Of a DNA stretch of 64,000 nt, positions 1-64,000 are shown piece after piece. The translations under genes were made by a program, and so were the position numbers. How positions within the stretch are numbered: the first letter of the stretch is position 1; every line of letters starts with the position of its first letter. Source of the DNA: Cheilinus undulatus (taxonomy: Eukaryota > Chordata > Actinopteri > Labriformes > Labridae); NCBI RefSeq assembly GCF_018320785.1, contig NC_054885.1, forward strand, positions 11,964,421-12,028,420, given 5' to 3'. The notes beneath the pieces are model-generated. The model had not been told where the DNA came from. It ran no database searches and worked only from the letters and a program-made list of their open reading frames with translations.

Positions 1-70
1 ATACTCCGTTGAAGCTCATTTCCATGAATTGCTGCATCAGTGCAGTGTGGCATGGAGAAGTCAGGCTAAA
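1..70. mobile_element. Tc1-like transposon fragment
   Basis: The first 70 bases resemble 5585-5660 (ATGAATT, CTGCATCA, TGGCATGGA in the same order), which belongs to a Tc1-like element with ACATCTCAAAAAATTAG ends. Only a fragment is visible at the window edge. Confidence 0.45.
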
Positions 71-110
71 ATTACATCTAACACTCAAACTTCATGACTA
101 AGCCCTGAGA

Positions 111-600
111 CCCCCCCCCCACACACACACACACACACTTCATTTACTTCTTTTAAATTTGTGACTTTACTCATAACTTGTTGACTTTATTCTTGAAAAT
201 TTAAAACTTTTTTTCACAGATTAAAAACTCTGATTATGTAAAATATCTACTCTTATTTTGTTTGGTTCTAACTTGAATTTCATAACTTATTAATTTTCAT
301 CTTTGTAAAAGCACATTATATTCTGAATTAAAACTATGATCTTTTTAAATCACCATTTTAGTCTTGCAAATGTTTGATTTTATTCTTGTTAATTAACAAT
401 TTTAATTACATATAATCACTTCTGTAATGTAAAGTTTCAACTTTGATTTCAGAATTTTATAACTTTTTTCTTGTTAATTTATGACTTTTCTCTGAACATT
501 TTATTTGTCTTTGTTTTTTAAAATCCCCATTTATTTGACAACTAGTCTTGTAAATTAACTATTATATTCTTTCTCTAAGATTAAAACAAAAAAAAATGAT
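111..600. repeat. C10(AC)9 microsatellite followed by AT-rich degenerate tandem motif
   Basis: Positions 111-138 are ten C followed by nine AC. From about 150 to 600 the sequence repeats a loose 25-35 base theme of the type ACTTT-ACTCATAA-TTGACTTT. No exon was recognised here, although it lies in the path of the left SAND gene and probably forms an intron. The same theme recurs at several other places in the window. Confidence 0.6.
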
Positions 601-652
601 ATAAAAGTTTTATTTTTCTTTATATTCCTCTCATTCTTTCTTAGGTGAACAT

Positions 653-770
653 GCATACAGTAAGATAAGATATTCCTTTATTAGTCCCACAAGGGGAAAT
701 TCCAGGAGGAATTTACAGTTGCTATTTTAAACATAAGACTTGACATGCACTCTACACACTGTAGCTTTGA
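653..770. repeat. Interspersed repeat fragment (CTTTATTAGTCCCACAAGG type)
   Basis: The stretch around TTCCTTTATTAGTCCCACAA is familiar from fish genomes as a dispersed repeat tail. It lies in an intron or the 3' part of the left SAND gene. Class unresolved. Confidence 0.35.
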
Positions 771-801
771 ATCTGGTTTAAGTGACAAAGGAAAGACAAA
801 C

Positions 802-2481
802 CTTTAGATGAGCTGTCTGATGATGAAATTTTTCTCTGTTGAGAAATAACACCCAAAAAGATGTAATGTGTGTATTTTAAACCACATTAGCTTGTCTGAT
901 GGCTTTTATTTACCTTTGTAGTCCCTGACGCTCTCCTTTTAAATCCTTTCGTACTAAGCAGACCTTTCTGTGGTAAAAGCCAAGACAATAAAGGAAGTTT
1001 ATTGAGTATTTGAACTGATTTCTTAAAGAGGGAAAAGTGTTGTCTGGTCAAAAATCTCACCTCAATCCAAAACTGCAGGGGGTTATTTTTATAGAGGATA
1101 GAGCTTTTCCATTTTTTCATTGCGCCTCTGCCACAGAAGTTTTCAAATCCACTCGGGGAAAACCATTGGCCCTCGCACTTGATGCATGACTCACCTTTAC
1201 AGAGTATTTGCACATGGGGATAGAAGGAACAGAAGAGGAATGTCAGGAAAGAAAAGCTAAATTAGGTAAAAGAATAAGTACATTAGAGCAGAGGAGTGTT
1301 GCTCTTCTAGAATAAATAAGTTTATCCTACAAGAATGAGTTTCTGCTTACCCTTTTCAAATTTTTCTTTATGCAGAGTGCCCTTTTTATTTTCACAAGTA
1401 ACAGGTAAGATGTATAGATTTTGCAGCGATTCGGATGTTTCTAGAAAAAAATGCACACAATCTTGACCATTTGCACATTCATAGGTAGGACATGGCAAGA
1501 AAGTGGAGGTTTGAAACACTGAGCAGCAGTAAAGAGAATTCAAAGCAACAATCAGTTTAAATATCGGCCACATAACATTGTTTTTTCATTCTCTTTTAAC
1601 AGTGATACCTTGTGCTCTCTGGTTAAAGCCGTTGGAAGGACCTGGCTGCTCGTCATCCTCCTCCATGTCCTCATCTTCGTCATCTTCGTCAACAACTTCT
1701 TCTTCTTCACAATAACTGATTCTCTTTAGATGTCTTCGGCTAACTTTTCTGCCTCTTACTTCTTCTTCGTCTGAGTCTTCCTCTTCTAAAAAACATTTTC
1801 TTCTCATTTTCTCCTCCTGCAGTCATTAGAAAAAAAAAAACATAACAAACATGGAAATTCTGATGTGAAAACGATCAAGCCCATCTTTGTAACAGCTATT
1901 TCACCTGGTCACATTTACCTTATCAGTTACAATTACAATATCTCAAGAAGTTTTTCTTTTTTGGGGGGGGGGGTGTTAAAAGACATATTTTACCCATTAA
2001 TTTTGTGTAATTACTATTCAATGGGGAAACACCGAGCAAGGGGACACAAAAGGACTAACAAAAGCTGATTATTAGTGAATATGCGCATTATCAACATTTT
2101 CCACTAACAGGGTAGAATCTTCTCACATTCTTTTCTGAAATATTTGCCCAGACATTTTATTTTCTGGTGCTTTCTGGTGCAGTTCCTGATGGTTGTATCT
2201 TTAAACGGGCGCGAGACTACAGGGTGAATAACCTGCATTCAAATGGAAAAGGTGATGGTATTTAGTTCGTTTCCATTCATTTCAGGGTTACAACCAGGGC
2301 TACAGTAGATGAATAACTACGTTAAAACACTTTAAACAAGTGGCGGTTTAGTGGTGGGTATCTTCATTCCACAGTGGGTAGGCTATACTAAAATTCTCCG
2401 TACGCAGTAGCTCAAACAGTGACCTAAAATATTCCTCACTCGTCAGGAAGTTATAGCTTCGGCAAATTTATATCCACGTGT

Positions 2482-2532
<51 letters not shown>

Positions 2533-2763
2533 GAAATAATTTGAATGAAACACATAATTATACACCCATGTTAAGTTATTTACCTTCACAGGGTCCAACC
2601 TCAACGGCGGGTCGAAGGAAACGAAACTTAATTTTGAAATGCCGCCACTCCCCCAAAATGACAACATCCTCCAAGTCTCGTGAGGTCCATCCTCTTTCTC
2701 GAGAAAAAAAGGTGAAAAAATAATCTTTCTCGAGAACCGGAGGAGTTTGTGTCGCAAAGCCAT
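802..2763 (-). CDS. SAND-domain protein, SP110/SP140-like, 5' part only (runs off the window)
   Basis: Exons, in order of transcription: 2584-2763 (possible first coding exon), 1609-1816, 1351-1440, 1061-1194, 914-967, 802-835. The phases join cleanly. Exon 2 encodes a very acidic stretch. Exons 3-4 encode a SAND DNA-binding domain (LPVTC, KGTLH, CIKCEGQWFSPSGFE, KKWKSSILYKN). Exons 5-6 are short, as in the downstream SP140-like gene, and their lengths nearly match that gene's first SAND module (134-nt core exon in both). The first start is uncertain: exon 1 is open from ATG 2763 and in phase with exon 2, but exon 2 has its own ATG at 1807 and exon 1 resembles nothing I know. There is no HSR domain. 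Exon 6 ends in phase 1, so coding continues; no further exon was recognised in 1-801. SAND proteins of this family act in the nucleus on chromatin; that role is inferred. Confidence 0.72.
2484..2529. repeat. (TA)n microsatellite
   Basis: An uninterrupted TA run of about 46 bases in intron 1 of the left SAND gene. The open frames across it are artefacts of the repeat. Confidence 0.95.
2617..2628 (+). promoter_or_regulatory. ISRE-like motif in exon 1 of the left SAND gene
   Basis: The sequence GGAAACGAAACT matches the interferon-stimulated response element consensus GAAANNGAAACT at 11 of 12 positions. It lies inside the proposed first exon, just upstream of its donor. SP100-family genes are interferon-induced in mammals, so a real site is plausible, but a single motif is weak evidence. 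Confidence 0.3.
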
Positions 2764-2839
2764 CACAAGAGAGCGCTGCCGTAAAACTAAGCATGGCTAT
2801 TTGACCATACGGCCAGAATAATAGAGTAAGATGTTATGA

Positions 2840-5318
2840 TGCAAACAGTGGAGTAGTGATGGGAAGTTCAGCTCTTTTCAGAGAGTCGGCTGTTTTGGCT
2901 CGACTCCCAAGAAGAGTCGACTCTTTTGACTCCCGAACGGCTCTTAATTTAGGATCTTTTGTAGCCCTGTATTTTACCTTAACTTCGCAAAAAATAATGG
3001 TTAGTGTGTTGAAAACCCTTTTTGCATTCAGCGTTTTTATAAGAAGCCTTATAATAGCCTAATATTGTGCATTTATTCTGTTACAAAACCACTCTTGCTT
3101 TTGTTTAATATCTTCATCAAACTTTTTTATTGCACAAATTAACAAAAAAAACTGCAAACAAATCTGCAGAACAGAACCAGAACCAAACTCAAGCAAACAG
3201 TATAAATGTCTTCAGTACAGGTTGGCATTCAGAAAAATCAGAAACCTCAGCTTGGAGCTCATTGGGGTATGTGTGTGTTTTAATTGATTAGCTTCCTGGG
3301 GTTAGGTTTAGCATCTAAATTCCACTGGTTAGGGTTAGAATTAATGCCGAGCGTTTTATTTTAGCAAATATAACTTTGTCTATTTTACCTCTGAAAGAAT
3401 GACTAATGATATTATCAGGCATGGTTGGCTGCTATGAATGACGCACATTCACCAATATGTAGCAAAAAGAATATAAATATGCTATATGCAGTTTTTATGA
3501 AGTCAATACATTATTTTCTTTTGCAAAAATTCTCATGTATAAGGAATAATTTGCCTATATCAGTGGTTCTCAACTGGTGGGTCAGGACCCAAAAATGGGT
3601 TACGAAGCTGTTTCCACAAATGTCACATATATGCTCCTGGAAATAATTGTTGGACAGATTTTTTTTCTCAGTTACTCGAAATTTTCAGTGTGAATTTCTT
3701 TGTACATTTTTAGGAAATTTTAAGTAATTTCCCCCCTCAGTTTTTGGGAGTTCTGTGGGAATTTTCCTGAAAATTTTGGTTTGTATTCTTCGGGACTTTG
3801 AAAAGAATGAATAAGCGAAAGAAATAAACCTAACTTATATCAGACATAATCAAACGACCACTGATACACCCTGGTATTTAAAATTAGATACGCAGGCATA
3901 ATACGTCCATTAAATATTTTATATATATATACATTAAATATTGGCAAAATGAAATTAAATCCTACAATAAATTAGAATGTTATTGTCTACTGAGAAGAGA
4001 GTACTCTTTACCTGGTTATCTTGTGCATGTGAGAAACCTCAAACAAAGGACAATTTTAACAATGTACAGACTCAGCGACCATAAATTAGAAATTGAAACA
4101 GGTAGACATAAAGACTGGAAACCTAGTTTTATAATAGTCAGTAACTTTGTGTTTTGTTTTGTTTTTTTTTCTTTTGTAAATATTTTATTATTATCAGTTT
4201 TGTTATTGTAATTGTCATTATTATTATTTGTTTTGTTTTGTTTATGTACCCTGCTTTGGCAACAAAGGTTTTAACCATTCATGCCATTAAAGCATATTTT
4301 GAACTTTGAACGTCCATGTCCATTCAAAAGATCTGAATCTGAAAGATTTATTTTCCAAAAAGCAGGCGAGAAAACAAAAGAACAAGAAAAATCATGGCTC
4401 ATGCTACTTCTCTCACTCTGGTTAAAAATAAATAAATAAATAAAATGTATAACTTTAAGCCACCCTGGTGCATGCTGGTCCTCTACCTGCCTATGTTACC
4501 CAATCACCCAGCTAAACTAAAGGAAAACTGAAATTACTAAACAAACACTAACCAAAATGAAATACTATCAACAGTAAGTCTTAGGACTTTTCACATAGTC
4601 TTTCCAGGAGGTTTCCAGGAATATTTTTTTTTAATTTTTTTAGTGGAAACACAGGATTTTTTAAAAACCTCCAGAGACTTATTAAAAAAAATTATCCATC
4701 TTGTCCCATTAATTTTCATCTTCTATGATCTTTGGGATAATTTTCAGTCTTTGTTAGTCATGTTCTGTAGTATCTGAGGTCCAAACAGCTCGATGTTTTG
4801 TTAAACTAATCTGGTTGTAAAAAGATATCAGAAATGTGGGTCACCTTTGCTTGTTAAGGAGTTGGTTGTGGGTCCTGAGAATCACTGGCTTCTATAAGTC
4901 CACTAATATTCTCTTCTGTTCTGCTGTATGACAAATTCTATATGCAAAGTTCAGGTTGTAATACAGGATGGCTGATTAATTTTTGATAATTAGAAAAAGC
5001 ATTCAAGCTGTAGAATGATAATAACTAACTGACATATTTTCCTTCTAAGTGCTGTGTGTACTGAAATGTCAATGGGAATGCAAAGTTCAGGTTGTGTTAC
5101 AGGAACATTGGTTAATAATTATAAGAAAGAAAACTGGAAAATGAAAGATATTTTGCCATTTCCATTATTTCTACATAAAGAAATAATTCAGAGATGTGAG
5201 CAGCATATCCTATGTCGAATATATACACTACATGACATAAATAAGTTGGATGAAGTCTCCAAGTCTTATATATTATTTAATTATTTATCAGCTTATTTGT
5301 CTGGGACAGTATAACCAG
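2840..5318. other. Gene-free spacer with decayed repeats
   Basis: No gene was found. Visible pieces are a GATGGGAAGTTC / GACTCCC dispersed repeat at about 2855-2950, a GTGGTTCTCAACTGGTGGGT type MITE fragment at 3560-3640, an AAATA microsatellite near 4425-4445, and a LINE tail listed separately. The short open frames here show no family features. Confidence 0.6.
3990..4315 (+). mobile_element. LINE 3'-end remnant
   Basis: Frame 1 from 4023 reads LTMYRLSDHKLEIETGRHK, a pattern I associate with the C-terminal region of reverse-transcriptase ORFs in fish LINEs. It is followed by a T/G-rich untranslated stretch and a GCCATTAAAGCATATTTTG tail. This is a decayed 5'-truncated copy; the clade is not resolved. 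Confidence 0.4.
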
Positions 5319-5790
5319 GTACATCTCAAAAAATTAGAAATATCATGAAAAAGTTCAACATTTTTTGTCCCCCCTTTTAAAAAAGTGAAACTCATATATT
5401 GACTCATTACACATAGAGTGAAATATTTCAAGCCTTTATTTCTTTAAATGTTGATGATTATGGCTTACAGATCATGAAAACCCAAAATTCAGTGTCTCAG
5501 AAAATTAGAATATTACATAAGATCAATAAAAAAGGATATTTTAAGCAGAAATGTCGGCTTCTGAAAAGTATGTTCATTTCTATGCACTCAGTACTTGGTT
5601 GGGCCTCCTTTTGCATGAATTACTGCATCAATGCGGCGTGGCATGGAGGCAATCAGCCTGTGGCACTGCTCAGGTGTAATGGAAGCCCAGGTTGCTTTGA
5701 TAGCAGCCTTCAGGTCATCTGCATTGTTGGGTCTGGTGTCTCTCATCTTCCTCCGCTGCATAAGACATGCAGCGAAGTGTTCACAGATTT
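5319..5790 (+). mobile_element. Tc1-like element fragment
   Basis: It begins with ACATCTCAAAAAATTAGAA, preceded by TA, the usual terminal type for this fish Tc1-like family. It continues through a reverse-complement transposase region (GTACTTGGTTGGGCCTCC, ATGGAGGCAATCAGCC). It stops where the duplicated GIMAP unit begins. The 192-aa open frame across it is not a gene. Confidence 0.6.
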
Positions 5791-8700
5791 GCTGTTAAAT
5801 ATTTGGGAATCATGCCTTATCCTGGCACACTTTTTTACACAAAGCACACTAAAGATCAAAACCATACTGATTAAAATAAATAGAAATATTTTTTCATGTC
5901 CAGATTATCACAATATACATTTAATGCATGTATATAAACCTATGGACAAAACAAGCATACCAGTATGCAGCACTATGATCAATTTATCACGATTATCTTA
6001 TTTTCATGATTGTGGGGAGCTAAAATTTGTAATTGAAATTAAACGAGCTTAATTGACCAGATCTACCGTTAGCTATACAGAAAAGCCTCTTTGTTAAGGT
6101 GAGTGAAGTTGCTGTTATAACTTATGGTTGTACCAGTTTCCATGGCACAGCAACGCTTTCCCCTTTCCACATCATTTAAAAAACAATGTTATATTCTGGC
6201 TACTGTTCTAGCAAACACTGGCAAAAAATGCAGTAAAACACATTGTTCTAATCATGTCTCTTTATTACATCAATTGACAGTCATTGTACAGGTCAATCTA
6301 CTTTTTTTCTTGTTACACTTTAAATTAACTTTTCGATGTCTGAAAAGCTTCAAACAATTCTCTTTTATAAACCAGAAACAAAATTAAATAGAAGTAAACT
6401 GACTATGAGAGTAACCCTTATCCAAACCATGCTTTCGGGGTATGAAATCACAACCCAGGTATTAACAGTGTCCGATCTTTTCCACATCCTGATCAGCAAC
6501 TCATAGACTTAATTTTTCTACAAATTACAACCAATACCAAAATTATTACAGCAGAGTTTACAGAGAGGCAACTAAGGAGGTGAATACCACCTGTTAGATG
6601 TTGTTAAAGAAAGCTTTCTGAAATAGACCCAAACTTCAGTGCAGCTATCTATCAAAGTCAGAGTAGTCTTTACCACTGAGGTCACACTTATGAGTTTAAT
6701 GAGTACAGCCATGCTTGCCTGAATCTCCACTGATAGAGCAGCAGTGGGACACACACACAAAATGAATAAAGGCACAATATGTGAATTCCACCACCAGGAG
6801 GCTCTCGATCAAAACAATAACAAAAGCTGCAGCACAGCTCTGTCCAACTCTCCTTAAGCATATTTACTAAATATTTAATTTCATTGTTAAATTTTCCTTA
6901 TAGAGGGAGAAAAGCTGTTAAAACTGCCTTTCTTGTTTGCACTGTGAGCTACTCAAAAAACATTCAAGGATTGGCACTTTCAACCGCTTTTCTCCCTCAT
7001 ATGTGCATTTCATCTACGAAACCAAACCGGTGGTTTATGGTTTAGCAAATATGGATTTTCTTGAATAGAGTAGAGGTGGGAGTACTAATAGGGCGTCTGG
7101 TCTCTACTAGACTTAAAAATGCCTTGTAGGGCCACAACGTTACAAGGATTGAGCGATGGGTGAACTCCCTGTGATGCGGGTGTCGGAATGATATTATGTT
7201 TAAACTTCTCATCCAACCACAATCAAATTCACTCTATCCGGATGACGCGATTTATCTGGATAGGTTTTTGGGTTCTTTATTTGTGTTTTTTTTTTTGAAC
7301 GATGCCAAGCCAGAATAAAAAAGAGGTGAAATGAAATAGGAGTAACGAGGCTATTTTTAAAATGTAAGGAGTAGAAAGTACAGATAATTGCTTGAAAATG
7401 TAAGGAGTAGAATTAAAGAGTTGGCTGAAAAATAATTACTCCAGTAAAGTATAGATACCCAAAATTTCTACTAAAGTAAGGTAACGAAGTATTTGTACTT
7501 AGTAACTTGACACCCCTGCTAACAACTGACAGAAGAGAAAAAACGTGGTCGATCTCAAGTAACAGCAAAAATGTGATTGAGATACAGCAACAGAAAGACA
7601 GTTTCAGAAAGACAGCTGTTCTCACTTTGTTATGTAGCAGTCTATACTATTTAAACAAACAAATCATGTCTATCAAGGTAGATAACAACCACCAGAACAG
7701 GGCATGTCCTATTACAACTATAAAAATGAAGAATTTCTCTAACTTTAGAAACGGCTGCAAATACTTAGCACAATGTAAGAGCTCAACAAAAACATATGCA
7801 GTACTGTGCAGATTTTTAAGGTATTTTGGGGCCTAATTTTGAGGCTGAAGTGAGGCATATACGTGGCACGAGGGCATCATTGGGCAGAAAAGAGGACTGA
7901 CACAATCCTGGTCATACTCTGGATGTTCTTGCATATTGCCAGGGGCATGGGAAAATAATCTATTGAAAAATAACAAAGTCCTGGTCCTAGTCATGCCGTT
8001 GAGGTCCCAAGGGACTGAAAACTGCTGGCGGTCTCTAGGTGTATTCCAAGGTGTGAACAGGCCCAGACAAAAGGGATGTTATCGAGCTTGACCTTGGCTG
8101 CTGAGCAACACAAGTAGGTGAATCCTGAGTGCAACATGTCTAAAACCTACGCACATTGCTGCATATAACATAGCAGAAGTCATGTTCTAATAAATTTGAG
8201 CATTGTAGTGCAAATATCCTACATATTTTACCTTTAAGTATTTAATCTACACAACACAAGAGGCTGCCATTATAGTTAATGGGAAAAGCTAACAACAATC
8301 CTGACTCTCATGCATAGCACCACAAATGAATCAATGCTTGAACAAAGAAAACAATCAGGTCAGGAAAAGCAAGCAACCACACAGCAACCTGTTTTTAATT
8401 GCTTAAATGAAACAAGATAGTCTGGCTGTCTGATAGTCTGTAGAGCACTACTGTGAGACGCTGCATCAGTCGATACAGAAATACACACTAACAAAAAATT
8501 TCAAAATAAAATTTCAATATTTGAAAAAAAAGAGTCCTCCATTAGAACACTATCATAGCTAGCATTGCTAAGGCTAAAGCTATCGAAGCTACATAACTAG
8601 CACAAAGCTAACAGCCAAAGCTAACAAAGCTTAGGTGAACAACTTTGCATAACTACCTCTAAAATAAGTTTTTTAAAAAGGTCAAAGGGTTCAAAATCTG

Positions 8701-9125
8701 ACATTTTTTCTGTGTTAATGATGAAGTGTTGCTCAGTGTGTGATGTTTACCATGTGTTGTTTCATGGAGGTAACTGCCAGATGTACATGAAAAAAGTTAA
8801 TTAATTAAACATCTGTCACTTCTGTCTAGACAGAGGCAGCATCCCACAGTAGTGGTCTGCAAGAGGGGGAACTGACACTGATGAGGGCTGTAGTCCTCCA
8901 AAAGTTTAACTATATTCACTGAGAAGTCTGTGAGCGTCAAGAAGACAGTTGACACTGGGGACATTTTTCCACTTAGCTGTGGAGCACTGAACTGCACTTT
9001 TTTTAATATTAGATGTGCTTAAGCTATTTCTAACAACGTGCCTAACGAAGTGACTGTTAAAGCAGACGTTCAGTGGCCACTTAAGAAACAGCAGGTTCAG
9101 GCAGTTCCACATTCAGGTTCGTTGC

Positions 9126-12100
9126 TTAGCTGTGGCGGTAACGGCGCAGTAACATTGCAGTTACCACCACTATTATGGGTAGGCCTGCTACTGCTATTAC
9201 TTTCACAATCTTCTGCTTGACATGTTTCTTCTGAGTCTCCTTTTCCGCAGCCTTCCTTGCTTCTTCTTCTTCTCTCATCCACAGCCCATACTTCCCCTCC
9301 TCCAGCTCATTCTCCCTGTGTTGCTCCTCCAGCCGTCTCTCCTCATGCCTGATCTCAGCATCTCTCTCTGTCAGGATGCTCTCCTGCTTTTCCCTGATCT
9401 TCCTCTCCTCTTCAGGATACATTTTTGTGCTGTAATAGTTGTTTCCATTCAGGGCCACCATGGTCTGGATCTTCTCTATGAGCTTCGTCACCTGAGTCTG
9501 GTCTTGTTCGTCTTTGTTGTTGAAGACGTGGAAGCCGCCGCTACACTTGCGTATGAAGTCGCGGAAGGCCTCGTCGCTCTCAGAAACCACAGAGTTGATT
9601 GTTTTTCCTTTCAAGCGATCACCATGGGTGAACAGCACAATGGTGTGATCCCAAACTTTTGGGCCAAACTTTGACTCGATCAGCGTCTGGGTGTCTTGAT
9701 CTTCCTGGGTCATCCGTCCAACAGGGACTACAAACACGAAGGCGTGAGGTCCTGGCTCTGTGAGTTTGACACGCTTGAGTATGTCTCGAACGATTTGATC
9801 CTTACGATCAGGCTCAAAAAAGCCGGGTGTGTCGATGACAATGACAGGAACATCTTCTTTAGCATTCTCATCTACAGGCACATCTTTCACCATCCCCTCG
9901 CTTTTCTTACAGTGTTGAGTGGCTCTCACTACCCTCATGTCTGATTTAAACTCAACTCTTCCAAGGATGGTGTTCCCACTTGAGCTTTTGCCGGCCCCAC
10001 TCTTTCCGAGAAGCATAATCCTCAGGGGCTCTGTGAAATCAAACATCAGAAACACTTTACTTAACAAAATACTGCTTTAGTGAAGTTCCTCGGCAAATAA
10101 TTTCACCTCAGATTAAACAACTATATAAGTATGTTTGGTCTGCTAGTCAGAAAAACGCCCAGAAAACTGAAAAAACTGGGCACTATCTATTTGCCACAGT
10201 GTAACAGCAGCAGTAGATAACCAGTGTGAAGATGGTTTACAGAATGTGGCTAATCATAGCTGCTCTAGCACCACTGTTTTTTATTTCTCTGCTTGTTAAC
10301 ATTCCTGTGCAGAATATCTCCACAAATACTTCACTTAGATGGGAATATAACCTGTCATAGCCTACATACAACTTTATCCCTGTTTTCTTGATCAAAATGA
10401 TCCTAAATTGTGCTGTTACTACTTAGTACTACCTCCCTGCCATAATGCTTTTTCATCTGATGTAAACAACAGTGAATGGATAACACTGATGGCACCCCCT
10501 GGAAATAGCACGGTTTAGTACTTTTTGGAAGAAAACCTCTTGACATGCCCATAATCATGCATAACTTGTGTCCTGAGAGCCAAATCATAAAACATGTTTT
10601 TTAACCAGGCTAAATTCCAGGAACTGCAGTTTTCTTCCACCTCTCCCGGCTTCATTTTTCAACCACACAGTTTCTGCTTGGTTACGTGTCAGGTCAACTC
10701 TTAGTCATCAACTTCTCTTTAAAACTTGCTTTCCTGTCAGACCTGCTTAACAGTCTGTAATAATTTAGAGGTTAATGAGGGTGACTCAGGCCTTGTGTTT
10801 ATTTGCATGTGAAGCAAGAAAGTGAGGATGGTGGCTTGCAGTAATTTGGATATTCTTTGACAATGAAAAATAAATGACTTGTAATATTTCCTATTTTAAA
10901 AGCAAAAACAGTCTTTTTAAATTAATATTTTTCCGGACCTATAATCAATTAACATAAGAAACCTTTAATGGAAGACTTTTAAGTAAACTTGTGTGTTATG
11001 GCATATTGTTTTTTTCTGGTAGATGTTTTAGTCTCACATACACAAAACTTAAAACAATGTTAGAGAGAAAAACGTCTTTGCTAACAGCCCAAAATGCTTC
11101 CTTTACACTAGACTCTAGTAACCTTGCAAAGCAGATGGATATGCCCATTTACCGTTTCATTTTTCACTGGCGAATCGATCTTGTTAAGCTCCCGTCTGAA
11201 CCGTTTGGGCCCGGTTAGAAAGTGACAGGACCAATCGGCGACGAGGGACAGTGCTTTCAGGCACGGCAGAGTGACGTAAGCAAGCAGCAGCAAGAGGGGG
11301 TACAGTTATGGCGGAAGAGCTTAGCATGGATGCTGTTAAAGCACCAGTTTTATCAGAACTTGACAACAATTCTTTGTTAAAAGAAGAACAAAGAACAGCA
11401 GTGAGTTGTTTTCTTTTCAAAACAGCAAAAGTCGAGTACTTACATGACTATAGTCGCCATGTTTCGCGTTATTCCTTGTAGCTGCGCACGCGCAGCTTGA
11501 TAGCTGCTACATCACGTTTTGTTGCTCTTATTGGCCTGTAGAGATGTGACAGACAGAACGTTCACCCAATCATACTTCAAGTTTTTTTCAAAGCCTTTGC
11601 CTTTTCTCAAACGTTTCCTATTGAAGCTTTCCCAGATGGAGGTGTTCACACATCCATCTGACGTGTCAGGTTAAGCCTCAAGTGCATTGGCTCCCAACCT
11701 GGGGTCTGGACACCCTTTAGGGAGGTGCAAAGATCTCTGGGGGGGGGTGCAGGGCTCTAACCTTGTCATAATTAGAAGTACAAATATTATTAAATACCAT
11801 GATTAAAAACATGTATGAAAGCATATTAAGGCCACCCTAAACGAGAAAAAATTAAAGATAATCTGTGTTTTTTAAGAAAAAATTAAGAACAATAAATTTG
11901 AGAAAATAATGTTTTATATTTACAAGATCCAAACTCATAATTCCAGGGTTTAAAAAGTCATATATTATTGTGGAAAAAAACCTAAAACTTCCAAGTTTCA
12001 AAAGTCATATATTTTGATATTACAAAGTCAAAATTTCACATTTTTAAAGTCAGACATTTTTTTTTAACATTGTAAAGTCAAAAATGTATATGAAACCAAA

Positions 12101-12692
12101 CTGAAAGCAGTTGTGGGTTACCCCGGTTTACAGAAATGTCTCTGCCTGCCAAATAATAATGATAATGTGATGATTCTGGGCTAAAATCACAAGTATTTCC
12201 TTATTAAACAGTCCCAGTAAGAAGTATCATTTTATTAAGGTATCAACTGTAAGACATACAAGAAAAACAGCTTCATTTGGTCCGATTTTCTTCCCCACAT
12301 TTGGCTATTTTCAACTTTGTAATATCAAAAATTCAAAGTTTTGGTACATGTAAATTTGTGACTTTGTGACGTGGAAGCTTGAGGTTTTTTTTTCCTAAAC
12401 TAACAGGACTTTATTCCTATAAAACATTTAATATCACAGTCTCCTCTGACCTCAGACATACGACTTATAAATGCTCCGCATCAATCGTCTCAGTGAAATG
12501 ACTCCTCTGACCAGTCTGTTACACAGTTAACTCCCTCCAATCTGTGCGCTGTGGAGGGAGTTAACTCTCACAGCGAGTCTCAGCTGTGCCCTCATTATTG
12601 TTATTAATAGTATTTAACATAGAATGAATATAAAGTCGGTCCTTCCTCTGGCTGGCGGCACTGACCCCCTCACTGTGGGTAAAATTACGAAC

Positions 12693-12733
<41 letters not shown>

Positions 12734-13076
12734 TCCTTTTATCATCCGCTCCCATACATATCACTGTCCATCAAAGGACAGGAATAAACACACTGCAGAT
12801 TGTCGCAAAGCTAATGTTTTTAGAATGTGCTAAATTTATCTGCAAAATCGTGTCGCTCCTGATGTGCATAGAAACAAGCTACAAAATTCGCCTCTGAATT
12901 ACTCGCATTTTCATGCCGTTTATTCGAGTCGCCGGATCTATGTGTAAAGGCCTCTGAATAATTTATAAATAATAAACTTATACCAGAAATACGGACTCAA
13001 AGATTTAAGCAGTAGGCCGAACAGTTTTCATACTTCTCTCCAGATCCCCCTGGTGTGGGATGGGTAAGTCTTCCAT
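9126..13076 (-). CDS. GIMAP/AIG1-type GTPase, copy A
   Basis: Two exons: 13034-13076 and 9126-10030, giving 315 aa. Exon 1 encodes a short leader (MEDLPIPHQGDLER). Exon 2 carries the AIG1 GTPase domain: P-loop GKSGAGKSS (about residues 23-31), switch motif DTPGF, and the G4-like THGD. A strongly charged coiled-coil segment with many EER repeats follows, then a hydrophobic C-terminal anchor (VIAVAGLPIIVVVTAMLL) with basic RRYRHS end, suggesting tail anchoring in an intracellular membrane. GIMAP proteins are guanine-nucleotide-binding proteins of lymphocytes and immune tissue; the exact orthologue is unclear because fish families expand lineage-specifically. Its exon 1 donor lost four bases relative to copy B, and a GT four bases on is predicted to be used. 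The start was chosen because an equivalent leader exon is present in both copies. Confidence 0.88.
10284..10880. other. Unit-A-specific block in GIMAP A intron
   Basis: Unit B reads directly from TTTTTTATTTCT into ATTTTAAAAG, whereas unit A carries about 600 extra bases between these landmarks. I see no clear inverted ends, so insertion in A or deletion in B cannot be decided. No gene was found in it. Confidence 0.55.
11119..11673 (+). mobile_element. Inverted-repeat DNA element carrying a RecQ-like first exon, copy 1
   Basis: This 555-bp element starts TAACCTTGCAAAGCAGATGG and ends CCATCTGACGTGTCAGGTTA, an imperfect terminal inverted repeat. It is absent from the equivalent place in duplication unit B (near 19585). 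Inside, ATG 11308 opens 31 codons beginning MAEELSMDA and containing LLKEEQRTA, ending exactly at a GTGAGT donor after 11400. The LKEEQ pattern resembles the start of RecQ-type helicase domains; no helicase core follows. It looks like a deletion derivative of an autonomous element that kept its promoter and first exon. The reading as a helicase relative is tentative. Confidence 0.6.
12525..12566. repeat. Perfect 15-bp inverted repeat (hairpin)
   Basis: The arms AGTTAACTCCCTCCA and its complement flank a 12-base loop, within the GIMAP A intron. The hairpin was not seen in unit B. Confidence 0.7.
12695..12729. repeat. (GA)n microsatellite
   Basis: A GA run in the GIMAP A intron. The ER- and LS-repeat open frames here are artefacts of it. 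Confidence 0.95.
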
Positions 13077-13219
13077 GGCAAAGGTTGAACTATAGTCTGA
13101 TAGCTAAAGCAGCCTGCTAAAAACACTTTATGTGTAAAAATGTAAAAGTATTCTTCGACTGAGTGACAGAAGTGTTCTTGTTCTGACCAGCTTCTCCTCT
13201 TTGTGCTGCTCTTCCAACT

Positions 13220-13231
13220 GAAAGTGAAAGA
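13220..13231 (+). promoter_or_regulatory. ISRE/IRF-like motif upstream of GIMAP copy A
   Basis: GAAAGTGAAAGA keeps both GAAA cores with the two-base spacing of an IRF-binding element. It lies about 145 bp upstream of the GIMAP A ATG. In copy B the same place reads GAAAGTAAAAGA, with the second core broken. Confidence 0.4.
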
Positions 13232-15545
13232 CTCAGGGAGTCCGAAACAAACACAGCCTCTCTCTCAGACAGGTTACACAAGTTAAAACAATGCTCTCAA
13301 TATTAATATATGCATCCTAAAATAATTTTTGTTTGAATAAATTCATACTACATATTGCCAACTTAGTGAAGGGAAATGATGCATATATGGAAATTTCTGA
13401 ACAGACTCTGATCCTCTGTTCATGAACACTACCATCACATGTACAGTGAAAATTAAGGACAAAATGTAAAGAGAAGGCACTTCTCGACACTCATCCAAGT
13501 GTATCAAACTTTAATTGTTGAACAGCGACATCTAGCGACCAATAGATGTAGGCCTAACTGATTATAAAGAAGTGGCTCCAGTGTGGGTCTAAGACTGGAC
13601 AACAGTATCAAATATGAACTAAGTGTAACGCACTGTAAAAGCTAATACATAATTTCTTGTTAGCTCTTTTATGAGGTTAAGTTAAAATAGTCTTGTCTAG
13701 AAAAGAGTAAATTCATATTAGAAATACATTTAGTTCAAAAATATTTCAGCTAAAGACTGTTGAAAATAGCATTACTGTGATATTTATATTTTGTCTGTGA
13801 AGGAAAAATGCTTCTGCCTTCCCTTTAAGAAAAAGACACTGCCCCTTTAAGAGATGTACACAGTTTAAAGTCTAAACTTAACGTGTGTAAAAGAAAAAAA
13901 AAACAGGTGGATGCATGTTTTGGCAGCATATGCATCCATTAGCCTAACTTTGAGTCCTGTTTTGTTTTGTTTTTTTTTAGTTACAGAATTGGAGATGAAA
14001 GGTCAAAACTATGACATAAAAAGTATAACTATTAGTTAAAAGACATCACTTTTAGATAAGTTACAATCCTGAGATAAAAATTCAAAATTATCAGATATAA
14101 AGTCATATTTATACCATTAAAAGTCTAAATTATGACAGTCATAGTTCTTGGATAAAAAGTCACATTTATACCATTAAAAGTCTAAATTCTGTTTTTTTAT
14201 TCATAATATTAAGAATCTTAATTATGATGGTCATAAAGGCATAGACATGCAGAATAATGACCATGACTAAAGATAACAATAAAGAGCAGTAAGTGAAATA
14301 ACTGAGAACAAAGAAAAAAAAAAAAAACATAAACCATACAACTGTTAACAGATTTGCTGTCAATTATTTGGAAATTATGCCTCATCCTATTTCAAGCACA
14401 GGTATTTTCAACCATTTTTGCACAAAGCACACCTAAGATCAGTACAAAATATCAATGAAAACCACAATGATTAAAATAAAATGAATAAAAAGAAAGATTT
14501 TCTTTCATACCCAGATTATCACAATATACGCTGAATGCATGTATAAACCTATGGACAAAACAAGCATACTATTATGTGGCACTGTAATCATTTAATCACA
14601 ATTATCTTGTTTTCATGATTTTGGGAAGCTTAAAGTTGTAATTGAAATTAAACGTGCTTAATTGACCAGCTCTACCCTTTTCTATACAGAGTAACCTCTT
14701 GTTAAAGTGAGTAAAGTTGTTGTTATAACTTGGCATGGCATACCAACGCTTTCCCTTTTCCAAATCATAAAAAAAAAACAATGTCATATTCTGGCTACTG
14801 TTCTAGCAAACAGTGGCCAAAAAAAGCAGCACAAACACACTGTTGTAATCGCGTCTCTTTATTAAGTCCACTAACAGTTATTGTACAGGCCAATCTACTA
14901 TTTTTCTTGTTACACTTTTAATTAACTTTCCCATCTCTGAACAGCTTCAAACAATTCTCTTTTATAAACCATAACCAAAATTAAATATAAGTAAATTGAC
15001 TGAGAGTAAATTAACTTAGGTTAGTGAAACACAAGACATTACAGTTGCTTGAAGTCCAAGAAAACCAGGTCAGGTATGGAGGTCCTGTTTACCAAGATTG
15101 AACCAAACCATGCTTTCAGGGTATAAAATCACAACCCAGGTATTAACAGTGTCTGATCTTTTCCACATCCTGATCAGCAACTCATAGACTTAATTATTCT
15201 ACAAATTACAACCAATATCAAAATTATTACAGCAGAGTTTACAGAGAGGCAACTAAGGAGGTGAATACCGCCTGTTAGATGCTGTTAAAGAAAGCTTTCT
15301 GAAACAGACCCAAACTTCAGTGCAACTATCTATCAAAGTCAGAGTAGGCTTTACCACTGAGGTCACACTTATGAGTTTAATGAGTACAGCCATGCTTGCC
15401 TGAATCTCCACTGATAAAGCAGGAGGTGATACACATATAAAAAAAATAAAATAAAATAAATGCACAATATGTAAATTCCACCACCAGGAGGCTCTCGATC
15501 AAAACAATAACAAAAGATGCAGCACAGCTGTGTCCAACTCTCCTC

Positions 15546-15748
15546 AAAACATATTTACTGGCGCGTCAAGTGGTTAAGGCACACGCCATATACGCAGGCG
15601 ACCCGGGTTCAAATCCGGCCCATGGCACTATTTCCTGCATGTCTCTCCCCGCTCTTCTCCCCGTTTCCAATTCTATCCACTTTCCTATCTAATAAAGGCA
15701 AAAAAGGCCAAAAATAAATCTTTAAAAAAAAAAAAAACATATTTACTG
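15546..15748 (+). mobile_element. tRNA-derived SINE with target-site duplication
   Basis: The SINE body is 15561-15733. It has a tRNA-like head with a B-box GGTTCAAATCC at 15606-15616, a GCATGTCTCTCCCC middle and a poly-A tail. A 15-base direct repeat AAAACATATTTACTG flanks it (15546-15560 and 15734-15748). Unit A has the empty site near 6855. Confidence 0.92.
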
Positions 15749-16599
15749 AATATTTTGTTTCATTGTTAAATTTCCCTTACAGAAGGAGAAAAGCTGTTAA
15801 AACTGCCTTTCTTGTTTGCACTGTGAGCTACTCAAAAAACATTCAAGGATTGGCACTTTTAACCGCTTTTCTCCCTCATATGTGCATTTCATCTATGAAA
15901 TCAAACCGGTGGTTTATGGTTTAGCAAATATGGATTTTCTTGAATAGAGTAGAGGTGGGAGTACTAATAGGGCGTCTGGTCTCTACCAGACCTAAAAATG
16001 CCTTGTGGGGCCACAACGTTACAGGGATTGAGGGATGGGTGGTCTATCCCAAGTAACAGCAAAAATATGATTGAGATACAGCAACAGAAAGACCATTTCC
16101 ACTAGCTGTTCCCACTTTGTTATGTAGCAGTCTATACTATTCACACAAACCATGTCTGTCAAGGTAGGTAACAGCCACCAGAACAGGGCACGTCCTATTA
16201 CAACTATAAAAATGAAGAATTTTTCTGACTTTAGAAATTGCTGCAAATACTTAGCGCAATGTAATAGCTCAACAAAAACATATACAGTACTGTGCAGATT
16301 TTTAAGGCATTTTTGAGGCTGAAGTGAGGCATAGATGTGGCAAGTGAGCTGCCTGAGGGCACCATTGGGCAGGAAGGTGAACTGACACAACCCTGATTGT
16401 GATCTGAATTTCTTGCATATTGCCAGGGGCATGGGAAAATAATCTGTAGAAAAATAACAAAGTCCACACCTTTAGGGTGGAATAAGGGGTGGATGTGGCA
16501 AGTGAGCACGGCCAAGGGTACTGTCTGAGCCGGTAGTAGAGTTACCACAAGCCCCTGGTTGTGCTGCTGGGATACCAAGGGCCTGAAGACCACTGTTTT

Positions 16600-17400
16600 T
16601 TTTCCCAGTATTACCTATGTAGGATAGTTCTGTAACCTACATAGGTAACTTTGCTACATTGGCATCGACTTCATTTGCTAAAGCTCACATTGCTTAAAGG
16701 GATACTTCAACTTCAGCGTGGTGAATGTACAGGTCACAACTTGTCCACGAGAGCGTTTTGGAGTTGTTGGATTGTGTATTTGATTAGTTTGATGAGGGAA
16801 AGCCGGAATACCGTCTGCTTACATTGAGTTGGCACAGCAGGTCCAAACTCGGCAGCGCCGATCCAAAAATAGCTTGCACCGACAACTAAAGGTAACAAAC
16901 CTATTACTAAGACTATAGGAATTATGGCAATGGGCGAATTTACCAAAATGTTGAAGTATCCCTTTAAGTGTAAGTAGCTACATTGGCTTATCTAGTGACA
17001 TTAACTATGTAGCCACTTTAGCTTTAACTAAAGCTAACAAAGCAAAAGCAAGCCACAATGTTGTTACTTATGGAGGATAGATTTGTTCGCTAACTCTGCT
17101 ACATTAGCATTGGCTACATTTTTTAAGCTCGCATTGCTTAAGTTTAAGTAGCTACATTGTCTTACCTAGTAACATTAACTATGTAGCTATGTTAGCTTAA
17201 GCTGAAGCTAACAAAGCAAAAAACAATGTAGTTACCTATGTAGGTTAGCTATGTAGCCTACATAGGTAACTTAGCTATGACAGTATTGGCTTCATCTGCA
17301 AAAACTCACAGTGCTTAAGTTAAAAGTTGCTACATTGACTTACCTAGTAACATCAACTATGTAGCTACATTAGCTTTAGCTAAAGCTAACAAAGCAACAG
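16600..17400. repeat. Tandem array of about 170-190 bp TAGCT-rich units
   Basis: The order TTACCTATGTAGG, TTAGCTATG, TTCATCTGCAAAA, CATTGCTTAAG, CTACATTG, ACCTAGTAACAT, AGCTAAAGCTAACAAAGC recurs three to four times. Shorter related TAGCT-rich stretches occur near 8570-8650, 39050-39260 and 44600-44720. Confidence 0.75.
16694..16967. mobile_element. piggyBac-like MITE at a TTAA site
   Basis: The element body is 16698-16963 (266 bp), with inverted ends AGGGATACTTCAAC and GTTGAAGTATCCCT, flanked on both sides by TTAA. Sibling units of the host array show the empty site (GCTTAAGTTTAAGTAG near 17129). No transposase is present. The TTAA target is the hallmark of piggyBac-type elements. Confidence 0.85.
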
Positions 17401-18161
17401 TGGACATCTAATTGCATACCTACTAGGCCTTTACATAATTTAATCCCAGGTTAGACCTCTGACCTGTACTGTTTTATTGATGAAATTCTGCTTAGACTGC
17501 GATGTCTACAGCATTGTTATTTGATGAATGTGACTGCCAGAATTTGTTTATGAATTAAGTTGATTAGTTTTTAAATGTACAGATGCATACAGATGTGACA
17601 TCCTACTGTGTAAGTCTGTAAGATGGGGCATATGAGATCTGTGATTTGCAGATGAAACTTGGCAAAAGGCACTTCTAATTTCCTCAACAGTGACAGTTAG
17701 GTCTGCTTTTAATTTCTCTGTTTTTTAACACATTTTTTACCAAGAAGACATAAAATCAATGTAAAGGAATCTTATCAAGTTTAACATGTTTATACTAGGA
17801 GTTTGCAGCCTTGAAGAGATAAGTACAATTAACTTCTCTTCTAGCATTGTTGTTAAGAAGACTGAGTTCATTAGTCTCGCCCCCCTGATTTTAATTGGTC
17901 AGAAAGTGAGGAATGACACTGATGAGGGCTGTAGTCCTCCAAAAGTTAAACTATTTTCACTGAGAAGTCTGTGAGCGTCAAGAAGACAGTTGACACTGGG
18001 GACATTTTCCCACTTATCTGTGAAATACTGAACAGCATTGTTTTTTGTTTGTTTTTTATCAGATGGGCTTAAGCTATTTCTAACAACGTGCCTAATGAAG
18101 TGACTGTTGTGTTCAGTGGCCACTTAAGAAACATCAGGTTTAGGCAGTTCCACATTCAGCG

Positions 18162-21100
18162 TCATTGCTTAGCTCTGGGGGTTGACACTTCTTGTGGGGG
18201 GCTACTGCCCATTAACACTGCAATTATCACCAGTATTATGGATACTATAACTATCAGAATCTTCTTCTCTAAATGTTTCTTCTGAGTCTCCTTTTCTGCA
18301 GCCTTCCTTGCTTCTTCTTCTTCTCTCATCCACAGCCTACACTTTCTTTCCTCCAGCTCATTCTCCCTGTGTTGCTCCTCCAGCCGTCTCTCCTCACGCC
18401 TGATCTCAGCATCTCTCTCTGCCAGGATGCTCTCCTGCCTTTCCCTGATCTTCCTCTCCTCTTCAGGATACATGTTTGTGCTGTAATACTTGTTTCCATT
18501 CAGGGCCACCATGGTCTGGATCTTCTCTATGAGCTTCGTCACCTGAGTCTGGTCTTGTTCGTCTTTGTTGTTGAAGACGTGGAAGCCGCCACTACATTTG
18601 CGTATGAAGTCGCGGAAGGCCTCGTCACTCTCAGAAACCACAGTGTTGATTGTTTTTCCTTCCAAGCGATCACCATGGGTGAACAGCACAATGGTGTAGT
18701 CCCAAACTTTTGGGCCAAACTTTGACTCGATCAGCATCTGGGTGTCTTGATCTTCCTGGGTCATCCGTCCAACAGGGACTACAAACACGAAGGCGTGAGG
18801 TCCTGGCTCTGTGAGTTTGACACGCTTGAGTATGTCTCGAACGATTTGGTCCTTACGTTTAAGCTCAAAAAAGCCGGGTGTGTCGATGACAACGACAGGA
18901 ACATCTTCTTTAACGTTCTCATCTATAGGCACATCTTTCACCACCCCTTCACCTTTCTCGCAGTGTTTAGTGACTCTCACTACCCTCATGTCTGATTTAA
19001 ACTCAACTCTTCCAAGGATGGTGTTCCCACTTGAGCTCTTGCCGGCCCCACTCTTTCCGAGAAGCATAATCCTCAGGGGCTCTGTGAAATCAAAAGGTAA
19101 GAAACACTTTACTTAACAAAATACTGCTTTCGTGAAGTTCCTCAGCAAACAATTTCACCTTAGATTAAATAGTTTATAAGTATGTTTGGTCTGCTAGTCG
19201 AAGAAATGCTCAGAAAACAGAAATACTGGGCACTATTTATTTGCCACAGTGTGATAGCAGCAGTAGATAACCAGTGTGAAGATGGTTTACAGAATGTGGC
19301 TAATCATAGCCGCTCTCGCACCACTGTTTTTTATTTCTATGTATTTTCCCCATTTTAAAAGTAAAAACAGTCAGTTTTTAATTAAAATGTTTCCTGACCT
19401 ATATCAATTATCATAAGAAACCTTTAATGGAAGACTTTTGGGTAAACTTGTGTGTTATAGCATATTGTTTTTTTTTTCTGGTAAATGTTTTAGTTTCACA
19501 AACACAAAGCCTATAACGATGTTATTAACTTAGAAAAACGTCTTTGCTAACTGCTTATAACGCTTCCTTTACACTACACTCTATAATTAAATATTCTTTA
19601 ATACTATGATTAGAAAAACGATGTATGAAAGTGTATTAGGGCCAACCTAAAAGATAAAACATGAAAGATAGTCTGTTGTTTTCTTAAGAAAAAAAATATT
19701 GAGAAAAATTGATTTGAGAAAATAATGTTTATATTTACAAAATCCAAACTCAGAATTCCAGGTTTAAAAAGTCATACATTTATGTTAAAAAAAACTTAAA
19801 ATTTCCAAGTTTCAAAAATCATATATTTTGATATAATAAAGTCAAAATTTCACACTTAGAGTTGATTCCTTAATAAAATGATACTTGTTACTTGGACCGT
19901 TTAATAAGAAAATACTTGTGATTTTAGCCCAGAATGATCACATCGTCTTTATTATCTGGACAAAGAAGAGACATTTCTGTAAACTAGGGTAAGGGTCGTA
20001 TAATTTTATGACTGTAACTGAAACAAACTCAAGTCTGCAAAAATTTTGACTTTATATCAAAATCAAATCAAAAGTCAGACATGTTTTTACATTGTAAAGT
20101 CAAAAATTTATACAAAACCAAACTGAAAGCAGTTGTGGGTTACCCTAGTTTAAAGAAATGTCTCTTCTTTGTCCAGATAATAATGATGATGTGATAATTC
20201 TAGGCTAAAATCACAAGGAAAAGTATTTCCTTATTAAAAAGTATTTCCTTATTAAACAGTCCAAGGAAAAAATTTCATTTCATTAAGGTCTCAACTCTCA
20301 GACATGCAAGGAAAACAGCTTCATCTGGTCCGATTTTCCTCCACACATTTGGCTATTTTCAACTTTGTAATGTTAAAAATTCAAAGTTTTGGTACACGTA
20401 AATCTGCGACTTTATGAAGTTCAACTTTTTTTTATTATTATTTTAGATTTCTTAAACTTGAACATTTCGATTTTATTTTCTCTCAAATTAACATATCCTC
20501 ACTAGTTTTAGAGGTCATATTGTAATAATGGGGGGCTGAGGTGAAAAGGTTGGGAACAACTGCACTTTGCTCAAACTTTTTAAAGACCTTAAACGACTGG
20601 CGACAATTTGACATCCTCTCACATCTAAAGATAGTTTGTCACAGAAAAAAAAACCAAAATGATATTTTAAAATCATTTACACAGAGCAGAAACAGAAGAA
20701 AAGTGAGAAACCGAAGAGATTCTGCAAGTTACTGCAACAACCGAAGAACTATCCCGGATACACTTCAGAATAAAAGTACACATTTCAGATAAAAGTACAG
20801 TATGAAAACGCGGGTTGTCACAGCACAGAAACACACTGTTGGGGCTTTTGCTTTGAAAACTCCAATGGAGGTTTACAGTACTTGTAAAATCAGCCTGGCA
20901 TAAATTGACAGAAAACAACTAGCAGCGTTGAGAGAGCTGACTGCAGCAGCTCTGTTAGACAGGTGTCAGTATCTCTAGAGCTATGAGAGGAGATTCAGCG
21001 GCTTTAGGCAGAGCTCCTATGCTTTGAAAAGTTAAAACGATAATGCACAACACTGGCTCCCATTGGTTGTTGATGACGTTCGCGTCACTGAAAACACATT

Positions 21101-21492
21101 AAGACTAATGAATTTTATAACCATCTTAAACCTAACAACAGGGTTCCTAGGAGCGGCCTATAACTTTAACAAAACTCTCGTGCCATTTCTCCGACTTCAG
21201 AGTTTTGTCTGACTTTGAAGGCCAACATGAGCTAACAGTGTGCTCTGTTTCCTTTATTTCCTGCCCCAACCCTGCTGCTGCTGAGCTGCCTATAAAACAC
21301 GTATATTTAAAACTCCTGTCATGGAGGCAGTCACTGATTAAACAAAAGCTGGTTAAAGGCTCAGCTAATTCTAAACAATATGAAGGAATCTAAACCAGAC
21401 AGACAGACTCAAAGATTTAAGCAGTAGGCCGAACAGTTTTCATACTTACCTCTCTCCAGATCCTCCTGGTGTGGGATGGGCAAGTCTTCCAT
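18162..21492 (-). CDS. GIMAP/AIG1-type GTPase, copy B
   Basis: Two exons: 21450-21492 and 18162-19081, giving 320 aa. The leader is MEDLPIPHQEDLER, followed by GKSGAGKSS, DTPGF and THGD in the AIG1 domain. A charged coiled coil (EERRLEEQHRENELEER) and a hydrophobic helix (ILIVIVSIILVIIAVLMG) with a polar tail (SSPPQEVSTPRAKQ) complete it. It is the paralogue of copy A. The GTPase parts are near identical, while the C-terminal anchor region differs almost throughout. The exon 1 donor is a standard GGTAAG. The likely role, as for the family, is nucleotide-dependent assembly on an intracellular membrane in immune cells; the membrane cannot be named from sequence. The upstream IRF-like motif is degraded relative to copy A. 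Confidence 0.9.
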
Positions 21493-22699
21493 GGCAAAGG
21501 TTGAACTATTGTCTGATAACTAAAGAAGCCTGCTAAAATCACTTTATGCGTAAAAGTGTAAAAGTATTCTTCGACTGAGTGCGACAGAAGTGTTCTTGTT
21601 CTGCAGCTTCCCCTCGTTGTGCTGCTCTTCAAACCGAAAGTAAAAGACTGTTTTTTTTTTTTTGGTTTACACTTGCCTCTCGGTCAGCAAGTTCAAACAA
21701 GCTGTCCAGGAACAAAATGTACATACAGGTAATATATATTTATCCTAAAATTGTATTTGTTTGAATAAATTCATACTACATCTTGCCAACTTAGTGAAGG
21801 GAAATGCATATATGGAACTTTTGACCAGACCCTGATACTCTGTTTATGAACACTATAAGGGCAAAATGTGAAGAGAAGGCACTTCTCGACACTAATCCAA
21901 GTGTACCAAACTTTAATTGTTGAACAGCGCCATCTAGCGACCAATAGATGTAACTGATTTCAAAGAAGTCAAGTGGATCCAGTGTGGGTCTTAGGGTGGA
22001 CAACAGCACAAAAATATGAACTGATAGGCATTGTAAAAGCGAATATATAATTTCTCGTTTACCCTTATACTAGTGTGTTAAGTTAAAATAATCTTAATCT
22101 TCATATTTGAAATACATTTAGTTAAAGATATTTCAGCTAAAGTCAGTTAAAAATAGCATTACTGTGATATTTATATTTTGTGAAGGAAAAATTGTTTCTG
22201 CCTTCCCTTTCTGAAAAAGGACACAGCCCCTTTAAGAGATGGAAACAGAGAAAGTGATTCTGTAAAGGAGAGCTGTAGCTACAGCAGTAGCTTGTGCTGA
22301 ACTTTGGGTTTTGTTAATAAAAGTTGCAAAAAGTGTCCTGGAGAATTCATCTAAATGGTGCAACATAAGCCTTTATTAACCTTTAAGTGTGTTAAAGAAA
22401 AAAATAAAAGGTTGCTGCACGTTTTGGCAGCATATGCAGTGATAAGCCAAACTTTGAGTCCCATTTTTTTGTCACAGAATTGGAGATAAAAGGTGAAAAC
22501 TATGACATAAAAAGTCACAACTACTATTTAGAAGGCATAACTTTGAGATAACAAGTTATATACCTGAGATAAAAAGTTATATTTATACCATTAAAAGTCT
22601 AAATTATGACAGTTATATTCTGAGATAAGAAGACATTACCAGATAAAAAGTTATATTTATACCATCAAAAGTCTAAATTATGACAGTCAAAATCCTGAG

Positions 22700-23552
22700 A
22701 TACTAAGTCAAATAAAGTAGTAAAAAGATAATTATGAGAGAGAAGTCCTATCTTTGTGCTACTCTGTAAACAATCATAACTGACATAGTAAGTCATAATG
22801 CATCAGTAAAAATGTCACAATTTTGAGGTTAGACATCAAATGACCACATTTTTTTCTTCAAATGTATTACTTTTGTCTTATAAGTTTGACTTTTTATAAT
22901 TTTTATATTTTACCACATATTTGTGGCTTTTATCCAAAAATTCATAGTAATGATTTTTTTTAATCTTTTGATTTTGACTTTTCATTTTTTAAGTATGTCT
23001 TTCTTTGCTCATGTTTTTTAATCTTTATGTCATAATTTTGAAATAGTATTTTTTAGAGGCTTTTAAATTCTTACCCCTTGTCTTTCCTTCCTCTTTTTTT
23101 AAGAGGCAGAAATGGACTTGCAAAGAATGGCTTCACTGTTTGCTGCAATGGTTCATCCTGCCCCTGCTTACTATGGTGACATAAACTATGTGGACAAAAG
23201 TATTTAGATGCCTGAATATTACATCAAAGGAACTGTACTGACATTGTATTCAAATACATGCACTTTAACATAGAAAGCTGACGTTTGGATGTTGAATTTA
23301 ATAACCATTTACCTCTACCAATCAGACAAAACCTTGAGTACATGGATAAAGTTTTATTGGAACTTAGTGTCGCAAAGTTCAATGCACTAAAATGTGACAT
23401 AAACATCCCACTTCATATCTTTAAAAAAAAGCCAGCTCATATGATTAATCAGTGATTATTTACAGTGAGTTTAGAGGAAGCCTTTTTTCCAGGCTGTTTT
23501 ACAACGGGACAGTAGTTTAGAGATGTCACAATCTCCTGACTCTCACAGCCGA
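22700..23552. other. Spacer with AT-rich degenerate motif and a TATGTGGACAAAAGTATT repeat
   Basis: No gene was found. The stretch 22480-23050 repeats TATACCATTAAAAGTC and GACTTTT themes. At about 23185 the sequence TATGTGGACAAAAGTATT resembles the end of a common fish Tc1/mariner-type repeat. A likely poly(A) signal of the next gene (AATAAA on the minus strand) lies at 23353-23358. Confidence 0.5.
23353..23358 (-). terminator. Candidate poly(A) signal of the Myb/SANT gene
   Basis: AATAAA on the minus strand, about 195 bp beyond the stop at 23553. It is the first such hexamer noticed downstream. Confidence 0.45.
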
Positions 23553-26500
23553 TCACTTGCGATCAGCCAGTCTTTGAAGGAGTGCAATGACCGTGTCCTG
23601 TTTGGAGGAGAGCAGCTCCAGGGCTGTGGCTATCCTACCGAGAGACTCTGCCATCCTCACCTCCCTCCTCTCACGCCTCTTCTCTCTGGCCTCCACCCTG
23701 CGCCGACCCACTCGATCCAGATAGGCGTGCTCCTCCTGTCTCTTCAGGATCTCCTGGAATGCCACAGTTCCTGACTGCTCCTGGTTTCCTTTCTGGTTCT
23801 GACTTTCTGATCCCGACAGTGCTGCTGCAGATAAGGAGGTGGGGAGAGAGGAGGAAACACTAGGGGGGAAAGAGGAGGAGAAGCTTAGGAGACTCTGATT
23901 GCTGCCAACTGGTGCATTGCTAAGGCGAAAGGGGATGACACCTGATGGGAATGATGGAGCTTTACGGCCTGCGTAGTGCGATGTGTGGAGGTCCGTGTTG
24001 CTACTGGAGCCAAGAGAAGGGGAAGTAGAAGCCGTTTCTGTAAAACAAGGCGCGGAGATAAAAGATGGAGATGGCACAATGGATGCTGGGTGAATACTTG
24101 TAGTAACGATGTCACTGTTGAGGACGATCAGGGGCTTAAGCTCTGGAGCTTGTATTGGGCTAATAGTCGCTGTGGTAGCTGAAGAAACAGCAGCAGTGCT
24201 ACTGATCATCTGACTGCTGATGACTCCCTGATCCACACTGTCGCTTGAAGCAAAGTCCCCGTTAGGGCGGACTGTGGAGGTGGGCGGTGGAGCCTTTGGC
24301 TTTGCAGCTATCTTTGCCAAAGGAGAAGGCAGCGTGGGGACAGTGTTCCCACCTTTGAGTCTTTTGTTGTTGATGATCTGAGTTCCAACTGTGTCAGAGA
24401 GTGTGGCGTCCATCAACTGGAAAGGAAAAAAAGAGACCAAGGTCAGGCAATTATAGTCTGATTTTTAAGGACTGAGAACAGCCATTCACACAAACACAAA
24501 CATTCAAAACTCTGAGTGCTGCAGCTATTAACTCAGGTTGAATTTCCTCAACTAAGCTACAAAACACAACAGCTGTATCTTCTATAATAACGAAGGATGA
24601 CGGCAAACATTGATCTGGTATTGCAGAAAAACAGCTATGTAAAGATTCAGACACAGCCTTGTGGGTTATCAAGTGTGATTGGTTTAAACACCGTATTATG
24701 AGGCCTGTTATTTCATTACAGACTGTAATAGTTCTGATCAGAGACTCTTGTGTACCACATCCAACCTTAATGATAGAGTCTGGCATTTCTCTGATCGTAT
24801 TAAAAGCACTACCAATACCTTATGAATGATCACTGGCCATTTGTACCTCTTTTTACAGTAACAACATATGCAGATGCATCTAGAAAAAGTAGACTATTAC
24901 GTAAAAGTTATTTTTTTGTCTTGTGATTTACTTCAAAAAGTCAAAATGTTATAAATTCTAGATTCGTGTTATACAAAGTAGAGGTTGCATGACGATAATT
25001 TTTAAAGTTGACTGTTGTGACAAAAACTGAGTCGACAGGCAGCCTACAAACATGTTTTTATGCAATATGGTATATAACAGCATAGCATAGCATTTATAGA
25101 AAAAAACTGATGCTATGTCACTAGATTTCTGCATTTGCTTATTACATGCCTTACCTTCCTTGGTGTCAGTTTTTTTACATTATGTTTATTTAGCCTTTAT
25201 TTAACCCATTTGGACCTAAGTATGTCTAAAAAAGCCCTCTAAAACCTAGCATTGCTCATGACCACTAAGAAAACAGATATTCATAGTTTTGAGACTATCT
25301 CAATAGGTCAACCTTGTGTAGTTAAAATTGATGGGATGTTCCCTGGTAATTCACTTGTATTAGAAAATACCATGAGTTTGGTTTTCAGCATTTAAGACCA
25401 AGTGAAGTCTCTGCAGACAAGACTGAACAGCATTAACAGCAGACTAAAAACTCAAGTCTGCAAAATTGATGATCAACAAAAAATAATAGTGTCTCCTGCA
25501 TAAAAATAATACAAGGCATTTTACAAGTAATCTAACAGATTGTTGAAACAAATGCAGAATAAAATAGGTCCTAAGACTGAACCTTGAGGCACACCGTTAG
25601 GACCTCCAGAAAAGAACAGGCGGATCCAGCCATCTGCACACAATGCAGATTAGATTGTTGGCAAACCTTGGCGCTGCTTGGTTAAACATGTCAACGTGAT
25701 AAAGCATGTGTGATCTACAGTGTCAAATTCGTTGTATAAATAAATAAAAAGAGCTACACATTAGGCATTGTAGATGCCTAATCTTGTGATAAGTAACTAG
25801 TCAACTCCAAGCAAAGCGGGTCATCACACATCAGTAAAGGTGACAAGTCAACCAGCTGACTAGTCTACGCAGCCCCTAATGCAAAGTGAAACATTTCAAG
25901 ACTTTTTTTTGTTTTAGTCCTGATGGTTATGGCTTATCAAACCAATCCCGGACCACAGACGTTATAAGCCTCTCACCTGGGCTAAGGAGCAAAGAGGTCT
26001 GGGCTGTTGCTCGGTGGTCCAAAGTCCTGTCTTGAGATCAAAGTAAATTTTAAATTTAATTTGGATGTAGAGTCTGGAGGAAGCTCAAAGAGGCACAGAA
26101 TCCAAGATGCTTGAAGTCTAGTGTTTTTAGTTTCCACATTCAGTGATGGTTTGAGGTGCCATGGCATCTGCAGTGATTTATCAAGTCCAGAGTCAGCGCT
26201 GTCAGCCGTCTACTAGGAGCTTTTAGAGCACTTCATGCTTCCATGCTGACCATGGTATTGCTGTGTTTGATTGTGTTTGACCTGAACCCCGTAGAGAATC
26301 TCTGGAGAAATGTCAAGAGGAAGGTGAGAGACACCACAATCAACAATACAGTACAATACAATACAATAAAGGCTGCTATCAAGGCAACGTGGGCTTCATA
26401 ACACCCAACAGTGCCACAGACTGATCGGCTCCATGCTTTGCATAGATGTAGTAATTTGAGCGAAAAGAGCCCCGGCATACTTGCTGGAGGTCCTGTGGAA

Positions 26501-29500
26501 GTACTATAGCAAACCATTTTCACATCTTTTGGGATTGCCCCTCTGTGGCTCCATTTTGGAGATGTGTCCATGGTGTCCTGGAGGCAGTTTTTAGCTTTAA
26601 AATCTGCTTTAACTTTAAAACCATGTACCTCAACGTCTTAGAAGAACTTAAATGTGCAAACAGAGACAAATGTTTATTGAGACTATTGTTAGAAGCAAGC
26701 AAGAAGGCTCTGACCAGAAAATGGCTGAAAAGAGACATACCTATTTTAAATGACTGGATTGATGTTGTTTACAGTATATACGTTATGGAAAGAATCACAT
26801 TTAAAATGGGATGTAAAATTGATATCTTTGCTGAAATCTGGTCAAAATGGATCGCCTACGTTTTAACCGTAAGGCCTGATTTTGTATAGCAACAATATGC
26901 CCCCTATGGGGGGCATATCTTCAAATTTTATTGCAAACGAGGGAACTAATTTAGTTATATGTTCATGTTGTCATTTGTGTGATCTAAATGTTACTTGAGA
27001 GATGGATCCTCCCCCTGCTGTTTTGTTTTATTATTGTTTTGTTTTATTATTGTTTGTATTTGTGTTATGTTTCTCAAAAACAACAATAAAAAGTAAATAA
27101 AAAAAAAAAAAAAAAAAAAAAAGAAAAGAGCCCCGGCCAAGTACTGAAGGCATAAATGAATTTAATTTTCCAGAAGGTCAACATTTCTGTATCATAAATC
27201 CTTTTTTGGATTGGTGTTATGGGATATTCTAATATTTTAAGATAGATTTTTATGAGCTGTAAGCCATAATAATCAAAATTTTAACAAAAGTCTTGAAATA
27301 TTTCACTTTAAGATATCCTTATAGAATCAAGGGTATATCATCTACTGGTGTCTGGGTAAGAACTCCTGAAATGTTTTTGGGTTAGGAGTTAAGTCAATTT
27401 AACAAAAAATAACTTAAATCATAACAGGGGTTGGTGTTATTTTCAAATCATGACATTTGTAAGATTTTCTTGTCTGTAAAAAAGTGCAAGAAAGAACAAT
27501 TTTTATGGTTACACTTACATCAAAGAACTCCCAGGAAGTCTTAGCGTGCCCCGTCTCACGGCTGCGGTCCTTGACTCTCTTGTACGTGACGATCAGGTTG
27601 TTCCACTTGCGGCGGATCTTTTCCACAGGGAGCACGTGCCCCTTAGACGCCATCTCCTCCTGGACACTCTGAAAGAGCTGAGAGCGTTCCCGGGTTTCAT
27701 ACAGGCCCCAGCGGCGGCCAACGGCCTCGATCAGGCACAAAACGGCTTTGGAGGAGAAATCAGAGCCGGAGGGGAGCGTCTTCTCTGACGGAGCAGGAGG
27801 CATCACTGAGGCTTAAAGAGGAGGGGAAATGTCAGGTCATTTTAAATGCTGATGAATTCTACTAAATCATAGGTATACAAAAGAGTAATGAAACTGCTGG
27901 ACCACTATTTCCTGATGTACAGGTCTATAAAAGTATTCATTGCACTTATAATCAGTCATGGTCAATATTTGGCTTTTTGACCTAAAAAAAAAAAATCAAT
28001 TAAACAAAAATATGTCAGGTAAAATAAGTGACTGAAAAATCTTCACCCCCTTTAAAGTGACTGACCTAATTCAACAGAGGTCCAGCCAACTGGTGTTAGT
28101 AGCCTCACAATTAGTGAAATGGGGATCACCTGAGTGCAGTGAATGTGTCTCAAGTGATTGTAGTATAATGACACCTGTGTCTTGAAGGTTCAGTCACTGG
28201 TTAATCAGTATTCCTGGCTACCATTACACCATGAAAACAAAGGAACACTCCAGGCAACTCGGAGAAAAGGTTGTTGAAAAGTATAAGTCAGTGGATGGAT
28301 ACAAATAAATGTCCAAGGTACTGGACATCCCTTGGAGTTCAGTTAAATCCATCATCAAGAAATGGAAAGCACATGTGTAAATCTGCCTAGATCAGGCTGT
28401 CCTCACAAACTGAGCGGCCGTGCAAGATGTGAGACTAGTGAGAGAGGCCACCAAGACATGTACGACTACTCTGAAGGAGTTACAAGCTGCAGCACCTGAG
28501 ATGGGAGAGACTCTGCAAACAACAACTGTCTTCCAGGTCCCCCCCCAGTCGAAGCGTTATGGAAGAGTGGCAAAGAGAAAGTCAACGTTGAAGAAAACTA
28601 AATCTGGACTGGAGTTCACTAAAAGGCATGTGAGTGACTACATGGTCAAGTGGAAGAAAGTTCTTTGGTCTGATGAGACCAAAATGGAGCTTTGAGGCCA
28701 TCAGACAAGACGGCAAACACTGCACATCACCACAAACACATCATCCCCACTGTGAAGCATGGTGGTGGAAGCATCAAGCTGTTGGGATGCTTCTTGGCAG
28801 CCAGCCCAAGTGGCTGAGTCAAGGACCAGACCTCAGTCCAATATTCACCCCCTTTAATACTGGCTTAAAGGGGGTGAATATTTATGCAGTCACTTATATT
28901 ACACTACACATTTTATTTAACTGACATTGCTTTGTAGAAATCTGTTTTCACTTCAACATTAAAGAGGCATTTTTTTTTAAAAAAAGCAATGACCATGATT
29001 GACTTTAGGGTACAAATATTAAGATCTGAGCACAAAGTATTTAATTTCTACATTTAGCGTGAGAAATGTGCATAGCAACTGTCCTCTACAGGTTTAAACT
29101 GAGCAACAGTGTTTGAACTTAATGACTGGCTGAGCTGAATGCAAGTGATGTATGTGGTGCCTAATTTCATCACCACAGGTGTGGATGTGAAAAATATCCC
29201 ATACAGTTGATTCCTGACACCCCCTTTTTGGTGTATCCAGTTAAAATGTTATGTTGAAACTCAGATGTTTGCCAGAAAAAAGAAAAAAAAACTTGTGCAA
29301 GTTCATTACCTCTTATTCAGTCAATCGTTATTGTGCACCTGTTCATACAGGGCATAATGTAATTATTCAATTTAGACGATCAGACAACCAAAGTTTGATG
29401 AAGATGAACTCACCTGGAGCTATCTTCAGGTACGTTTTCCCATCTCCTGCTGTGGTGAAGAAGCGGTCTGTGCTCACGGGATCTAATGATAAGAGATTGA

Positions 29501-30301
29501 AAAAGTGATGATTGTGGGTTGCCCTTTAGGTCGACAGGTGACTGTAAATTTCTATGACTGAATACTAAGATGGTTGTTTTTTTGTCTCCATGTGTGACAA
29601 CTGTGATTGGCTGGTGATCTGTCCAGGGTGTATGTACCCAGAGACAGCTGGGATTTTTTCAAAAAAGGGGTAGGGAGATAATAGATGGATGGTCTTATAC
29701 ATACATATGATAAAATGTATTACAGATGCCACATCTGGTGACATAATCAAAGGAAAAATAGAATGAAAATATTCAAGACATAGAAAATCTAACTAGATTT
29801 AGAAGTTTAGAAAATCGAGCAAAAAACTCATTGGATTAATATTACATGGTGGTATCTGAACAGAGTGATTAAGGATTATCTGTATGTATATTACTGAATG
29901 TGCATTAATATATGTGGCAGAATTCATAGAGAGCAATCATAATATGTAGGAAAAAATGTACCCACAAATAGCACCAAACATATGCAGCTCTGCCCTTACA
30001 ATAAATCCCTTAATCCACAGATGCAGCCATGTTAAGCATTACTAATGAGCTCCTGTCTGCACTCACACAGCAGCACGGGGGTAGTTGTCGTGGCTGCATG
30101 CAGCTCCGTGTCAGCCAGCTCCTCTGCAGTCTGATCCACTCCTCCTCCTCCTCCTCCTCCTCCTCTGCATGCGGTACCTCCGCAGGGCGCAGGCGACTCC
30201 TGGCTGCCCAAACCCAGCGCAGATGTGTTCTCATCGACAGCCTCGGTCTTCACATGCATTGCAGCGACGTCGCTGCTGCCTCCCTGCAGGTTTCCCTCCA
30301 T
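23553..30301 (-). CDS. Myb/SANT-like DNA-binding protein
   Basis: Four exons: 30043-30301, 29414-29482, 27519-27805, 23553-24416, giving 492 aa with all phases closing (1, 1, 0). Residues about 125-204 form a Myb/SANT-like (trihelix-type) DNA-binding domain with spaced aromatics (RRWGLYETRERSQLF, KIRRKWNNLIVTYKRV, TSWEFFD). The middle is Ser/Thr/Pro-rich and low in complexity. The C-terminus is a basic, probably coiled segment (RRRVEAREKRRERREVRMAE) followed by a leucine-rich helix. The N-terminus has a poly-glycine run encoded by a CTC microsatellite at 30139-30163. Such domains are shared with PIF/Harbinger transposon accessory proteins and their domesticated descendants, so a nuclear DNA-binding role is inferred. 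The exon 1 donor is the weaker GTAATG. I cannot assign an orthologue. Introns hold Tc1 and LINE insertions. Confidence 0.8.
25190..25870. repeat. Decayed interspersed repeat in Myb/SANT intron 3
   Basis: The sequence CCTAAGACTGAACCTTGAGG at about 25571-25590 resembles GGAACTGAACCATGTGGAAC near 53065. It points to two remnants of one dispersed family. Class not recognised. Confidence 0.35.
25885..27330. mobile_element. Tc1-like element interrupted by a LINE
   Basis: The left side (AAGTGAAACATTTCAAGACT, ATGGTTATGGCTTA) and the right side (GTAAGCCATAATAATC, TCTTGAAATATTTCACTTT) are inverted copies of the ends seen at 5420-5470. They bracket a decayed transposase region (CCCCGTAGAGAATCTCTGG near 26288). 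A LINE tail is inserted inside. Confidence 0.6.
26462..27137 (+). mobile_element. 5'-truncated L1-like LINE with 15-bp target-site duplication
   Basis: The insert is 26477-27122. The direct repeat GAAAAGAGCCCCGGC lies at 26462-26476 and 27123-27137. The insert reads HIFWDCPSVAPFW and continues to a stop near 26888, matching the C-terminal end of L1-type ORF2 proteins. It ends with a 3' untranslated region, AATAAAAAG and a long A tail. It is nested within the Tc1-like element. Confidence 0.9.
27915..28990 (+). mobile_element. Tc1-like transposase pseudogene
   Basis: The frame at 28420-28695 carries EATKTCTTTLKELQ and [13 protein letters not shown], the first catalytic-Asp region of a Tc1-family transposase; downstream the frame breaks. 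TTCACCCCCTTTAA blocks at 28043 and 28845, with GTGAATATTTATGCAGTCAC near 28874, belong to the subterminal region. It lies in intron 2 of the Myb/SANT gene. Confidence 0.75.
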
Positions 30302-30379
30302 CGCTCACAACAAGCAGACAAACATAGGCTGAACCGAGGGCAGAGAGGGGGTGTTTTGTCTGCGCAGGCGTTGGATTGA

Positions 30380-30640
30380 GGGAGAAAGTTTGGTGATCAA
30401 ACGGCGATGTAGAGTTCAGCCTCGGCGTTTGCAGCGAGAGCCATGACTCCCAGAGGTCTGGATTGTCTTGCGCGTGCTGGTGATAGCGTCGCCCCCTTGT
30501 ATGTTTTAGCATGAGGGGCAGAGAAATGGCTGCGCTGTCCCCCAACAACTGACGGATGCGCAGGGCGGCTGCGCAGCTCGCAGCACAGATTAGCTGCTGG
30601 CAACTGTGACGGTGACGTCAGTTAACGACACACGTTCACA
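30380..30640 (-). promoter_or_regulatory. GC-rich putative promoter of the Myb/SANT gene
   Basis: The interval upstream of the start at 30301 is visibly richer in CG dinucleotides than its surroundings (GGCGATG, CGGCGTTTGC, GCGCAGGGCGGCTGCGC, GGTGACGTCA). GGTGACGTCA at about 30610-30619 contains a CRE-type TGACGTCA. No start site can be fixed. Confidence 0.45.
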
Positions 30641-30879
30641 AAGGCGGCGGTAGGGGGGCTACAGGGGACTTTAGCCCTTCAAAGTAACCCTTCCTGCCCT
30701 GCTAATTTTGGAACTTTTTGTAACCAAATAAACAAGCAACTTTCACAGGCTTATTATAATAAATTGTGTGCCATTTTTATGACCACATATATTATATGGC
30801 CTGCCCATGAAAAAGAAGTGAATGCCCCATCCCCCAGTTGTGATTTATTGACGTTATCAAGTCAAGCTTTTGTTAAGTT

Positions 30880-32560
30880 CTGATGTTGAAATTGTCAGTT
30901 TTACCAATTTTGTCCACTTCTAACCTCCTTTTTACTGATTCATCTGGCCAATTATGCAACTTCTTTTTGCCCCTTTTAACCCAGTTTTGCTTTTTAACTT
31001 CTTTACCTCTTTTCATTATTTTTCCACCCATTTCTGACCTGCTTTTTTTTTTTATATTTCTGTAACACAATTTTGCCACTTTACCTGATTTTTGCCGTTT
31101 TTAACCCCTTTTCACAAATGTTTTCATCTTTTTTCATTTTTGTAACCCATTTTGGCTTCTGTTAACCCATTTTTCCATCTTTTATACCCATTCTTGCAAC
31201 TTATTTTTTGCCTCTTTAACCCATCTTTTCCACTTTTTAACCTCTTTTCACCGTTGTTCTGCCAGTTTTTGCTACATATCCATTTATGCTGCTTGTAACC
31301 CAATTTGCCACACTTTGACTCTTAACTCATCTCTGCTGCTTTTTAACCTTTCACCACTTTTTCCACCCAATTTTTCCCCCAGTTTATTGCATTTCCGTAA
31401 CCCATTTTTGCCACTTTTAAACCCCTTTTCACCATTTTAAATACCAGTTTTTGCCACATTAAACCCATTCATGCTGCTTTGAACCCATTTTTGCAACCCA
31501 TTTTTGCCTCTTTAACCCATCTTTTCCACTTTTTAACCTCTTTTCACCGTTGTTCTGCCAGTTTTTGCTACATATCCATTTATGCTGCTTGTAACCCAAT
31601 TTGCCACACTTTGACTCTTAACTCATCTCTGCTGCTTTTTAACCTTTCACCACTTTTTCCACCCAATTTTTCCCCCAGTTTATTGCATTTCCGTAACCCA
31701 TTTTTGCCACTTTTAAACCCCTTTTCACCATTTTAAATACCAGTTTTTGCCACATTAAACCCATTCATGCTGCTTTGAACCCATTTTTGCAACCCATTTT
31801 TGCCTCTTTAACCCATCTTTTCCACTTTTTAACCTCTTTTCACCGTTGTTCTGCCAGTTTTTGCTACATATCCATTTATGCTGCTTGTAACCCAATTTGC
31901 CACACTTTGACTCTTAACTCATCTTTGCTGCTTTTTAACCTTTCACCACTTTTTCCACCCAATTTTTCCCCCAGTTTATTGCATTTCCGTAACCCATTTT
32001 TGCCACTTTTAAACCCCTTTTCACCATTTTTAATACCAGTTCTTGCCACATTAAACCCATTCATGCTGCTTTGAACCCATTTTTTGCAACCCATTTTTGC
32101 CTCTTTAACCCATCTTTTCCACTTTTTAACCTCTTTTCACCATTTTTCTTTCAGTTTTTGCAACATATCAATTAATGCTGCTTGCAACCCAATTTGCCAC
32201 ACTTTAACTCTAAACTCATCTTTGCTGCTTTTTAACCATTTTTTTTACCAGCTTATTGCATTTCTGTAACCTAATTTTGCCACTTGTTTCACATTTTTGT
32301 CACTTTTTGTTTTTACCCATTCCCCAATTTTCCGCCCACTTTTTGCAGCCCTTTTCTCTCTGTATCCAATTTTTACACCTTTTACGCTTTTTTTGCCTTT
32401 CACCCCTTTTTCTGTCAGTTTTTACTGCATTTAACCAATCTCTGCAATTATTTTAGTATTTTTCCCTTAAGGTTGTCTCAGTTTTGTTCTGCCTTATTCT
32501 CTGGTGTACTTTATTTTGTGTACATTACAGCCCAGGATCCCTGGGACTGGCCTAAAAATT
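30880..32560. repeat. TTTTAACCC-type satellite with 296-bp higher-order units
   Basis: A base motif of about 20-30 bp (CCATTTTTGCCACTTTTAACC) is repeated throughout. From about 31200 it is organised into near-identical higher-order units: GCCTCTTTAACCCATC begins at 31210, 31506, 31802 and 32099, giving periods of 296, 296 and 297. The repeated open frames beginning MNPFLQPIFASL are by-products of the repeat. Confidence 0.92.
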
Positions 32561-32639
32561 ATTAGTTACTTCAAAGGAAGAAAATTTGTAATGATACAAC
32601 TTGGTCCATAAAAACATTTATTTTTAAATTAGTGCCTGA

Positions 32640-35600
32640 CTGGTATATAAAAAAGGGAGCGATGACTTGCCCGTTAACTTATCAAAAACAGTCCATAGTG
32701 TTACATGGCAGTCAGAACTGAGAATCCTAGGCACTCCAATTTAGTAAAAATCCTTTACCAAACAGGATTATCGACGTGTTTCGACTCCAATGAGTCTTCA
32801 TCAGGACATAATGAGCAGATAAAAAAACTCATGTTTACTCATGTAATTACAAAAGGAGCATCATGTGACAAAATCATGTGACCAAGGTTGCCACAACATA
32901 AAAACACAAATCAGTGACAGCAGATGTCATGAAGTGTAGAACTTACATTCCTATAGTACTATAAATAGCTCATAATAAATACAGCATTAAAGGGTTGTAT
33001 TTATGAGTGAGAAAGGTCACCACAAAACATCAAGAAATATCAAATATGGACTCAAGAAACATGACAACAAGGTCACTAAGGTACTAAAGTTTATCACCCT
33101 TTAATTGTTTTAAAAAAGTCAGGAACAAATCTGAAGAGGAGCTATGATGATGATAAGCCTAAGACTGAATAGAGCTGGAATACATATCAATAACAGCTCA
33201 AAATACAGTAGGGTTTACCATCATAACACTGCATCATCAAATAAGGGTCCAACATGACTGACCGACCATAGATACAGCATCATATCAGTTTACCCCATCA
33301 CATCACACAAGAGACATATGAAAAAACAGTGAATCTAAGAGACTGGATGCACAAAGTCTTATAAAAGGTTACAGAAAGGGCCTGATTGGTTCGATATAAT
33401 GGGAGACATTTAACCTACAAAATCAGCAGCTCCTTTTCCCATGGTAACAAAGTCAGTTTTGTTTTTTAAAATGGCAACCCAGAACTAGAGTTTCCTTTAT
33501 TGATGAAGCATGATGGGTAAGGCAAGCCCCGTAAAAAGAATAGCCAAAGAGCACATGCTCACTTTAATCTGCCTTTTTCCAAAGGTTGAAGTAACTTCTT
33601 TGTACTCTGATTGTTTTGCAGCAGGAAATTTTTATTGCATCCATGTCATTCCACTCTGAAAAAAGGCCAGAAACACTGCTTCAGTGCAAAAAAAGATGTT
33701 TATTATCCTCAGAGTAGTTGAACCCAAGTAGGACAAACAAAAAGTGTGCCAAATAAACCTTAAAGTCATGAAAAACACAACAAAAATGAACTAACATTAA
33801 GTCTTAAACCTGATCTCCCCAATTAAAAACATGAAAATACTTCCAAAAAGGTAAAAAAATAAAAAATAAAAAATACATAACTCGTCTTAACACAGAGAAT
33901 ATTCAGAACAGCTGATGTAGCCTTGACTTCTTTCTTTAGCAACATAAATCATTATATGACTTAGCGTGGCTCCTTTTAATGCCAAAGATTGCTTAGACTA
34001 CAACTTTTCTTCATACATGAGTAGCAGTACTTCTCAAAGCTTTTGAGCATAACCTCTTACTGCTTCATTCTTATTTTATGGAGCCAAAAAACATTAAATT
34101 AAACCCCAATTCTGAACAGTTTTGTTAAATTCACTGTTGATAAAAAAATTGAAATAGTACTTTGAGTAGAAAAAAGCCTGTAGCTCTTTGCAAATGCAAT
34201 TAGATTGCTGTTTGCTCCACAAAATAAAATATTGCACACCTAATATAGAAAGTTAATGAAAATTAATCATACTGTATATAGAAAACTATACAATACAAAA
34301 CGGCAAAAAAAGATGTACCATAAAAATCCTTCCTGTACAAAAGTTCTACCGCCCAGATTTGAGACGGTCAATACCACCTTCCAAGGTAGACGAAGTATCC
34401 CTATTTTCATATGACATTCATATCTGCATGATAAACAGTGGTTTCACCCTGTTACAACCTCTCCGTTGCATTTCTTCTGCTGTAGTTCATGAGACATTGT
34501 GATGTGCTGATACATGATTTTCTTGCAATATATCAAATGTTGCAGCATTGTCATAATCTGAGCAACATAGCAAGAGTAATGAATAACCACCCAACTTAAA
34601 ACTACAATAAGATTCCGTTTAAACATGAAAATGAACATGTAATAGTGTTTAAGCTATAAACCTTTAAATCAGAGGTCCTCAACTGGTCAAGCCTCAGGAC
34701 TCACCAATATCTTTGATGACAAATTTTCAACAAAGCACATTAAGTAAATAAAAATGTTTCAATTAAGATCTTGGATGGAACATAATTTATGACAGGATGA
34801 TAACATCTAAATTTTAGCCAATTTTCCAGAGATCTTTAGAAATTAGATCATTAACATTGGAAAGGGTCTTTTAATGCAAAAAAGAGATGAATGAGCTGAA
34901 ATATTGAAAATAGATTTAAATGTACCCATCACAATAAAACAGTTAAACAAATGGTATGGTTGCATGTTCTTCATAGTCTTTTGCCACCATTTTTTTTTCC
35001 AGACACACATCTGTGACCCACTGGAAACTACTCCTCAACCCACTTTGGGTCCCAACCCACCAGTTGAGAAGCATTGCTTTAAACTGAATAGCCACTGAGT
35101 AGACTATTTTAAGCTACCTCAGAGCACACAGAGCCAGCTGCCATCTTTAGGTGGCCACGCACCCCAATGAGTTATGCCAAAGCAGTTATAGAACACCTGA
35201 AATCATCATCTGATAGACAATGATGATGGGAACTTCTTGGTAATCTCAGGTAGTGAGGGAATCTAAACACTGATTGGCTTTTGGAACAGCACTGAGCATT
35301 TCTGTGGCTCAAGTTTAAGTGTTCAATAAAATTATCTGCACTTTAATGCGGATATTTGTTAACAGAGAATAATAAATCATCAGCACTCTGGAATAAAATA
35401 CAATTAAATTGATTCTGCAAATCCAAATCATATCTTATTTTTATATTTATCTGGGGTATTTGTTCACTCTGGGCACTGATGACTTGTGCCTTTTATTTCC
35501 TAAATGGACTGTTTAATGGCTCACTTCAGAGCCTCTGTAGGGACATAAAACATGTCAGTAGCCATATAGTAAGCTGTTTCACTATTCAGTTGTCTTAAAA

Positions 35601-36834
35601 AGAGCAAAAACAAGACATCAAAAAACTTAGGTGTTACACATTTGTCGTTTTGGTGCTAACATACTCCCACTCTCAGCTAGAACATAACTTAGCAGCCCAT
35701 CATCATTCTTCTAGCAGGTTAGCCAGCTAGCTCATATGCTAACCTGTCATGTTTTTCAATCCTCGGAGAAGCCTGTGTTTTTGTCACTGGGGTGCTTGGT
35801 GAGCTTTTTAGTATTTGCTTGCTCCTACGACACTGTTTTGTTGCACCTTTAGCGAAGTAAGTATTAAGTATTTAAATACTTGTCACTAATCCCTGCTTGC
35901 ATTAATGCTGACTAACGCTGCTGCTGGCAAAGCTTAACCTCCTCCACCCCAGCCACCTCCTTTATAGCGTAAAAGCTTGTTGCACCCTAATATTCAGATT
36001 CATGCTACTGCAGATTAATTGCTCTTGAACTCATTTTACTGTATTCAATATGCACTGTCATAAATGTACCTATCCACGTGGGGGTTTCTAGTCATGGGCT
36101 CCTAGAAAGTCAAAGCATGCTGCTTGACTAACCCAGGGAACATCTTTTGAGCAGAGCCTTCTCTGCGAAGTAAAACTGTACATCCATTTTGCAATAAAAT
36201 GGTTAAATATGCGATGACAGTGTTCCTGAATGAATCACTGGTGTTGGGTCTACAGGTAAAGTAGCTCCATGGGAGGCATGGGTAGCCCGTTCTGACCATC
36301 TGTTTAGGACACAGAGGTACTACTGTGAGGATGAATGCTGTTGCTGTTCTCATCGCTCTCATCACTAAAGCTGGGGCTGCATAAGCTGGCCATTTTAACA
36401 CTGTGCCTGACTTTCTTACTCACACTGCCACCTTGTGGAGATCCACATGAAGCTTTATAATTTCTTTAGCCTGCTTTACACTCTATTGGTTACTTGCAGC
36501 AGATTTAATCTACAAATAGAACTAAACTTGAGGAAATCCTAGCTCTTTAACATTTGAATAAAACGTCCTGAAAAGTCCTACATTTTGGTTTACATAACCT
36601 TGATCCAGTTTCACAGAGTACATTTTGGGACGCTAAACCCCCAAATAGAGGACAAATTCTAAATTGTTATTTTAAACTTCATACGTTTTTTTTGTCCAGT
36701 CTATACCAAATCTAGTCCTGTACCTTATCGCATTATGAGAATTTCATCTTGAAGATATTTTAAGAAAAATAAATAAGTAAATTGACTCAAACTCATAGAA
36801 ATCCCCTTTTTCTTCCAGTAATTGATATTACAAA
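32640..36834. other. Gene-free spacer with interspersed repeats
   Basis: No gene was found. At 32690-32840 a repeat contains CGACGTGTTTCGACTCC and GAGTCTTCATCAGG, a pattern seen in several vertebrate element families. An inverted pair of GTGGTTCTCAACTGG-type ends spans about 34672-35090 (TCCTCAACTGGTC and CCACCAGTTGAGAAGC) and looks like a hAT-type MITE. At 35860-36010 a block shared with 49465-49610 appears. The remainder is AT-rich with no recognisable coding exon. Confidence 0.55.
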
Positions 36835-39800
36835 CTAACCACTGTTTATGTTACTATTTTCTTCCCGGATATTAAACACTTTCTTCAATTCTTCTTCAAA
36901 TAACTCCTTCAGTCTGTTTCCCATGGCCAGGAACTCCTCATTGTCCTGCAAGAGAATATAAAAGTCCTCGTCAGTGTTTGCAAAACTATTACTCTTTTGA
37001 TATTTCAGTGTTGATTAAACCAGCAATGACACTCTTTCTTACTCGGTTGTAGGAGGCACAATTAGCGAAAATGAGCTGAATGTCGGACACAAAGTCTCCG
37101 ACAGTCCGGTAGAGTTTTTCCTGGAGCTTGTCTGCTACTTTTTCAAGCCACATTGGAGTTTTAACCACAGTGGTGTAGTCTTTCAGCTGAGGGTAGAAGA
37201 GCAAAAAAAGTGCAGTGTTACAAATCTTCCCCTTCATGTTCAAATTGCATCAATTCTACCCTGCAGAAAAAAAAAGATGGTGTGGTTAATTTGCAGCTTG
37301 TTTGATATAAATTAAACATTTTACCAGTTTTGATAGGAAGGCAGAAAAAAAACAAAGAATAAAGACGTACATATCTACTTGGGTTTGTAGCAAATGTCTG
37401 CTCCTCATCAGCGCTGCACAGACACAGGAGGAGATACTGACATCCCTGTTTATGCAGAAGAAGGAAGAATGATGGCGAGTTGGGAAAAAAACAAGGATAA
37501 AAGATGTTTAAGTTAGAAAGAATCAGATTCTGCCTACCATCAGGTGTTGTGATATCGGTCGGGACATGGCTGCTTCCCTTTCCACCTCTTCCCAGTTCAT
37601 CCACTCCCGAGTGATAGCGAATACACAGAATGTGCACTTCCAGGGTTTACTGTCCCTGCTCACACAGACATAAGCAAATATGGGGCACAATGATTACTAA
37701 TCATGATTAGAATACAAGCCAATGAATTAATCTTACTGTCGATTTCAATTCAGTTTTGCTTTATTGGCACAAACTTACTAATATTAATCTTACTGTCATA
37801 GAAATAAATAATGCTTAGTCAGAATCCCAGCCAAGAATCCCACATGATTTGCAGTCATAAATATCTTTCTTTATTAGCAGTTATAAATTTGCACTTATTG
37901 TCGTTATTTATATTTGGTGGTGCGGCTGTTCTGGGATCCCCTGCCTTTTCGCGAGCCTACGTGGAAAGCATCAAGCAGGAACAGCACACGTTTTAGCCTT
38001 TGCTCTGCCTAAAGGAGAGCCTGAGGCAGGAAGAGAAGCAGCAAAAAACACCCAGAGCAGAGCAGGCATCAGTGACCACAGAATGACATCCATTAAGTCA
38101 GAAGCAGAATAAAGGAGGAGGTGGGGTGGAGGAGGGCTGCAAAAAGCAGCAAAGCTTAGCCAGGCTAAAGCAGCTTGAATATGGCAGCGTGAGTGTGATT
38201 TAACAATAGCCTGCCTAGCGCGAATCAGTGGGCCGTCACCTGATGAGGGCTACTGTATAGTCAGCTGATCTTGATCATTTGACAGCACTAGTTTATATCT
38301 GCTTTGATACTTTAAGAGAAATAAAAATGTACCACCAACCCTGTATTTGGGGGCAATCTATTGGAGGTGTAAATAAACTATTCTTGCAAAATTGCCTAAT
38401 CCAATAGCTATCGTTCCATGTTTACACTTCAACACTTTGGTCCTGCAACCCATCTCACAAATGCCTTAAAGGTAGGATATAAAACTTTCCTTTGTGTTTT
38501 GATGGGCTGCAGATGCATCTCTCACTGATCCCTTCTCAGAAAAGCAGCTGGAAGTTGATTAGGTTTTTCTCTATGAAATATTTAATCCATAGTCTTTTCT
38601 GTCATTATTTTATCCCCCATGTGGTGGCAAAGCTAACGTCTGGTCGGAGAGGAGCTCATACAAAGTCAAAAAATGAAACATGATTACCTTCATCAAATCG
38701 TCAACTAAAAGAAGCACCAGTCTGTTGGTGTAAACCCAGAGTTGAGAACAACAAACAGAGGAAGTTTGACTACACTCTTTTAGAGAGGGCTCTGGCAGCA
38801 GACTGCAGATCTCAGACTCTTGTGGATCACTATGGTGAGACGGCATATCTGTCAGTAGGAAGGGACATAAGTTGCTGGTACAACGTTTTTTGTTTTTTTT
38901 TTTCATTCAACTTTATTCACAGGCAAAGTCTGGCAGTTAGATTAATTAAATAACCATATTGCAACTATTACAGACTAAGTAACATTTCATAAATAAAACT
39001 GAAAAAGGTCCAATGTCTAATCAGGGATTAAGTTATGTATAGCCTGTTTAGGTTAAAGCTAACATAGCTTCGATCGCTATGTAATTAATATTAATATTTA
39101 AGCCAATGTAGCTATGCTATCTTTAGCTAAAGCTAACTGTTCACATTACTGCTTCTAAAACGTATATAGCTTTAGCAAATGTAGCATAATCTAACACAGC
39201 TACGTAGCTAAAGTAGCTTCACTAGCTTTATCCTTAGCTGAAGCTTGCTTCAGGACAGGTTTATTCTATGTATACAGTTTACTCGGCTTTTTTTAAACAT
39301 TTTCCTTTGCAGGTCAGGTGTTTGATTTTTAACAATAGGTATCCTTACCCTTACCTTAACCCTTACTGGAAGTTTAATTCCACTCTAAGTTTTTTCATAT
39401 ATTTCTATTCTTACGGATGTGGTGTCTCACCTGCAGCAGTCTGAAAGTGTCTGAGATCTGTTTTGCTTTTTTAGAGTTGTCGCTCAGTGATAACAATTCT
39501 CCACTCAGCCCTCCGTCACAGCCTCCATCCTCGCTAACCATTTAATTAAACAGTTGGCGAATACGTTTTATTAAGTCTCTTTAGAAAAGATGCCCAGGTT
39601 AGCGTTAGTGTATGCTGTAGACAGAAAGCAGAAGAGAGAGACAGCAATGTCTCTCGGTTTCTTAGTTTCCTTTTCCATTCCATCTGTGCACTGATAAAAG
39701 CTTCACAGCCCTGCATGAACACTCAAGCCAAACAATGACCTAAATATAAATATAAATAAATCTAAACAAAGAAAAAAAAAACGTTTCCAGTTAAAGACAG

Positions 39801-42800
39801 CCATTCTTCATGTGTCTTGGTCATCTCCAATTGTTTTTAAAAGCTTACCCTAAAATGGCGTCGTCTACATGAGGCAGGTGACATCTCTGATGGAAAGAGC
39901 GTGGGCACAGATCACACACCACCAACTTTTCTTCGTCTTCAGTTTTACAGATGCAACACTCATCATCGTTCTTCTGACTCTCCTGTGAGGTTGAACATGT
40001 GACTGTTTACTAAAGATAATTGTTGCAGCAGTAATGGCAGTCTGTCCATACAGAAAAAATAGGTGCAGCAGACAAAAGTGCTGATCCGGGACCTTACCAT
40101 TTCCTCAGGATCTGGTTTGCACAGTCTGCAGGAACACAGTAGAGTGTGCATTATCAAGCCTTTTGCCTGAAAACACACATGGGAAGGTTACTTTGATTCA
40201 TTTCATAGATGGACTCTTTTTAGGTTTGACAAGAAGCGTTGTTTTCAGTTGTCTCTGGGATCTTTAAAGCTGTGAAACAATTCATGAAAAGGCATAGGCT
40301 ATGTTTCCACAACAGGGTGATTCCGATTAGACAATAACTGAACTTTGATAACAAACACCTCATGATACCACCCAGACTGTGGTTACCTGTATGAGGACAC
40401 CAAGTGGTTTTCCTTCCCACATGATGTCTTTCCTCCAGGAGGGATCTGTCTGAGATGAAGCCCAGCTCGAAAACTCCACCGGGGTCATCCAGCTCGTCTC
40501 TGTCCGAATACTTTTCCCACGATTCCCTAGTGGAACGACAAAATTTAGAGGAGGTAGTTGTTACTTTTGTCAAACAACTTTGTTTCTGTGCGCTAAGTAA
40601 AATAATATAAATATCTAAAATAAAACTAGGATGCTTGGAAAGCTGTTTGTTTTATTTCACTGTGTAATGGAGACACGTTGTCACAGGGAGCTTTAGAAAG
40701 TCAAATTTGGCCAAAAACATAAGCTCACAGCTCTAAAATAGGATGTGCAGGTGTCTTTATTTAGCTTTTCTGCAGAGAAGGACGAACTGAAGTTACCTGC
40801 TGCAAAGCGTTTCAAATGGAAGGTCGCAGCTTTATCCTCACATGTAACTTTGAACACCTTCTTGCCGGTGTCAATGTTAACATCAAGCTGCTGCTCTGCC
40901 TGCTCCTCGTTGTCTTCATCGTCTTCTTCTGTAAAAGACACATGCATGTCACTACACTGCCTTTGCCACAATGCACAGTACAAATCTTAAGTGATTATTT
41001 TTAGATTTTTTAGTGTAGAAATCAGCACCTGTGAAATTTCCTTTTCTGCTTGATGAAGGCTGCTCTTCATCCTGCTCTTCATCCTCATCTTCATCCTCGT
41101 CGTCATCTTCATCCTCGTCGTCATCTTCATCCTCTTTTTCTCCTTCAGACACTGAGGAAAAAGGTAAGAAATCAGCAATTTTAAGTTAAATTATTCAGAA
41201 AAGATGAGACCATAGAGAAGGATATGTATGGAAAGAGATACTGGAGGATAACCATGCAGTACCTATAAAAAGTATTTACCCTCTTAGATGTTTTACACTC
41301 TAATGATTTTATAAATCAATCATGGTCTATATGATTTGGCTCTTGTCAAAAAAAAAAAAACCTTTATTAATGTCAATTAAAAAATGAAAATATTTAAGGT
41401 AAAATAAGTGACTGCATAAATATTCACCCCCTTTAAAGTGACTTAGCTTATTCAACAGGTCCAGCCAATTGGTGCTTGAAGTCTCACAATTAGTGAAATG
41501 GGGATCACCTGAATGCAGTGAATGTGTCTCAAGTGGCTGTAGTATAAAGCCCCCTGTGTCTGGAAGGTCCAGTCACTGGTTGATCAGTATTCCTGGCCAC
41601 CATTAAACCATAAATACAAAAGAACACTTTAGGCAACTCAGAGAAAAGGTACTTGAAACGTATAAGTACAGATACCAAAAAAACATTCCAAGGTAAAGAC
41701 AGTTAAATCCATCACCAAGAAATGGTAGGAATATGGTACATGTGGAAATCTGCCTGGATCAGGCCGTCCTCTCGAGTGACTGTGATAAAGAGAAAGCAAA
41801 TGTTGAAAAAAACTCATTAAATCTGCTAGAGTCTAGAGTTTGCCAAAATGCATGAGAGAGACTCTGTGGTCAAGTGGAAGAAAAGTTTTGGGGATGCAAT
41901 GAGGAAACAGCAGGAGTTGATCTGATTCATCAATCATCACACTGCTTCCTCAGATTAGAAGTATTTCCGTGGTAAACCTTGAACCTCGTGTCACAAATAT
42001 GGCAGCGTAACCTGCATCGTATTTTAAAAAGTGGAGCCAACCTTCGGCTGCTTCCTATCTGCCATGCTTGTTTTGTTGATTCAGTGAGCTGCTGCCGACG
42101 TCATTACTCTTGTCCATTCAATGCTGCTTTTGCATCCAGCATGGAAAACGGACTACTCTTCCATTCTCTTGCAGTTACAAGGATGCATTTAGGTACAGAA
42201 ACATGGTATCGTTTGATTTTATGTGAAGTGGTACTCGGAAGTACCAACAGAATTCTGTTGGTACCTATAAAAGTACAGAATTTAGTACCCATCCCTATTT
42301 TGTGGACACCAAACACTGCATCACCACAAACACATAAACCCCACCATGAAGCATGATGGCCGCAGCATCACGCTTTAGGGATGCTTCTCAGCAGCTGGCC
42401 CTGGTAGGCTTGTAAAGGTAGAGCGTAAATTAATATAGGAGAATCCTGGAGGACAATCGTATTCAGTCTGCAAGAGAACTATGAGTGGCCGAGTTAAAGC
42501 CCAGACCTCAATCCAATAAATAATTGGTAACTTGACTTGAGAAGGGCTATTCAAATAAAATTACTTTCTAGATATCTGTTTTTCCTTTTACATTAATGAG
42601 GCCTTTTTGTACTTTTTTTTTGCCAAAATAGCCAAATTATATTGATCATGACTGATTTATAAAATCAATAAAAGTTTAAAACATCCAAGGGGGTGAATAC
42701 TTTAAGAGGATGTATACAGATAGATAAATTGTTTTTTTTTTTATCAACAAACCTGTAGTTAAATCCTCAGATGGAAACAGCGATTTCTTGGTCTAGCCGG

Positions 42801-45800
42801 AATAAAACAAAGCAATCAGGTTAGATTAGAATCGCTTAAAACAAAAGAAGTCAGACTGCATGCATGTCTTTTTGATCGCACCTTTTTACCCCTGACTCGA
42901 AAATTAGCTGATTTCAGGTGACCATCCTGCACAAAAAACAGAAAAAAAGGTGTATTTCAATATGCAATGCATCCATGTTTCAATTCAACAATGATTTAAA
43001 TAACTGTCAACTGACCTGTATAAGTTTTCCTAGCGATACATTTTTACATCGAATGCTTAATTTCCAGTTCTTACTGCTCTCCTTCCCTGCAAACTTCTCG
43101 AACTGAGCTGGAGTGAACCACTCTTTGCCCACTGCTATGCACTTTTCCCCTGAGACAAAGAGGAAAAGGGATCAAGTCAACCACTTCAGGGATGGCCAAC
43201 GAAGGCTTTTTTTCCACACAAGCTGTGTGCTGCAACCGAGCACCTTGGTTTGACTGTAAATGCTTAAAGAACTGTTTAAAGTTGTGTTTTAACTCATGAT
43301 CTGCTTGTTTTAAGCCCATGATGATTAAGGGAAGCAGACTGTGGCGTTAAACAAGGTCAGAGAAGCAGCTGTAAACACCGTAGCTCCATACACTTGCCAG
43401 TATCTCTGCTAAAGCCAAGTTAACTCAATGAGAAATATTTCTGACCAGTTCTTCACAATAAAAGTCCATAGTTGATATTTTATTTACATTATTTACATTA
43501 ACTCTTAATTTTTTTATCACTGCGATATAATACGATTAACCAGACCAAAAAGCAATGCCGCGGTATAGATTTCAGGCCATGTCTCTAAGCTCTACCTGAC
43601 CACCCACCTTTAGCCAGTCTCTGTCTGTTCAGCATGCCCTCCTTCTGTCCACAGGTCACTGGCAGCTGGTACTTATAGATGGGCCAGCTCCAAATTTCCC
43701 CTTTCTCTCCTTTTTTGAGTGGAGAGGCTGAAAAAAAAAAAAACGTCTACACTCAGACTTCCTGTATGATACTGTCATTTGCAGAAGCATCAGTAAAATG
43801 CGACTTACAGAATAATAATTTCTTGGATTTTTTCCTCTGACCTAGTGTTGGCACAGATGATGAAACAGACTCCTCATCATCCTCACGCACAATATTTCTA
43901 AGCTTTTTCTTCTTTTTTAATGAACTTGCAGGTGTCTCCTCTTCTTCCTCATCTTCTGAAAGCTCCTTCCTTTTACCTTCACTTGGATCTTCTTCTATTT
44001 TCTCTGGCAGTTGAATGCAAGAACGGAAAGATCCTGCAATTAAATAAATGTTCAAGGCCATCAGAGACATCGAGTCACAACAAACACAAATTTCAAAATA
44101 ACAGTTCTTGTTTTCTGAACAATTCCTTTCAATTTTGTTGTTTTATTCACCCCTTCAGCTAGTTTGTTTATGTTCAGCTTCACACTTAGCATGGTGCCAA
44201 TCCAACCACATCCAACCAGTCTAGTCATTATTAATCCATTACTTGTAGCTTTTACTGCTTATAAACTAGTTTATTTTCAAATGAACAACTTTAGGATAAC
44301 AATTTAAGGTTGTTGTTTTTTCTTCAGTTATCATTTTGAACTGTTAACTTTAAGCTAGTAGCTAAGACTTATATGCTGGCAGGCTAACCACTTTTCTGGA
44401 GATGTACTGTACACAACTTAATCAACTAAACAAGACACTGCAAGCACTGGCACTACTTGTCAGTTAAATCTACCATGTATATTAATTTTTAAAAAAGTCT
44501 AAACTGACTTACAAAACCTGATTACAAAACCTTTAATAAGTAAAGGGTCAGCAAACAGGAATAAAGCTTGTCCTCCATGTAAACATTGTAACGCAGCAAG
44601 TATAACTTACGCAGCTTCATTAGCTGCATAAGCTACATATAAAAAATAGGGCTATGAAGCAAATGGAGGTAATAGTTAACGTAGCTAAAGTAGGCTACTT
44701 ATCTAGTTTTGTGGCTATGTAGCCATTGGTACGGCATTTTATTTTACCAGTAATCTATAAAATTATTTCTCCAGATGGCCTAGCACAGGGTTGTCAAACT
44801 CAAGGCCCGGGGGCCAAATCCGGCCTGTGGCACAGTTAAACCCAGCCCACCAGATCATATTTTTATTATAACTGGCCCACTAGTATGAGGTCTGCACATT
44901 TCCTCCAGTATAACAATGTATACTTAACCTTAAACATTAAAAATATCCTTGTTATGTCATAAGAATTAGAAAGAATTCAAATAATTTGATAAAAAGTCAG
45001 GAATGTGAGATAAGAAATTTGTGTTTTCATTTCATATTTTCTAATTTGCATTTCACAATTATAACTTAAAGTTTTTGGCTTTGACTTTTTATACCATATT
45101 TTGACCTTATCAAATCATGATTTTGAATTCTATCCCATATTTTGACCGTTTAGATTTAGAATGTTAATTTTCAAGTCATATTTTGGTGTTTCAAACTCAT
45201 GAATTTGAATTTTGTCTTACATTTTGACAATTTCAACTCCTAACTTTGAATATTATTTCCGAATATTAACCTTTTTGATTTAAAAATCTTAAATTTTTAT
45301 CTCATCTTTGGACCTTTAGAACTCAGTAATATTAATTTTACCTCATATTTTGACATTAAAAACTCATGATTTTGAATTTCAAAACTGTTGATTTGGGGTT
45401 TTATCTCATATTTTCACCTTCTAAACTCTTAATTTAGATTTTTTTTCTCATACCTCGACTTTTTCAACTCCTAAATATAACTTTTAATCCCAAATATTGA
45501 CCTTTTCGATCCAAAATGCATTTATTTGACCTTTGAAACTCATGATTTTGAATTTTAATTGGTAGTTTAACTGTTAAAAATCATGATTTAACTTCTGACA
45601 TTTTTTTCAATCTTAATATCATTTATCATCAGTGTTACTCCTGTTGTATATTTATGGCGTATGTAGGTGTGTGCAACGAATTGCAGCAACTTTAGCTGCA
45701 ACTTTAAAGCAAACAAAGAATAAAAACAAGGCAAACTTGGTAACTTTTAAGGCCCCTTATAAGAGGAAACAAAAGGATTCTTACCATCTATGAGGCTGTT

Positions 45801-47695
45801 GCGCAACAGTCTGAAAATGGGATACTGGTTCATGATGGTCTCCTTAAAAACACACTTCCAGAAAACAGTAATGTGTTTCGATCGCTCTCTCTCCAACCAG
45901 TCCAGAAGTTCATAGATGTTTGTCTTCATTTTGTCTTTGCTCTTCATGCGAATCAACTTCTGCAAACACACAGAGATGGGAAGATTGACCAGGAATTACT
46001 ATCAAATATTTACTTATTAATGTCTGTAGTAAGCTGAACAATACTGTATGTCAGAAACAATGCATTTTGCCCTTTGAAAATATCTGCAAAGACATCAAAT
46101 TTAGAGCTGCTGTATTAGAATAAGCATTGTTTGCTGATGACACAAGTTTATTTTGATTTGGAGAACTTATAGTGATTGTCAAAACATTAAAACTGACTGA
46201 TCAAGTTTAAAGTAAATTAATTAAAGTAAATTTTGCACCTGTAAGGAATTAATGCATTTGTCAGACTGTTCATTATTTTCGTAATACCTTGTTTGTCACA
46301 ATGAGATAACCCCAATAAAAAAAATTTAAAAAAAAGTTTAAAGTAAATGGTTTGACTTTGTTAACTTATCATTGCATGATGATGAAAAAAAATATGTTAC
46401 TTGGTTGAAATAAGGCCGACAGTTGTGAGTATGAGAATTGTTTAGCAATATAAAATAGACGAGCAATTTGAATAGATGAAATCTTCACTCTCTGAACAGT
46501 TTAACTCTAACTCTTCTGAGCTTACTGTATACCATTTCTGTTAAAAATGTATCTTAGTTTTGTCGAAAAGTAACAATAGAAGCTAAACAAAACAACTAGA
46601 AACAGGATTATGACGTTTATCTGTGATTATTTTCTCCACATAAAATTGATGAAATGAATAAAGGGATAAATTTATCATAAAGCTTATAATAAATATTTTT
46701 AGTTACTTGCATGACTTGTTGCAAGCTATTCTTTTGCAAAAATGAGACCGTAGCCTATCTATTGAATGGTTAATTTTCAATTAGGTTTTGCATGATATAA
46801 TAACATCGGTATCATCAGATATTAGCTTCGGGATGTGAGTTATCTATATCAGCAAATATGAAATTTATGAGCCAATATTTCCAACAGATATCTGCCTATA
46901 TCTGCTTTAAATATGTATTGAAAGAAGTCTCTTTCGAAATGTGTTAATTTGTTCATCTTAAAACTTTAAACTACATTTTAACATTAATTAATAAATTCTG
47001 GCATATCAGATACAGACAAAAATTCAATACTGTGCATCCTTATTTTCAAGTAAATTCAACAAGTCTGTTAGAGCAGTCTGTTTTTATAATGGTGGACAGA
47101 GAAAGAGTGTTCAAGGGTGCCAAAACCACTGGATTTTATTGTAAATATTAGTAAGGAAAATTAGTTGTTGAAGTCATTTTGAGACACTTAATAAACTCAT
47201 TTCAAACGCTGATTTTTTTCAATCTTTAAGTTTACCACAAATTTCGGGTCGGGGGGCGTTTTCCCTGGAGCCTTGTTAGGGGTTTGTGCAAACCTGGCTC
47301 CAATTTAACAAGTCTCCTTGTAGAATGAGGTAAATCCTGGAGACCTGACTGATTTCTGGTTTAAATTATTGCTGAACTGCTTATAATAGCTAAGTTACGA
47401 TGGTAAACAAAACATATTGGCCTGTTATGAAATCTGACCTGTCCTGAATACCACTGGTCGCTCACGCACTTCCCGCGCTTACTCAAGCGCGCGATTCATT
47501 AATTAGGAAGCTGGAACAGCACTGCACACTGCTTCAGCTTCAGGGCCTTACCTTATATCTGTCCTCTGGGATCAAGTTATGGTCCCTGAGCTGGTTTATG
47601 AAGGTATGTGGGTTCTCAACACAGGACATTTCTGTCTTCTTACAGTGAAAAAACGGCAGCAGATCCTTTGGCTCCAGGAAGTCCAGGGGGTCCAT
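36835..47695 (-). CDS. SP140/SP110-like nuclear body protein (HSR-SAND-SAND-PHD-bromodomain)
   Basis: Sixteen exons: 47552-47695, 45785-45959, 43809-44033, 43608-43727, 43016-43149, 42882-42926, 42753-42792, 41029-41151, 40797-40928, 40387-40526, 40098-40166, 39849-39982, 37538-37655, 37371-37445, 37043-37186, 36835-36945. All phases close, giving 642 aa. Residues 1-106 form the HSR/SP100 domain (MDPLDFLEPKDLLPFF; NQYPIFRLLRNSLIDG). An acidic linker follows. SAND 1 spans about 197-275 (LPVTCGQKEG, KEWFTPAQFEKFAGKE, NWKLSIRC). A second acidic linker leads to SAND 2 at about 352-440 (GKSIRTETSWMTPVEF, WRKDIMWEGKPLGVLIQ). The PHD finger (about 457-505) keeps CCIC, CDLC, HQRC and CTFC. The bromodomain (about 534-630) keeps ASYN with its acetyl-lysine-binding Asn. 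Such proteins read chromatin in nuclear bodies. The start is the only ATG that opens a complete HSR domain. Confidence 0.93.
37736..37775 (-). mobile_element. LINE 3'-tail fragment
   Basis: TTCAATTCAGTTTTGCTTTATTGGCA is, on the minus strand, the TGCCAATAAAGC / GAATTGAAT tail typical of fish LINEs. It lies between the PHD exons. Confidence 0.45.
39040..39260. repeat. TAGCT-rich degenerate tandem repeat
   Basis: AGCTAAAGCTAAC, TGTAGCTATG and related words recur in an intron of the SP140-like gene. They are related in composition to the 16600-17400 array. Confidence 0.5.
41262..42712 (+). mobile_element. Tc1-like transposon remnant with nested MITE
   Basis: The terminal repeats are near-complementary: AAAGTATTTACCCTCTTAGA near 41270 and GGGGGTGAATACTTTAAGAG near 42690. 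Internal pieces (CTGTGGTCAAGTGGAAG, GGACACCAAACACTGC) are Tc1 transposase remnants. A second repeat with GGTACC/AGGGATGGG-type ends sits at roughly 41990-42300 and contains a perfect palindrome at 42241-42264. The whole lies in an SP140-like intron. Confidence 0.7.
44775..45610. repeat. Interspersed repeat plus degenerate AT-rich array
   Basis: GTTGTCAAACTCAAGGCCCG at 44792 starts a dispersed repeat. It is followed by a long run of loosely repeated ATTTTGAC / AACTCATGATTTTGAATT units to about 45610. This lies in intron 2 of the SP140-like gene. No exon was found. Confidence 0.65.
46080..46340 (+). mobile_element. LINE reverse-transcriptase fragment
   Basis: The frame from about 46126 reads ALFADDTSLF, the catalytic FADD box of LINE reverse transcriptases, then a stop. 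An A-rich tail follows near 46316-46340. It is internally deleted and non-functional, in SP140-like intron 1. Confidence 0.5.
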
Positions 47696-48050
47696 TATTA
47701 TGTCCGCCAGTGTAGCTGTGAATCCTTCTCCTGCACCAAAAATAGCGGGTCCTGGTGGTTCAAAACTGCATAAATACTCACTTTTGGTTAGAATTTAACT
47801 AAAGCATTACATCATGTGCTTCTAGGCTTCCACCACCGCTATAGTTTTTCACTCTGAGTAATAAAACAAACTTTCTCAGCTATTTTAACGCGAAAAAAGT
47901 GTGACTTAAAAGTTTTACGGTACTGCGTCAGAAACCAAATCAAAGAGAAGGTAGCAGATTCAGAAATCTCGACATCTAACGCAACCAGGATGAGGCCTGT
48001 CCACAAATGTTTCCTCATTCCTCCTTCCTTTCCACTCCCTGTGACGTTTG

Positions 48051-48062
48051 GAAAGTGAAACT
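48051..48062 (+). promoter_or_regulatory. Interferon-stimulated response element upstream of the SP140-like gene
   Basis: GAAAGTGAAACT is a 12-of-12 match to the ISRE consensus GAAANNGAAACT. It lies about 356 bp upstream of the ATG at 47695. SP100-family genes are interferon-inducible in mammals, which fits. Function is inferred. Confidence 0.6.
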
Positions 48063-48199
48063 AATTTTACTTCTAAATGTCTTCTGGGTGCAGCGCTGTT
48101 TAGTGGCGACAGATGGCGCCAAATACCACGAAGAAATAGGCGAAACACTTTCAGCTTTCTTTCCTCTTCATGTTGTAACTTCTTTGATGTGAACACTGA

Positions 48200-49768
48200 T
48201 TTTTTTAGACCTCTTTGATGTAAAGACTTTATATTTTATCCCTTTGATGTGTAGACTTCACTTTTTGAGTTCTTTCATGTCTACTAGGGTAAAATTAATC
48301 ATGGCAACTGTTTATGCAAATGCCACTATGTAGGAGAAATCTTATCTGACAGTTTTAGTCAATTAGGTATCACACAAGAATCAACAGTTTATTAGAAAAT
48401 ACACGAATAAAGCTAACAGCCATTTTGTTCTATACACCAACAGACAATGACATAATATCAGGTTCAGTTCAATTAATTTGTCCCCAGAAGTCAAGGCACT
48501 TAGAGCAGCAGCCTTACAAAAAGCAAAGATCTTAACAAATATATTCTGTAATGTCAAGAACTTTTATGCATGTTTGAGTTAAACTGAAGCAGAAGTAAGG
48601 TGTAGATGTGGTAGGTAAGATGTGGTAGGAAGGAGGATTGAAGCAATCCTGGTTGTAGGCTGGATGTCCTTGCATTTTACCAGGGGAATGGGAAAATAAT
48701 CTGTTGAAAATAAAGTCTACACCTTTAAGGCGGAGGGAGGGGTGGATGTGGTGAGCAAGCATGTCCTAGGGCAAACTTTTTAGCTCATGATCCCCACAAA
48801 TTTGCATCAGAGATCGGGGAACCCCGTCCTCCCTTGAGGGGATAAAGTGAGCAATATTGCACAAAGCATCATGTACACAAAGCATTTTCAGTATTTTTTA
48901 TAACTTTTACTTGTATTTAAGCCCAAGTATCACTTAATAACTATGTTTTTATTTTGATTTGAACTCAATATAACATTCTTTTTTAAAATAATAGATAAAA
49001 TTTATGATTTTAAATCCAATAAAGTTTCTCTTTGTTTTATGGAAAGCATCCCATGACCCCTTTTCACAGTCTCACGCCCCCTGGGGGTCCAGGACCCCCT
49101 CTTTGGGAACCACTGGCCTAGGTTATTGTTGGGGTAGGTAGCAGAGTTGGCCCTTGACCATCCTGTAGATGCCCTAAGGGCCAAAAAGCTGTCTCTAGCT
49201 TTTTAGGGGTGAAAAAGCCCGGAGAAAAGAGATGCTAGACGTTGGCTGCATAGCAACACACATATGTTGACATGTATTGAGCTTGACTCTAGCTTGAATT
49301 GCATAGTATGATTTTTTAATGAAACTTAGTTCATGCAGGACATGATAGTCATACGCCCAGCCATGATCATCTGACAGCCAGCTGATCCCAGTCATCACCT
49401 CCCAGCTCCCACGGCCAATCACAACTCTTTCTCTCAACACAGTGTGTTTAAATGTGACGTATTTCTCACTAATCCCTGCTTGCATTAATGCTGATGCAAC
49501 ACACTGCTGCTGCTAGCCAAGCTTAACCTCCTCCACCCCAGCCTCCTCCTTTATATCATAAAGCTTGTTGCACCCTTATATTCAGACTGATGCTACTATA
49601 GATTAATTGCTTTTAAATGTTAGTGTATTTATTACACATTGTCATAAATGTATCTGAGGATTCTAGCCATGCACTCCCTAGAAAGTCAAAACAGCTTTAA
49701 TAATTCATTTATTATTATCTTTCATGAAACAAAATGATTTCAACACACATTTATGGGACATACATAAT
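48200..49768. repeat. Intergenic spacer rich in a dispersed repeat also found in the GIMAP units
   Basis: The words GCATTTTACCAGGGGAATGGGAAAATAATCTGTTG, given here only as a location (about 48672-48706), and TGGATGTGG recur in the same order at 7930-7970 and 16415-16500. A GAACCACTGG-type MITE end lies near 49110. A block at 49465-49610 matches 35860-36010. No gene was found. Confidence 0.6.
49708..49713 (-). terminator. Candidate poly(A) signal of the FAM20C-like gene
   Basis: AATAAA on the minus strand, about 55 bp beyond the stop at 49769. A second AATAAA overlaps the stop codon itself. Confidence 0.45.
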
Positions 49769-52700
49769 TTATTTTCCTTCCTCAGTCAGGCCGGGATTGT
49801 ATTCATGTTCATTTCCTTCCAAGTCGTGGTAAATAACATCTGTGTGCTGCTTCTGACACGTCTGCACCACCTGCAGGATGGCAGCAAGGCGGCGATCCAG
49901 AGCAGAGAGGTGTTCTTCAGAGAGGAGCGGGGCCACGCCAGCTAGAGGATCCTGGAGCAGAGACTCGCGCATGATTTCACTCAGACGGAAGCCTTGGAAG
50001 GACAACAGACGCAAGCGGAGGAGGGTGGAGTGACGGATCCTACAAGTGCAGGTGCAGAGAGTCAGTGAATTACATGCACTAAGAACTTTCCGAATAACAT
50101 CTGACCCAATCTGAAAAAAAAAAACATTCAACACATCTTGAATTGATTTGGGGTCAAGGCTTTTGTTTTTACCTGCAACACTGTTTCAAAGGAGCCAGAA
50201 TAGACGGCTCATCCTGAGAGTGACGCCCAAACCTGGAAAACAATACCATGACAGTTTTATGTCACAAAGCAAGCATAGAAGTTACTATAATAGCCAAAAC
50301 TTACTAGATGTGAGGCTGGTAAGGCTGCTGCATAATGGTACAAGTAAGCTGTCACTTCAATAACAAAATGATGACAACATTAGTCATAGTACTCACGCTC
50401 GTCCATTATCCAAGTGTAGCAGAAAAGTCTCATTGCCAAATTTCTCAAATGTCTCATAGTGATGTCTGTCCATGTTGCCTTTGAATAAGAGACAATTAAA
50501 TATGAAGCACACAAACATAATGCAATAGGTTGGTGAAAATCTATCATCTGTGACTCATTCCTATACAGGAAACAAGGCCTTTAAGGCAGCTTAATCTGCA
50601 TTTAAATGAACCAAAGAAAGACTGACTCATGAGGAAGTCCAGTATGGCCATGTCTATGAGATCCACCAGTCTGGTGCCATGGCTGTAAGGAGGTGTCTGT
50701 TTTACTGTGTCACAGTAGTCCGGGTCTTTCTCCCACCTGGAAACAACAAAAGAAGAGTGTCAGATACGATTCATTACAACTAGTGTTCATTATAACAACT
50801 GTGTTATTGGTTTTGAATGGCGATTTTATTTATTAAGAGGGTAAAAAGCCATCCAAACCTTCCTGGCCCTATGTGAAAAAGTAATTGCCTCCTAAACCTA
50901 ATAACTGGTTGCAACAAGTGCAAGCAAGAGTTTGCAATAACTGTCGATGACTTTCACAACACTGGAGGAATTTTGGCCCACTTTTCTTTGCTGCTATATT
51001 CATCAGATTTAAGTCTGAACTTTGACTTATTTTAAGCTATCCAGGGATGGACTTCCTGGTGTGTTTCAGGTCATCGCCCTGCTGCAAAACCCATCTGGCT
51101 TCAGGTTGAGGTCACAGACTGATGGCCGGATATTCTCCTTCAGAGTTTTCTGTTAGAGAGTAGAATTCATCCCAGACCATCACACTATACCACCACCATA
51201 TTTGACTGTTGGTATGAAGTTCTTTTATGAAGTTTTGTGTGATTTTTATGCTAGAAAAAACAGTACTCGGAAATGCCACAGTTTTACCCCACTTGGTTTT
51301 TTACGCATGGCTGAACCTACCCCTCTCTGATTGAACCAGAGCAATGGAGGGCGTAACACGCATCAGCTGTCTCTTGATACCGAGAGAATAAAACTTATGT
51401 GTTCAAACTTGTATGTTTTTTCAGAGAAAATCCCTCTCCATGTCACTGGAGCAATCAAAAGAGGGTGTGGGCCCAAGTCAGATGGCCTCTCCTACTGATG
51501 CTGAGAGAGTGATACTCAAGTGCTCAGCCTAAACAAAACCTGACAACAACCCACTGCCAAAAACATGTTTTTCATTGTCGCTGAAGGATGGATATTATTG
51601 TGAAAGGCTGCTTCATAAGGAATCAGGAAGTGCTATTGGAAGCTGCTGTTCTGTTGCTGTATCTCATTCATGTTTTGTGCTGCTTACTCTTGATGGACCA
51701 CAATTTTCCGGTCACTGCCTGTTCATCCTGTTGCCCAACCATTCCCAAAAAACTGCACTCTCAAAGGTGAACAGAAAATTACTGTTTCATTTTATGGATA
51801 AAATTCACATAATGGGGGTGAAAAGCTGTGGAAAAGTGCTATTCGTGGTCAACACAACAATCCCAGGATGTTTTGCTACTACTTTGCAGTGTAAAATTTT
51901 ACCAGTCACCTTTTGTAGCTGGTGGTGAAACTTACTGGTGATCCTCTTGTTTCATCTCAGTCTCCAGAGTCCTATGTCTGAGTTGTGATAGAAAGGCATC
52001 CATAGAGACTCCAATTTAACTAAACTGCAAAAACCTGTGCTTAAAAGAAATACTGCAGTGACGTTGTAAAGTGTGGGATCAGCTTTAAATGTAATTTGTA
52101 CTGCAGTTCTTCATCCATACCACTAGGGGCCAGTAAAGACTCAAAATAACACACCAAGATAAACACACTTCAGTTTAATACTACCAAGGAAAAAATGAAA
52201 ATGCTAAAAATAATACTTTTAAAGCCAACAAAGATGGATCCATTTTTTGTGCAAAAGTAAACATATAAACTAACTTGTCTACAAGTCCACTGGTTCATTA
52301 CTGATACTTACACTATAAAAATGAGCACTGATGTGACTTTTAATGCAAATATTAATGTTAGAGAAAAATATCAAGGAGTGAGGGATATTTTGCCTACTTT
52401 GCTAACTTGGTGCGGCTGTAGGAGCGTCTCCAAGGTGACCTCCAGGACCTGCGAGGTGCTAAGGCGAGATCAGGTAGCATGGCAGCGAGGGAAACCTCCA
52501 GTGCATGTGGCTGACCACAGATGGGGTGCTCCGTTGAACAGTAGTACTCACACTGGCCGTAGAAGCAAATGTTTCCAGCTGGAGGAAGTCAGAGAAACAC
52601 GTTAAGTAAGTCTGTACACTGCTGTTAGTTTAAATTTATAGAAAACCAGCCCTGGACTAAAATTATATCACTACATTTTACATATGGGATGGACCTACAC

Positions 52701-55700
52701 TCTAAAATCAGTGATATTATTTACAGAAACACATTAATAACCCTCTGAAAAACAAGTACTTGGCAAAAGCTGCAAAAAGATATCCTTTAATCAGAGAGGA
52801 TTCTAAAGTAATACCCACGTTATCTGTGGACAGCCATCCAGAAAGGGAAAAGCAAGAACCACTAGAATCATGATTATATGAGTATTATTTTAATAATAAC
52901 TGTAGCATGCCCTTAAGATATACTACGAATCTGGATAACTGATTGGTTTAGTCAGGGTTTATTTGTATAAGAGAGTATCATCTGAATAGCATTGAAAATT
53001 AAGCTACTATTAATGATATGACCCAAAGGAAGCATATAAAAGTAAAAAACATTGGTCCAGGAACTGAACCATGTGGAACTCCATGACTAACTTTCATAAG
53101 AAATTATCATTAATATCTACACAATAAATGTCAAACTGCTAAATAGGGTTTAAAATAGAATAATGCAGTTAATTTAATGCCAACTTGGTATTATAACCTC
53201 TGTCCAAAAGAAGCGCTATAATCAAGAGACTGATTCTTCAATCAGAAGATACACTATATTGCCAAAAGTATTCGCTCACCTGCCTTGATGAACTTAAGTG
53301 ACATCCCATTCTTAATCCATAGGGTTTAATACGACGTCGTTTCACCTTTTGCAGATAGAACAGCTTCAACTCTTCTGTGAAGGCTTTCCACAAGGCATAG
53401 GAGTGTGTTTATGGGAATTTTTGACCATTCATCCAGAAACGCATTTGTCAGGTCACACACTGATGTTGGACGAGAGGGCCTGGCTCTCAGTCTCTGCTCT
53501 AATTCATACCAAAGGTGTTCTTGAGCTAATCTGAAGGCCACATGAAGTTTGGAGGTCTGTAGTGATTGACTCTGTAGAAAGTTAGTGAGCTCTGCGCACT
53601 ATGCGCCTCAGCATCCGCTGACTTCGCTCCATCATTTTACGTGGCCTACCACTTCGTGGCTGAGTTGCTGTCATTCCCAATCGCTTCCACTTTGTTATAA
53701 TACAACTGACAGTTGACTGTGGAATATTTAGGAGCAAGGAAATTTCACGACTGGACTTGTTGCACAGGTGGCATCCTATCACAGTACCACGCTGGAATTT
53801 ACAAAGCTCCTGAGAGTGACCCATTCTTTCAAAAATATATGTAGAAACAGTCTGCATGCCTATGTGCTTGTTTTTATACACCTGTGGCCATGGAAGTGAT
53901 TGGAACACCTGATTTCAATTATTTGGAGGGGTGAGTGAATACTTTTGGCAATATAGTGTATCACTACACTACATTTTCTGAAAGCGTTTTGGTGAAATCA
54001 GCTTTCTTTGAGTATACCAGGGGAAGTGAAGAATGTTCTGGACAGCTTGTGGTCAGTGGTGATCTCTCTGATCTCTGAGGTGACGTTAATGAGTCGACCA
54101 ACCACTGGAGGGATCCTGTTAAAGCCGAGCACTCTGGTTCAGGTGCAGAGAAGAAAGAAGGGACTTTAAAGGTGAAAACAAACAGTCAGAGCATCAAAGA
54201 AACAAGTAGAAAGATCAAACACCAGCCCTCTTATCTTATCAATCAACACTTTGCTTTTATTCTTTTAATCACCTTCAGTTAAATGGCAATTCATTACTTC
54301 AACTCCTGCTTTAGAAAGCTATTTTTAACCATTTATCTTTGACTTTTAAGTAACCCATGACTTTAAGATAACTACTGTTACACTTTATAAATGACTTTTA
54401 CCTAACAAGTTCAACTATTTATCACTTACTTCAAACCAAATAAGCACATGAAGCTAACTGCTGCTACACTTTATAAATGACTTTTAGCTAACCATTTCAA
54501 ATGTTAAACTATGACTTCAAACCAAGGTATCCACATTAGGCTAACTGCTGCTACACTTAATAACTTCTAGCTAACTATTTCAACTATTTATCTATTACTT
54601 CAAATCAAATAACCCACACGAAGCTAACTCCTGCTACACTCAAGGACTTTTAGCTGACTATTTCAAATGTTAAACTATGACCTCAAACCAAGTAACCCAC
54701 ATTAAGCTAACTGCTGCTACATTTTAGATTTGACTTTGAGCTAACTATTTCAAGTTACAGCTATTTCATTCACATCGTGGAGTTTATACTCACTGTCTCA
54801 ACAATTTATCCATGATTTTCTATGACAGAGTTCACCTCATTCATATGGCGACCATCTTCCTTTAACTACAGGTGATGAGTTTACATAGCCTACTGTTTTG
54901 ACATCGTATATTCTATACCTCATAAGTCATGGTACATGTCAAATTTTCATCAGTCTATGGGACCTTTCTTGTGCTAAAATGACATTTGATATCCCTTGGC
55001 TACTTTTAGCAAATAGCTAATGTTACCATTCAATATAATGATATTACAAAGGGTGTACATTTAAATATTTTATGAGCTAACAATACCGTAGCTTTGAGTG
55101 GATGCCTTTTTTGTTATGATGGTGACGACTGACTGGCTAATGCTAACTAGAGAGTGGTCATCACACCTTTTTTTTCACTTTTGAGCAATCAATAGGCAAT
55201 AAAGTGTAGGAAAAAGTCAGATTTCCTTAATACTGCCTTCAGCCTGGAACACAGCAGTATGATTATGATAGGATTTGAGCTTCCCACCTTGAAGGCTGCT
55301 GTGTAAATACGGTCAGTAATCTGTCTACCCAAGAGGACATCTTGCACTTTAGCCTACCTGTCAAGGTGAAAGGCAGCAATCTCTGCATTGTGTCTTTCAA
55401 AGTCTGAGAAGTAGAAAAGGTTGACATTGGTCTCTGCATCTCTGGCTTGTCTATATAAAATGAGAAAACCACATTGTGTAAGGTTACATAAAGAGACCAA
55501 ACTATATGATATCACAGGATACCTTTTCAGGATATAAAATCATTACAAATTAAAGCATTCTGTATTAACTAAACTGATTAACTGATTGCATAAATCAATC
55601 ATGGTCCATATAGTTGGGCTTTCATTTGACCAAGAAAAATCACAAAAACACATTTTGATGTCTATATGAAAACACATTTTTTAAAGTAATGTGAGTTAAA

Positions 55701-58700
55701 TAAAAAATAATGTAAAATAAATGACTGCATAAATATATAACCTCTGCAAGTCAGATTGTTGTCCACAATTTATCGTTAATTTGCAGCAGTCTTTTACAAT
55801 CTAGCCTTTGAAGCCTTCCAGGGTCAGCTGCCGAGAAGCATCCCCACTGCATGATGCTGCCACCCTGGTGCTTCACAGTGGGAATGGTGTGTTTGTGGTG
55901 ATGTGCAGTGTTCGGTGTCTGCCAGACAGAGGGGTCTTACTTCATGGGTTTGAGCAGAGCTTGTCCATAGTTTGGGAATGATATGAGCAGTTTGAGCTGT
56001 GTGCCTCCTGTCTTCTGAACTGAAACACACATGAAATAAAGCGTTAGTTCATATCAGTATTATTAGCACGAGCCATCATGTGAAAGTCATCAGCCACAGA
56101 TGTATCTGCAGTTGTCATTCCAGTGCAGTATAATAACAGTCTGTAGTACAAGTGTTTCACCATTTGGTGGCCCACTGGATAATTTTAAAGCCCTGCAAAT
56201 GGATCTTCCATTTGGAACAGCACTGCAACGAAGCATAGATAAAATATTTATTAAAATTGGATTATAGAAACATTATTAAAAGCAGTTTTATCCCCCCACT
56301 CCTCCCACGCAGTCAACCCCTATATATGCATTGCTTATTTAAAAACCTAAGAATCAGTTTTGCACCCCTGAATATATTTATTTTGAATATTTGGCAGCCT
56401 TTTTGCTCCTGAAGCACTCCATGCAAAAAGAACTCAGTGTATCATGAGCATGTTTGCAATTTTAATGCTTTTTCACACCCCTGAAATCTGTTACTTGGAC
56501 ACTGAGACACATTATTTTGTCCATAATAGCACCAGCCAACTCACCCACACTCCAGACAACTGGGAATCAAAGCATTTGTTCCTCCATAAACGTTCAGTTC
56601 CCAGACATTCAGAGGAACAGACTGCTCTGGCTGTCCGGTAAATAATTCAGAAGATATAAATCCTCATATTTATTTATAACACCTGTTTGTAACAGTGATT
56701 AGAAAGCAATCAGGAAATAAAATGTTCCAAAGGTATTTACACTGCACTGTTAAATGTGAACAAAGGATGAAACCATCAAAAGCAAATCAGCCTGTCGCTA
56801 GGAAAAGTGTTTAATCTGCAACACAAATCTGAATGTATTATTCATCTGGTGATGTGCTGAACACAATGTCTGTGTCTGAGATGAGCAAACATAAAACGAG
56901 CATGTGTTGATGCTGTGACAGTGTGCTCATGCCAGTGTGTTTACTTGTGGTGTGGGACTGAAAGGATTTTAAAAGTTTGTGTGAGAGGACACGGCCACAA
57001 AAATAATGTGAGCGTCAGATTTAAGACATAAGATTATCTGTTATCCTTTATATAACACATCTGTCGCTGCTATGATCTCATATTACATTATACTTTTCAT
57101 GCTTGGCTGTTGTTTATTCAAGTTGGCTACAAATCCAACATAATCCATTGTCTACAGCCTCATAAACTCAGTTTAATCTGCAGTCTTAACAAATGACAGA
57201 AGCTTCAAAGGATTAGATGCTATATCAATCAGTCAGTCAATCAATAGTTCTAAGTTTAAAGCCCAGGGATACTCTACCAAAAGAGCAGAACTAGGCCATC
57301 ATCTTTGTTGTAGTACTTTAGACATCTAAAATAAATCCACAAGTAAGCAAGCACTTTGAAAGTGTCACAATGAAAGCCATCCTTTAACTGGTTTACCTGA
57401 CTGGCCAGACTGTTTCATATATCCACTGGGTGGATGGACAAACAGGAAGTGACGTACGTAACCCAAGCCAAGACCAGAATGTCAAATTAAAATCAATAAT
57501 TTACTGAGAGGGATGAATTTTAATTTAACACACCTCAAACTAAGGACACCCCAAAGTAGTTAGGGTTAGGCACACGAGCCCTAAAGATTAGGGTTAGGGA
57601 AAGAGGGAGGGGGAGTAAAGTAACCTTAATTACATCGCTAGCATGGTTATGTTTTGCATTAGCTAACGGTAACGAAGCTCAAGCAAACCACTGTTCATGT
57701 AACTTCAGCTAAAACACGTTTACACATAACTTAATCCCAGATTAGACCACTGGCCTTGTCCTCTGTTTCATTTATGATGTTTTTCTAAGTCTGTTATGTT
57801 TCCAGTGTGGTTATTTCATGGATAAAACTGCCAGACGTATTTATGCATAAAGTTGAATAAAATAAGAAAAATAAAATTGGCAAGCAAAATTTAAATTCAA
57901 TTTAGGTCCAGTTAAAAACTTTTTCCCCTTTTCGGAGATTTCAAAAACAAACTGCAAATTATGTTCTGGATTTTATGATACATCAATACTTTGCTAAAAT
58001 CTGACAGAACTTGTATTGATTGATTTTGATTTTGGGTGTAAATACTTTGATTAAAGTTTTTACAATCAGTAAAATTGTACCAATATTTTTGATCCCCAGC
58101 TTTTAACTCTGTATGTTTTAATTGTACACTGTTGATAACATAATTGTAGCCAAATAAGCTTGTTTTGTGCCAATGAGTGCACTTTATTGTTCATAACTAA
58201 ACAGGGAATAGAACCTAGGGAATGAATGTGGGATTTTAGACACAACAATGCATAAAAAGTTGAATTCCCATGTAGCTATTACCTTTAAGATAGATTTAAT
58301 CCTGATATCCATAGATGCCAGTCTGAACTGTAATCTTGCCTGTTCTCACTCTGAACTGTGGCACAGTTTACTGTACTCACTGAGTGAAAACTTGAGTGAA
58401 CACTGCGTGTTGCCTCTGGCTCTCTCACAGAGCAGCTTGTTTGTATAAAGAGATTAGAGCTTGAATGAAAAGCAGCAAGTTTGTGGCTTCTTAAATGTGT
58501 TGAAGACAGATGATCATACAAGATTTAAGCCTTAGCACTACAAGGACAATTCAGATTAGATATTTGGGTGTGTTATATATTTGATATTAGTTTTAAGTCT
58601 TATTAGAATTTATTGAGCAGTGTTATGATCTGGGATTATCTGTGTGGCCTTGAACCCAATGAGACAACATAGCACAGAGCACAACAGTAAATACAGGGAG

Positions 58701-61700
58701 AGGGGTGCCAAACATGAAGGGAAATCCATCTCATTTCACTAAAATAGATTAAAACTAATAGAGATTCATTGGGAGCATTTCTCCTCTCTGACTCCCTTGT
58801 TCCTCCCGAGGCCTTTTCATTCAGCTTTTGGTCCTGCCTTCGGTCCCCCCTCATTGGCCTACCAGCACCGAGGATACGCTGTGTTGCCAGGTAGTGTGTC
58901 AGCTGGGCCAGGTTGGGATTCTTCCTGTCGTATAGCTCCCAGCGAGAGATGCCCAGGTGGAACCTGAGCCAAGGAGGGTGGGTTTCCACGTCGCTCGTCC
59001 AATTGACTTTCTCATAGCCTTCCTCCTGACTGGCGCTCTCCCTGCAGGAGAGATGGTGTAGGTTAAAAATAGAAGGCAAAGAGATACTTGGAGGGTGCTG
59101 TTTCAGACCAGAGACCCATGCCCAGGAACCAGAGCTCACTCAGGATCAAAAAACGTAGAACCTTTGCTTGAGAATAAAGTGGGATTAAAAGCAGCATCCC
59201 TACTGGAGAACACCATAGTTTTATGTTTTATAGGTTTATAGTTTTTTTTTTTTTTTTTTTTTTTTTTTTGTTTGTGTTTCTTAGTGTGAAATCATGTTTT
59301 TTGTTGTAAAGAGCAGAAATTTATTTGACATGATTTTAAGTTAAGGGTTCATTAGTTTTAACCCTTTGGGGGAGTTTTGCACATTTTTACGTGCTTTTCA
59401 TTCTTCATATTTTTTAAATTTTGTCTGTGTTCATGTATATGGCATGAATTTTGGCAATATTGTGTACTTTTATTTGATCTTGTTATTTCCAGCTCCATGC
59501 ATTTAATAATTAATAATTCCATTATTAATATCTGGGTGTCAATCTAGATTTTTGCCTTGGAATTGGTAATTTTTTTCAAAAAATAAGAAAGCATAAAATC
59601 AATGTTGTTCATAATCATCGACATGTCCCAGGCTGTAATAACCTGACACGCCAGATGGATGTGTTTCAAATGTCCATCTGGAAAACCCGTCATATACAGT
59701 GTTTGGGAAAGGGCAGAGCCTCTGAAAAAAAAAAACTTGGAGGGTGATTTGATGAACGTTCTGTCTGCCAATCAGAGCAACAAAACACAGGACATCGTAG
59801 CCGCTACTGAAGTGTAAACGCCATATATAACTGCATAAGGCAAACCATGGCGATTGTAGACATGTCAGTACACGACTTTTGTCGTTTTTTGAAAAGAAAA
59901 TAACTCACTACTGTTCTTTGTTCTTCTTTTAACAAAGAAATGTCATCAAGTTCTGATAAAACTGGCGCTTTAGCAGCATCCACGCTAAGCTCTTCTGCCA
60001 TAACTGCACCGGCCTCTTGTCGCTGCTCGCTTACGTCACGGCTCTGCTGACCCTCATCACTGATTAGTCCTGTTACTCTCTAACCAGGCCCAAACTGTTC
60101 AGATGGGAGCTTTGCAAGATGGATTTGTCAGTGAGAAACAAGGAAACAATGGGTAAATCTGTCTGCTTTGCAAGGTTAAGGCTAGAATAGTTCAACACAA
60201 AACATGCTTGCATTGAAATGTGGAAAAAAAATGAATTTTTCTTTTTTTTTTCATTGAAAAACATAATGGCATCATGACAAAAACTGGAATTCAAATGGTT
60301 ATATTAAAACATATTTAAAATCAATAGTTAGGCCAGTTGGAGGTGAAAAAATTAGCTCAATGAAAGTGAAAAACATATTGATGTATATTATTATTTTACA
60401 GCTACCATATGAAAAGTGCATTTTTGTGCTCAGAAGTGAGAAAGAGTATGTGACATTGCACAACAAATGATAAAAAATCAATGTTGCTGCTAATTATTGA
60501 AATATCCCAGGCTGTAAAAATTGTAAAAAATACTTTGCAAGTATTGAATATAATTCATTTTCCTGTTTTTTTTTTAAATCAAAAACATCATAGCAAAAAA
60601 ACTGGCAATCAAAGGGTTCAAAGGGGGACAAATGTTAGTTCTATGAAAGTACAGCAAAATATGAATGTATCATCGCAGAAGTAGAGTACTGTTTCAGTTG
60701 TGGCAGCAGAGTTAAAGTCAAAAAAAAAAAAAAAGAACCTAATCTTTTGCAAAAAATTATAATGTCCTCATATGAGGATGCTTGGTCGTAGGACATTCAG
60801 ACCCAAAACAAGTCCTAGCTGCACAAGGCTGCCAAATTTTGTTGCCGTATTGGTTCTTGATGATTTGTACGTTGAGACTGAGCAGATAGTGCTATTAACC
60901 TTTTTGTTTTGATTCATCAGAACATTATGATTTAAAATACTGTCATAATTTTGGTTGTGAGTATGTTTATCATTTCTATGGTTTGTCTCAGTTTAGTCAT
61001 GAAACAACACGTCAAAAACTTCTTCTTGTCAAAATGTTTGTTTACAGAATAAACACAGCAGCACTGCCAAGTGGCAAAACTAAGAAGTGGGAGTAGTAGT
61101 AGTAACTAAGAAAAAGCACAAGCTTCATGCTCTAATGCAGGCCATATCTCATTCTATTTTTAGACTTTTCTACAGGCCAATTAAAAATAAATGACAAGCT
61201 GCAGTTGGCCCCCAGGCTACACTTGTCCTGGCCTGGACCAAATGGGACCAATTTATCTTAGTGTTGGTTGTCATTAGCATGGTTAAACTGGAGGCCACAC
61301 ATCTTATTTGTAAAGTAAGCTCATTCCTGCACATTTAAAATGTTGATAAAGATTAAATTGTGTAAAAACCAGGCCACTGCCTCTCAAACTTCACAGTACC
61401 ATTAAGAACATGAGTCTAGAAACCGTCATTAACGTATTTCCACTGGACATTTAAATGATTAATGTATTTTCTCTGTCTGTTTCACTCACCACTCGCTTTC
61501 ATTATTGATGATGTCCTCCTCCTCCTCTTTTCCATGTTCATTTGTCTTCACCCTTAGCAGCCAATCATCTTCTTGCAGCTCTGGGCGGGGCAGGTTGTAC
61601 AGCGGGTGCTTGAACAGTGCCTCTAGTTTAGAATGACCTTTGCCCTTTCGGATCAGCTTTTCTGCCCAGATGAGCTTCTTCTCGTTGACGTCATTGAACG

Positions 61701-61971
61701 AGTCTTTCGGGTGTGGAGCCTCGTGATGCCCTTCTTTCTGGGGTACTGTGGGTAGTTTGTGAGAGGAAGAGGCACCTGATGAAGAGGAGGTGTGGGAGAT
61801 AGGCCGAGTGTCTGTTTGTGTAATGGAGGATGTGGAGGAGGTGGGAAGGACGCAGGCTGTCTGAAGGACAGAGAGACAAAAAAACGCCAGAAGGAGATGG
61901 AGAGCGAGGGACAGGCACGCCAGAACCAGATAGAGGGAGCGAGTGGATCGGCCCCGGTTCAGTCTTATCAT
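49769..61971 (-). CDS. fam20c: FAM20C-like secretory-pathway protein kinase
   Basis: Ten exons: 61490-61971, 58863-59041, 55941-56019, 55358-55450, 54018-54133, 52398-52578, 50627-50736, 50397-50478, 50173-50232, 49769-50039. All phases close, giving 550 aa. A type II signal anchor ([19 protein letters not shown]) opens the protein, followed by a Ser/Thr-rich stem. Family landmarks in order are [78 protein letters not shown] (catalytic Asp 417) and HLDNGRAFG (metal-binding Asp 437). FAM20C phosphorylates secreted proteins at S-x-E sites in the Golgi, notably in biomineralisation; this protein is closer to FAM20C than to FAM20A or B. Fish have several FAM20C-type paralogues and I cannot say which this is. 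The Gly usually before NMDRHHYE is Ser here. Confidence 0.93.
50850..51250. mobile_element. DNA-transposon remnant in FAM20C-like intron 6
   Basis: CCTATGTGAAAAAGTAATTGCC and ATTTTGGCCCACTTTTC are words I associate with a common fish DNA-transposon repeat. The copy is decayed and has no intact frame. The 51575-51928 open frame downstream has no family features. Confidence 0.5.
53250..53960 (-). mobile_element. Internally deleted Tc1-like transposon with intact inverted ends
   Basis: The ends CACTATATTGCCAAAAGTA (53252) and its complement (to 53958) are flanked by TA on both sides. On the minus strand 53582-53908 encodes a transposase N-terminal helix-turn-helix ([30 protein letters not shown]). 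The stretch 53326-53541 encodes the transposase C-terminus ([20 protein letters not shown]). The DDE catalytic core between them is missing, so the element is non-autonomous. It lies in intron 5 of the FAM20C-like gene. Confidence 0.9.
54380..54760. repeat. Tandem repeat of about 90-110 bp (GCTAACTGCTGCTACACT)
   Basis: The order AAGCTAACTGCTGCTACAC, GACTTTTAGCTAAC, ATTTCAA, ACTTCAAACCAA recurs at least four times in intron 4 of the FAM20C-like gene. Confidence 0.75.
55560..55930 (-). mobile_element. Tc1-like transposase remnant abutting a FAM20C-like exon
   Basis: On the minus strand GGCAGACACCGAACACTGC, CACCACAAACACACCATTC and GCATGATGCTGCC-type words match the Tc1 copies at 28700 and 62940. 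The remnant begins about 15 bases inside intron 3, next to the donor at 55940. Confidence 0.7.
59242..59269. repeat. Poly-T tract
   Basis: An uninterrupted run of 28 T in FAM20C-like intron 1, probably the reverse of a retroelement A tail. Confidence 0.85.
59639..60178 (-). mobile_element. Inverted-repeat DNA element carrying a RecQ-like first exon, copy 2
   Basis: This 540-bp relative of 11119-11673 is in inverse orientation within FAM20C-like intron 1. The ends are TAACCTTGCAAAGCAGAC (minus strand) and TAACCTGACACGCCAGATGG (plus strand). ATG 60001 opens the same 31-codon exon ([22 protein letters not shown]), followed by GTGAGT. Five of 31 residues differ from copy 1 and no stop or frameshift has entered. 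Nothing like a helicase core follows. Confidence 0.6.
60180..60720. repeat. Short tandem duplication around the copy 2 element
   Basis: CAATGTTG, TCCCAGGCTGTAA and AAAAACTGG-AATCAAA words occur both at 59590-59640 and at 60478-60620. This indicates a local duplication into which the element inserted. Confidence 0.5.
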
Positions 61972-62455
61972 GCTAGAGGAGACAACAAAGAGATAGAAAG
62001 AGACGTTTCAATCCAAACAGACCGTGAAGGCCTGCCAGCCCTTCAGATGTGATCATGATGAAATGCTTACTTATCATTGCATTCCACTTAAACACACATG
62101 AAGGGCTGAACAAAATATGAAAACACCAGCTGAATACGAATGTTGCCTTTGAAGTAGCCAAACTGGGTTGCTCACTGAGGCAGCTGTTTAAAGGTAGACC
62201 AATTAGTGAAAAAGGCCTCACAAACTGAAGGAAATATAAAGAAATGCTCTGATGTACATGAAACAGTATCTGAAGATGTACAGCATGTTTAACAAATCAA
62301 TATGGATCTAAATGTTAGCCTGAGAATAAAGAAAAACATACTCATATGCATATGATGCAGCACAGGCTTTGGTTTTAAACCTGCTAAGCCACAAAGAGAC
62401 TAGGATAAAGAAGAATGACAACTGAGGCGGAGAAACTGAGCAGTCAAGAACCAAT
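61972..62455. other. 5' flank of the FAM20C-like gene
   Basis: No second gene, CpG-rich island or clear promoter motif was recognised. An untranslated first exon could lie here. Confidence 0.4.
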
Positions 62456-62459
62456 TATC

Positions 62460-63370
62460 TAAGCGCTGTGATTGTAGTATAAAGACAACTGTGACTGGAA
62501 GTCCAGTCACTAGTTAATCATTAATCCTGGCTACCATTACACCATGAAGACAAAGGAACACTCTCAATAAACTCTCACTCAATTAATCCATCATCAGGAA
62601 ATGGAAGGAATATGGCACATGTGCAAATCTGCCTACATCAGGCCGTCCTCACAAACTTAGTGACCATAAAAGAAGGAGACTAGTGAGAAAGGCCACCAAG
62701 ACACCCATGACTACTCTGAAGGAGTTACAAGCTTCAGCAGCTGATATGGGAGAGACTCTGCATCCAACAGCTGTTGCCTGGGTTCTTCCCCAGTGAAAGC
62801 TTAATGGGAGAATGTCAACGAGAAAGCCACTGTTGAAGAAAACTCAGATTTATCTCCACTAGAGTTTGCCAAAAGGCATGTGGGAGACTCCTTGGTCAAG
62901 TGGAAGAAAGTTCTTTGGTCTGATGAGACCAAAATAGGTGGACACCAAACACTGCACACTACCACAAACACACCATCCCCACTGTGAAGCAGGGTGGCGG
63001 CAGCATCATGCTGTGGGGGTGCTTCTCAGCAGCCAGCCCCGAAAGGCTTGTAACGGTAGAGGGTAAAATGAATGCGGCAAGATGTCAGAAAATCCTGGAG
63101 GACACGCTGGACAATTCAGTCTGCAAGAAAACCATGGTTTGGGAGATTTTTTTCTAATGAGACAATGACCCAAAGCGTACAGCAATAGCTACACAGAAAT
63201 TGATTAAAGACAACAAGGCCAATGCTCTGGAGTGGTCGAGTCAAAGCCCGGACCTCTATCCGTTAGAGAATTTGTGGCTGGACTTGAAAAGGGCTGTTCA
63301 CACCCAATCCCCATGCTACCTGGCAGAGTTTGAGCAGTTTTGCAAAGTAAGTACAGTCATTCTAATTAAG
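62460..63370 (+). pseudogene. Tc1-like transposase pseudogene
   Basis: Transposase fragments in two or more frames include [25 protein letters not shown] (first catalytic Asp), NDPKRTAIATQKLIKD (second catalytic Asp) and QSPDLYPLENLWLDLKR (third catalytic position region). Frameshifts and stops break the frame. It is the best-preserved copy of the family also present at 27915, 41262 and 55560. Confidence 0.82.
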
Positions 63371-64000
63371 ATCTAAAGTCTGACAGCATGGTATCAACTG
63401 GGTGAAGGGCCTACAGTGATGCTAGCAGCTCCATTTGGCTAAACGTAGTCACAGCCGCTTCTTTAGCTAAATGCTAACATGTTTAAATCAATGCTTCCAT
63501 CATAATTAGCAAGTATGTCTCATTTAGCATGCTAACAATTTAACCAACCACTACTTTCAGAAGATACAGTATTGTCTCTGTAGGGGAAGAAAAATGAGCC
63601 CTGATCTAGTAAGCTAGTTTGTTGTGTTGCCACTATAGCCTAGCTTGCTACCTTTCTGCTAGGGGTAGCATCAGTGTAATGAAGCTAAAATGATACAAAG
63701 CAACTGTTAGCATAGCCCAACAAAGTGATAAATGGTTCTGTATTTATTCTAGAGCCGTTGTGGGTAAATATCTTGAGTAAATAGCAGGATGCAAAAGTTA
63801 ACACTGTAGTGACTAATTGAGATGGACTGGCAGAGAGAAAGTCAAGAAGAAAACTGTCTGATAATCATTAACATGAAATCTTCAGAGAAAGAAAGCTCGT
63901 GAAGAAAATCAATACATTATTGAACAACTTGCCGCTCCCAAATTCCCTGTGTGGACCAACAGGCCGGAAGAATCACTTACATCTCTTTCCCCTAAAGACC
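63371..64000. other. AT-rich, TAGCT-rich spacer
   Basis: No gene or complete element was recognised. Words such as GTTAGCAT, TAGCTAAATGCTAACATG and AGCTAGTTTG recur. Confidence 0.4.

Follow-up and report, generated by a model that had tools for sequence, protein, structure and literature searches.

The window, a stretch of 64,000 nucleotides from Cheilinus undulatus, contains two copies of a short mobile element which is very probably a non-autonomous internal-deletion MITE of a roughly 9-kb AcademH-like transposon, the run of 31 codons in each copy and the adjoining GTGAGT being, on this reading, passengers. Support comes from a longer element on contig C14, which has the same two ends as the MITE and encodes a RecQ-type helicase between them.

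Copies in the window and in the genome

The two window copies, A and B, lie in opposite orientations and align with each other over their whole length at about 75% identity (blastn, 75.4% over 573 columns, E = 1.7e-106). Their termini, TAACC...GGTTA, coincide exactly with the ends that the original prediction had assigned to both copies, and imperfect 9-bp target duplications directly flank each of them (Table 1). The two copies are the same mobile element, as had been proposed. The ATG followed by 31 stop-free codons that end at GTGAGT is likewise present in both; the codons had been called identical, which they are not, differing at 8 of 93 nucleotides and 5 of 31 amino acids. Copy A departs from the A-type consensus at 36 of 551 sites and copy B from the B-type consensus at 46 of 530.

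Table 1. Coordinates of the MITE copies and their parts in the window
Feature	Position	Strand	Remarks
MITE copy A, full length	11119..11673	+	5'-TAACCTTGCAAAGCAGATGGA ... TCCATCTGACGTGTCAGGTTA-3'
Copy A target duplication, left, 9 bp	11110..11118		AGACTCTAG; 7/9 matches to the right one
Copy A target duplication, right, 9 bp	11674..11682		AGCCTCAAG
Copy A, RecQ-like helicase gene, first 31 codons	11308..11400	+	
Copy A, internal-deletion junction, approximate	11409..11419		T-rich; from MITEs aligned to both ends of the C14 element
Copy A, start of the opposite-strand second gene	11420..11460	-	ATG 11460-11458; in-frame stop at codon 7
MITE copy B, full length	59639..60178	-	B-type subfamily
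Copy B target duplication, left side on the + strand, 9 bp	59630..59638		TTACAGCCT in element orientation; 7/9 matches
Copy B target duplication, right side on the + strand, 9 bp	60179..60187		TTCTAGCCT in element orientation
Copy B, RecQ-like helicase gene, first 31 codons	59909..60001	-	
Copy B, start of the second gene	59847..59888	+	14 residues; open further than in copy A
Duplication unit B, corresponding site	19561..19610		Element absent (around 19583)

The absence of the element from duplication unit B was correctly predicted. About 90 to 100 bp to the right of copy A (11683-11775) are also missing in that unit; this stretch begins near GGCTCCCAACCTGGGG and is perhaps a fragment of another repeat. 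AIG1/GIMAP-type GTPase reading frames are found at 9126-10076 and 18162-19112 on the minus strand (Pfam AIG1, E = 1.1e-51 and 9e-54) and sit in a tandem segmental duplication with about 89% identity across 1.47 kb. Elsewhere in the window, self-matches and repeated reading frames mark a tandem array whose unit recurs about every 296 bp (31164-32430), and the minus strand carries a Sleeping Beauty-type HTH domain belonging to a Tc1-like transposase fragment (53585-53914), a piece of a Myb/SANT-like (MADF) reading frame (27417-27812), and a piece matching the Fam20C C-terminal domain (49772-50185).

The genome searched comprises 1.17 Gb in 46 contigs, and the MITE consensus is 558 to 560 bp long. 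Querying with copy A returned 8,832 first-look candidates; of the 40 that were scored, all but the query itself (100%) have 88 to 89% identity and span essentially the whole element. For copy B, with 7,714 first-look candidates and again 40 scored, those other than the query (100%) are 80 to 83% identical and mostly full length. A 24-mer over the codon end and GTGAGT has 5,310 exact matches in the genome and a 20-mer from the terminal repeat has 5,782, with none for either reversed control. The MITE family has thousands of copies.

Target duplications were scored in a sample of 49 copies, composed of 28 A-type and 21 B-type copies (including copies A and B, respectively), 44 of them with clean ends. 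Both sets are the best matches to the window copies and hence biased and non-random, which also applies to their mean divergence from their own consensus, 6.1% for the A type and 8.1% for the B type. In the 44 clean-ended copies, the mean flank identity at 9 bp is 0.856, compared with 0.262 in cross-copy controls, and no other flank length from 2 to 13 bp exceeds 0.30. At least seven of the nine positions match in 40 of these copies, and the duplication is exact in 12. A TTAA target duplication (piggyBac or Kolobok), which a few borders had first suggested, was rejected, as the flanks of the 44 copies match only at 9 bp.

A further sample, referred to as the terminal-repeat sample, consists of the first 40 places listed for the terminal 20-mer, all on contig C1. 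Nineteen of these copies are full length; the other 21 are partial, interrupted, or altered and were excluded from the divergence count. The target duplications are weaker here, with 3' ends picked by a simple pattern (mean identity of 0.54 versus 0.26; at least seven of nine in 6 of the 13 scorable copies among the 19). Meaningful break points near the ATG of either gene were considered for the partial copies and rejected, since the 11 of 21 post-break parts that were compared have only a short low-complexity match in common. We take the partial copies to be individual truncations, insertions, or variants. One copy (L111) has both MITE ends around an unrelated interior of nearly 400 bp and is perhaps a derivative with captured sequence.

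The long relative on contig C14

The RecQ profile TIGR00614 matches 28 genome stretches among the 45 scored of 102 first-look candidates, three at C14:1086116-1088087 on the minus strand, the remaining 25 being spread over seven further loci. Of the stretches extracted with their surroundings, those on C14 are the only ones that also carry MITE sequence; the 25 others (on C21, C9, C23, C16, C7, C24, and C1) have no MITE match at an E value of 0.01 in the roughly 1.5 kb to either side. The MITE 5' half lies directly at the start of the C14 helicase, being 80 to 83% identical to eight A-type copies and 78.6% to window copy B, and 21 of the 31 residues of the codon-run peptide match the helicase start. 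Some 8.4 kb farther downstream, oriented alike, is the MITE 3' half (87 to 92% identity to the same eight A-type copies and 74% to copy B), where the 3' end of the element reads ...GTGTCAGGTTA. The flanks, AAAACCAGC and AAAACCAGA, match at eight of nine positions, giving an element that spans about 9.0 kb (about 1079324-1088318). A longer relative joining the 31 codons to a helicase reading frame therefore exists, and the motif LLKEEQRTA, which the original prediction had likened to the entry of a RecQ-type helicase, is indeed such an entry.

The helicase strand of the C14 element matches Helicase_C (E = 1.2e-12) and DEAD (E = 7.8e-5, below the curated cut-off). The copy is broken, its helicase carrying stops and frame changes and its second gene lying in scattered pieces; some of the gaps in these genes may be introns or later insertions. 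The C-terminal 282-residue helicase piece matches other loci at an E value of 3e-5 or weaker, except for two decayed loci, C9:4467641-4467856 and C12:2269407-2269929, which hold the pieces nearest to the C14 helicase. At the C12 locus, a stretch resembling the MITE 5' end (74 to 81%) lies about 7.3 kb upstream of the decayed RecQ piece on the same strand, and the region C12:2262001-2279000 (L049 and L050) may be another long relative that insertions have disrupted. The surroundings of the C9 locus yielded only a short stretch resembling the 3' half.

The whole-genome search for DUF6589 (Pfam ID PF20231) gave two candidates, both of which were scored, and a single match at an E value of 0.001 or lower in the 1.17 Gb. 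This match lies inside the C14 element on the strand opposite the RecQ helicase (E = 3.9e-15). Among the translated pieces of the element, DUF6589 is matched at E = 8.5e-15, with a second piece at E = 0.01, below the cut-off. An opposite-strand gene seems to start, with 19 residues, just inside the 3' end of the element, and its strand and order suggest that it is the DUF6589 gene. The DUF6589-domain protein is probably the transposase of the element. On its opposite strand, the MITE still carries the beginning of the second gene, as MATIDM-stop-VLDFCRF-stop in the A-type consensus and as 14 residues with one stop in the B-type consensus.

Both MITE ends are thus common to the longer C14 element, the middle of which is missing in the MITE, a comparison made with one long relative. 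Since the two have the same ends, the MITE can be read as the ends of the parent joined together, keeping the starts of both inward genes. The full parent would have ended in short and imperfect terminal inverted repeats (TAACC...GGTTA) and carried two inward genes, one for a RecQ-like helicase running from the 5' end and one for a DUF6589-domain protein running from the 3' end on the other strand. An ancestral copy would have lost its middle of about 8.4 kb, leaving a 5' part of about 300 bp, with the terminal repeat, the upstream region, and about 36 helicase codons, and a 3' part of about 260 bp, holding the beginning of the opposite gene together with the region upstream of it and the terminal repeat. 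This remnant would have retained the mobilisation sites and multiplied to thousands of copies, presumably in trans, each insertion duplicating 9 bp of the target. The 31 codons and GTGAGT would then be coding sequence of the lost gene and not a maintained exon and donor. The deletion model rests on one long relative, which is itself fragmentary.

MITEs derived from autonomous parents are described in an excerpt of PMC2872659 for one CMITE family and a piggyBac-like element, with which the present family has in common the short length, the high copy number, and, under the deletion model, the spread by the machinery of the parent. As far as the CMITE case is described there, the family differs from it in that both inward gene starts are kept, giving short reading frames on both strands.

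GTGAGT and the question of codon-run maintenance

The codon run had been read as a discrete exon with a splice donor at its end. In the C14 element, the frame ...LKQEQRTAVSSFLSVFALLPTGFDKSLIYQLAPL...VVSPLVALTEDQ is unbroken at GTGAGT: the codons run ...LKQEQRTA-VSSFLSVFALLPTGFDKSLIYQ..., where GTGAGT codes for V-S (A-V-S) and the frame continues into the ATP-binding motif. A 106-residue C14 piece aligns to the ATP-dependent DNA helicase Q5 from residue 26 and across the GTGAGT point (E = 2.7e-5). The alignment to the Q5 chain extends over the ATP-binding motif, Q5 having two inserted residues near the GTGAGT point, and there is no room for an intron at GTGAGT in the C14 copy. The similarity of the MITE to the C14 5' end stops about 10 bases past GTGAGT in a T-rich stretch, after which the 3'-end sequence follows; T/C-rich stretches are found at both sides of the missing middle. 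In copy A, the helicase frame also goes on past codon 31 through GTGAGT (11401-11406) as VSCFL, up to the junction. The reading as a discrete exon is not supported by these observations: the C14 frame continues through GTGAGT without an intron, and the MITE breaks at the deletion junction. The labels donor, exon, and promoter for GTGAGT, the codons, and the upstream part are interpretation.

It is very unlikely that the 5' end, the 31 codons, and GTGAGT form a maintained portable first exon that is spliced into host genes, making the family an exon-donating MITE. Such a function would fit the exact preservation of GTGAGT in 38 of the 49 sampled copies and in 18 of the 19 full-length copies of the terminal-repeat sample, as well as the gain of a second donor-like motif, GTAAGT, at codons 12 to 14 in one subfamily. 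It would also fit part of the divergence data. In the B-type sample, the non-CpG divergence is 3.7% in the codons versus 5.7 and 5.8% in the flanks, and 87 non-synonymous and 41 synonymous changes stand against 110 and 36 expected. In the 19 full-length copies of the terminal-repeat sample, the codons diverge by 5.1%, compared with 6.7%, where the intervals overlap, and with 12.9% in the 3' half, which we take to reflect mixed subfamilies and which is thus probably inflated; non-synonymous changes are again fewer than expected (77 versus 156), but so are synonymous ones (33 versus 53).

The A-type sample argues against maintenance. Its codons diverge by 3.9% at non-CpG sites; the corresponding value is 3.4% for the non-coding 5' part and 4.05% for the 3' half, and codon positions 1, 2, and 3 diverge by 6.0, 7.8, and 5.5%. 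Non-synonymous changes number 127, where the 3'-half spectrum predicts 109, and synonymous ones 41, where it predicts 34. Stops interrupt the codons in 11 of the 28 A-type copies, in 6 of the 21 B-type ones, and in 9 of the 19 full-length copies of the terminal-repeat sample; the frame length is changed in 4 of these 19. The excess conservation of the codons over their flanks, by which the original prediction could be judged, is hence lacking in the A-type sample and weakly present in the B-type and terminal-repeat samples. The weak excess in two of the three samples counts against the deletion-derivative reading of the codons as passengers; it may stem from weak constraint in older source elements.

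An in-frame TAA (GCGTAAGTT) marks a subfamily that has itself multiplied, being found in 9 of 28 A-type copies, in 2 of the 40 terminal-repeat copies, and at 193 exact matches genome-wide, and an open frame is therefore unnecessary for spread. In this subfamily (L104 and L105), a change from CCAG to TAAG at codons 12 to 14 creates both the stop and GTAAGT. A combined proposal goes further. The element would spread upstream regions by the thousand, facing inward and bearing the start codons of both genes of a lost AcademH-like transposon, and some copies would use GTGAGT, or the GTAAGT of the multiplied subfamily, as a cryptic donor, giving the host an ample stock of mobile first exons; in addition, the transposases of this RecQ-encoding lineage would be DUF6589 proteins. 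Taken as a pair, we regard these two statements as improbable.

Placement of the family

The RecQ helicase and the 9-bp target duplication point to the AcademH lineage of the Academ transposons as the best placement. The duplication is a feature of the MITE and the helicase one of the C14 relative, not of the MITE; the AcademH label rests on these two features. The second gene matches only DUF6589. According to an excerpt of PMC10045372, AcademH elements make target duplications of 9 or 10 bp and AcademX elements of 3 or 4 bp, which the author links to the helicase and nuclease, and an excerpt of PMC3627910 describes the Academ helicase as RecQ. AcademH was described by Kojima in 2020 in animals and fungi (as cited in passages of PMC10045372 and PMC10799480); among the AcademH literature matches listed, none is on fish by title. 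The present family thus resembles AcademH, as outlined in these excerpts, in being a DNA transposon with a helicase and target duplications of 9 to 10 bp. It differs in that the window copies are non-autonomous, the long copy is broken, and the second gene matches DUF6589. DUF6589 is not mentioned in the literature searched, and a literature search on PF20231, DNA9NNN1, or Academ transposase yielded nothing related.

Three other origins were weighed against this placement. The least improbable, though still unlikely, is a MuDR/Mutator-like element that has captured a RecQ helicase. The 9-bp target duplication of the family would suit it, and an excerpt of PMC3627910 records MuDR-like elements that have 9-bp duplications and carry other genes but lack a MuDR transposase. 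The second gene, however, matches DUF6589, and the Pfam scan of 20 of the 52 translated C14 pieces revealed no MULE transposase domain, although the genes are broken and a domain may have been missed. A Kolobok-type element would also account for a RecQ helicase, which KolobokH carries too, and some of the element borders can be read as TTAA. Kolobok elements have TTAA duplications (excerpt of PMC9587614), but the flank identity at 4 bp does not rise above the control (0.216 versus 0.243), in contrast to 0.856 versus 0.262 at 9 bp; the length of the target duplication contradicts a Kolobok origin. KolobokH, which encodes a RecQ helicase as the C14 relative does, differs from it by its 4-bp TTAA duplications and is, in the same excerpt, reported from fungi only, so that this origin is extremely improbable. 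It is just as hard to believe that a fragment of a host RecQ gene was caught by an unrelated MITE. The genome offers possible sources, given the 25 of 28 RecQ stretches at seven other loci, but the C14 helicase lies between the same 5' and 3' ends as the MITE, within an element flanked by an 8/9 target duplication, and its 282-residue piece has only the weak matches given above outside the decayed C9 and C12 loci.

With the deletion from an AcademH-like parent as the preferred reading, the analysis traces a very abundant short repeat to its very probable origin and locates what is left of its approximately 9-kb parent. It also corrects a tempting misreading, as a codon run that ends at GTGAGT can be the truncated start of a coding sequence rather than an exon. 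In the parent, a RecQ helicase and a DUF6589 gene lie together between the common ends, which suggests a role for DUF6589; if DUF6589 is the transposase of a RecQ-encoding lineage, this would provide a function for an unnamed Pfam family.
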